Virus record (IMG/VR): IMGVR_UViG_3300031772_000182
Coordinates: 1 to 31,411 of that record
Reading direction: 5' to 3' (one strand)
Source of the DNA: a virus
Length of the DNA stretch: 31,411 nucleotides
Shown: one piece after another, positions 1 through 31,411 of the stretch
Layout: each line of letters begins with the position of its first letter
Position numbering within the stretch: position 1 is the stretch's first letter
Made by a program: the position numbers and the translations under genes
The notes under the pieces: model-generated
Seen by the model: only the letters and a program-made list of their open reading frames with translations
Databases searched by the model: none
What the model was told of the DNA's origin: nothing

Positions 1-127
1 AAAGATATTGATAAAGTCTGTATTTTTGCGGATGATAACCCGGTAACTATTGCGGCTGGACCACACTATGTCTACGTTGACTTCGTTCTTGTATATGCTA
101 ATGACTTCACGTTTCCAAACTGTGAGT
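1..127. repeat. Terminal direct repeat, left copy (circular join)
   Basis: These 127 bases are identical to 31285-31411. A length of exactly 127 matches a common assembler k-mer overlap, so the repeat most likely marks a circular or circularly permuted genome rather than a biological terminal repeat. A gene reads in frame through the join, which supports closure to a 31,284-bp circle. Confidence 0.93.
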
Positions 128-528
128 CTTCAAGGTTTGAACCAAACCCCAAATACGCAACCACATCTATTCCGCTAAGAGTAGGCGATGACACGCAGAA
201 TTTGGGAAGCAACAGCGCACAATTCCACTGCACCTGCAACCTAGACCTGAGCAATGCGACGGATGATTGGCGACGACCACAAGGCAACCTTGTAAAAACA
301 GGGGGCGACGCTATTTCAGGGCAAGTGTTCGATGAAATAGCGCATAGAAGTTACACTGAACCTTGGCAATGGTTGGACACGGGTAATAGGCAATTCAAAG
401 CCATAATGGAAAATCCATCTTTCACCTACGAGGGAGAAAAACATACTGTAGATGTTCTATTCACTGAGAAACGGCGGCGTTCAGGATCAAACGAAACTTA
501 CGTTGAAAGATTCGGATTGAATCTGTAA
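1..528 (+). CDS. Tail protein with jelly-roll-like region, C-terminal part (continues from 30661)
   Basis: This is the downstream half of the gene starting at 30661; together the parts encode 383 aa. Frame 1 is open from base 1 to the TAA at 526-528. The first ~45 codons finish a beta-rich, carbohydrate-binding-module-like region ending around VYVDFVLVYANDF. The last ~130 residues form a separate domain (around TEPWQWLDTGNRQF and the basic stretch EKRRRSG) without a recognised family. It lies between a tail-terminator-like gene and the gp10-like gene, whose ATG overlaps its stop (TAATG), so a tail tube or distal tail role is inferred. An internal ATG at 202 lies in the same frame but is not the start. 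Confidence 0.85.
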   Translation, partial: KDIDKVCIFADDNPVTIAAGPHYVYVDFVLVYANDFTFPNCESSRFEPNPKYATTSIPLRVGDDTQNLGSNSAQFHCTCNLDLSNATDDWRRPQGNLVKTGGDAISGQVFDEIAHRSYTEPWQWLDTGNRQFKAIMENPSFTYEGEKHTVDVLFTEKRRRSGSNETYVERFGLNL

Positions 529-911
529 TGCCGGGAGTCATAAAATATAATTTCCCTGACGATATTCAGAAAATTTATGATCTACCGCAACAAATGCTGC
601 AGGCAGGACATGACGCACTCAGAATACAAGCTCAACTAATGCAAGGTCTCGCGCAAATCTACGTTTTAGTTGACACAGGCAGTTTGCGCGACAGTATCAG
701 AATTGAGGAAGTACCAACTAGAGACTCGGATTTTGCCAGATCAATCCGTGTTAGAGCTGGAGGCTACGTCACTAATCCTAGAACGGGAAAACTCGTCGAT
801 TACGCAGTTTATGTAGAAGCAAAATCACCATTCATGGCTCCAGCTTGGGCAGAAGTAAGAGGTCAAGTTATGGATGTGCTAGAGCATCTAGAGGAGCAGA
901 GGTCCACTTAA
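528..911 (+). CDS. HK97 gp10-like tail completion / neck protein
   Basis: 127 aa. The layout is that of the HK97 gp10 family: an N-terminal helical region, a central VDTGSLRDSIRIE motif, then VDYAVYVEAKSPFMAPAWAE near residues 90-110 before a C-terminal helix. Family members join the portal/connector to the tail. The start overlaps the previous stop (TAATG at 526-530), and the next gene begins directly after its stop. Family assignment is from motif recognition; the exact role in this virion is inferred. Confidence 0.8.
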   Translation: MPGVIKYNFPDDIQKIYDLPQQMLQAGHDALRIQAQLMQGLAQIYVLVDTGSLRDSIRIEEVPTRDSDFARSIRVRAGGYVTNPRTGKLVDYAVYVEAKSPFMAPAWAEVRGQVMDVLEHLEEQRST

Positions 912-1217
912 ATGAGCGAACAACACAGCATCGATTATCTTCTAACAGTCAATATAGAACCTTCATACACCAATTTGCGAAGACTAGAAATGATACTGTA
1001 CCGCAACATGAATTATCTGAAACGATTTTGCGGAAGAGAAGACATTGCGGGCGCAATAGACAATATACAGAAACTTATCATGTATTTACGGATGGCTCAA
1101 ATCGCTATACGCGCTTTCCAATTTGCGTCAGGTCCCGTTGGTTGGGCTTACTTTGCAACAACCGCTATCGGTTTGGCTTTCACAACAGGTGACATGCTCC
1201 TAGGGATGGGGGAGTAA
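912..1217 (+). CDS. Tape-measure-like mini protein
   Basis: 101 aa. The N-terminal half is helical and polar. Residues ~55-95 are hydrophobic with a glycine-containing turn (FASGPVGWAYFATTAIGLAF), resembling the hydrophobic segment of tape measure proteins. It sits exactly where a tape measure gene is expected, between the gp10-like protein and the baseplate hub, and no longer candidate exists. Tape measure length sets tail length, so this would mean a very short tail. It could instead be a small membrane-active tail protein used in entry. The position is sure; the function is tentative. Confidence 0.5.
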   Translation: MSEQHSIDYLLTVNIEPSYTNLRRLEMILYRNMNYLKRFCGREDIAGAIDNIQKLIMYLRMAQIAIRAFQFASGPVGWAYFATTAIGLAFTTGDMLLGMGE

Positions 1218-1218
1218 A

Positions 1219-2856
1219 ATGAGTATTCCAGTTTCCAGAGTTGAAGTTTGGCAGGGCGGCGCAAAACTTTACACATGGGATGACGTAGCCACCCAAATTC
1301 ACGTTAAAGAAGTTCTCAATGGCGTTGGAACGTTCAATGTGACAGTTCCAGTTAAGCCTGACAATTCATATTTGTATACTGATGTTGCTTTGAATGATAC
1401 GGTCAAAATCTTTCTAGATTGGGATACGATTCCAGCCACACCTTTGACTATAGGCAAAATTTGTAAGATCACAGGAACTGATGCAGGCGGTTACCAGCGC
1501 ACTTTTGAAGGAAAAAATCAAGCAGAAGTGTTAGAACGTAGATTGAAAGATGATTACTTCTTCGCTTTAAATGCGTCTGATCTAGTCACGGAATTGGCCA
1601 ATGATTTAACCCTTGGCGTTGGCGACATTGATGCAACAGTGGCTAAGAATGAAACATTAGCCTTTGATGCTGAACCGTATTTTGCCGCACTAAAAAAAGC
1701 GAGCGATTACTATGTCGATGCAACTAACGTTAAGAAGGATTTTTATGTTGATGTAGATAACCATTTGAATTGGAAAGCTAGACCTATCCGGACCTTCGGG
1801 GTTGAAACCTTAACGGCTGGAGAAAACGAGGTGGTTTGTTCAGTATATCGCGACATTCTTCCAGTTAAAAACAATATTATCGTTTACGGTAGAAAGAATA
1901 GGCCTGAACCGTCAACTTGGGATGCGTGTGAAGCCACAACAAACTGGACGAAGGAAGACGGGTTCAGTCATGGAACAGATGCCGCAGATTACAAAGTCGG
2001 CACAGTTTCGTATACGGCACAAAGTCCATTAGAGGCAACTCCTCGCGTTATTGTATATTACTCACCTCCAAACCAGGTTTATGGAGGAAGTTTAAGAAAC
2101 GGATTTGACAGTATTCACTTCTGGGTCAAAGTAACAGGAGTAGGAGCTGCCCCCGATGTGTGGCGATCATTAGAATTATATACGGACGTTGCAGGAGGAC
2201 ACTATTTCGCCCGTGACTTAGCAGACCCTTGGGGGCGCTCCACTTACGTTTTTGGTGAATGGAACGAATATGACTTCGCAATAGGCCCAGGGTATCTTGC
2301 AAACGGTTGGACTGCGGGGGGCGGTTCAACTGATAATGATTGGAATAATGATGTTGAACGGATTCGCTTTGATTTTGCAAGTTCAGGCAACGGAACAATG
2401 GTTGTCAGGATTGATGGACTATACTTTTACAGTCAAAGATGGTACTGCGCAACACAAAACAATCCGGCAAGCATAGCAAGTTACGGTCAACGCGACTTGA
2501 TTTACATTGATGATCGTTGCGTGAGCGATGCAGATGCTCTGGCCCGAGCGCAAGTAATGCTTTATCTTCTTAAAGATCCGCCGACAAGAATTGATGTGAC
2601 CACCAAAGGAAACACGAACATCAGGATTGGAGACAGATTATCTATGACTGTGCCTGCTGAAAATATTACGGCAAGCAATTTTGACGTTCTTACCGTTGAG
2701 CATGATTTAATAAAAGATTTAGGCTTCACCACAAAAGCATCTATGTTAAGTGCAAGTGACATGCGCCAACTGCCAGTCGCGACAGCACAAGAAGGGTTTT
2801 TAAGGAAGTTTGAAGGAATGAATGAGTTAGGCAGAGGGTTCGAGGTTCATAAATGA
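1219..2856 (+). CDS. Baseplate hub / tail tip protein with inserted jelly-roll domain
   Basis: 545 aa. Residues ~1-230 and ~412-545 look like the split beta domains of gp27/gpD-type hubs: an early VEVWQGG strand, then FEGKNQAEVLERR, and late DALARAQVMLYLLKDPPTRIDVTTKG and IRIGDRLSMTVP segments. Residues ~233-405 form a separate domain starting TWDACEATTNW and ending VVRIDGLYFYSQRW, typical of a carbohydrate-binding-module-like jelly roll. The insertion would put a glycan-binding unit on the tail tip. It follows the tape-measure-like gene, as expected for a hub. The hub call is strong; the lectin role is inferred. Confidence 0.75.
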   Translation: MSIPVSRVEVWQGGAKLYTWDDVATQIHVKEVLNGVGTFNVTVPVKPDNSYLYTDVALNDTVKIFLDWDTIPATPLTIGKICKITGTDAGGYQRTFEGKNQAEVLERRLKDDYFFALNASDLVTELANDLTLGVGDIDATVAKNETLAFDAEPYFAALKKASDYYVDATNVKKDFYVDVDNHLNWKARPIRTFGVETLTAGENEVVCSVYRDILPVKNNIIVYGRKNRPEPSTWDACEATTNWTKEDGFSHGTDAADYKVGTVSYTAQSPLEATPRVIVYYSPPNQVYGGSLRNGFDSIHFWVKVTGVGAAPDVWRSLELYTDVAGGHYFARDLADPWGRSTYVFGEWNEYDFAIGPGYLANGWTAGGGSTDNDWNNDVERIRFDFASSGNGTMVVRIDGLYFYSQRWYCATQNNPASIASYGQRDLIYIDDRCVSDADALARAQVMLYLLKDPPTRIDVTTKGNTNIRIGDRLSMTVPAENITASNFDVLTVEHDLIKDLGFTTKASMLSASDMRQLPVATAQEGFLRKFEGMNELGRGFEVHK

Positions 2857-2957
2857 CAGAGTTACAGATCGTGGCTTTAATTGAAACGTCAATCATGGTT
2901 TGCTTAGGCCTAGGTATTCTTATTGAGAAAATGCTGAATCGTTGGACAAGTGGCTAA
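2853..2957 (+). CDS. Small single-pass membrane protein
   Basis: 34 aa, starting in an ATGA overlap with the hub stop. Residues ~5-25 are hydrophobic (IVALIETSIMVCLGLGILI), followed by a basic tail (EKMLNRW). It is the last gene of the late transcript. The position fits a holin-like or membrane-anchoring peptide, but no family is recognised. The overlap with the hub stop argues for translational coupling. Confidence 0.5.
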   Translation: MTELQIVALIETSIMVCLGLGILIEKMLNRWTSG

Positions 2958-3150
2958 TCGCTTCTTTTAATCATTCTAATTGCTTCTAGCGGTCAGCATG
3001 AATGAACCGATGTGCCCTAACAAAGAATTGTATGTTTGTGTTTGTGCGCAGACTAGACATTGATTGAATATGTCTCCTATTGTACCTATTCTATTCTATT
3101 CTATTTTCAACTGCCTTTTGATATGAATTCATTCTCTCTTGATTCCCGAC
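2958..3150. other. Convergent intergenic region with CTATT repeat
   Basis: The late plus-strand transcript ends here and the early minus-strand transcript arrives from the other side. It contains four perfect CTATT units (3086-3105) and the left arm of an inverted repeat (3025-3056). A short T-rich run (2962-2969) could terminate the late transcript. I see no gene in it. Confidence 0.6.
3025..3056. repeat. Inverted repeat, left arm
   Basis: The core TGCGCAGACT (3045-3054) is the exact reverse complement of AGTCTGCGCA at 3472-3481. Flanking GAATTGTATG...TTTGTTT-like sequence extends the similarity imperfectly to about 30 bp. The two arms flank the single gene 3151-3456. Confidence 0.65.
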
Positions 3151-3456
3151 CTATATAGTCTTCTTTGGCGGAATTCCCCAATGACTCAAGATCACTTCAT
3201 CTAGAGCTTCTTGTTGTTCCTGAGCTGCTTGTCTATTTACTTTTGCTGGTTGAATTTCCATGACATGAGGGTTCAACATTTTCATTAGTCCAAAGTATTG
3301 CATTCGAGATAGGTAGAGGGCCATCGTTCTTGGATCTCCAGCTACGTTTTGAGCAATGATCTGTTTCAGTTCTTCTAATGGAATTTCTTTAAAGTATTGC
3401 TTGTCCTTGCATATCTGAAGGATTTCTAAACATCGCCTATAGACTGTGCTTACCAT
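3151..3456 (-). CDS. Small protein with possible winged-helix fold
   Basis: 101 aa. Residues ~24-65 (LEELKQIIAQN, then RTMALYLSRMQYFGLM) have the helix-turn-helix-wing spacing of small winged-helix DNA-binding proteins; the C-terminus is Gln/Glu-rich and ends PPKKTI. A strong Shine-Dalgarno GGGGGTGA lies about 7 bases before the ATG, unlike the overlap-coupled genes upstream. It is the last gene of the early strand and is bracketed by an inverted repeat (3025-3056 / 3470-3502), so it may be its own transcription or mobile unit. No specific family is recognised. Confidence 0.65.
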   Translation of the reverse strand: MVSTVYRRCLEILQICKDKQYFKEIPLEELKQIIAQNVAGDPRTMALYLSRMQYFGLMKMLNPHVMEIQPAKVNRQAAQEQQEALDEVILSHWGIPPKKTI

Positions 3457-3469
3457 TTATTTTTCACCC

Positions 3470-3502
3470 CCAGTCTGCGCAAACAAACATACATACAATT
3501 TC
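3470..3502. repeat. Inverted repeat, right arm, upstream of gene 3151-3456
   Basis: AGTCTGCGCA (3472-3481) is the exact reverse complement of 3045-3054, and the adjoining AAACAAACATACATACAATT resembles the left arm imperfectly. This copy is just upstream of the Shine-Dalgarno of the minus-strand gene, so it may be an operator or promoter element. Confidence 0.6.
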
Positions 3503-3527
3503 AATATCTGGTCACTCTTTCTTCATG

Positions 3528-3692
3528 CTAGTTTTCTCGGTTTCGAGTTGTGGTTCTTAACCATGCTTTGTCGAAGGGGCAGAATGGTCTGCCTTTCACG
3601 ATGTCAGCTAATTCTTTAGGAAGCCAGTGTCCGCCGATGCTGCACCAGAAATGGGTGTCATGATTGCAACCATTTCCGTTTTGAGGTCTCAT
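3528..3692 (-). CDS. Cys/His-rich mini protein
   Basis: 54 aa, starting in an ATGA overlap with the stop of 3689-3946. Cys and His residues cluster as C9, H11, H14, C17, H22 and C38 (GCNHDTHFWC), which suggests metal binding. The C-terminus is basic (LRTTTRNRE). It is the last gene of the tightly coupled chain before a gap of about 70 bases. No family is recognised. Confidence 0.6.
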   Translation of the reverse strand: MRPQNGNGCNHDTHFWCSIGGHWLPKELADIVKGRPFCPFDKAWLRTTTRNREN

Positions 3693-3946
3693 TTTATTCG
3701 GCTCCACACGTTGATGTGAAACTGATAGTTATTTGTCCAGTAATGGAAACTTTTATGATTAACTAACCCTTCACGTTGAAGTTCCCTGAGAAAAGCAATC
3801 AAGGTTCCACGGGGAATCTTTATTGGACGCGCATCACCTTTTGTTTTTCCAACCACGGCAAGTTTTTCCGTGTTAAGAATGCCTAACGGTTGCTTCTCAA
3901 ATGCTTGATGAAACAGTTTTCTACGCTTCTCATTTATCACGGTCAT
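3689..3946 (-). CDS. Probable winged-helix DNA-binding protein
   Basis: 85 aa from the ATG at 3946. That start is chosen because it overlaps the upstream stop (ATGA); an upstream in-frame start would overlap that gene by 60 bases. Residues ~24-65 (LNTEKLAVVG, then IPRGTLIAFLRELQREGLV) look like the recognition helix and wing approach of a winged-helix domain. The N-terminus is basic (NEKRRKLF). Likely a small viral transcription regulator; specific function unknown. Confidence 0.6.
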   Translation of the reverse strand: MTVINEKRRKLFHQAFEKQPLGILNTEKLAVVGKTKGDARPIKIPRGTLIAFLRELQREGLVNHKSFHYWTNNYQFHINVWSRIK

Positions 3947-4167
3947 TCTTTCAACTCCATGAGTCTTTGAATTTCTTCCAAAGGAATATGCGAACTGAAG
4001 AAACATCGTTCTTTAACATCAATTTTCTTTCCTTCTAACGCTTCCAACATTCGTTTATGTGCCAACCGTTGATGTAAATCACAACATCGTTTAGAACAAA
4101 ACTGTTGATCCCACATTCTAGTTATGAACGGTTGATGGCATTCTGGACAAACAAAACTGTAAGTCAT
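3943..4167 (-). CDS. Zinc-finger (treble-clef-like) mini protein
   Basis: 74 aa from the ATG at 4167. That start is preceded by GGGAG at good spacing and overlaps the upstream stop (ATGA). It carries FVCPECHQPF then FCSKRCCDLHQRL, giving CxxC...CxxxCC with a nearby His: the pattern of a four-ligand treble-clef or FCS-type finger. The C-terminal half is a charged helix ending LMELKE. Probably a nucleic-acid or protein-interaction finger. Confidence 0.7.
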   Translation of the reverse strand: MTYSFVCPECHQPFITRMWDQQFCSKRCCDLHQRLAHKRMLEALEGKKIDVKERCFFSSHIPLEEIQRLMELKE

Positions 4168-4307
4168 TTCAGAATCTCCCTGTATCTGTGAAAAACTTTG
4201 AAGTGAACCCACCGTTGCTTATTAATCCATGAACCGCAAAGCCAACAGAAGAATTGTCCTTGTGACGTTTGAAAAGCCTGTTTTCTAATGTAATCACGAT
4301 ATGTCAT
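4164..4307 (-). CDS. 47-aa C2H2-like zinc-finger protein
   Basis: 47 aa, with its stop overlapping the next ATG (ATGA). Ligands are C21 and C24 (FCWLCG), H35 and H40 (VHFKVFH), spaced C-x2-C-x10-H-x4-H, close to a C2H2 finger with a short loop. The N-terminus is basic (YRDYIRKQ). Likely DNA binding by analogy with archaeal virus C2H2 proteins; the target is unknown. Confidence 0.6.
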   Translation of the reverse strand: MTYRDYIRKQAFQTSQGQFFCWLCGSWINKQRWVHFKVFHRYREILK

Positions 4308-4318
4308 TGTTGGATACT

Positions 4319-4546
4319 TCATTTACCAAGAACCTCTTTTTCAATGAATGTTCGCAATACGGCTTGAACTTGCATTAACTTCATGTCGTCAAGCGGGTCG
4401 ATCATCGTGTATTTTTGAAGCCATTCAACACATTGAACTTGAGAGTCTCTAAATGAACGCATTTTTGTTTCGAAGCCTTCAAACCAAAACTCATAACTTG
4501 ATGAGTTAGGAGTCATTTTTGGTCGGTTTTTCAAAGTCTCACTCAT
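4319..4546 (-). CDS. Hypothetical helical protein
   Basis: 75 aa from the ATG at 4546, chosen because it overlaps the upstream stop (ATGA) and follows an AGAGG ribosome-binding site. It is mostly helical and mildly acidic (YEFWFEGFETKMRSF, then LRTFIEKEVLGK), with one cysteine and no visible metal site. It is coupled to the mini zinc proteins upstream. No family recognised. Confidence 0.6.
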   Translation of the reverse strand: MSETLKNRPKMTPNSSSYEFWFEGFETKMRSFRDSQVQCVEWLQKYTMIDPLDDMKLMQVQAVLRTFIEKEVLGK

Positions 4547-4650
4547 TTTGTTTGCCTCTTTTTTCCAAGTGGACAACTCCAAAACATAGACTCTTTGAAA
4601 CGGTCTAAGCATAAGCGACAGTTTCTTGCTTTACAAATTTCCTGAGTCAT
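4543..4650 (-). CDS. 35-aa cysteine mini protein (possible zinc knuckle)
   Basis: 35 aa with ATGA overlaps at both ends. Four cysteines (C6, C11, C14, C26) lie in ICKARNCRLC and SCPLGKKR, enough for one metal site. The protein is strongly basic at its C-terminus. It is the same length as its upstream neighbour but not obviously homologous. Coding status rests on the double overlap and the Cys pattern. Confidence 0.5.
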   Translation of the reverse strand: MTQEICKARNCRLCLDRFKESMFWSCPLGKKRQTK

Positions 4651-4754
4651 CTGTGTTTTGTCTCCCTCTTTTTGAAGTAACAGAAGTAGCAATCGTTCAA
4701 ATCCATAACTTCATGGAAATGCGGGCAATACCCCACCCAACTTTTAACTGTCAT
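4647..4754 (-). CDS. 35-aa Cys/His mini protein
   Basis: 35 aa. C10, H12, H14, C22 and C25 (YCPHFH, then CYFCYFKKR) give a possible Cys/His metal site followed by a basic tail. Its stop overlaps the next ATG (ATGA), and its start lies 2 bases after the previous stop. Function unknown. Confidence 0.5.
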   Translation of the reverse strand: MTVKSWVGYCPHFHEVMDLNDCYFCYFKKRETKHR

Positions 4755-4756
4755 TA

Positions 4757-5206
4757 TTACGGTTCCTTCTTCTTGTTTTCAGGTTCAACCCCAGAACCCT
4801 TTTGCGAAAAGGCTTCACCGAAAACCGAACGCGCCTGCTTCAAGCCTTCAATGAAGCCATTATTCCAATAGGAACAGCGTAACGTTGCTTCTTCTTTCGA
4901 GTTGGTTGTTTTATCTTCATCAAATCCTTCCAAGATTTTGTCAGTTTCGGCTTGAGTCAACTCTGCAAGATTTTGAATAATCTGCTTCTTGTCTGAGAGT
5001 TGTTTGCGCGATACCAGAACCTTTTCAGAGAAAAGTTTCATCAAAAGGGCGGTGACAGTTTCAACAGAAACCACAGGTTCATCACATTCTTTGTCGCATG
5101 GAAAACTAGAGTTCCAGTTTTCACAGCATCCAAGAGCCAATCTTTGTCGGATAGTTTTTGCTTGTTTGTTTAGAGTTTCAATCAGTTTCCGTGCAGACTC
5201 ACTCAT
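4757..5206 (-). CDS. Hypothetical charged helical protein
   Basis: 149 aa, starting in an ATGA overlap with 5203-5493. The N-terminal helix (LIETLNKQAKTIRQRLALG) leads to CCENW...FPCDKECDE (four Cys within ~16 residues), then a long charged helical region and a Lys/Glu-rich C-terminus. The Cys cluster could bind a metal, in keeping with the surrounding genes. No family recognised. Confidence 0.65.
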   Translation of the reverse strand: MSESARKLIETLNKQAKTIRQRLALGCCENWNSSFPCDKECDEPVVSVETVTALLMKLFSEKVLVSRKQLSDKKQIIQNLAELTQAETDKILEGFDEDKTTNSKEEATLRCSYWNNGFIEGLKQARSVFGEAFSQKGSGVEPENKKKEP

Positions 5207-5493
5207 TTCTTTTCACGTCCAGAACCCTCAAGGTTATCATCGTGACATATACAAGCAGAATAATCTTGATGACAACGTGGACATTCACAAGGGTCTTTTA
5301 CTTCATCAGAACCCTTCTCCATATCTTTTTTGAATAGTTTTGCAGTTTCCAAGTTTTTAGGATTCGGAGACTCTTTATCAGCGTAAAATGTTGCTTGACA
5401 AGTAGGGCACGCTTCAATCCAGATTGCTTGACAGTTTCCGTTTCCTATCCAACTTGTGAAAGTATGATGTTTCAGGTCAATCGGGCAAGTCAT
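5203..5493 (-). CDS. Double zinc-ribbon protein
   Basis: 96 aa. There are two Cys clusters: CPTC near residues 29-32 (with C3, H9, H10 and C21 before it), and a second dense cluster CECPRCHQDYSACICH near 69-84. The second matches a compact zinc-binding knuckle. It overlaps both neighbours by 4 bases (ATGA). Likely a nucleic-acid-binding or adaptor protein. Confidence 0.65.
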   Translation of the reverse strand: MTCPIDLKHHTFTSWIGNGNCQAIWIEACPTCQATFYADKESPNPKNLETAKLFKKDMEKGSDEVKDPCECPRCHQDYSACICHDDNLEGSGREKK

Positions 5494-5729
5494 TTTTGAA
5501 CATCTCCAACCTTCTCAACAAGTTTACCTTTCAAATATTGAACGATAATTTTCGGAATCTCACGATTATCTTGGAAAAAGTCTTTATAGACTTCTAATTT
5601 GGCTTGATACTGAGGAGTTGGATATTTCCTCTTCAAGCGTCTTAGTGTGGTTCTTCTTTTCATCAGTTTGTTCCATTGTTCTTTTGCGAGTTCTTTGTCT
5701 ATAGGCAACAACAACCATTTTTGTGTCAT
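5490..5729 (-). CDS. Hypothetical basic protein
   Basis: 79 aa and very basic (LMKRRTTLRRLKRKYP), helical, with no cysteines. ATGA overlaps on both sides place it firmly in the operon. The charge suggests RNA or DNA binding. No family recognised. Confidence 0.65.
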   Translation of the reverse strand: MTQKWLLLPIDKELAKEQWNKLMKRRTTLRRLKRKYPTPQYQAKLEVYKDFFQDNREIPKIIVQYLKGKLVEKVGDVQK

Positions 5730-6052
5730 TTCAAACCATCTCCATCTTTCTCAACAAAAGCATACACCCGAATCTTGCGAAAATGGTTACCATCAGACTT
5801 ACTGCGTGTCCACCCAACTTCCTCAATGTTGCCTGCACGTAGATGTTTAGCGCAAAACGCTCCTTTACCATGCGCTTTGCCATCCTTCGATTTTGGAAAA
5901 TACCTGTCAAAACCATATTTGCCGAGATCGTCTGCAGTGAATGTGGTGCGGTGTTCCATTTTCATTATGGTTCGTAAAGTTTTCAGAACATCTTTCTCGC
6001 GCCAATTTATCTTATCTAGATCGAATGGTTCAGAGTCAAAGGTTTGGCTCAT
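5726..6052 (-). CDS. Winged-helix-like DNA-binding protein
   Basis: 108 aa. Residues ~17-50 (REKDVLKTLRTIMK, then FTADDLGKYGFDRYF) fit the first helices of a winged-helix domain, and the C-terminal half (GWTRSKSDGNHFRKIRVYAFV) fits strands and a wing. It has a good Shine-Dalgarno (AAAAGGAGA) about 9 bases before the ATG, so a translation block may restart here. Probably a regulator of early or late genes. Confidence 0.65.
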   Translation of the reverse strand: MSQTFDSEPFDLDKINWREKDVLKTLRTIMKMEHRTTFTADDLGKYGFDRYFPKSKDGKAHGKGAFCAKHLRAGNIEEVGWTRSKSDGNHFRKIRVYAFVEKDGDGLK

Positions 6053-6076
6053 GGGTCTGTCTCCTTTTGCTCAGGT

Positions 6077-6145
6077 TCAATGCTCCCTGTTCACTGTTCG
6101 ACTTGCCTGACGTTCCAAACACTTTCTAAACCTACGCTGAACCAT
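6077..6145 (-). CDS. Possible 22-aa basic peptide
   Basis: 22 codons (MVQRRFRKCLERQ...), very basic. An AAGG element lies 8 bases before the ATG, and the ORF fills the otherwise empty space between two operon genes. It is too short to judge coding from composition; it may be only a spacer. Confidence 0.25.
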   Translation of the reverse strand: MVQRRFRKCLERQASRTVNREH

Positions 6146-6148
6146 GCC

Positions 6149-6367
6149 CTATGCCTTCTTTGTCTTGATGTCTCCAAAAGACAGCCAAGTACCCAATTCA
6201 ACTTTGTAATGAAAAGCCCGTTGATGCGTCCGTATATTATGAGGAGAACCGATGACATCATCATTTTCTAGGTCATGGCAACAATCCGTACAAAGTATGT
6301 GACCACATCCATAACAGAAGTCTTCATGTTCATTTTGATCGGGTTTTCCACAAACTTCACAATTCAT
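6149..6367 (-). CDS. B-box/RING-like zinc-binding protein
   Basis: 72 aa from the ATG at 6367, chosen because it overlaps the upstream stop (ATGA) and begins directly at the first ligand pair. The pattern is CEVC (residues 3-6), then FCYGCGHILCTDCCHD (~18-33): a dense CxxC...CxxCGH..CxxCCH array like a cross-brace or B-box fold able to hold two zincs. Further His residues follow. Probably a protein-protein or nucleic-acid adaptor; ubiquitin ligase activity should not be assumed. Confidence 0.65.
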   Translation of the reverse strand: MNCEVCGKPDQNEHEDFCYGCGHILCTDCCHDLENDDVIGSPHNIRTHQRAFHYKVELGTWLSFGDIKTKKA

Positions 6368-6510
6368 ATTGATGCCTTCTTTGTCTCGAATTTGGAGCAT
6401 GATTTCTGAGGCTTTTTAATCCATGAAAAAGACAGTTCGATTTTTCTGCATCTACATACTGATTTGACACAATGCCTACAATCCCAATCATGACATGTAA
6501 CTTCAGTCAT
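6364..6510 (-). CDS. 48-aa Cys/His-rich mini protein
   Basis: 48 aa, with its stop overlapping the next ATG (ATGA) and an AAGG element before its own ATG. Ligand-like residues are C6, H7, C11, H13, C14, C19 and C21 (TCHDWDCRHC, then VCRCRK), with a late C38. The basic C-terminus is Lys/Ser-rich. Likely a metal-stabilised mini protein; function unknown. Confidence 0.55.
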   Translation of the reverse strand: MTEVTCHDWDCRHCVKSVCRCRKIELSFSWIKKPQKSCSKFETKKASI

Positions 6511-6514
6511 TCTT

Positions 6515-6625
6515 TCATACCTTCTTTGTCATTTGCACATTCCGATAAAACTCAGGATGAGCCTGCGCCAACAGTTCAGCTTGCTCATAGGGATTAGGTT
6601 CTGCCGCGCAACTGCCAACAACCAA
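6515..6625 (-). CDS. Possible 36-aa peptide with TTG start
   Basis: It opens at TTG 6625, in the same frame as the gene ending at 6640, after two in-frame stops. The composition is protein-like (EPNPYEQAELLAQAHPEFY). It fills the gap before 6364-6510 and ends 4 bases upstream of that start. There is no clear Shine-Dalgarno. It could be the eroded tail of the preceding gene rather than a separate gene. Confidence 0.3.
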   Translation of the reverse strand: MVVGSCAAEPNPYEQAELLAQAHPEFYRNVQMTKKV

Positions 6626-6637
6626 TTTCTAACGGGT

Positions 6638-6802
6638 TTACACATGGATTGGTTTCGCCTCCATCACTCGTTTGAAATCTCGGAGATTCACAAAACTAGC
6701 CTTAAACACGCCACAGCCACACCGCAACCGTTTAGTTTGATCATTCCATTCCATAGGTTGCTTGCACACAGAACAATTTTCTTTCCTTACAAAAACCGTC
6801 AT
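6638..6802 (-). CDS. Zinc-ribbon mini protein
   Basis: 54 aa from the ATG at 6802. The longer in-frame start at 6949 would overlay two better-supported genes, whereas this ATG overlaps the zinc-finger stop (ATGA). Ligands are C10 and C13 (NCSVCKQP), C28 and C30 (RCGCGVF), a typical CxxC...CxC ribbon. A basic helix follows (LRDFKRVMEAK). Confidence 0.65.
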   Translation of the reverse strand: MTVFVRKENCSVCKQPMEWNDQTKRLRCGCGVFKASFVNLRDFKRVMEAKPIHV

Positions 6803-6915
6803 GTTGCTATCTCCACGCCATGAATCCTTTTCAAATGTCTCGTCAAATCGTTGAAACTCTGAAACTCTTTCGGGCATCTTGAGCAAGGATATTTGCTTAA
6901 CTGTCTGAAGGTCAT
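6799..6915 (-). CDS. 38-aa classical C2H2 zinc-finger protein
   Basis: 38 aa made almost entirely of one textbook C2H2 finger: YPCSRCPKEF (C11, C14, F18), then L24, H27 and H32 (LTRHLKRIH), spaced C-x2-C-x12-H-x4-H. ATGA overlaps at both ends tie it to its neighbours. Single C2H2 fingers are a recognised hallmark of archaeal viruses and plasmids and usually bind DNA. One of the best arguments for an archaeal host. Confidence 0.8.
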   Translation of the reverse strand: MTFRQLSKYPCSRCPKEFQSFNDLTRHLKRIHGVEIAT

Positions 6916-7052
6916 GTTTTGCTTCTCCTTTTCCATTCTCGAATGACATACGTGGTTTTCAAAAATTCTAGTTCACGCATGTCTTCCTTCAATTTAGCTT
7001 CAAGCCTGTCAAGTCGTTCCATCAACAAACGATCTTCCAACTGTATAGTCAT
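6912..7052 (-). CDS. 46-aa coiled-coil mini protein
   Basis: 46 aa with ATGA overlaps on both sides. A continuous amphipathic charged helix (LEDRLLMERLDRLEAKLKED) predicts a coiled coil, followed by a basic tail (WKRRSK). It could dimerise and support the adjacent finger protein. No family recognised. Confidence 0.6.
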   Translation of the reverse strand: MTIQLEDRLLMERLDRLEAKLKEDMRELEFLKTTYVIREWKRRSKT

Positions 7053-7252
7053 GCTCTCGCCTCTTTTCCTATGCAAGCCTCAACCAAAGTGTCAAAAGCC
7101 AATTCACTGAGTTTTCCACGCAGATTGATTGAAATGTTGATGGATTGGTTTCTGAAGGTTACACGGTCAAACGTTTTGAAATGTTTGAGTCTCACTAACT
7201 CGTAGCCGTGTTCTTTCAAGCGATCTCTAAGTCGGTCTTCCGTTTCAGTCAT
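7049..7252 (-). CDS. Hypothetical small protein
   Basis: 67 aa. A charged N-terminal helix (TEDRLRDRLKEHGYE) is followed by beta-like FDRVTFRNQSINISINLRG and a short helix. It overlaps both neighbours by 4 bases. No cysteine cluster and no recognised family. Confidence 0.6.
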   Translation of the reverse strand: MTETEDRLRDRLKEHGYELVRLKHFKTFDRVTFRNQSINISINLRGKLSELAFDTLVEACIGKEARA

Positions 7253-7614
7253 GGTTTGCCTTCTCCTTTCTCCTTTGGAATAGTGAAATGTGCTTTCACA
7301 CCTTGACTCCTGTCTCCATGAACGTATGAACCGCCAAGGTTTCTGACGATGTCACTGATTTCTTTGAAGTTGTCTGTGCCTAGAAACTTGATTGGATACA
7401 CTTCATACACGCCTAGTCCTTGTTCAGTTCTAAGCATGTCCGCGTAGGGGTCTGGAAAGAAGTTCGGAACATCTTTCTGAATCGTTACGGTCCCAGTTGC
7501 GAATACCTCAGCCATTTGTTTGTCGCATTTTAAGCTGAGTTCTGACAAGGCTTGAAGATATTCCGACATGATTTTCATTGTGGCATTGAGTTTGGCTTCA
7601 TCTATTTTGCTCAT
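7249..7614 (-). CDS. Hypothetical protein with MSKIDEAK N-terminus (copy B)
   Basis: 121 aa, beginning in an ATGA overlap with the previous gene. Its first eight residues (MSKIDEAK) are identical to those of the upstream neighbour, though their codons differ at synonymous positions. A helical N-terminal half (MKIMSEYLQALSELSLKCDKQM) precedes an alpha/beta C-terminal half (YEVYPIKFLGTD, then GSYVHGDRSQGVKAHFTI). No family recognised. Confidence 0.65.
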   Translation of the reverse strand: MSKIDEAKLNATMKIMSEYLQALSELSLKCDKQMAEVFATGTVTIQKDVPNFFPDPYADMLRTEQGLGVYEVYPIKFLGTDNFKEISDIVRNLGGSYVHGDRSQGVKAHFTIPKEKGEGKP

Positions 7615-7844
7615 TCTTCAGCCCACTTCCGCATTCTTACAAGTTCAAAATCATCAACCATCGCAAGCATACACTTCTCGACTTCGGACAACTGCATCAG
7701 AGGATAAGTGGTGAAATTCATCTTTGGCAAAATCCATTTCAACTTGACCGCTAACGCAATGATTTCTTTCAGTCTTTCTTCGGTGTTTCTTGACGGAACT
7801 TCTTTCAGCAAAGAAGGTCCTTTGGCTTCATCAATCTTACTCAT
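7611..7844 (-). CDS. Hypothetical protein with MSKIDEAK N-terminus (copy A)
   Basis: 77 aa from the ATG at 7844, preferred over an upstream in-frame ATG because it overlaps the zinc-ribbon stop (ATGA) and reproduces the shared MSKIDEAK start. The remainder is helical and unlike copy B (LKEIIALAVKLKWILP, then EVEKCMLAMVDDFELVRMRKW). Function unknown. Confidence 0.65.
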   Translation of the reverse strand: MSKIDEAKGPSLLKEVPSRNTEERLKEIIALAVKLKWILPKMNFTTYPLMQLSEVEKCMLAMVDDFELVRMRKWAEE

Positions 7845-7954
7845 TTCCTTGGAACCTCCATTGTTTTTCCACATTTGTAGCAGTACCCGTACCTTGCACT
7901 TTCAGGGTAGATGTCAAGAGGGTCGCCGCACTTTGGGCACTTGATTTTAGGCAT
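7841..7954 (-). CDS. 37-aa zinc-ribbon protein
   Basis: 37 aa forming one complete zinc ribbon: CPKCG at residues 6-10 and CYKCG at 25-29, with a basic tail (VPRK). It overlaps the preceding gene by 8 bases and the next by 4 (ATGA). Ribbons of this kind bind nucleic acid or transcription machinery in archaea; the role here is inferred only. Confidence 0.7.
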   Translation of the reverse strand: MPKIKCPKCGDPLDIYPESARYGYCYKCGKTMEVPRK

Positions 7955-8054
7955 ATCCTGGCACTTCCTGATCGCAATTAGGGCAGCGGTTCATTTTTTC
8001 TTGGTTCCAGATTTTGACGGGGTTGAGGCATCGGCAACAAATCACAGTCTTCAT
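7947..8054 (-). CDS. 35-aa zinc-ribbon protein
   Basis: 35 aa with ICCRC (C6, C7, C9) and CPNC (C24, C27), a compact zinc ribbon. It starts in an ATGA overlap with the 264-aa gene upstream and overlaps the next ribbon gene by 8 bases. Two similar ribbons in a row suggest duplication or a heteromeric pair. Confidence 0.65.
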   Translation of the reverse strand: MKTVICCRCLNPVKIWNQEKMNRCPNCDQEVPGYA

Positions 8055-8845
8055 TCTTTCATCACCTTAGATGGTTTGCCTAATTCGCGTCCTGTGAACG
8101 TGCTTGAACGTTCAAGAATTATCATTGCGCCTCTTTCATACCATAATTTGTAAACGTGTAAAGGCAGAGATTCAGGAGGTTTGTTGATAAGCCACGTTGC
8201 TGCTAGTAAATGTCGAGCAAGTTTTTTATCACTGACTCGATCCACGAACTCTTGTTTGCCTTTGGTCATTGCATCATACAACGGATAACTTGGCATTCTG
8301 TCAAGAATATGCTGCATCAGATTTGGAGCAAAATTCCATGTTTTGAAATCATGTATTGCAACTCTATCTACTTCATCGACTAAACCACCGTAAACCATCT
8401 TGCTTTTGTAAGGCCATAGGACTATCATGCGACTTATGCTGAAACTTCCTTCGGAAGCATAGATTTCTTGAAATGGAACTGTGTCAGCTAATGTTGGGTT
8501 GTTCCTTAGACTGGAACTTCCCCATCTGATGTCTTTTTGCAACTTGTGAATTTCTCTTCTTTTCGAGTATGAACTTGCTGGAAGTTCAACTCCTTCATCC
8601 AAATTCTCAGTGTAAATACCTTGAATGAACGCAACATTCATCATACCAAGATTAATTCGTTCATCCATCAACATGTCGGACGATGTTGGAATAGCAATGT
8701 GAATTATTTGTTTCTTTTCTGCTTGCTTTACTTCTGTAGCCTTCGGAGAAAGTGTTTTACTCTCGGCTATCTCCTTAGGTTTCTTTGAGTATTCAGCAAC
8801 AATCCTTCGCCAACCGACAAGTCGTTTATCTGCGCTAGAAGCCAT
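8051..8845 (-). CDS. Unknown 264-aa early protein
   Basis: 264 aa from the ATG at 8845, which has AAGGAG 8 bases upstream; the GTG at 8851 is too close to that site. The N-terminus is basic and Lys/Glu-rich (~1-45). An alpha/beta core follows (IIHIAIPTSSDMLMDERINLGMM, then FSISRMIVLWPYKSKMVYGG), then a helical C-terminus (LARHLLAATWLINKPPESLPLHVYKLWYERG). It overlaps the ParB-like stop by 11 bases. Being next to a ParB-like gene it could act in replication or partition, but no motif proves this. Confidence 0.7.
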   Translation of the reverse strand: MASSADKRLVGWRRIVAEYSKKPKEIAESKTLSPKATEVKQAEKKQIIHIAIPTSSDMLMDERINLGMMNVAFIQGIYTENLDEGVELPASSYSKRREIHKLQKDIRWGSSSLRNNPTLADTVPFQEIYASEGSFSISRMIVLWPYKSKMVYGGLVDEVDRVAIHDFKTWNFAPNLMQHILDRMPSYPLYDAMTKGKQEFVDRVSDKKLARHLLAATWLINKPPESLPLHVYKLWYERGAMIILERSSTFTGRELGKPSKVMKE

Positions 8846-9740
8846 GACCACAACTCCTTTTTATTTCACCGTTCCCGCAGACTGGGCATTTCAAGTCATT
8901 ATGGAAAAGTCGCAAGGCACTAGCAAGAAGCAACTTTCTTCTTTCTGTATCAGCTAATCGTGTCTTTTCGTGAGGACTGACCTTACTATAGAAATCTTTT
9001 ATTTGTTTGTCAAGAGGAGGTACACCCAAATCCTTCATTAATTGGTCAGTGGCAAGGTCTGTTTTGACTTCTCGCGTGATAGCTTCAACGCTAAATCCTT
9101 CATCTCCTTCTTTCAGCTTTTCTAAAATCTGAGGAATGACTTGCTTCTGAACTTCTTTAGGTTCATCTACTAAGTCGGCTACAGGTCGAATGCCAAGCTT
9201 CATGCCTTCCAAGGCTGCTGTTTTAATTTCTTCAGGAAGCTTTGACTCCTCGATTTTTCTTGCTCTATCAAAAGTTGCTGGAGAAAGCCCTACTTCATGC
9301 GCTATCTCAGACTCAGATAGCTTCGTAGATCGTTCCGTGGAATGATCTACGGTAACAACTTTAGTTTGTCCGTGTTTGAGTCCGTGTAGCCTCTGTAATT
9401 CTGCATAACACTTCATCTTTGCTCTGTAAGAAACATCCTTTCGCGCCAAATTGTCCTTGATAACTCTCTCTTGTTGTTCAAGTTTGTCGTCACTCGGAAA
9501 AACCGTTATTGGCACTAGTTTGAGTCCTAACTCCAAAGCTATCCGTAAACGTTCATGGCCACAAAGAACAAGCTTATCCTTTGTAATTTCAAGAGGTGTT
9601 CTGATTCCATTAGCTTCGATGTCTTTTAGAAGAAGATTGAATGCGTCACCTTTCAATTCTGGAAAGAATTGTCTACTGTATTCATTTGCTTTCAACTGTT
9701 TAGGATCAAGAAATTTAATGCTCAAAACCTCCTCCATCAT
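8835..9740 (-). CDS. ParB-like protein with C-terminal zinc ribbon
   Basis: 301 aa. The N-terminal ParB/Srx-like domain includes IEANGIRTPLEI (~41-52) and GHERLRIA (61-68), which stands in for the family GxxRxxA box. A helix-turn-helix follows at ~142-163 (LSESEIAHEVGLSPATF). The C-terminus carries CPVCGNG...C (~285-297), a zinc-binding end not usual in ParB. It may bind centromere-like or origin sites for partition or replication control; alternatively it may regulate transcription or be a nuclease. Translation is coupled (ATGA) to the small gene upstream. No ParA partner is visible. Confidence 0.75.
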   Translation of the reverse strand: MMEEVLSIKFLDPKQLKANEYSRQFFPELKGDAFNLLLKDIEANGIRTPLEITKDKLVLCGHERLRIALELGLKLVPITVFPSDDKLEQQERVIKDNLARKDVSYRAKMKCYAELQRLHGLKHGQTKVVTVDHSTERSTKLSESEIAHEVGLSPATFDRARKIEESKLPEEIKTAALEGMKLGIRPVADLVDEPKEVQKQVIPQILEKLKEGDEGFSVEAITREVKTDLATDQLMKDLGVPPLDKQIKDFYSKVSPHEKTRLADTERRKLLLASALRLFHNDLKCPVCGNGEIKRSCGHGF

Positions 9741-9865
9741 GTTTTCATCCTCGCCCTTTTCTCATCTACTTCAATTTGGCATTGATGTTGCGCGTTCAAC
9801 ACGTCATCGCAGAGGCGGCGCAGTTCACGCGCTTTCTCTTTGAGATCAGAGTCTTTGTGAACCAA
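9737..9865 (-). CDS. 42-aa basic coiled-coil protein, TTG start
   Basis: 42 aa from TTG 9865. An in-frame stop lies just upstream, and GGGAGG sits 8 bases before the TTG. A single charged helix (LKEKARELRRLCDDVL) ends EKRARMKT. Its stop overlaps the ParB-like ATG (ATGA), so it may couple ParB translation to the regulator upstream. Confidence 0.55.
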   Translation of the reverse strand: MVHKDSDLKEKARELRRLCDDVLNAQHQCQIEVDEKRARMKT

Positions 9866-9868
9866 AAG

Positions 9869-10006
9869 CTAAGCCTCCCGAACGTTTTCTAGAATCAGGT
9901 CAGTGACAAAGCCTGCAACGGTTTTCTTGGCTTTTTTGGCTTTCTTCTCAGCGACTTGATAGGTTTCTTTTTTAATGGTGACGGTTTTCTGGCTTGGTTT
10001 CGGCAT
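9869..10006 (-). CDS. Ribbon-helix-helix regulator, first gene of the early operon
   Basis: 45 aa. It has a beta strand KTVTIKKETY (~7-16), a Lys/Ala-rich helix, then VAGFVTDLILENVREA, the layout of a CopG/Arc-type RHH protein, which dimerises and reads DNA with its strand. An AAGGAG site lies upstream. It is the promoter-proximal gene, directly downstream of TAACCGTT repeats that overlap the promoter, so autoregulation is likely. Divergent from another RHH-like gene at 10169. Confidence 0.7.
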   Translation of the reverse strand: MPKPSQKTVTIKKETYQVAEKKAKKAKKTVAGFVTDLILENVREA

Positions 10007-10022
10007 CTTCCAGCTTTCTCCT

Positions 10023-10042
10023 TAACCGTTCCTATAACCGTT
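10023..10042. promoter_or_regulatory. Operator pair, TAACCGTT direct repeats
   Basis: Two exact TAACCGTT units (10023-10030 and 10035-10042) lie 12 bp apart, between the minus-strand TATA box and the first early gene. Binding here would block early transcription. The 12-bp period suits cooperative RHH dimers. Confidence 0.65.
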
Positions 10043-10043
10043 C

Positions 10044-10055
10044 TAATATATTAAA
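10044..10055 (-). promoter_or_regulatory. Early operon TATA box
   Basis: Read on the minus strand, TTTAATATATTA lies about 40-50 bases before the ATG at 10006, placing transcription start near 10020 with a short leader that holds AAGGAG. This fits archaeal promoter geometry. Confidence 0.55.
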
Positions 10056-10075
10056 CCTATTGAGATAAAAGTGTT

Positions 10076-10095
10076 AACGGTTATCTACACGGTTC
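10076..10095. promoter_or_regulatory. Operator pair, inverted copies
   Basis: AACGGTTA (10076-10083) is the reverse complement of the first operator unit. CACGGTTC (10088-10095) is a 12-bp-shifted near copy. The pair mirrors 10023-10042 across the early TATA box. Confidence 0.55.
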
Positions 10096-10103
10096 TATAA
10101 GAC

Positions 10104-10115
10104 TCTTCTAGAAGA
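10104..10115. promoter_or_regulatory. 12-bp perfect palindrome between divergent promoters
   Basis: TCTTCTAGAAGA is a perfect palindrome located between the early TATA box and the rightward one. It may be a binding site for a second dimeric regulator; no more can be shown. Confidence 0.35.
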
Positions 10116-10127
10116 TCATACGGCAAC

Positions 10128-10148
10128 AAATAAATAATGGTAACCGTT
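10128..10148 (+). promoter_or_regulatory. Rightward TATA box with overlapping operator
   Basis: AAATAAATAA (10128-10137) lies about 32-41 bases before the ATG at 10169. It is followed at once by a fifth TAACCGTT unit (10141-10148), inside the symmetric GTAACCGTTAC. The same operator can therefore control both divergent promoters. Confidence 0.5.
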
Positions 10149-10168
10149 ACTAATCATGTTGAAAGTCC

Positions 10169-10327
10169 ATGCCGAGAGAAGGTCAAACAACCGTGACAAT
10201 TCCAACTTACAGTTGGGAAAAGGCACAAGAATACTTTAACAAACACAAGAAGGAACTGAAAAAGAAGGGCATACATTCAACGTCTAAATTGATTGATTAT
10301 TGGATTGGGAACTGCGCTCAAGGATAA
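10169..10327 (+). CDS. Second RHH-like regulator, divergent from early operon
   Basis: 52 aa. The N-terminal strand GQTTVTIPTYSWE, helix AQEYFNKHKKELKKKG and STSKLIDYWIGN match the strand-helix-helix plan of small archaeal RHH proteins. It is transcribed rightward from a promoter carrying the same TAACCGTT unit as the early operon, with a short predicted leader and no strong Shine-Dalgarno. It may be the counter-regulator of the RHH gene at 9869-10006. Confidence 0.6.
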   Translation: MPREGQTTVTIPTYSWEKAQEYFNKHKKELKKKGIHSTSKLIDYWIGNCAQG

Positions 10328-10548
10328 TTCGGCAAACAACACAGTCAAGCTTTTCATTTGGGTAGAGCTGATGAAGTTTATATGCTTGAGGTAAAGAAAG
10401 AGAAATGGTTTTTTCATTTTTGTTGTCGTTATGCTTCATTTTTCAATTTCACCTTAACTTCAGAACTAACACCTATTGACAAGCGTAGATATAACTTCTG
10501 CCATCCCATCTGGAAGGCTCTGAGGAGTCTCAGGTTAAAGTGAACAGT
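10328..10548. other. Intergenic region between RHH gene and integrase
   Basis: The first ~30 bases show nothing distinctive. T6 and T5 runs at 10409-10421 look like an archaeal oligo-T terminator for the rightward transcript. CTGAGGAGTCTCAG (10519-10532) is a short inverted repeat beside the integrase end. A TTG-initiated 61-codon reading frame spans 10358-10543 but runs through the T-tracts and is not convincing. No tRNA-like attachment site is visible. Confidence 0.5.
10409..10421 (+). terminator. Oligo-T terminator
   Basis: TTTTTT, two spacer bases and TTTTT, downstream of the rightward RHH gene, match the T-tract type of archaeal intrinsic termination. Confidence 0.4.
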
Positions 10549-11676
10549 CTATTCTTTGCCCAAATCATCCAAGAACCGTTTGAACCTTTCCGCAAGTTTC
10601 GGCTCAGAAAGCAACTCCAAAAACTTCTGCTCCTTCACGTTCCGCACTTTCAGTTCTTGATTCTCTTTCTCTAAAGCCGCAATCCTTCGTTTCACATCCT
10701 CATCCACTTTCTGTGGACGCAATGACAAATATTTTTCGTAGGTTTCCGGCATCAATTCCCGAATATCCTGTTCTAACCTTTGCAGATAGGTTTGCTTGTC
10801 TCCCGGAATCTTCTTTCCTACATAGTAACTGATTTGATAATCATTCCATCCTGCCCGCGATAATTGACCCATGACCCACTTGCGAAAGAGATGTGAATGA
10901 ACAGAACCCGTCGTGATAATGCCGCTTTTTTCTGCGAGCTGATGCAACATTTCATTCAAGCCGCCTTTGGTGCGAATCTTGAACATTGTCGCTCCCTTCC
11001 ATCGTTGCCAATACTTCTTTAAGTATTCAATAGCTAACGGATTCAGACATGCAAACCGTGGTGCTCCTGTCTTGCCGCGCTGCTCGTTGATGTAAACGAA
11101 TTGTTCGCCTGCCTGTTCTGCTTGAGCAATCAACTTCTCGATTCGAACGCGATCAAGTCCTAGAACCCCGCTGAATTCCCATCCAAGACTCGCAAAAGTG
11201 CTTACGATGGCTTTCTGCTGCGGATCACCAACATCAAACATACGCGCCACATCGCCGTTCCTGAAAATATGCGAATCAGTATCCATTTCATTCTGCAAAC
11301 GTTGACCACGGCGCAACTTGAAGGTTTCATGTCGATGGTAATAAGTGAAACTGGCTAGGGCTCGCAACGCGGTTAAAACCGTGTTGACAGATAAAGCCTT
11401 CTCAGCATCGGGTAACGGATTGTTTACTGCATAGTTTTGGAAGTCAAGCGCAAGTTTCTCCCAACAAGCCTTCTTTTCATTCCAACTAGGCAAGCGTAAC
11501 CATTCTGAGAGGGGGTTCTTGTACCATCGTTTGAAGTTTGCAAGTCCAAAAAAGTAGGCGTTGCGACTCTGCCATCTTGCATAACTGTTTATCCACTTGT
11601 CAATGAGAAGCCGATCTGCTTCAGGAAACTTGTAGCGCGGTTTATAAATTCTTGGCAAAAGCCTCCCCAAAATCAT
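10549..11676 (-). CDS. int: Tyrosine recombinase / integrase, archaeal type
   Basis: 375 aa. The catalytic half shows K202 (RGKTGAPRF), H262-x-x-R265 (SHLFRKW), a late GKKIP box and the nucleophile Y297 (TYLQRL). At the usual first-arginine position (G-x-R-x-S-E-x-L-x-L) the sequence reads GWEFSGVLGL, with Glu at 167. A helical SAM-like N-terminal domain (~20-130) and a C-terminal coiled coil (~325-350, RRIAALEKENQEL) match archaeal integrases. It would recombine the circular genome into the host chromosome. The start overlaps the upstream Cys-rich gene by 35 bases. Confidence 0.85.
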   Translation of the reverse strand: MILGRLLPRIYKPRYKFPEADRLLIDKWINSYARWQSRNAYFFGLANFKRWYKNPLSEWLRLPSWNEKKACWEKLALDFQNYAVNNPLPDAEKALSVNTVLTALRALASFTYYHRHETFKLRRGQRLQNEMDTDSHIFRNGDVARMFDVGDPQQKAIVSTFASLGWEFSGVLGLDRVRIEKLIAQAEQAGEQFVYINEQRGKTGAPRFACLNPLAIEYLKKYWQRWKGATMFKIRTKGGLNEMLHQLAEKSGIITTGSVHSHLFRKWVMGQLSRAGWNDYQISYYVGKKIPGDKQTYLQRLEQDIRELMPETYEKYLSLRPQKVDEDVKRRIAALEKENQELKVRNVKEQKFLELLSEPKLAERFKRFLDDLGKE

Positions 11677-11944
11677 CTTTTAATCCGCATTCTTCTCTCC
11701 AATCACATTCGCCTCTCAACTCGAAGACATCACATTTTGAGCATCTGCATTTTTTGTTAGAATCAAGACATGAAGCACATTCACAAGCATCACGCGTACA
11801 CTCTAGGAAGGGACAAGTAGTTTCTTTTGAACAATCAGTCTCAAAACAGAACCCTTTATCTTTACATTCAGATTTAAAAGTGGATTCAGCCATTTTTGTT
11901 TCGCCTTCCTTGAACCCTTTTTCCTCGGCAACCTTCAACCTCAC
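11642..11944 (-). CDS. Cysteine-rich protein (13 Cys), metallothionein-like composition
   Basis: 100 aa from GTG 11944, which overlaps the upstream stop as GTGA; an alternative ATG at 11893 would give 83 aa. Thirteen cysteines lie in residues ~27-86 (CKDKGFCFETDC, CECASC, CRCSKCD), without the strict spacing of one known finger. It likely binds several metal ions or forms a disulfide-rich domain. It is co-transcribed with the zinc-finger gene before it and the integrase after it, so a recombination-directionality or regulatory role is possible but unproven. Confidence 0.65.
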   Translation of the reverse strand: MRLKVAEEKGFKEGETKMAESTFKSECKDKGFCFETDCSKETTCPFLECTRDACECASCLDSNKKCRCSKCDVFELRGECDWREECGLKDDFGEAFAKNL

Positions 11945-12129
11945 TTCTTTGCGTTCAAGGTTTTGATGAAAGTTTTCAAGTCCTTACATTTGATTGGACC
12001 GAGAGATTTTGTGATTTTATCCATTGGTTGCCCAATGTAGTCAAGGGGATGCTTACCCTTCAGATGGTTAGTCATCCCACAACGAACAGTCTTGTAACCG
12101 CACAAGAGACATTCTAACAGTTCTGCCAT
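11941..12129 (-). CDS. C2H2 zinc-finger regulator
   Basis: 62 aa. The N-terminal finger LECLLCGYKT...MTNHLKGKH has Cys pair C7/C10 and His pair H22/H27, a classical C2H2 finger with a short loop. A basic helical tail follows (LKTFIKTLNAKK). A strong Shine-Dalgarno (GGAAGGTGA) lies 7 bases before the ATG. It is first in the integrase operon and close to a mirrored divergent promoter, so it is a good candidate for its regulator. Confidence 0.75.
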   Translation of the reverse strand: MAELLECLLCGYKTVRCGMTNHLKGKHPLDYIGQPMDKITKSLGPIKCKDLKTFIKTLNAKK

Positions 12130-12149
12130 TTTCTTTCACCTTCCCTGAA

Positions 12150-12161
12150 TAGACTATGGTG
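12150..12161 (-). promoter_or_regulatory. Mirrored start-region element, leftward copy
   Basis: TAGACTATGGTG reads CACCATAGTCTA on the minus strand, about 14 bases after the leftward TATA box. Its partner is CACCATCATAGTCTA at 12302-12316, at nearly the same distance from the rightward TATA box. Confidence 0.5.
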
Positions 12162-12167
12162 AAGTTG

Positions 12168-12176
12168 CTTAAATAA
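12168..12176 (-). promoter_or_regulatory. TATA box of the C2H2/integrase operon
   Basis: TTATTTAAG on the minus strand, about 40 bases before the ATG at 12129, with the mirrored element and a strong Shine-Dalgarno in between. Confidence 0.55.
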
Positions 12177-12249
12177 GTATCACTATCCTATTCTTACGCC
12201 AAGGTAACTATGAGAAACCTATACTCATTTGAAACAGAGTGGTGTAGAA

Positions 12250-12277
12250 AAGTAACTTAGATGCACTTTGGTTACTT
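12250..12277. repeat. Inverted repeat AAGTAAC / GTTACTT
   Basis: Perfect 7-bp arms separated by 14 bp, between the two divergent TATA boxes. Spacing suits a dimeric regulator. Confidence 0.45.
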
Positions 12278-12285
12278 AGTGTAAG

Positions 12286-12316
12286 TTTTAAATAGCACCT
12301 CCACCATCATAGTCTA
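12286..12316 (+). promoter_or_regulatory. Rightward TATA box and mirrored element of the GTPase module
   Basis: TTTTAAATA (12286-12294) is followed at 12302-12316 by CACCATCATAGTCTA, at or before the expected start (~12318). The leader to the ATG at 12386 is about 70 bases. Confidence 0.55.
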
Positions 12317-12385
12317 CTAATTGTTTCTAGTCAAATCTGCGTGATCCCTTAAAGGTGAACGTGGAGACAGGTGACTTGAGCAAAC

Positions 12386-12526
12386 ATGCGACCTTTAAGA
12401 ACTCCTGAAATGGAAGAGAATTGGCGCAAATTACATTTGCTAGAACTCAAAGTTCGCATGATAAAACACATTGCGGATAATTTTGATTCTGACCCTCCTG
12501 AATTGAAAGCAGTGTGGCCGTTATGA
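12386..12526 (+). CDS. 46-aa hypothetical protein
   Basis: 46 aa. It is helical (EENWRKLHLLELKVRMIKHIADNF) and basic in the middle, ending DPPELKAVWPL. GGTGA precedes the ATG. Its stop overlaps the next ATG (ATGA). First gene of the rightward accessory transcript. No family recognised. Confidence 0.55.
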   Translation: MRPLRTPEMEENWRKLHLLELKVRMIKHIADNFDSDPPELKAVWPL

Positions 12527-12867
12527 GCAAACACACAAGAAGCGAAAAAAGCAAGTTACGTCGAGAACAGCGTATGAGTGCTAAACAGTTTATGTGGGAC
12601 AACAGTTTTCAAGATCCAATACAGGCAGAAACAGTCAACTTGGTTGACAGTCACATCATTCTTAGTTTCTTAGGGCATAAATTCGGGCAATCCGATCCGA
12701 GTGCAGTACCTTCAGCCGCATTTGCTGGATGCGTATTAAGCAACTCGCGTGGAGATGGAGATTTTCAGAAAGTGAAGTGCCCACATTCAGAGGCTTTAAA
12801 CTGTCTAGATTTCCCGAATTGTAGACGTTGTAGTGTGTTCCTCAAAAGTAAGGGGGGTGTTTGTTGA
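12523..12867 (+). CDS. Hypothetical protein with basic N-terminus and Cys-rich end
   Basis: 114 aa from the ATG at 12523, taken for its ATGA overlap with the previous stop. The N-terminal ~25 residues are strongly basic (SEKSKLRREQR). The C-terminus has a cysteine cluster (KCPHSEALNC, NCRRCSVF, GGVC) that could bind metal. It is followed directly by the membrane protein gene. No family recognised. Confidence 0.6.
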   Translation: MSKHTRSEKSKLRREQRMSAKQFMWDNSFQDPIQAETVNLVDSHIILSFLGHKFGQSDPSAVPSAAFAGCVLSNSRGDGDFQKVKCPHSEALNCLDFPNCRRCSVFLKSKGGVC

Positions 12868-13263
12868 ATGAGAAAACTAGCATGGCTCGTCATCGTCGTC
12901 TTACTCATCATAACTACACTAGCTGTAGCCTGTGCCATAGTACCCTCAATCAGTGCAACGGTCTATGACATTGGCGTGAACTACATTGGTGTAACATTCG
13001 TCAATTTAGTAACAGGTTCCATGACAGGCATGATGGCATGGGGCGCAACAGGACTAGGACCCGCAGCAGCAATATTCTTCGGTGTAGGCATAGGATTCAC
13101 CATTCTATGGCTTGTAGTTCTTCGCAAGTACATTTGGAATCCACTGCGAGGCGTGACCAAAACAATGACACCAACCCTAACTTTGCGTGGCGGACCTGAA
13201 CCAGAATTGCCTCAACTTATTGAACAATCGAAGCCAACGGAAGTACCTAAGGAGGGCAGTTGA
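12868..13263 (+). CDS. Integral membrane protein
   Basis: 131 aa. Hydrophobic segments lie at ~4-28 (LAWLVIVVLLIITTLAVACA) and ~60-87 (TGLGPAAAIFFGVGIGFTILW), with a weaker one at ~38-56. The cytoplasm-like C-terminus is Pro/Glu-rich (~105-131). It immediately precedes the GTPase gene; the stop is 2 bases before the GTPase ATG. It may recruit the GTPase to the host membrane. No family recognised. Confidence 0.65.
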   Translation: MRKLAWLVIVVLLIITTLAVACAIVPSISATVYDIGVNYIGVTFVNLVTGSMTGMMAWGATGLGPAAAIFFGVGIGFTILWLVVLRKYIWNPLRGVTKTMTPTLTLRGGPEPELPQLIEQSKPTEVPKEGS

Positions 13264-13265
13264 TA

Positions 13266-14270
13266 ATGGAAAGATTGAAAACGATAATCGCTAATAAACC
13301 GCAAGCCACTCAGGTTGAACCTTTAAGCAAAACGTTCAAGTTCAAAACCAAATTCGCTATGGTCGGCACAATAGGCAGTGGCAAAACCACAGTCAGCACC
13401 TTGCTCGTCCTAACTTCACAGACACTCAGTAGCCAACTGCCAAACTTTGCATGTCGCACACTGCCAGGAAGCACAAACATTATAGATTACGTTAGTAAAA
13501 TGCGAACAGGCCATTTTCCACCCAAAACCGATGCTGCAGGTTCAGACCGGCATGAAGACGGGTTACTTTGTCGATGGGGAAGCAAATTTGGGAACCCTAA
13601 ACAAATCAACATTCCAATCTGCGATTTGGCTGGGGAAAAACTGCAAAACATGATTAAAACAATTAACTTTCGACGTAAAAACCCGGCAAGTCAAGAATCC
13701 TACAATATGAGTTCTAGTCTGATCAACTACGTGCGTGACTGTGAAGGCTACATTCTCATTGCTCCAGCGTCTCGGGCGATGGCGTTTGATGATGGTGTGC
13801 AAATTGAAAAGGAAACTGAAGACGAAGAAAGGAGCGGTATTAGTTCAGATCCTGACGCAAACCTGTACAATTTCCTACAGGATATAGTGAGTTATAAAGA
13901 AAGCTCTAAGGGTAAACCCATCAAAGCTATCGCTGTTGTAATCACGAAATGGGATAAACTCATGCCCTACGCACAGGAAATGGGCATCGACCTCGATGAC
14001 GAAACAGGTCAAGGCGCACAAACATTCATGGAAACCTTGTTCCCACAAACCACAAGTCTACTCAAATTCGAGAAACAACGCAACCCTAATCTAGAACTCA
14101 TGTTTTTCCCAAGCTACGTTAGAATCCAGAAGGATACAGTATCAAACAAGCCTTTGAAGTGGTCTGATGGCGGCGATAAAATTCAAATGGAAGTCAACCA
14201 GCGGGTCCCTCAATACTGGGCGCAAAGTTACTTGAACCTCGTCAACTTTTTGGGAAAGTTTGCATCTTGA
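13266..14270 (+). CDS. P-loop GTPase, DO-GTPase-like
   Basis: 334 aa from the ATG at 13266, which has GGAGG about 10 bases upstream; the TTG at 13260 is too close to it. Motifs: Walker A GTIGSGKTT at 34-42, a switch-I-like FPPKT at 84-88, Walker B/G3 DLAGE at 120-124 and a G4-like TKWD at 227-230. FPPKT together with D-x-A-G-E recalls the double-GTPase (DO-GTPase) families of bacterial conflict systems, though only one G domain is seen here. Not a packaging or replication ATPase. It lies between membrane proteins and a GAP1-N-like gene, which suggests membrane-linked GTP-controlled action. Confidence 0.75.
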   Translation: MERLKTIIANKPQATQVEPLSKTFKFKTKFAMVGTIGSGKTTVSTLLVLTSQTLSSQLPNFACRTLPGSTNIIDYVSKMRTGHFPPKTDAAGSDRHEDGLLCRWGSKFGNPKQINIPICDLAGEKLQNMIKTINFRRKNPASQESYNMSSSLINYVRDCEGYILIAPASRAMAFDDGVQIEKETEDEERSGISSDPDANLYNFLQDIVSYKESSKGKPIKAIAVVITKWDKLMPYAQEMGIDLDDETGQGAQTFMETLFPQTTSLLKFEKQRNPNLELMFFPSYVRIQKDTVSNKPLKWSDGGDKIQMEVNQRVPQYWAQSYLNLVNFLGKFAS

Positions 14271-14599
14271 AATTGGAACATTTCTGGTATGGACTCACAA
14301 ATGGGGATGGGTACATTTTCAAACACAGTCCCAAAGTCTTATCCATGCTTAAACCGAAAAGTCTAGAGTATCTGCAAAAACTTCCTTCAGACCTAATACC
14401 AAAGTATAGTTGGTTGCCGGCGGAGCAGTTAGTCGCTATTTCCATGATTATCGACGCGAAAGATAATGATGGACGCAAAGGAAGGTCAAATCACACAATC
14501 CTCATTCCAATCAAACAATACATCGCGGTGAGTCATCTCGATGTTAATTGGTCTTTCACCGTTCCTAAGACGGATATTCTTGAACCTTTGGAAGTGTAA
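14267..14599 (+). CDS. Possible GTPase-associated (GAP1-N-like) protein
   Basis: 110 aa from TTG 14267, overlapping the GTPase stop (TTGA). The pattern EHFWYGLTNGDGYIFKHSP near the N-terminus, then LPAEQLVAISM and GRKGRSNHTILIPIKQYIA, resembles what I recall of N-terminal GAP1 domains found with DO-GTPases. The resemblance is from memory of the pattern, not a search. Overlap coupling to the GTPase supports a partner role. Otherwise unknown. Confidence 0.5.
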   Translation: MKLEHFWYGLTNGDGYIFKHSPKVLSMLKPKSLEYLQKLPSDLIPKYSWLPAEQLVAISMIIDAKDNDGRKGRSNHTILIPIKQYIAVSHLDVNWSFTVPKTDILEPLEV

Positions 14600-14601
14600 A
14601 C

Positions 14602-15120
14602 ATGAGTAAAAAGAAATGGTTGTTAGTAATCGTTCTAATAATCAGCGCGGGATACGCAATCTACAAGCTGAACTATTTTCCAATCTACACAAACGCAGTA
14701 AACGTCGCCTACACACAGATCCTATCTTTCATTGGAACTGACCCTAAAACCATAGGACTAACCTTAGCATCAGCCGCCGCATCAATCGTAGGAACCTACC
14801 GTCTAGTGCAAGACCGAGCAAACACTACAATCAGTCAAGTACAGGGAACCGCTGATCAAGCCATGGGCACAATGAGCAACAGTATTCAGGTCGTACAGAA
14901 CGAGAAAACCGCTTTAGAAAACAAGTTGCTCAGTCTCCAAGAAGAACAGAAGCAAACAGTAGCAGAGTTTGAAGGCTTGAAAACTGAGGTCAACCAATTC
15001 CAAACATTATTCAATCAACAGAAAAAGCAAATCACAGAGTTAACCGCTGCAAATAATGCTCTTTCACAGCAACTTACCACCTGGAAACTTAACACCTACG
15101 AAACCATAGTTGTGAAGTAA
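14602..15120 (+). CDS. Membrane-anchored coiled-coil protein
   Basis: 172 aa. A TM segment lies at ~5-22 (WLLVIVLIISAGYAIY), with a second, weaker hydrophobic stretch at ~48-66. A long coiled coil fills ~80-160 (NEKTALENKLLSLQEEQKQT and onward), Gln-rich with heptads. The shape resembles tether or spacer proteins. Third gene after the GTPase and probably part of one membrane complex. Confidence 0.65.
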   Translation: MSKKKWLLVIVLIISAGYAIYKLNYFPIYTNAVNVAYTQILSFIGTDPKTIGLTLASAAASIVGTYRLVQDRANTTISQVQGTADQAMGTMSNSIQVVQNEKTALENKLLSLQEEQKQTVAEFEGLKTEVNQFQTLFNQQKKQITELTAANNALSQQLTTWKLNTYETIVVK

Positions 15121-15121
15121 C

Positions 15122-15268
15122 ATGCTTCGGCTTTTTCCGCGTCAAGAACTCAGTTTCCGCGCACTCTTCCTCTCCGTTTTCATCGCCCTGTTCTTAGGCA
15201 TACTGATAGGGTACGCTGCACACGGCAACGTTATCCCGTTAATCAAATGGCTGTTAGGACAAGGCTAA
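15122..15268 (+). CDS. Small single-pass membrane protein
   Basis: 48 aa. A basic N-terminus (LRLFPRQELSFR) precedes one TM helix (~12-32, ALFLSVFIALFLGILIGYAA). It lies directly after the coiled-coil gene and 4 bases before the zinc-ribbon gene. Possibly a small subunit of the same membrane complex, or holin-like. Confidence 0.5.
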   Translation: MLRLFPRQELSFRALFLSVFIALFLGILIGYAAHGNVIPLIKWLLGQG

Positions 15269-15272
15269 AACT

Positions 15273-15461
15273 ATGGCTAACTGTAGTCAATGCCAGCGCG
15301 AAATCAAAATCTACGACAAAGACGAACAGAAGGGCTGGCTAATCCTACGTTGCGACTTCTGCGGCTTAAACTACCATTATAAACGTGGCTGGGGCAACAA
15401 ATGGACATTACGCAAAACATCGAAGTTGCTGTATATGAGTGAGAAAGCAGCAAAAACGTGA
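15273..15461 (+). CDS. Zinc-ribbon protein
   Basis: 62 aa. CSQC at residues 4-7 and CDFC at 27-30 form a classic rubredoxin-type ribbon, with a basic C-terminus. Last gene of the accessory module. Its stop lies inside the left arm of the inverted repeat at 15460-15529. Likely nucleic-acid or protein binding. Confidence 0.7.
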   Translation: MANCSQCQREIKIYDKDEQKGWLILRCDFCGLNYHYKRGWGNKWTLRKTSKLLYMSEKAAKT

Positions 15462-15529
15462 GACACCTCTAACATTCTCCTTCTCCTTTGCTTGAGTATC
15501 CCTCATTTTATAATGGTTGGAGGTGTCTC
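15460..15529. promoter_or_regulatory. 10-bp inverted repeat flanking a TATA box (late promoter/operator)
   Basis: GAGACACCTC (15460-15469) and GAGGTGTCTC (15520-15529) are exact inverted copies 50 bp apart. Between them lies TTTTATAAT (15506-15514), a TATA-like box; the right arm sits between it and the expected start (~15537). This suggests an operator controlling the DUF559/packaging transcript. A terminator hairpin is a weaker alternative because the loop is long. Confidence 0.5.
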
Positions 15530-15561
15530 TCCCAATTCAATTAATCTAGGATGTCTCGAAA

Positions 15562-15972
15562 ATGTCCCTTGCTGAATTATCACAAATCTGGAAACCACAA
15601 AAACATAGTCAATGGATACGCAAACAAATAAAGAAAGATCAGTTAGCAAAAGGCATGATACTTTATCCAACGCAAGGCGAAGCAAAAGCATGGACCATAC
15701 TTCAAGAAATTAACAGAATAACCCCTTACTATTTCAAACGGCAAAGAATAGTATATGGGTATATAATAGACTTCTATTGCCACCCGCTACGTTTAGGCAT
15801 AGAAATAGACGGATCCATCCACCAGAACCAGCGACTCTATGACCAATATAGAGAAGACAACCTCAAAAGAGAAGGTATAAAACTTCTACACTTCACAAAT
15901 TGGCAAGTCTTCAACCAACCTGAGATAGTTAAAAAACAAATAGTAGAAATCATGCTAAAAGGTGAAACATGA
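15562..15972 (+). CDS. DUF559-family PD-(D/E)XK endonuclease
   Basis: 136 aa. Catalytic pattern: E40 (GEAKAW), D70 (IIDFY) and E81-x-D83 (EIDGSIH), followed by DNLKREGIKLLHFTNWQVF, the conserved end of DUF559/VSR-like nucleases. It would nick or cut DNA. It is placed next to the terminase genes, where phages often carry HNH nucleases for packaging or homing. Whether it aids packaging, acts as a selfish nuclease or degrades competitors is not visible. Confidence 0.8.
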   Translation: MSLAELSQIWKPQKHSQWIRKQIKKDQLAKGMILYPTQGEAKAWTILQEINRITPYYFKRQRIVYGYIIDFYCHPLRLGIEIDGSIHQNQRLYDQYREDNLKREGIKLLHFTNWQVFNQPEIVKKQIVEIMLKGET

Positions 15973-16350
15973 ATGACTGAAGGTAAACAGGTCAGCAGAA
16001 CAGAATACATCACACCCAAAACTGAAAAAGAAATCATAGCAAAAGCCATGGCAAAACCAGAAACATCCACGGACATTCAAGGAAACATTAAATCTGAAAC
16101 AACACTAAAACAAGAAGCAATAACCAAACTAACAAACCTAACCCTCCTATTCCAGAAAAAAATAGAATCCAAAAAAACCAGAGACAACGAAAGACAAAAA
16201 TGGGCAAGACTAGAAATAGAAGCAATACGAACCCTAGGCACCCTACTAACACAAAAAGTAGAACAAGACATCCACAGCGAACACACCGAAACACACCACA
16301 TCCTACACCTACACCTATGGAAGCCCGACCCTCTTGTCTCAACAACTTGA
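15973..16350 (+). CDS. Possible small terminase subunit
   Basis: 125 aa, helical, Lys/Thr/Glu-rich, with a coiled-coil stretch (LFQKKIESKKTRDNERQKW) and a His-rich C-terminus (HTETHHILHLHLW). Its position just before and overlapping the large terminase suggests TerS, but no HTH is clear and no family is recognised. The coding strand avoids T strongly, unlike nearby genes. Confidence 0.5.
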   Translation: MTEGKQVSRTEYITPKTEKEIIAKAMAKPETSTDIQGNIKSETTLKQEAITKLTNLTLLFQKKIESKKTRDNERQKWARLEIEAIRTLGTLLTQKVEQDIHSEHTETHHILHLHLWKPDPLVSTT

Positions 16351-17584
16351 ACAACATTGCTACCTACGATATTACCCGTTTCCTAAACAACAAGCATTCC
16401 ATAATGACCGATACAAAATACGACATAGAGCTGTCTTCAGCGGAGTAGGCGGTGGCAAAACACTTTGCGGATGCTTCGAACTCCTCAGTATACTTGTAGA
16501 AAACCCGCACAGCATCGGCTACATTTTTGAACCTACTTACAAAATGGTTCGCAGAATCCTCATTCCAACATTAGAAAGCAAATGGCTCCTAGGTCACCCA
16601 ATAGAAGACAACCCCATAGTCACAGACTATCGGCATGGCGACAACTGCATCGAATTCATAGATGACCAAACATTATGGTTCGGCGGACTTGAAGAACCAG
16701 AGTTTGCAGAAGGCACAAACGTCGATGTAGTATTGCTCGATGAAGCTCAATATGTTAAGAAGTTTGCTGAGTCACAAGACGTAGTATTACGCAGGCTCAG
16801 AGGTTCAGGAAAAACACACACAGACATTGCAAGCAGTATAGTAACAACAACCCCACCCCCACTCATCCCGGACTGTAGACTCTACGATTTCTATGAGAAC
16901 CCTAACAAGCGGAATCCTGGAAGCAAAGTTTACCGTTGGAGCATGCTTGATAATCCGTTTCTGCCTGAAAAGTATAAACAGGAAATCCTTGCCACACATC
17001 ACGGAAGCCTAGCCAAACGATTCATCGACGGTTTGTTTGCTCCTGCAGGCATAGGAAGTTTCGATTATGACAGCACAATCCACGAATTACGCGACATACA
17101 ACGGGACAAATTACAGTCCATACTTTACGGTGTCGATTTCGGGTGGACCAACCCAAGTGCCATTGTGGCAATCGGGTTCGACTACGATAATAGAGCCTAT
17201 GTATTGGATGAGTTCTATCAAAACCGTGTCCAACAAGAAACGCTTATCCAAGAAGCTAAGGAAATGCAAACACGCTGGGGCAAAGGCGCGTTCTTCTGTG
17301 ATCGGTCCGAACCGCAAATGATAGATGTCTTTCAGAAAGCAGGCTTAGACGCTTATCCAGATCAAAGCAAACGCGAAGATGGTGTTCATGCGTTAGGCAG
17401 CAGGTTTGTGGTACAAGGCGATGGAAGACCACGCATCTACGTGAATAGCCATTGTGTGAATTGGATTCATGAAGTCATGGTGTATGATGAAAACGTGAAA
17501 GAGAATGATCACGCGATTGATGCGACTCGTTATGCGTTGATGGGTACGCGGAAGGGTGGCGGAGTCAAATTCATAAATTGGTAA
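16334..17584 (+). CDS. terL: Terminase large subunit
   Basis: 416 aa from TTG 16334. ATPase domain: Walker A GVGGGKT at 37-43 and Walker B LLDEAQ with D136/E137. Nuclease domain: D268 (YGVDFGWTNPSA), D323 (FCDRSEP) and D396 (HAIDATRYA), the acidic triad of terminase RNase-H-fold nucleases. It pumps and cuts DNA into the procapsid. Its start overlaps the putative small subunit by 17 bases, and it is followed by the portal. Confidence 0.92.
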   Translation: MSQQLEQHCYLRYYPFPKQQAFHNDRYKIRHRAVFSGVGGGKTLCGCFELLSILVENPHSIGYIFEPTYKMVRRILIPTLESKWLLGHPIEDNPIVTDYRHGDNCIEFIDDQTLWFGGLEEPEFAEGTNVDVVLLDEAQYVKKFAESQDVVLRRLRGSGKTHTDIASSIVTTTPPPLIPDCRLYDFYENPNKRNPGSKVYRWSMLDNPFLPEKYKQEILATHHGSLAKRFIDGLFAPAGIGSFDYDSTIHELRDIQRDKLQSILYGVDFGWTNPSAIVAIGFDYDNRAYVLDEFYQNRVQQETLIQEAKEMQTRWGKGAFFCDRSEPQMIDVFQKAGLDAYPDQSKREDGVHALGSRFVVQGDGRPRIYVNSHCVNWIHEVMVYDENVKENDHAIDATRYALMGTRKGGGVKFINW

Positions 17585-17745
17585 ACAATGATTGGGGCAA
17601 ATACACCAACATAGACTTTCAAAGGTGGTATCTCGCTGAATTGAAACGACAGAAAGTTAAATTCGGTGAATATGATTTGCCTGATGCTTATTCTGATTGG
17701 TTAGAGAATTTTCCTAATAGAAAACCACCTGAAACTAGAGTATGA
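17578..17745 (+). CDS. 55-aa hypothetical protein, TTG start
   Basis: 55 aa from TTG 17578, overlapping the terminase stop. Composition is protein-like (NIDFQRWYLAELKRQKVKFGEYDLPDAYSDW), and it fills the gap to the portal exactly. It may be a small packaging accessory or an out-of-frame remnant of a longer terminase tail. No family recognised. Confidence 0.45.
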   Translation: MVNNDWGKYTNIDFQRWYLAELKRQKVKFGEYDLPDAYSDWLENFPNRKPPETRV

Positions 17746-17751
17746 TTGATT

Positions 17752-19353
17752 ATGGCATCTAAGAAACCGTTTCGTATTCAAGTCTGGGAACTCTTAACCA
17801 GAACACCTTACGTGAGCAAAGACACCTTTGAAAAAGCAGTCACACAAGCAATAGAGAATCAGCGCAGAAGCCAAATCCTAGAACGCACTGAAGTAGAAAA
17901 CAAGATCACTGAACCCGAATACGACTACAATCTCCTAGTTCGCTATTCGCTTGGCAATGAGGTTTTGCGCACTGTTCATGAAACAATCATTAAAGAAGTC
18001 ACCCGCAACAAGTGGCAGGTTAAACCGAAGTGGGAAAGCAAATGCGATTTATGCGGTGCAGAGTTTGACAGTAAAAAAGAAGAATGCCCACAATGCAAAA
18101 GCAAACAGTTGAGAGAACCAGATCCTGAACAGAAACAGGTTCTTGAAGCCTTCATTGAAGACCCTAATCCCGACGATGAAATGGACGACATAGTAAAAAG
18201 CGTCTTACGGTATCAACTCAGCGTTGACGACTGGTACTTAAGCATTCAATACGCTAAACCAGACACGCCCTTGACTGTGTATGTGGAAGACAGTGTAACC
18301 ATGCGTATAGTAGCTGACAAGTTCGGCAGACTCGGCAATAATGAATGGTTCTGTCCCATTTGCACAAGAGAGTTTCCAGAACAATCCCATCCTAAAGACC
18401 AACTTTGCACCGTTCATCCTGACGTACAGTTGAAGCGAACAGCGTTTGTCATGCTCAAAAACGGGTTTGTGAAAGCCCGGTTTGCTAAAGACGAAATGTT
18501 GCACAGTAAAATGGATGTTTGGCTTCCCAGCCTGTACGGAAACAGCAAAATTGTGAGTTGCCTCAGAATCGTGTTAAGCATTACTGCAATGGACAAATTC
18601 AACCTGGACAACTACGCAACCGGCAAACTTGCACAAATGATTGTGTTTGAAGGCATGACGATGGATGAGGCTAATGACATTGCAAAACAAGTAGAAGTGC
18701 AAAAGAACCTGGTAAAAGCAGAGAGTCCAGCAGGACTAACAAGTTCTCGACTGAGCACATTATTCATCGGTAGTAAAGGCACGGGTGGAACCACAAAGAT
18801 TGATGCAATGCCACCTAGCGAAAAGATGCAGAGTCTTGATTGGTGGAAGTTGTGGCGTGAAGCAGTCTGCGCAGTCTACGGCGTAACCCCTATTTTCACA
18901 GGTGTAATCGAGCAGGGCAAGACTGGAAATAATCCACGTATGCAGATTGATGTGAATAATAATACGACTGAAATGTATCAGCATGGGTTTGAAGATCCAT
19001 TCAACAACGTGATCGTGCCAAAACTAGGCGTAACAGACTGGGAATTCAAGTTTAATCCTGTTGAAGAGAAAGATGAAATGCAGGACATCACGATTTTACA
19101 GACCAAAGTCGAGACAGTGATTCGGGCTAGTAATGCGGGCATGAATGCGGAACTCACAGATGAAGGTGACGTTAAGATCAGTGGAAAACCGAAGCCGTTT
19201 CAGCCTTTTCAACAGTTCGGACAGCAAGGTGAAGGCGACCAGAAGCCTGCTTTTGAAGGAAAGAAACCATTTCAAACAGAAGAAGTCTTTGCCACCGAGA
19301 AAGGATTGCGTAAGAAAACGTGGATTGTGACGGAGGTGGATAAGGATGACTGA
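17752..19353 (+). CDS. Portal protein with two inserted zinc-binding motifs
   Basis: 533 aa from the ATG at 17752; an in-frame TTG at 17746 is also possible. The portal core is recognisable: a YNLLVRYSLGNEVLRTVH helix, a long central helix region, and VYGVTPIFTGVIEQGKTGNN near the wing/clip transition. Unusually, two metal sites interrupt the N-terminal half: C98/C101/C112/C115 (CDLCG...CPQCK) and C201/C204/C219/H222 (CPICT...CTVH). The C-terminus is Gln/Phe/Lys-rich. It forms the DNA channel at the head vertex. Confidence 0.85.
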   Translation: MASKKPFRIQVWELLTRTPYVSKDTFEKAVTQAIENQRRSQILERTEVENKITEPEYDYNLLVRYSLGNEVLRTVHETIIKEVTRNKWQVKPKWESKCDLCGAEFDSKKEECPQCKSKQLREPDPEQKQVLEAFIEDPNPDDEMDDIVKSVLRYQLSVDDWYLSIQYAKPDTPLTVYVEDSVTMRIVADKFGRLGNNEWFCPICTREFPEQSHPKDQLCTVHPDVQLKRTAFVMLKNGFVKARFAKDEMLHSKMDVWLPSLYGNSKIVSCLRIVLSITAMDKFNLDNYATGKLAQMIVFEGMTMDEANDIAKQVEVQKNLVKAESPAGLTSSRLSTLFIGSKGTGGTTKIDAMPPSEKMQSLDWWKLWREAVCAVYGVTPIFTGVIEQGKTGNNPRMQIDVNNNTTEMYQHGFEDPFNNVIVPKLGVTDWEFKFNPVEEKDEMQDITILQTKVETVIRASNAGMNAELTDEGDVKISGKPKPFQPFQQFGQQGEGDQKPAFEGKKPFQTEEVFATEKGLRKKTWIVTEVDKDD

Positions 19354-19561
19354 TGATGAATTGTTGAAGGAATGCGCTCTCGCGTTTGCTCAATCGAAAC
19401 CGACTGAATGGGATCATTTCAGACAAGAATGGTTTACTCGGAACCTGAAGACTGAGGTCACTGCCACTATACCTGTCAGTCTAGAACCTTCAATAGTGCA
19501 GGTAGAGGAAGAACCGAAGCCTCGTAGATCACGGGCACTTAGACAAGAGGAAACTGAATGA
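19346..19561 (+). CDS. Hypothetical small head-module protein
   Basis: 71 aa. Its start overlaps the portal stop and its own stop overlaps the Mu-F-like ATG (ATGA). The N-terminal helix DDELLKECALAFAQSK is followed by a low-complexity acidic/basic end (EEEPKPRRSRALRQEE). No family recognised; it may be a portal or minor-head accessory. Confidence 0.6.
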   Translation: MTDDELLKECALAFAQSKPTEWDHFRQEWFTRNLKTEVTATIPVSLEPSIVQVEEEPKPRRSRALRQEETE

Positions 19562-19869
19562 GTTGCCTATCACATATTATAGAAGCGGTTGAAGCAGTCA
19601 AAGCAACACAACGCATAGACCGCGACCTGTTTCCTGTTCCCATCACGTTTTTCAGTGTAGCAGACGTTTGGCTGTACGTTGCAGTCACAGATGACCGCAC
19701 CTGCTTGGAATGTCGGCAGTGGGAAAGTGATCCGCAGTTTACAGGAAACATGCTCAGAAGTTTCTTTCCTTTCATAGAGATTGTGGATACTGATAGAATT
19801 GAGGTTCATATTCATCCAAATTGTCGATGTTTCTTGGAACGTGTGGTAGAGGAAGAAAAGAATGAGTGA
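19558..19869 (+). CDS. Short Mu-F-like minor head protein
   Basis: 103 aa. The C-terminal half holds the SPP1 gp7/Mu F signature: DDRTCLECRQWES, then IHPNCRCFLERV. Full-length relatives are usually 250 aa or more, so only the conserved Cys/His domain remains, perhaps with metal binding. It sits after the portal, as in many phages, and probably helps head assembly. Confidence 0.7.
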   Translation: MSCLSHIIEAVEAVKATQRIDRDLFPVPITFFSVADVWLYVAVTDDRTCLECRQWESDPQFTGNMLRSFFPFIEIVDTDRIEVHIHPNCRCFLERVVEEEKNE

Positions 19870-20323
19870 AGGCATTTATTCAACTGCAAAACGCAAGTTA
19901 CAAGAAGAACAATCAATTAGCAACCAGCAGGAAACAATTCAGCGAACCACTTCATTACAAGAAATTGAGCAAGCAGAACACCGCTTGAAAACCTTGTTAG
20001 AAAAGGTTGAAAATCTTCCTGTAGGCAGTCCTATTCCTGCTAGTTTGCCTGAAGACTTGTTGAAAGCCACTAAAACCGCGTTCACCACGTACACGGCAAC
20101 TTCTAGAGACTTGATCAGTCAAATCGAGAAATCTAATAAATTCAGTAAAGAAGAAGTCACTGACATTAAAACGTTTCAAATGACGATTAACAGTAAATTT
20201 GAGCAGTTGTTGTCGATGTTGGATAGTATTTGGCATGAGAAAAACAAGAATGCCAACCTCGAAAACGAGACACTCTTGCGCGTGAACAGGATTCTTGATG
20301 TGACGGAAAGGAACATGATTTAA
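19862..20323 (+). CDS. Coiled-coil head-module protein
   Basis: 153 aa, helical throughout with Gln/Glu/Lys-rich heptads (~10-55 and ~95-150). It starts in an overlap with the Mu-F-like gene. It could be an assembly chaperone or an inner head protein. No family recognised. Confidence 0.6.
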   Translation: MSEGIYSTAKRKLQEEQSISNQQETIQRTTSLQEIEQAEHRLKTLLEKVENLPVGSPIPASLPEDLLKATKTAFTTYTATSRDLISQIEKSNKFSKEEVTDIKTFQMTINSKFEQLLSMLDSIWHEKNKNANLENETLLRVNRILDVTERNMI

Positions 20324-20325
20324 AC

Positions 20326-20448
20326 ATGGACTTGTTTGAAGTTCTCTTAATCTTCGGGTTAGCTTGCAGTTTCGGAGGTTATCTCGCGGGCTATTTTGCA
20401 GCCTACAAACTCAAACAGAAATGTAAAACTTGTGTTTGGAGTCCTTGA
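20326..20448 (+). CDS. Small single-pass membrane protein
   Basis: 40 aa. One TM helix (~4-27, FEVLLIFGLACSFGGYLAGYFAA) is followed by a basic, Cys-containing tail (KLKQKCKTCVW) with a CxxC pair. It ends 2 bases before the fibre gene. Unknown role. Confidence 0.5.
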   Translation: MDLFEVLLIFGLACSFGGYLAGYFAAYKLKQKCKTCVWSP

Positions 20449-20450
20449 AA

Positions 20451-22124
20451 ATGGGTTTGAAAATCGGTGAAGCCTTCAAAGACCGCTGTTACCTAACGGT
20501 TTTGGCAACAGGCGCACCCGCAACACTTCTCGCAGACGTAACATGCGTTGAAATAGACCAATTAGGCAATCGGGCACCGCTTGTTGTGGCAGAAGAAAGT
20601 GATGGATGGTACACGACTTCATTTACGCCTGATGCAGCGGGCACTTGGGCTACTGAATGGAGCAAAACTCTTGTTCCAGAAAACTACGTGTTCCATTACC
20701 CCTACAAAGAATTTATGGTGGGTGGTGGGCAAGAAGCTGACATAATAACTGATGTGGCGGCAACTCACGCTCATGCGGCGGGTGCTGAAGCAGACATTGC
20801 TGCAGTTCATCTTCATACAGCAGACATTTTGGCAGACACGAATGAACTTCAAACTGACTGGGTGAACGGCGGCAGACTTGATCTTCTTGTAGATGCGATT
20901 AAAACAAAGACTGATAATCTTCCAGCAGACCCCGCAGACGACAGCGACATTAAAGCCTTACACACTGTTCCAGTCAAAGATGTAGTTACAAACACCAATA
21001 TGCGTGACGTCCTCGGCAACAAAACGGATACGCCGAAATGGTTCTTCACAGACACTCAAAGCGCAATGGCTTTGCTGAAAGGAGCCGTGCATTCGGGCGG
21101 TGGAATCAGTTATGCGGGAACATGCGATGCAGGAATGGGAGCCAGCACCACCATTATTGTGTGCGCTCAACTTGCAGGGTTTGGAGATGACTTCTTCAAC
21201 ACCGACTACGTGTTAAAAGTAGCGTTAAACGATAACAGTCATGGTGCAAGCCCCGAAGCCGATGCGGCAAGAGACATCACCGACTATGACACTGCCACAG
21301 GCACGTTTACGACGGCAGCATTCAACAATAATGTCGAAGCAAACGACAAAATAGTCGTATCCAAACGATCATTCTACGCTCTGGATCAGATTGCACTTTT
21401 AGCTGCGCCTGGCACTAACAGTCTTGCATATAGACTCAGCCAATTCGTTGCTGCGGGCGATGGAGACTTCGGTGGAACTGCACTACCAGCCGACATTAGT
21501 TTATATGATGTTTTACATGGAGCCAATGGCATTCCAGTATGGTCTGCGGCTGCAGCACCAGCCAACGGCGTGAGTATGGCAGAAGTGTTGCGGGCAGTCT
21601 ATGATGATAGCAACGAATTGCAGACTGATTTGGTTAATGGTGGACGTTTAGACCTGTTGATAGATGCGATTAAAGCAAGAACAGACCACCACCTCATCAC
21701 ACGTACGTTTTTCAGTCCAAGCCAAATCAGCGTAACTGTGACAAATGGTGCAGGCGACAAAGCATTACCAACAGTCACGTTGCCCAACATTACAGGAACA
21801 ATAGTTCACGCCTACGCAGGATTCAAGTTCCGCATGATAGAAAACACGAATGCAGCCGCAAACAAGTTGAGTGGTGCACAGGAAATTCAGATTCAAGCCG
21901 CCGCAGAAGGCTGGGCAGACTGCATTCACTTTGTTGATGACCAGTTCGGCGTGGCGGCAAGCACGCGGGAGGGCGGCGACTGCATAATTGGATATACGGA
22001 TGTTGTTGGCACGGTGGACGTGTTTAACGATACTTACGAGTTTCAATGGGACGAAGCAGTTGCAGATCAAAGCAACCTTGTGTTTAATGATGTTCAAACT
22101 TTCGTGATAATCAGCTACTATTAA
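20451..22124 (+). CDS. Large structural/fibre protein with internal repeat
   Basis: 557 aa from the ATG at 20451. An N-terminal beta domain (~1-95) is followed by Ala-rich stretches and two copies of a short helix-forming repeat, NELQTDWVNGGRLDLLVDAI (~130) and NELQTDLVNGGRLDLLIDAI (~388). A beta-rich C-terminal domain follows (~425-557). The repeat resembles coiled-coil connectors I recall from other phage fibre proteins, so a head or tail fibre is likely. Confidence 0.65.
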   Translation: MGLKIGEAFKDRCYLTVLATGAPATLLADVTCVEIDQLGNRAPLVVAEESDGWYTTSFTPDAAGTWATEWSKTLVPENYVFHYPYKEFMVGGGQEADIITDVAATHAHAAGAEADIAAVHLHTADILADTNELQTDWVNGGRLDLLVDAIKTKTDNLPADPADDSDIKALHTVPVKDVVTNTNMRDVLGNKTDTPKWFFTDTQSAMALLKGAVHSGGGISYAGTCDAGMGASTTIIVCAQLAGFGDDFFNTDYVLKVALNDNSHGASPEADAARDITDYDTATGTFTTAAFNNNVEANDKIVVSKRSFYALDQIALLAAPGTNSLAYRLSQFVAAGDGDFGGTALPADISLYDVLHGANGIPVWSAAAAPANGVSMAEVLRAVYDDSNELQTDLVNGGRLDLLIDAIKARTDHHLITRTFFSPSQISVTVTNGAGDKALPTVTLPNITGTIVHAYAGFKFRMIENTNAAANKLSGAQEIQIQAAAEGWADCIHFVDDQFGVAASTREGGDCIIGYTDVVGTVDVFNDTYEFQWDEAVADQSNLVFNDVQTFVIISYY

Positions 22125-22137
22125 AGAGGTGATGTGA

Positions 22138-22314
22138 ATGGCATATAGTTACAGCATGACAATCCGAATAGAAATCGGCACAGTCGAAACCAAGAAGAAT
22201 GCGGTGCGAGACGCGATTATCCTTCAACTTCAAAATGCGAAGACGGCAGGCAACATTGAAGGCGCGTATTGGAATGTTCAGGAAACCCCGATTGTTGAGG
22301 GAGGCAAAATCTAG
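22138..22314 (+). CDS. 58-aa hypothetical protein
   Basis: 58 aa with a strong Shine-Dalgarno (AGAGGTGAT). A small alpha/beta protein: MTIRIEIGTVETKKN strand-turn, a helix RDAIILQLQNAK, then a strand-rich end. It lies between two structural genes. No family recognised. Confidence 0.55.
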   Translation: MAYSYSMTIRIEIGTVETKKNAVRDAIILQLQNAKTAGNIEGAYWNVQETPIVEGGKI

Positions 22315-22317
22315 GCT

Positions 22318-22896
22318 ATGGCAACATTCGGATACACAAGCGTAAACGGAGTTAAACGTCATTGGACTGATTGGGCTGGCGGCTCATGGTATACCATGAA
22401 CGCAGAGAACGGTGATTTAACTACAGTAGAAGTCAAAGCAACTCGTGTCGCAGGAAACGCTAACACAAAAGTCTTTTTGTATGACGTAGTCGCAAATAAA
22501 CCAGTTAATTTGTTGGCAACTTCCGATGTAGTCGTTATCGGGGCGGTAGATCAATTTTATCTTTTCACCATCGCGCACGCTTTGACATCTGGAACACAAT
22601 ACGCTTTTATTATTATGAATGATGCTGACATTTGGGTGCATATGGACGCTGGCGGTCATGCTACTCAATTTAATCAAGCTAGCGGTGAGACTTATCCGAA
22701 CCCACCTGATCCTTTTGGTGTTCCTGAGTCTAGTGCTGATTCAATGGAATGTATACGCGCCACTTACACGCCAAGCGGCGGCGCAACCGTTAAGAAAGGC
22801 AGCAACCTAGCCAACACAATGACGACTATGTTGAACAGTAAAATGCTGTTTTCAGCCTGCAACCGATTTCCAAAATTGAATCCGAGGCACTTCTAA
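22318..22896 (+). CDS. Beta-rich structural protein
   Basis: 192 aa. The beta-sandwich-like body (~1-150) has a C-terminal linker and a helix with basic residues (TVKKGSNLANTMTTMLNSKM). It resembles small phage fibre or decoration domains. The C-terminal part may dock to a partner. No family recognised. Confidence 0.55.
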   Translation: MATFGYTSVNGVKRHWTDWAGGSWYTMNAENGDLTTVEVKATRVAGNANTKVFLYDVVANKPVNLLATSDVVVIGAVDQFYLFTIAHALTSGTQYAFIIMNDADIWVHMDAGGHATQFNQASGETYPNPPDPFGVPESSADSMECIRATYTPSGGATVKKGSNLANTMTTMLNSKMLFSACNRFPKLNPRHF

Positions 22897-23106
22897 ATGA
22901 GTTATTTCACTTCCGACGTAATAGCTAAAGAACAGTTACAGGGCGTAGTTGGCGCACCCACCACCATACCAGCAGTGTTACCTACAGGCGGCGGCTACAG
23001 CATCATTCTTGAACAGATGCGCAGACGCAAATTGAAAGGATTGCCAAACAGTCTGTTAATTGCGTTGCGTGAATGGTTACAGTTCAAAGTAAAGGAGTAT
23101 GATTAA
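22897..23106 (+). CDS. Hypothetical head-module protein
   Basis: 69 aa. A low-complexity Gly/Pro/Ala stretch (GAPTTIPAVLPTGGGY) is followed by an amphipathic basic helix (LEQMRRRKLKGLPNSLLIALREWLQFK). It begins just after the previous stop and ends 3 bases before the protease. No family recognised. Confidence 0.5.
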   Translation: MSYFTSDVIAKEQLQGVVGAPTTIPAVLPTGGGYSIILEQMRRRKLKGLPNSLLIALREWLQFKVKEYD

Positions 23107-23109
23107 ACA

Positions 23110-23889
23110 ATGCCTATGGCAAGGTGGAAAGACTTCGATTCGTGTAAGTTGGAAATGATGGACACGGGACACGATGAAGAATCTGCAAACAAAATTTGCG
23201 GTTCAATTCAAGCCCGAGCAGAAAAAGGTGAACTCTACAAGAGTTGCGATCAAGAAAACTATGACATAATCAGCAAAAGCAATCAAGACTTGATCATCGG
23301 AGGCTTCGCAAGTTGGGAGCTTGTGGATCCTGAAAATGATTTGATCACGACTGAAGCTCAAGTGAACTATTTGCAGAAACTGTTCAAGTTGCCTGTGGAA
23401 TACAGGAATATCATGGTGAAACACAGCAATTACAAGATGGGTACGCCTATCCTTAATTATCATGCGGTAGATGGAACAGACTATTTTAGCCATGTGAATG
23501 AGAAAGGATTGTATCTTTTAGCAAAAATCAGGAATGATGAGTTTCAAACGACGCAGAAATGGCGAAACAAGATTTTGAACGGTGAAATGAGCATGTACTC
23601 AATAGCTGGACTGCCCTTACCACCAGTACAACATATTACTGAAGGATCTACGACAATTCGTAAAGTGTTTGATATTGAACCGTTTGAAATTACTGTTTGT
23701 GAGAAAGGCGTGAATCCAAAAGCAAACTTCAAAATCTTGGCAAAACAAGAAGCACCGTTAATGACGGGCAAAGTTGAGGCAAAGACCTCTACCCAAACAG
23801 TGCAAAATGATCCAGTCGCCCATGAGGTACACCTCGAGATCGAGGGAAACTTAGCAAAACACAATGTGAGCCAACCAAAGAAGGCTTAA
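23110..23889 (+). CDS. XkdF-like prohead protease
   Basis: 259 aa. The N-terminal segment WKDFDSCKLEMMDTGHDEESANKICG is a Cys-containing extension often seen on phage head proteins. The core (~60-210) has GFASWELVDPENDLI, VKHSNYKMG and GEMSMYSIAG in the order of XkdF/serine-type head maturation proteases, with H and S of the HSN and MSMYS segments as likely catalytic residues. It would cleave scaffold and capsid. It sits two genes before the scaffold/capsid pair. Confidence 0.75.
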   Translation: MPMARWKDFDSCKLEMMDTGHDEESANKICGSIQARAEKGELYKSCDQENYDIISKSNQDLIIGGFASWELVDPENDLITTEAQVNYLQKLFKLPVEYRNIMVKHSNYKMGTPILNYHAVDGTDYFSHVNEKGLYLLAKIRNDEFQTTQKWRNKILNGEMSMYSIAGLPLPPVQHITEGSTTIRKVFDIEPFEITVCEKGVNPKANFKILAKQEAPLMTGKVEAKTSTQTVQNDPVAHEVHLEIEGNLAKHNVSQPKKA

Positions 23890-23891
23890 CC

Positions 23892-24251
23892 TTGCGTCCA
23901 GTGGCTACAGTTCAATATCAAAAAACCAAGCAACCGCAAAATCTCATACGGGTAGGCGAATGCTGCAACTGTGGAATCTGTTGCAACCTCTACGATTTCA
24001 ACCTTGGAATTTACCGTCTCTGCGAAAAATATGATGGCTCAAAAGAAAAACACTGCACTGTTTGGAGTAAACGACCTAAAATGTGCAAAGAGTATCCGCG
24101 TGGACCAATGGATATCATAAACAAGCCGCAGTGTAGTTACGAGTTTTTCGATGAGAACGGACGTAAATATGATTGCTACATGGACAAGCGAGTACGTTTG
24201 ACCATTGTAGGCAATTTGCCTGAAGATTACCCGTTCAGCAAAAAATTCTAG
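23892..24251 (+). CDS. YkgJ-type Cys-rich (zinc/iron-chelating) protein
   Basis: 119 aa from TTG 23892. The family signature is clear: C24-x2-C27-G-x-C30-C31 (CCNCGICC), then HCTVWSKRPKMCKEYPRGP, the C-x-x-x-x-RP-x-x-C-x-x-YP box. The family is thought to bind zinc or an iron-sulfur cluster; cellular function is poorly known. It is placed between the protease and scaffold, which is unusual for a virion module. Confidence 0.75.
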   Translation: MRPVATVQYQKTKQPQNLIRVGECCNCGICCNLYDFNLGIYRLCEKYDGSKEKHCTVWSKRPKMCKEYPRGPMDIINKPQCSYEFFDENGRKYDCYMDKRVRLTIVGNLPEDYPFSKKF

Positions 24252-24306
24252 TCATTGCCTCTGCCCCTAAAAAGGCGTGAGACATTAAAAAAAGAAGGAA
24301 AGAAAA

Positions 24307-24780
24307 ATGTCAGAAAACAAACCAAATATCGACGAAATCAAGAAAGCTGTCATGGAAGAACTTAAGAAAGACTATGTTCTATTGCCTAGATCATCTACCA
24401 CAGGCACTACAAATACTGAAAGTTTAACCTTGTATGATCGCGTTGTCAAAGCTATCAAGGATTCAGAAGAAAATCAACTCAGTAGAGTTCATCAACAACT
24501 CGATGAAAGAGACAAAAGATTAGATACTAAAATTCTTGAGACAATAGCGGAAAGAGATGTGCAAGTAGAGCAAGCTGTGCGAAAGGGACTTGGTGCCGAC
24601 ATGGACCCAGCAATTCATATGAGCGATCTTCATGGCTACGTTAGGAAATTCCTCCTAGAGAAAGCCGACACAGACAAACGTACACCCGCAAAAGAAGGCG
24701 AAAAAGGACCAGAAGGCAACCTTTCAACCAATCCAATCGACAAAATGTTTGAAGAAACAAGAAAAGGAGGACTAAAGTAA
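24307..24780 (+). CDS. Probable capsid scaffold protein
   Basis: 157 aa, highly charged, with a central coiled coil (~60-95) and a Lys-rich C-terminus (KMFEETRKGGLK). It has a good Shine-Dalgarno (GAAGGAAAG) and directly overlaps the capsid gene (TAATG). Position and composition are those of phage scaffolds, which are digested by the head protease. Confidence 0.65.
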   Translation: MSENKPNIDEIKKAVMEELKKDYVLLPRSSTTGTTNTESLTLYDRVVKAIKDSEENQLSRVHQQLDERDKRLDTKILETIAERDVQVEQAVRKGLGADMDPAIHMSDLHGYVRKFLLEKADTDKRTPAKEGEKGPEGNLSTNPIDKMFEETRKGGLK

Positions 24781-26096
24781 TGGTACATGAAAGCATTCCC
24801 TTCGACAAGTTTCTACAAGGTTACTACCGAGGATTCGGTCCCCGCGTAGATACTGACCTTGCAGAAATCATGAAGGAAGACACCAGATACAACTACACTG
24901 CAACACCAACATACTTTAACGCTGCATACTCCGCGAAAGTAAGTCTTGAATCTCTCACCAGAAGCACCACACTCTACAAACTACTCCGCAAAACCTCATA
25001 CGCAAGTGAAGGCGACAGTTTCCACTACATCAGCACCGACGCACACACCGGACTCTTACCCATTCTTACAGCAGGAGCAATCTTCGGTGCAGACACAAGC
25101 ATTCCCTCAATAACTGACGTAGACTTCATTGTTCCAGCAGTTCACACGTTGCAATGGGAAGACACACTCGTCGCAAGAGAACTGAGCAAAATACAGGCCG
25201 CACCCGTCACTGACGCAGAATTCATACGTCAATACATGACAGAAGTATTCACCAACAACCTTGACCAAGCTCTCGCAGGAGTCTACCTCGATCCAGACGC
25301 TGCAACATACGGACACGGCGTAGACACGCCAGCAAGTTACACGGCAGCCGCACCCGGAGTCGCAACAATCGAATGTATCGACAGAATGCTCACAACCAAA
25401 AGCGAAGGCGGAACAGCAACCTATGTTAGCGCGGACACTGATGGAGACATTTTCTGGGGACCAACTAACAAAACTGGCACCGACACCGCACGCATAGATA
25501 GAAGCGGCAGCACCGCGTGGGACTGTCAAATCAGACTGCCTACAGGTGGTTCAGCCGCTGCAGGAGAAGCCTACAACATCCTAGACGAACTAGACGACCT
25601 AATGGCAACAGCATTAACATACGCGCCAAGCGATGGCAGAAACTACATAGGATTATGTTCGCCTAAAGCCTTAAACAAAATACAGAACGAAATTGACCCT
25701 AAACAACGGTTCCTAGAAGGACCAGCAGACGTAACACAAACAATCAACGGAGTCAGCACTAGACCAGGCGTAGAAGGCGGCAAAGTTTCAGTATCAAGTC
25801 TAACCATCTGCGGAGTCAAAATGCCATTCTTCACTAGCCCCTACCTTCAAGGCACAGCAGCATCAAGTTGGCTCTGGAAGAATGCAAAGCACACTACAGG
25901 CGGACCAGGCAACATTTACCTCATCAACATGGACGGACTAGAATTCCGCACTTTGATACCCATCACGTATGAGACTTGGCCTTCGCATACTGAAGTACAG
26001 CCTGGACTCGGAAACAGACACGTACTTTACACTGCAGGACAGTTGATTGTTCGGAATTGGGCAAGCCACGCGAAACTAGCATTCATAGCTTCATAG
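24780..26096 (+). CDS. Major capsid protein, HK97-fold
   Basis: 438 aa. Order and composition match HK97-type capsids: an N-terminal arm, an extended region with hydrophobic strands (IPSITDVDFIVPAVHTLQW), an A-domain-like middle and GLEFRTLIPITYETWPSH near the end. It is the largest gene after the scaffold and is followed by small paralogous proteins likely to decorate the shell. Confidence 0.8.
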   Translation: MVHESIPFDKFLQGYYRGFGPRVDTDLAEIMKEDTRYNYTATPTYFNAAYSAKVSLESLTRSTTLYKLLRKTSYASEGDSFHYISTDAHTGLLPILTAGAIFGADTSIPSITDVDFIVPAVHTLQWEDTLVARELSKIQAAPVTDAEFIRQYMTEVFTNNLDQALAGVYLDPDAATYGHGVDTPASYTAAAPGVATIECIDRMLTTKSEGGTATYVSADTDGDIFWGPTNKTGTDTARIDRSGSTAWDCQIRLPTGGSAAAGEAYNILDELDDLMATALTYAPSDGRNYIGLCSPKALNKIQNEIDPKQRFLEGPADVTQTINGVSTRPGVEGGKVSVSSLTICGVKMPFFTSPYLQGTAASSWLWKNAKHTTGGPGNIYLINMDGLEFRTLIPITYETWPSHTEVQPGLGNRHVLYTAGQLIVRNWASHAKLAFIAS

Positions 26097-26109
26097 GAGC
26101 CTGATTGAA

Positions 26110-26373
26110 ATGGCAGTCGTAACCACTTGGAAAAAAACGGATTTCGATGGACGCTTTAAAAAAGTCACAATGAAAATGACCTATGACAACCTTGACACGA
26201 CAGTAACCTGCGCAACCGGACTGCGCAACCTGTTTGGTTATACTGTACCTTCAGGGTCCAGCGTAAACACAAAGTACGTGACGAGAGGGACGGTTGCAGG
26301 TGGAACAGTTACTTTAACGGTGACTGATCCTGCTGCAGCTTGCTATTTGACTTTGATTGCGTGGGGGGTGTAA
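26110..26373 (+). CDS. Small head/decoration protein, paralogue 1
   Basis: 87 aa, beta-rich (KKVTMKMTYDNLDTTVTC). It is clearly similar to the next gene: both begin MAV, have a DTTVT segment, a xxTKYV strand, AGG and an IAWGx end. Probably a capsid decoration or head protein duplicated in tandem. Confidence 0.65.
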   Translation: MAVVTTWKKTDFDGRFKKVTMKMTYDNLDTTVTCATGLRNLFGYTVPSGSSVNTKYVTRGTVAGGTVTLTVTDPAAACYLTLIAWGV

Positions 26374-26376
26374 AAT

Positions 26377-26646
26377 TTGGCTGTAACTTTAACCTATCGA
26401 AAACGGAATTACAGCGGCAAATTCAAAATGTGCATCCTCAAATACGCTTATGGCAACGGCGACACTACAGTAACTGTGACTGCGGCAGTAACGAACCTGA
26501 AGCAAATCTACGGAGTCACCACTAGCCCTCCAAGTGTAGCAACAAAATATGTGAGCGCAATCGCTGTTGCAGGTGGAGCCGCAACTATAACCGTCTTGGA
26601 CCCTCTAGCAAACGCGTACCTATACGTTATTGCGTGGGGAATCTAG
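26377..26646 (+). CDS. Small head/decoration protein, paralogue 2
   Basis: 89 aa from TTG 26377, with a G-rich ribosome-binding run before it. It shares DTTVT, ATKYV, AGG and YVIAWGI with paralogue 1. The shared ends and spacing indicate tandem duplication. Confidence 0.65.
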   Translation: MAVTLTYRKRNYSGKFKMCILKYAYGNGDTTVTVTAAVTNLKQIYGVTTSPPSVATKYVSAIAVAGGAATITVLDPLANAYLYVIAWGI

Positions 26647-26766
26647 AAACAACCCTTTCTTAGTAGTTGAATAGCCTCGGAATCAAATTAACACAAGGTT
26701 TCTGCGATAAAGAGGCTGAAAACCACGCAGAATCCTTCACAATAATCTAGAAAAGAGGAAAAAAAC
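26647..26766. other. Short intergenic region within the head genes
   Basis: 120 bases without a gene. AGCCTC (26672-26677) and GAGGCT (26713-26718) could pair across a loop. A purine-rich ribosome-binding run precedes the next ATG. Possibly a processing site or secondary promoter; not established. Confidence 0.3.
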
Positions 26767-27273
26767 ATGGTAGCCCATGATGATTCAGTTAGAAAAGGAG
26801 TCAACAGACTAAGCCTAGTTGTAACAGGCGAAAAAATGGATTTAGCAGGCACAAGCAACTATTTCGAAACAGACCAAACCTTGGCAGATACCCCAACACT
26901 TACTATGGATGTGACCACAAGCACAGGAGAACCCGTTAAAAAGTTTCTGTTAGAAGACGTACAATACTATTTGAATCCAACAGCCGCAGAAACCTATCAA
27001 CTCTACTTGTTTGAAGATGCAATCGCAGATGACGTAGATACAACGACAGCAATCGCTTTTTGGAGTCCCGCAGCCCAAGCCGATTCCGTCAATTACCGCT
27101 ATAACAGTGCAGGCTATCAAGCTGCAACGGGAACGGCGGAAGTCGCACAATACAAGTTGCCACGCATCGTTGAATTAGCTACAGCAGGAAAACTTTACTA
27201 TATGCTTTTGTGGACAGGCGCTCCTGGCGACACACTTGGCTTTATCAAAATACGCGGCAGACTGTTAAAGTAG
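26767..27273 (+). CDS. Beta-rich head or tail protein
   Basis: 168 aa, strand-rich with TYQLYLFEDAIADDVDTTTAIAFW and a Gly/Leu-rich end. It could be a decoration, spike or tail tube protein. No family recognised; the location after the capsid genes is the main evidence. The RBS is AGAGGA. Confidence 0.6.
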   Translation: MVAHDDSVRKGVNRLSLVVTGEKMDLAGTSNYFETDQTLADTPTLTMDVTTSTGEPVKKFLLEDVQYYLNPTAAETYQLYLFEDAIADDVDTTTAIAFWSPAAQADSVNYRYNSAGYQAATGTAEVAQYKLPRIVELATAGKLYYMLLWTGAPGDTLGFIKIRGRLLK

Positions 27274-27283
27274 GTGACTAGGT

Positions 27284-27541
27284 TTGGCTGATCGAGCAGA
27301 AACAGTCGTGTACAGAGGCAAACTTGGAGCCGTCGGCTTACGTTATGTAGTGTGCGAAGTCATAGCCGTGACCACGAATGATACGGTGACTATTGGAGAA
27401 ATGACTGACATCACTGTAGCCGTCGCATTCCGACTAGACACAGGAGCCGCGCTTACTTGCACGGACGCAACAAACGTTGTGACCATAACCACAGCAGCAA
27501 TAACTAACATTCCCGCCTTAGTTGTAGCGACAGGATACTGA
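27284..27541 (+). CDS. Small beta-rich head protein
   Basis: 85 aa from TTG 27284, with GGTGA just before it. It has the strand-rich, Thr/Val-rich texture of the two paralogues (VITTNDTVTIGEM-like segments), but I see no clear alignment. It ends 4 bases before the connector gene. Confidence 0.55.
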   Translation: MADRAETVVYRGKLGAVGLRYVVCEVIAVTTNDTVTIGEMTDITVAVAFRLDTGAALTCTDATNVVTITTAAITNIPALVVATGY

Positions 27542-27545
27542 GACT

Positions 27546-28214
27546 ATGCCTTACTGTGATAAACTTGACGTTGAAACATGGGCGCAAATCACCAGTGCAG
27601 ACTTCGGTGCTACGGGCTACGACTATGTAAACACACTTCAATACGTCATCAACCTTGCAGACCGAAGCATCGATAATTACTGTGATCAACCAGACGGATT
27701 CTTCAACGGCGGCGGCGTAGAAATACAAAAGGAACTGCATGACGGCGCAGAATTCGGGTATGTCGGCTTCACTGTTTTTCTTTTATCTCAGGATTACAGG
27801 CCTTTCCTGCGTTTGAAACATACCCCAGTGCTTAGTGTCACAAAGTTTGAGGAAGAAACCACTGCAGGATCATGGACCACGCGCACGGAAGGCAGATCAA
27901 GCGACTACATCATAGATGATTCAGGCGTTTACATTATTAGTAATTTGCCTGACTACGATTACCGCAATATCAGAGTCACATATAAAGCAGGCTTCAAAAG
28001 TACACCATCGCCTGTTCAAGAATGCAGCGCGAGACTTGCCTCTAACATTTTGCATCGCATAAAAGACTCAACAACCCGAAGCAACACGGCAGTAGGCAGT
28101 GCTACATCAACGATTGCAACTGAATTTGTTGGGTTAGGCAAAGCATGTTTGACGGATGATTTGAAAGAATTGCTTGTCGCTTACCGTAGAAAAGCAGTTG
28201 TCAAACTGGTGTAA
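27546..28214 (+). CDS. gp6-like head-tail connector
   Basis: 222 aa. Helical N-terminal segment (NTLQYVINLADRSIDNYCDQP), a beta-rich middle (PFLRLKHTPVLSVTKFEEE, then YIIDDSGVYIIS) and C-terminal helices (ECSARLASNILHRI, then LKELLVAYRRKAVVK). This matches the plan of HK97 gp6-type adaptors that sit under the portal. Position after the head genes agrees. Confidence 0.7.
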   Translation: MPYCDKLDVETWAQITSADFGATGYDYVNTLQYVINLADRSIDNYCDQPDGFFNGGGVEIQKELHDGAEFGYVGFTVFLLSQDYRPFLRLKHTPVLSVTKFEEETTAGSWTTRTEGRSSDYIIDDSGVYIISNLPDYDYRNIRVTYKAGFKSTPSPVQECSARLASNILHRIKDSTTRSNTAVGSATSTIATEFVGLGKACLTDDLKELLVAYRRKAVVKLV

Positions 28215-28217
28215 TAA

Positions 28218-28364
28218 ATGACGGATAAAGCTCTTTGGGGATATGGCAGATGGGGTTACATGAAATGGGGAATCTACAAACCCCGTTTCGATGAGTTAGT
28301 GAAAACTGTTGAACATGCCAAAGCGCGATCTTTCAAAGAAATTGTCAAATCCTTAGAGGCATAA
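28218..28364 (+). CDS. 48-aa Trp/Gly-rich protein
   Basis: 48 aa. A Trp/Gly-rich start (LWGYGRWGYMKWGIY) is followed by a basic helix (ELVKTVEHAKARSFKEIVK). It lies between the connector and the spike with 3 bases on each side. The aromatic repeat may bind another structural protein. No family recognised. Confidence 0.55.
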   Translation: MTDKALWGYGRWGYMKWGIYKPRFDELVKTVEHAKARSFKEIVKSLEA

Positions 28365-28366
28365 CG

Positions 28367-29851
28367 ATGTCAGATGATAGTATCACAACCGCTAAAACTT
28401 TAGGCAACAAAGCAACGCCTACATGGGCGAATAATATTCAGAATGCGTTGGGCGGCGGCAATCCAGCTCAATCTGCCAAATTCGTCGTATTCTACGATGC
28501 AACTTCAGGGTTTTTTAAAGCTCGAAATGGTGCAACAGGCGTAATCACATATGAAGATGCAGATTTCATCGATGTAGTAAACCCTGCATTGCTCGGTTGT
28601 GCAAGCGGTGGCAGAGTCCACGTAAACCAAAACTGCACAGCAGCAACCTTCGCAAGCCCCATCAAAATTCTTCAAGATGCAACATGGTTAACCATTGAAG
28701 GTGGCACAAGCCTAGTCAACACTGGCGCAGGCGACGGAGTTCAAATAGGCGATGCCACTCACACCGTCTACTATTCAGGATTAGACGGAATGGGTGGAAG
28801 TTGGATTAACCGCGTAGCAAACGGAGCAACCAACGGCATCCACCTCTACGATGCCCACGTTTGTGTGGTCAGAAACATCAACGTGAACAACCATGACAAT
28901 TCCGCATTGAAGATTGAACGGTCATGGGAAAGCAGAGTCTACGACTGCGATCTACGTGCCAACGGCGGAGACTACATCATCGATATAGACGGCATAGGCG
29001 GAAACCAAAGCAACAACCTATACATCGCTCATAATTGGATAAGGGGAGGGGCAATCGCAAACATAGACATTACAGGATCAGCTCCCGAAAACATTTTGAT
29101 CTTTCACAATGGAATCAGTGATGCAGTAAACGGAATTGTTGCACATGACTGCGCCAACTTGACGATTGATCACAATTATTTTGAAGCAAACACTGACAAA
29201 AACATTTATCTCCAAGGCGACACAACCGAACTAAAAGCGCCTAGAGTCATGCGAAACTGGATAAACATTCTAGCCGCAGCCGACTACGGAATATATGTTG
29301 CTGACGCAGACAGTGCAATCATTCAAGGAAACAGTATAACACAGTCTGGAGGAGCCTGCATAGGAATCTATCTTGCAGCCGCCGCTACAAAGGCAACGGT
29401 TTGGCCCAACTTCCTTGATGCAGGAGTCACAAACACCTATGTAGATGCAGCTTCATTGAAAGTGAATACTGAGCATCAAATACCAATCGTTGCAGGTGAA
29501 CCACCCGACACTGGATGGATAGTGGACAATGCAGGTTACGAAACTTCAGCACCATCCATCTTCACTTTCGACCCTGATTTATATCCGCCTATCGTTAGCA
29601 TCAAACATAGAATGATGGCTCGTGCGGGAGCGACACCTGCAAAAATCTGGACTAAACTTTACAAAATCGGTGTCGGAGATGTAGCAGGCTCAGAAATACA
29701 CACTACCACTTTCAGTGCATGGGAAAACGTGACTAGTGGCGACTTGAAAGCGCAATTCGCAAGTGCTGCACATGATTATGCATTGATGTATGCTATGGAT
29801 ACAAACAACGGGTATTTAGGCAAAGTCGTTTTGGTTGTTCAAACAAACTAG
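28367..29851 (+). CDS. Tail spike with right-handed beta-helix
   Basis: 494 aa. Residues ~60-360 show the short-turn pattern of a parallel beta-helix: repeated N/D-rich turns (VRNINVNNHDNSALKIER, then FHNGISDAVNGIVAHDCANL, then NHYFEANTDKN-like). The last ~130 residues form a separate beta-domain ending VVLVVQTN. Such spikes bind or cut host surface glycans. Catalytic residues are not identified. Confidence 0.75.
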   Translation: MSDDSITTAKTLGNKATPTWANNIQNALGGGNPAQSAKFVVFYDATSGFFKARNGATGVITYEDADFIDVVNPALLGCASGGRVHVNQNCTAATFASPIKILQDATWLTIEGGTSLVNTGAGDGVQIGDATHTVYYSGLDGMGGSWINRVANGATNGIHLYDAHVCVVRNINVNNHDNSALKIERSWESRVYDCDLRANGGDYIIDIDGIGGNQSNNLYIAHNWIRGGAIANIDITGSAPENILIFHNGISDAVNGIVAHDCANLTIDHNYFEANTDKNIYLQGDTTELKAPRVMRNWINILAAADYGIYVADADSAIIQGNSITQSGGACIGIYLAAAATKATVWPNFLDAGVTNTYVDAASLKVNTEHQIPIVAGEPPDTGWIVDNAGYETSAPSIFTFDPDLYPPIVSIKHRMMARAGATPAKIWTKLYKIGVGDVAGSEIHTTTFSAWENVTSGDLKAQFASAAHDYALMYAMDTNNGYLGKVVLVVQTN

Positions 29852-29860
29852 GCTGATAAC

Positions 29861-30664
29861 ATGGGAAGCACAAACCTCACTCGCAGAGCCTTAAGCCTCG
29901 GCGCAAGAGACACAGTTACAGGATGGTGCAAAAAAGTTTGGACCGACACCACCATTCAAGGCTTAGTCTTCGATAAGTCTAGTCAACTGCAAGCATTACG
30001 TGCAGGCACTATGGTTCGGACTGATGGTTTGCTTCTCACAGAAGACGCGGTTGTGGAAGGCGATGAAATCAAGACTGCAGCAAACCGGTACTATGATGTC
30101 AAAGCGGTCCGTCCAATGTTGAATGCTGACAGTTTTGACCATTATGAATGTGATTTACATTTTAATCCTTCACATTTTGACGTTGATTACAGCACGTACG
30201 CGGGTACATGGCTTCGTGATGATGCAAGATACCGCACGAAAGTTTATATTGAAACTTGGTGGACAGCCGTAAATGTGGAAGACGATGCAGGAGCCGCCTT
30301 AACCGTTCAATGCATGTATGGCAACGTTCCCTATCCTTTGACATTAGAGCTCTACAATGGCAGCACCATTGACGTACTGATTCTTCTAAGCAAAGCCAAA
30401 ACCCTACCGTTAACGGGACATGATCATTCCACATTTGGGTATAAAGAGCAAGTGCCCATAACCATTGCAGCAATCAACAAGACAGGCATAACTGCGGACA
30501 AAGCTGTGACTCAATGTGAAACTGAACTGCGCCGGATTCTGGAAACTTATCCAGTGGGCAGTGTACGCACGTTAGATCAGACAAGGGAAACCACTGAAAT
30601 CTTAGGCAGCAACACCTTGTATCAAATTGAGTATTTATTGAATTATCAGAGAGACAAAACATGA
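29861..30664 (+). CDS. Tail terminator/completion-like protein
   Basis: 267 aa. The C-terminal ~75 residues (PITIAAINKTGITADKAVTQ, then CETELRRILETYP, then YQIEYLLNYQRDK) look like the strand-helix-strand domain of tail terminator proteins. The N-terminal ~190 residues form another, beta-rich domain. It overlaps the next ATG by 4 bases. The tail role is probable; the exact function is inferred. Confidence 0.55.
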   Translation: MGSTNLTRRALSLGARDTVTGWCKKVWTDTTIQGLVFDKSSQLQALRAGTMVRTDGLLLTEDAVVEGDEIKTAANRYYDVKAVRPMLNADSFDHYECDLHFNPSHFDVDYSTYAGTWLRDDARYRTKVYIETWWTAVNVEDDAGAALTVQCMYGNVPYPLTLELYNGSTIDVLILLSKAKTLPLTGHDHSTFGYKEQVPITIAAINKTGITADKAVTQCETELRRILETYPVGSVRTLDQTRETTEILGSNTLYQIEYLLNYQRDKT

Positions 30665-31411
30665 CAAATCCAACAATCACGCATACACACGGAATGCTTT
30701 TTGACTGCACGGCTGCTCAACTTTTAGTCATCACTGAATACAAAACCGTTACCATGCAGGCTGGCGGATATGTTGACTGTGTTGCAGGCGACATAAATCT
30801 AGCAGTCACTGACGACGCCGCAACGATAGGTACATTATTCTGGTATGACAACACATTAAGAATTTGGACAATTAAACTGACCGCGTTTCCAACGGACGTG
30901 GCCGCTGGTTCAGTGATGGATGTCACTGCTGGAACAGGTGGAGGAACAAGCACCGGAACTTTAGCCGCGCTCTTATATTCAGATGGTGACGTATTGACTT
31001 TGACTCTCACACCTAGTTTGGCTACCGACGAATATATGATCGCTGAATTTCATCTAACGACAAGCATCAGTTCAACCTTATACACGAAATGTAAAGTCAG
31101 ATGGAAAACCAGCGCATCCGCCAACGGTTGCGGCATCCGCGTTCTCATGAAATTTGACACTTATGATGAAGCGCAATCAATCGCAGCCAACGTGACAGAT
31201 GGAGACGCGCAATGGATCGTTGGTTCTGTTGCACCTGAATACAACACTACTTGGACAGTTTCTTCAGTCACCCTTACCACGGCAAAAGATATTGATAAAG
31301 TCTGTATTTTTGCGGATGATAACCCGGTAACTATTGCGGCTGGACCACACTATGTCTACGTTGACTTCGTTCTTGTATATGCTAATGACTTCACGTTTCC
31401 AAACTGTGAGT
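30661..31411 (+). CDS. Tail protein with jelly-roll-like region, N-terminal part (continues at base 1)
   Basis: The gene starts at ATG 30661 and runs through the join to 528 (383 aa total). Residues ~1-110 are strand-rich (TVTMQAGGYVDC, then TLFWYDNTLRIWTI). Residues ~115-225 form a second beta-sandwich (ITSTLYTKCKVRWKT-like strand order) typical of carbohydrate-binding-module folds. It begins inside the previous gene's last codons. Likely a tail tube or tip protein with a receptor-contacting domain; similar texture occurs in the hub insertion. Confidence 0.85.
   Translation, partial: MTNPTITHTHGMLFDCTAAQLLVITEYKTVTMQAGGYVDCVAGDINLAVTDDAATIGTLFWYDNTLRIWTIKLTAFPTDVAAGSVMDVTAGTGGGTSTGTLAALLYSDGDVLTLTLTPSLATDEYMIAEFHLTTSISSTLYTKCKVRWKTSASANGCGIRVLMKFDTYDEAQSIAANVTDGDAQWIVGSVAPEYNTTWTVSSVTLTTAKDIDKVCIFADDNPVTIAAGPHYVYVDFVLVYANDFTFPNCE
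31285..31411. repeat. Terminal direct repeat, right copy (circular join)
   Basis: Identical to bases 1-127. It lies inside the tail protein gene and keeps that frame across the join. Confidence 0.93.

Follow-up and report, generated by a model that had tools for sequence, protein, structure and literature searches.

In this viral genome, the region between the two divergent ribbon-helix-helix (RHH) genes, here named RHH1 and RHH2, probably serves a temperate head-tailed virus of Bathyarchaeia as a control switch with two repressors, in which both proteins would compete for shared operators. The DNA analysed (the window) is the IMG/VR record IMGVR_UViG_3300031772_000182, with a length of 31,411 bases. 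It encodes a terminase, a portal protein, a tyrosine recombinase and many small genes, together with a possible head protein (weak match), while no tRNA gene was found in it. Because relatives of the terminase, at 74% and 45% identity, come from two Bathyarchaeota MAGs, the host most likely belongs to the Bathyarchaeia, which are uncultured archaea. The dual RHH design looks like a general, undescribed control switch, since it recurs at 17 other places, often beside mobile-DNA genes. The pattern in the RHH region is real, conserved and more general than the preliminary description of this DNA could see, and from it we infer the function. Elsewhere in the window, a DUF559 (restriction-endonuclease-like) gene is located just ahead of the packaging genes (15562-15972), possibly encoding a homing or packaging nuclease.

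As had been proposed previously, two small divergent RHH-like genes share a gap of 162 bp (10007-10168); both open reading frames are present and their products fit RHH profiles. In the Pfam search, matches to RHH1 and RHH2 were sub-threshold or absent, the weak phrog_29281 and Pfam NikA-like matches of RHH1 both falling below the cut-off. Comparison of profiles with hhalign gave a probability of 84% between the RHH1 and RHH2 families, and of 87% for RHH1 and 70% for RHH2 against a set of Bathyarchaeia RHH proteins. Moreover, Pfam RHH_1 is passed by a paired relative (L078), partner of a protein in that set, and the RHH2 relative in locus L043 aligns over its full length with proteins of the set. 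The AF2 model of RHH2, with a mean pLDDT of 64, displays an extended N-terminus and helices at 13-33 and 38-50, and structure comparison of this model with the PDB produced no match. The model of RHH1, obtained from a two-row alignment, consisted of one long helix and was uninformative. There is thus little doubt in our assessment that RHH1 and RHH2 are both RHH proteins. The outward triads of their predicted DNA-reading strands are identical in the window (Q-T-T), while the remaining core is only 11% identical. Relatives of RHH2 are present in Bathyarchaeia genomes.

The candidate operators within the shared gap are listed in Table 1. Exact copies of TAACCGTT start at 10023(+), 10035(+), 10076(-) and 10141(+), accompanied by one degenerate copy. 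Four of the five exact copies in the entire 31.4 kb are located inside the gap, the remaining one, at 30300, lying within a gene. Four or more copies of any 8-mer arose in only 6 of 5000 dinucleotide shuffles of the 162-bp region, and none of the contig's other non-overlapping 162-bp stretches contained four copies of an 8-mer. The two operator pairs with a period of 12 bp, previously described as mirrored around the early TATA box, are borne out: together, the pairs at 10024-10042 and 10076-10094 make up an inverted repeat of 19 nt with 79% complementarity, which flanks the leftward TATA candidate, one copy being degenerate. A fifth copy was said to overlap the rightward TATA box; in fact site 5 begins 3 bp after that candidate. 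Since sites 2 and 5 are each placed 3 bp past their TATA candidate, the same geometry appears in mirror image at the two promoters. Judged by archaeal promoter rules, such geometry fits blocked polymerase loading, where transcription starts in 10007-10168 are placed from TATA position only. Tandem half-sites approximately one helical turn apart in the regulator's own promoter, a trait of RHH regulators, are found as 12-bp pairs in the window and as 11-bp arrays in its relatives.

Beyond the gap, AACCGTT occurs 21 times genome-wide versus 4.3 expected, with the excess mostly in coding sequence; this excess does not mark further operators. It is among the most over-represented 7-mers in the window, L002, L004 and L005, and in the window lies mostly in coding DNA. 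Operator copies at several early promoters, as in F55 of SSV1, were not found, the cluster at 10023-10149 being the sole clear non-coding one in the window. Extra operators considered at 4064-4127 were rejected, as they are inside a small zinc-finger-like ORF (3943-4212).

Table 1. Features of the RHH region and its flanking genes in the window.
Feature	Position	Strand	Remarks
ParB-like gene	8835..9740	-	next in leftward operon; PHROG ParB-like E 6e-18; not adjoining the cassette in L002
42-aa ORF, unlisted	9737..9865	-	TTG start behind GGGAGG ribosome-binding sequence at the RHH1 end; stop overlaps start of ParB-like gene
RHH1 (short RHH)	9869..10006	-	ORF, 45 aa; heads leftward early operon; predicted strand QKTVTI
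Operator site 1 (candidate), TAACCGTT	10023..10030	+	near the inferred leftward transcription start; same in L002
Operator site 2 (candidate), TAACCGTT	10035..10042	+	12 bp from site 1; 3 bp downstream of leftward TATA; same in L002
Leftward TATA-box candidate	10046..10055	-	minus strand reads TTTAATATAT; near-identical in L002; inferred from sequence
Operator site 3 (candidate), TAACCGTTA on minus strand	10075..10083	-	same in L002
Operator site 4 (candidate), degenerate CACGGTT	10088..10094	-	12 bp from site 3; CACAGTT in L002
Rightward TATA-box candidate, AAATAAATAA	10128..10137	+	identical in L002; inferred from sequence
Operator site 5 (candidate), TAACCGTTA	10141..10149	+	3 bp downstream of rightward TATA; same in L002
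RHH2 (counterpart of "long" RHH)	10169..10327	+	ORF, 52 aa; predicted strand QTTVTI
Tyrosine recombinase (integrase)	10549..11676	-	convergent with RHH2; weak Pfam Phage_integrase and phrog_216 matches

Only one close relative of the window was present in the collections searched, namely L002 (IMGVR_UViG_3300032053_000275). Within it the block 9770-11657 is kept at 85% DNA identity, with protein identities of 96% for RHH1, 98% for RHH2 and 87% for the integrase. Absence of the repeat units from related genomes had been set beforehand as a result that would refute the proposed operators; instead, sites 1, 2, 3 and 5 are unchanged in L002, site 4 differs by one base, and distant divergent RHH pairs possess repeat arrays of their own. 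The 42-aa ORF is also conserved in L002, there with an AGGAGG ribosome-binding sequence. The far side of RHH1 is different, the ParB-like gene and its neighbour (8051-9740 of the window) being replaced by other genes. As L002 retains the RHH genes, the sites and the integrase while the genes beyond RHH1 differ, the RHH1-RHH2-integrase cassette is, by this comparison, inherited as a unit. The ParB-like gene was rejected as a component of the switch, since L002 has none at that place. In the gap between RHH2 and the convergent integrase (10328-10548), a conserved inverted repeat, TTCACCTTAAC / GTTAAAGTGAA, is a candidate attachment site or terminator. Relatives of the integrase are found in Bathyarchaeia genomes at 31-39% identity.

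When 256 Bathyarchaeia genomes were searched with RHH2, the same order of a short RHH gene, an RHH2-like gene and a convergent integrase came up at two loci, L042 and L043, whose shared regions contain TAACACC/TAACWGTT units at an 11-bp period. The RHH2 of L043 is extended by a tail at its C-terminus, and following up this tail yielded a larger set of "long" RHH proteins that have a divergent "short" partner. In total, 17 further divergent short/long pairs were obtained in Bathyarchaeia genomes, so that 18 loci including the window could be compared, all chosen by their genes and not by repeats. Tyrosine recombinases are located within approximately 5 kb of the pair in L067, L068, L131, L133, L134, L135, L140 and L141, and in a Bathyarchaeia provirus fragment (L146:158-8500) the dual RHH pair is directly before the terminase and portal genes. 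Dual RHH modules therefore appear often on integrated elements and proviruses; at other loci the neighbours are chromosomal-looking or of no known type. The integrases near RHH pairs are diverse, and BLASTP of the window integrase against those of L042, L043 and L077 gave no match. The integrase was rejected as carrier of the module because its relatives, found by profile, mostly have no RHH pair nearby. The C-terminal domain of the long RHH proteins (L078:1504-1896, L043:1222-1629 and relatives), characterized by G-x2-C-x7-C-x-H and EGW-LP motifs, is widespread in the phylum, has no convincing Pfam match and is perhaps metal-binding. In a phylum-wide search the tailed RHH protein was common, while pairs were rare in the loci fetched outside the class Bathyarchaeia, and the few pairs there displayed no clear 11-bp array. 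With the RHH2 of L042 as query, no match was obtained in viral contigs. Searches with the operator words alone returned chance matches: two of the three collection matches to the 20-bp operator-pair pattern (L010, L011) were unrelated viruses, and AACCGTT pairs occurred in 20 of the 256 Bathyarchaeia genomes, similar to a reversed-pattern control.

The predicted reading strands of the paired proteins were compared in an alignment of 36 proteins, with agreement scored over 12 non-redundant divergent loci and with start codons and strand borders set by hand. At each outward strand position the two proteins agreed in 75% of cases within a locus versus 19-22% between loci. Summed outward matches within loci amounted to 27, compared with 8.8 +/- 2.8 for shuffled partners (p <= 5e-5); the excess over shuffled partners was 1.35-fold for the rest of the core and 1.65-fold for other strand positions. 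The combination Q-T-T, present in both window proteins, occurs in no other sampled locus; the corresponding residues in L042 are Q-K-S. Common descent of the pairs would explain part of the similarity in several loci, and hardly any in the window, L042 or L043. Matched outward strands are the pattern expected of two proteins reading one operator, and the predicted recognition of shared sites by RHH1 and RHH2 is well supported at the sequence level. Furthermore, the pooled 18 divergent regions contained 151 near-repeats at an 11-bp offset, where shuffles gave 24 (z 14), and there was another peak at 22 bp; leaving out the window did not alter this result. The 11-bp rate reached 53.3/kb versus 8.4/kb in 334 control intergenic regions, the highest rate among 2000 random control sets being 24.4/kb. 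Sixteen of the 18 loci contribute to it; the window contributes at 12 bp instead. Change of strand together with operator across loci, beyond relatedness, was not significant (partial Mantel p 0.11).

In the mechanism proposed here, RHH1 and RHH2 would each form dimers whose two-stranded ribbon enters the major groove of the DNA, and both are predicted to read TAACCGTT because their outward strand residues (Q, T, T) are the same. With dimers on sites 1 and 2, about one helical turn apart and just past the leftward TATA box, polymerase would be kept from loading and the leftward operon would be shut; this operon comprises RHH1, the 42-aa ORF, the ParB-like gene and probably also the early genes further along. 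At higher occupancy RHH2 would be shut as well, through site 5, which stands at an equal distance from the rightward TATA box, and the pair 3-4 between the promoters may add cooperativity or stimulate one promoter. Because the two proteins are unlike outside the strand, their competition for the shared sites may be unequal in strength or effect. Two proteins with different bodies and equal targets could act as a competition switch. The likeliest scheme is that they share their binding sites and differ in how strongly they repress the two promoters. Binding, the promoter starts and competition between the two proteins, as well as lysis/lysogeny switching and which protein holds which state, are what we infer from the sequence. 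It is speculative that RHH2 maintains the integrated state and that RHH1 is an early Cro-like protein. We lean to RHH2 for maintenance because it adjoins the integrase and its relatives often carry a cysteine/histidine tail, which may sense a signal; the RHH2 of the window has no such tail.

The same arrangement could also be read without a bistable switch. The two RHH proteins might merely autoregulate and tune each other's early expression, affecting timing or dampening and having no role in the choice of lysis versus integration, which we consider rather unlikely. RHH proteins commonly autoregulate, SvtR of SIRV1 repressing its own gene (PMC5569661), and in the window sites are found at the promoters of both RHH genes and in no other non-coding cluster. 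However, a lone autoregulator needs no second protein that shares its reading strand. Moreover, the module and the integrase move together as one block against a changing set of other early genes, as observed in L002, and RHH2 converges on the integrase in several elements whose integrases are unlike.

The exchange of genes beyond RHH1 also bears on a partition or replication locus, in which the repeats would be centromere-like iterons for CopG/ParG-type RHH proteins and the ParB-like gene. Iteron binding by RHH proteins, for instance omega, is established for plasmid partition, and the ParB-like gene comes after RHH1 in the window. Yet this gene is absent beside the L002 cassette, which has retained sites and RHH genes alike. 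In addition, a ParA was not recognised, the sites are symmetric relative to both TATA candidates, and divergent RHH pairs recur with no ParB-like neighbour noticed; a partition locus is accordingly regarded as improbable. An even fainter chance is given to a toxin-antitoxin locus, with RHH1 as an antitoxin that autoregulates with its partner and the 42-aa ORF as the toxin. We know of no toxin-antitoxin locus with a divergent second RHH gene of the same strand, and the 42-aa ORF is not recognised as any toxin, even though this conserved small ORF overlaps the RHH1 end and RHH antitoxins such as RelB bind tandem half-sites in their own promoter (PMC2812701).

A two-repressor switch invites comparison with known systems. 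The preliminary description had called it lambda-like, and the layout agrees with this in its divergent promoters, two small DNA-binding proteins and shared candidate operators. The likeness does not extend to the proteins, since CI and Cro are helix-turn-helix proteins, whereas RHH1 and RHH2 fit RHH profiles and are combined with archaeal TATA promoters; mutual repression in the window is only proposed. In phage P22, the arc and mnt genes are divergent and the reading strands of Arc and Mnt are near-identical. Within P22 immI these RHH repressors act on each other's expression (PMC11016777, PMC2629481), Mnt repressing arc/ant while Arc inhibits mnt and moderates ant (PMC11016777). By layout and description, immI resembles the window in having two small RHH repressors on one control region, and two divergent RHH genes sharing one such region are found in the window and the 17 other loci. 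It differs in belonging to a bacterial virus and in being a secondary immunity region controlling an antirepressor gene, whereas the downstream gene in the window is ParB-like. F55 of SSV1, a small archaeal virus RHH repressor with repeated sites, comprises 55 aa and recognizes an 11-nt site, several copies of which occur in early promoters and its own, and a review likens it to lambda CI (PMC9608457, PMC5569661). F55 is, however, a single protein of a spindle-shaped Sulfolobales virus with operators over several promoters, and no strand-matched second RHH has been described. SvtR (SIRV1) and AvtR (AFV6) are likewise small archaeal virus RHH regulators of viral promoters, in the case of SvtR also its own (PMC5569661), but are single genes of other virus groups, not divergent pairs, and have no integrase linkage. 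P22 immI and SSV1 F55 thus appear closer to the window than lambda, "lambda-like" being a functional analogy only, and neither is a paired, strand-matched archaeal module. No description of such a module was found in the literature searched, which extends to few subscription journals, and RHH goes unmentioned in surveys of Bathyarchaeia viruses and archaeal proviruses.

Very little is known of how head-tailed viruses of archaea decide between integration and growth, and the reviews cited describe a single lysogeny repressor from an archaeal virus, F55 of SSV1. A compact, recurrent two-protein module with predictable operators is a directly testable system, and the 18 loci with different strands provide a natural series from which to derive which RHH strand residues read which DNA word. 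More tentatively, and with somewhat less than even confidence, Bathyarchaeia mobile elements and viruses may share a general switch of two RHH proteins, otherwise dissimilar in sequence, whose strands selection would keep alike for competition over a single operator array specific to the locus. In many cases a cysteine/histidine domain at the C-terminus, potentially a sensor of some signal, would be confined to one of the two proteins. New immunity specificities would arise through joint change of strand and operator.

What the first reader, a model, noticed from the sequence alone, without database searches (positions are those of the whole stretch)
12868..15461. GTPase plus GAP1-N-like protein inside a virus membrane module
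A P-loop GTPase with FPPKT, DLAGE and TKWD motifs is flanked by membrane proteins. It is coupled by a TTGA overlap to a protein whose pattern resembles GAP1-N domains of DO-GTPase conflict systems. A TM/coiled-coil protein, a small TM protein and a zinc ribbon complete the set. This module sits outside the virion genes under its own promoter and could serve superinfection exclusion, counter-defence or membrane remodelling. It is the best candidate for an undescribed system.
Basis: partly seen in the sequence, partly recalled or inferred. Interest (0 to 1): 0.8.

Follow-up and report, generated by a model that had tools for sequence, protein, structure and literature searches.

The report
Archaeal-virus membrane GTPase switch cassette
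Tailed viruses that infect Bathyarchaeia carry a conserved, swappable set of genes for a membrane-associated GTPase switch and its dedicated partner protein, related to bacterial conflict systems but not reported in viruses in the literature I could search; what it does to the host cell is not yet known.

Summary
12868-15461 encodes a membrane protein (TM1), a P-loop GTPase, a ~110-aa partner overlapping it by TTGA, a TM/coiled-coil protein, a 48-aa TM protein and a zinc ribbon. The TM1-GTPase-partner order recurs in relatives (14 further viral contigs, one truncated, and one Bathyarchaeia MAG), even with distant terminases. DO-GTPase1/2 are the best Pfam matches of the GTPase (to 4e-6, all shown just under cut-off), and YcjX is its best structural match. 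GAP1-N membership of the partner is not proven by sequence (one of 14 members, E 0.085); its confident AlphaFold model has a longin-like topology, the fold of many GTPase regulators, with an invariant Arg. GTPase and partner distances track each other (r 0.83) and not the terminase (r 0.08). In a close relative (75-91% DNA identity) exactly 13143-15117 is replaced by an allele with a 28%-identical GTPase. GAP1-M/C, GASH, FNIII repeats and effectors are absent. Best reading: an effector-less, virus-adapted DO-GTPase/GAP1-type membrane switch, probably host-facing (exclusion or surface remodelling), with egress the main rival. 'Own promoter' is not supported: the genes head the block that leads into the terminase genes.

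The parts
12514..12867 (+). Conserved small gene upstream of the module (basic N-terminus, SDSRGxGxFQ-like tail); kept also in relatives that lack the module
   Evidence: profile hits in nearly all relatives, including L015, L017, L025
12868..13263 (+). TM1: two-helix membrane protein with about 40-residue polar, Pro/Glu-rich tail; the tail is replaced together with the GTPase in L016
   Evidence: hydropathy, alignment A4, breakpoint at 13143
13266..14270 (+). TRAFAC-type P-loop GTPase, DO-GTPase/YcjX-like (Walker A GSGKTT, Walker B with Glu (D/E)xxGE, TKxD, invariant GxFPxxT; nearly invariant DPD)
   Evidence: Pfam; model and Foldseek; alignments
14267..14599 (+). GTPase partner, GAP1-N-like in position and size, predicted longin-like fold (beta-beta-alpha-beta-beta-beta-alpha) with invariant R70, N75, T77
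   Evidence: conservation; structure; weak GAP1-N1
14602..15120 (+). TM/coiled-coil protein (one or two N-terminal helices, long C-terminal coiled coil), fastest-evolving part of the cassette
15122..15268 (+). 48-aa single-TM protein
   Evidence: read from sequence; homologues in L016 and L004; weak holin match E 0.018
15273..15461 (+). zinc ribbon protein; outside the replaced segment (93% identical in L016)
13143..15117 (.). segment with no nucleotide similarity to the close relative L016, whose flanks are 75-91% identical: cassette replacement

Best explanation
The cassette encodes a virus-borne membrane GTPase switch. A soluble DO-GTPase/YcjX-like TRAFAC GTPase is held at the host membrane by TM1 (probably through TM1's cytoplasmic tail) and the TM/coiled-coil protein. 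The small partner encoded next to it, which has a longin-like fold in the position of GAP1-N, docks on the GTPase and controls its cycle, possibly with invariant Arg70 as a catalytic finger (inferred). It looks like the DO-GTPase/GAP1 core without the GAP1-M/C domains, GASH/FNIII parts and effectors, so the output is probably exerted at the membrane itself. Shown: conserved order, GTPase motifs, coupled divergence of GTPase and partner, uncoupling from the terminase, and replacement as a unit. Inferred: complex formation, membrane tethering, GAP/GEF activity, and a host-facing output, most likely exclusion of related viruses or surface remodelling (about 0.35 on its own). The stated confidence is for the switch-plus-partner core, not for that output.
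For: Order conserved in the window, 14 further viral contigs and one MAG. GTPase: DO-GTPase1/2 as best Pfam families, YcjX top in PDB with MglA and SR-beta also matched, Walker-B Glu and TKxD invariant. Partner: pLDDT 86 and beta-beta-alpha-beta-beta-beta-alpha order; Foldseek list rich in longin proteins such as GATOR1/SEA, Lst4, C9orf72-SMCR8 and Loki roadblock-longin; R70 invariant in 15 of 15. NPRL2 uses an Arg on a longin loop as its finger (PMC8534245). Distances: GTPase-partner r 0.83, p<2e-4; GTPase-TM1 0.61; GTPase-TerL 0.08, p 0.31. The replacement 13143-15117 covers TM1 tail, GTPase, partner and TM/CC and nothing else. TerL relatives L015, L017 and L025 lack the module, so packaging does not require it.
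Against: All DO-GTPase scores shown are under the curated cut-offs. GAP1-N1 matches only one of 14 members, not significantly, and GAP1-N2 none. The longin resemblance is weak (best E 0.009, TM 0.43-0.52) and PAS/CACHE domains appear in the same list. The GTPase model has only moderate confidence (pLDDT 76). No contact between the proteins was modelled. Position ahead of TerS/TerL would also suit a late or lysis role.
Confidence: 0.55

Rival explanations
1. Egress/lysis module: the membrane proteins (holin-like small TM, spanin-like TM/coiled-coil) and the GTPase disrupt or remodel the archaeal membrane at the end of infection.
For: It sits at the head of the block leading into TerS/TerL. In relatives without the module the same slot holds other small membrane proteins (L015 142 aa, L025 78 aa). 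The small TM protein has a weak holin match (E 0.018) and the TM/CC protein a weak Rz-like match (E 0.02).
Against: Holin and Rz matches are far below cut-off and typical of any TM or coiled-coil protein. No lytic enzyme is in the cassette. I know of no lysis system built on a GTPase with a dedicated partner. L017 has no evident replacement.
Confidence: 0.25
2. Counter-defence decoy: the virus carries a stripped DO-GTPase/GAP1 core to jam a host DO-GTPase defence system.
For: Core components present, effectors absent; cassette replacement fits an arms race.
Against: No DO-GTPase1 match in 257 Bathyarchaeia genomes and no GAP1-N1 match in 398 Thermoproteota genomes, and the viral profiles found only one locus, in G229, in 257. 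That absence is weak: the viral copies themselves score under the cut-off and no control genome rang. The GTPase keeps its catalytic motifs and is under purifying selection, unlike a dead decoy.
Confidence: 0.1
3. Virion or assembly factor: the proteins act at the membrane in packaging or morphogenesis.
For: Adjacent to TerS/TerL in most relatives.
Against: Absent from L015, L017 and L025, whose TerL is 45-77% identical; present beside very distant TerLs in L034 and L050; GTPase distance uncorrelated with TerL.
Confidence: 0.1

Closest known systems
DO-GTPase/GAP1 (GTPase-centric) conflict systems, Kaur et al. 2020 (PMC7159879)
   Same: TRAFAC GTPase with Walker-B Glu; small partner gene directly downstream and co-diverging; zinc ribbon and TM proteins nearby; membrane setting
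   Different: Virus-encoded; a single GTPase; partner is one ~110-125 aa domain without M/C domains in the viruses; no GASH, FNIII repeats, EAD or recognisable effector; sequence scores below cut-off
YcjX (stress GTPase of the Psp neighbourhood; PDB 6nz4, 6nz5)
   Same: Best PDB fold match of the GTPase; membrane-stress context
   Different: 10-11% identity; no longin-like partner described there (own knowledge); cellular
Longin/roadblock regulators of small GTPases (NPRL2-NPRL3/Rag, MglB/MglA, SRX/SR-beta)
   Same: Predicted fold topology of the partner; dedicated GTPase-partner pairing; an invariant Arg near a hairpin
   Different: No sequence similarity; weak structural scores (TM at most 0.52); larger non-Ras-type GTPase
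T6SS TagF (PDB 9t0n, 6iz8)
   Same: First-ranked Foldseek match of the partner (E 0.009)
   Different: TM 0.43, rmsd 7.6; unrelated context

Membership tests
DO-GTPase family | TRAFAC P-loop GTPase with Walker A, conserved Glu in Walker B, (N/T)KxD | tested here: met
   K40, G123, E124, T227, K228, D230 invariant in 14 sequences
DO-GTPase family | Score over the curated cut-off of PF19975 or PF19993 (27 bits) | tested here: not met
   Best shown 26.7 and 26.4 bits; top family for most members. Hence filed as related, not as a member
DO-GTPase family | Structural relation to the family | tested here: inconclusive
   YcjX is top PDB hit, E 3e-6, but TM 0.37-0.46
GAP1 (GTPase-associated protein 1) | GAP1-N1 or GAP1-N2 domain by profile | tested here: inconclusive
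   GAP1-N1 in one of 14 members at E 0.085; in the L003 virus record 13 bits over positions 28-94 of 101; GAP1-N2 none
GAP1 (GTPase-associated protein 1) | Gene directly downstream of a DO-GTPase and co-diverging with it | tested here: met
GAP1 (GTPase-associated protein 1) | Three-domain protein (N, M, C) | tested here: not met
   Viral copies are about 110-125 aa; the MAG copy is longer (203+ aa, truncated by the contig end)
DO-GTPase conflict system | GASH or FNIII component, effector or EAD domain, often two GTPases | tested here: not met
   One GTPase in the 31.4-kb record; no such Pfam match in module proteins. Relatives have a single secreted Ig-like protein, not FNIII repeats
Longin-domain GTPase regulators | Longin fold | tested here: inconclusive
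   Topology matches; about 14 of the top 50 PDB matches are longin/roadblock proteins (classified by me), none at E<=0.001
Longin-domain GTPase regulators | Binding to, and GAP or GEF action on, the partner GTPase | not testable with these tools
   needs biochemistry

The most novel reading that the evidence does not exclude
A new class of virus-encoded G-protein signalling: archaeal head-tailed viruses carry a complete membrane GTPase plus longin-type regulator cassette that sets exclusion or compatibility groups and is exchanged as a unit between otherwise closely related viruses.
Probability: 0.25. Interest if true: 0.85.

Novelty: new variant of a known kind. Interest (0 to 1): 0.6.

Why it matters
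The literature I could search describes DO-GTPase/GAP1 systems only in cells, as defence-like switches. A virus lineage that keeps only the switch core and swaps it as a cassette would separate the switch from its effectors and make its basic mechanism testable with two or three small proteins. It would also be a rare GTPase-plus-regulator pair in prokaryotic viruses and a candidate for how viruses act on Bathyarchaeia cells, which remain hard to study.

Tried and rejected
No relatives in phage, plasmid or GTDB genome contigs by close search. Weak L037 plasmid hits were noise. Could not obtain bacterial GAP1-N or DO-GTPase sequences for profile-profile comparison: seven large plasmids held no GAP1-N1, E. 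coli could not serve as a centre, and 398 Thermoproteota had none. PDB sequence profiles gave nothing useful. BFVD fold matches were mainly giant-virus GTPases, none full-length in a prokaryotic virus. The L003/L004 pair first looked like cassette transfer between divergent viruses; DNA comparison showed close relatives with a mosaic TerL, so it is not used. An early TerL entry for L036 was out of frame and was corrected. PADLOC gave only a weak mad8 match, E 0.03.

Full report
Observation. The block is conserved: profiles for TM1, GTPase and partner find them in this order in 14 viral contigs besides the window (one of them, L010, is cut off inside the GTPase) and in one Bathyarchaeia MAG, whose copy is cut by the contig end within the partner gene. 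The TM/coiled-coil protein follows in most. The upstream 12514-12867 gene is part of the conserved order, but it also occurs in viruses without the module (L015, L017, L025), so it is a neighbour rather than a part. The host assignment rests on a 74%-identical TerL in a Bathyarchaeota MAG (L014) and a 45% one in another (L015).

GTPase. DO-GTPase1 is the best Pfam family for the window protein (E 5e-6, 26.4 bits against 27) and one of the two DO-GTPase families is best for most relatives, but no score shown passes the cut-off. The defining Walker-B Glu and TKxD are invariant. The AlphaFold model (pLDDT 76) matches YcjX first in the PDB, then translational GTPases, MglA and SR-beta. I therefore place it in the DO-GTPase/YcjX neighbourhood without calling it a member.

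Partner. By sequence GAP1-N1 is only suggestive: one of 14 members, E 0.085, with unrelated families at the same level. In favour are its position, size and tight co-divergence with the GTPase (r 0.93 on 10 members; 0.83 on 15). The model (pLDDT 86) has the order beta-beta-alpha-beta-beta-beta-alpha, and its PDB list, though without a hit at E<=0.001, holds TagF and many longin proteins that regulate GTPases (the classification of those chains as longin is partly my own knowledge). R70, N75 and T77 are invariant; R70 lies at the hairpin between the last two strands. NPRL2 provides its catalytic Arg from a longin loop (PMC8534245). That is a lead, not a test.

Cassette replacement. Window and L016 share 75-91% DNA identity along most of the compared region (TerL 92%, zinc ribbon 93% in protein), yet 13143-15117 has no DNA similarity: GTPase 28-29%, partner 27%, TM/CC 22-24% identical, and TM1 is conserved only up to residue 92. 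GTPase distance is unrelated to TerL distance (r 0.08, p 0.31), although TerL is itself mosaic in places. TM1 distance correlates with both. So the replaceable unit is TM1 tail, GTPase, partner and TM/CC. Such replacement against a constant backbone is typical of host-facing or immunity-group genes (inference).

Function. Viral copies lack GAP1-M/C, GASH, FNIII repeats, EADs and effectors. A secreted Ig-like protein accompanies the module in many relatives but not in the window or L016. The best mechanism is a membrane-tethered GTPase switch with a dedicated regulator. For its output I favour exclusion or surface remodelling (about 0.35) over egress (0.25), counter-defence (0.1) and assembly (0.1). 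The slot in module-less L015 and L025 holds other small membrane proteins, which keeps egress alive.

Novelty. The Bathyarchaeia virus and provirus papers I could search do not mention GTPases; only two papers in the library mention DO-GTPases, and the passages I read describe cellular systems. I rate this a new variant of a known kind, with GAP1 membership open.

Noticed in passing
window 15537-15972: DUF559 endonuclease-like gene (Pfam E 2e-21) is an insertion relative to L016, whose flanks join almost directly around it.
   Followed up: partly
window 15460-15469 and 15520-15529: Inverted repeat GAGACACCTC/GAGGTGTCTC just after the zinc ribbon gene, conserved in L016; possible hairpin, terminator or regulatory site.
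   Followed up: no
window 8059-9770: About 1.7 kb, including the ParB-like gene 8835-9740, has no matching DNA at the corresponding place in L016 (about 340 bases there).
   Followed up: no
window 26110-26646: Two tandem small ORFs (87 and 89 aa) look paralogous.
   Followed up: no
L002 3354-3827; L034 5445-5879; L037 4049-4474 and others: Secreted or membrane-anchored Ig-like protein next to the module in many relatives, absent from the window and L016.
   Followed up: partly
L002 1838-1963; L049 5834-5992; L056 4531-4737: Small Cys-rich (zinc-ribbon-like) ORFs in or near the module; L049's lies directly before the GTPase, recalling the ZnR-GTPase fusions of bacterial systems.
   Followed up: no
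L017 1-469 and 1379-2359: Repeat-rich ORFs (CGDSSQPTI-like repeats) in a module-less relative.
   Followed up: no
L003/L004 TerL: TerL is mosaic: the C-terminal half is about 92% identical in DNA while the N-terminal half is far more divergent in otherwise close viruses.
   Followed up: partly
L039 835-3363: In the MAG contig a P-type ATPase lies upstream of the module, so it may sit at a provirus edge or be chromosomal.
   Followed up: no
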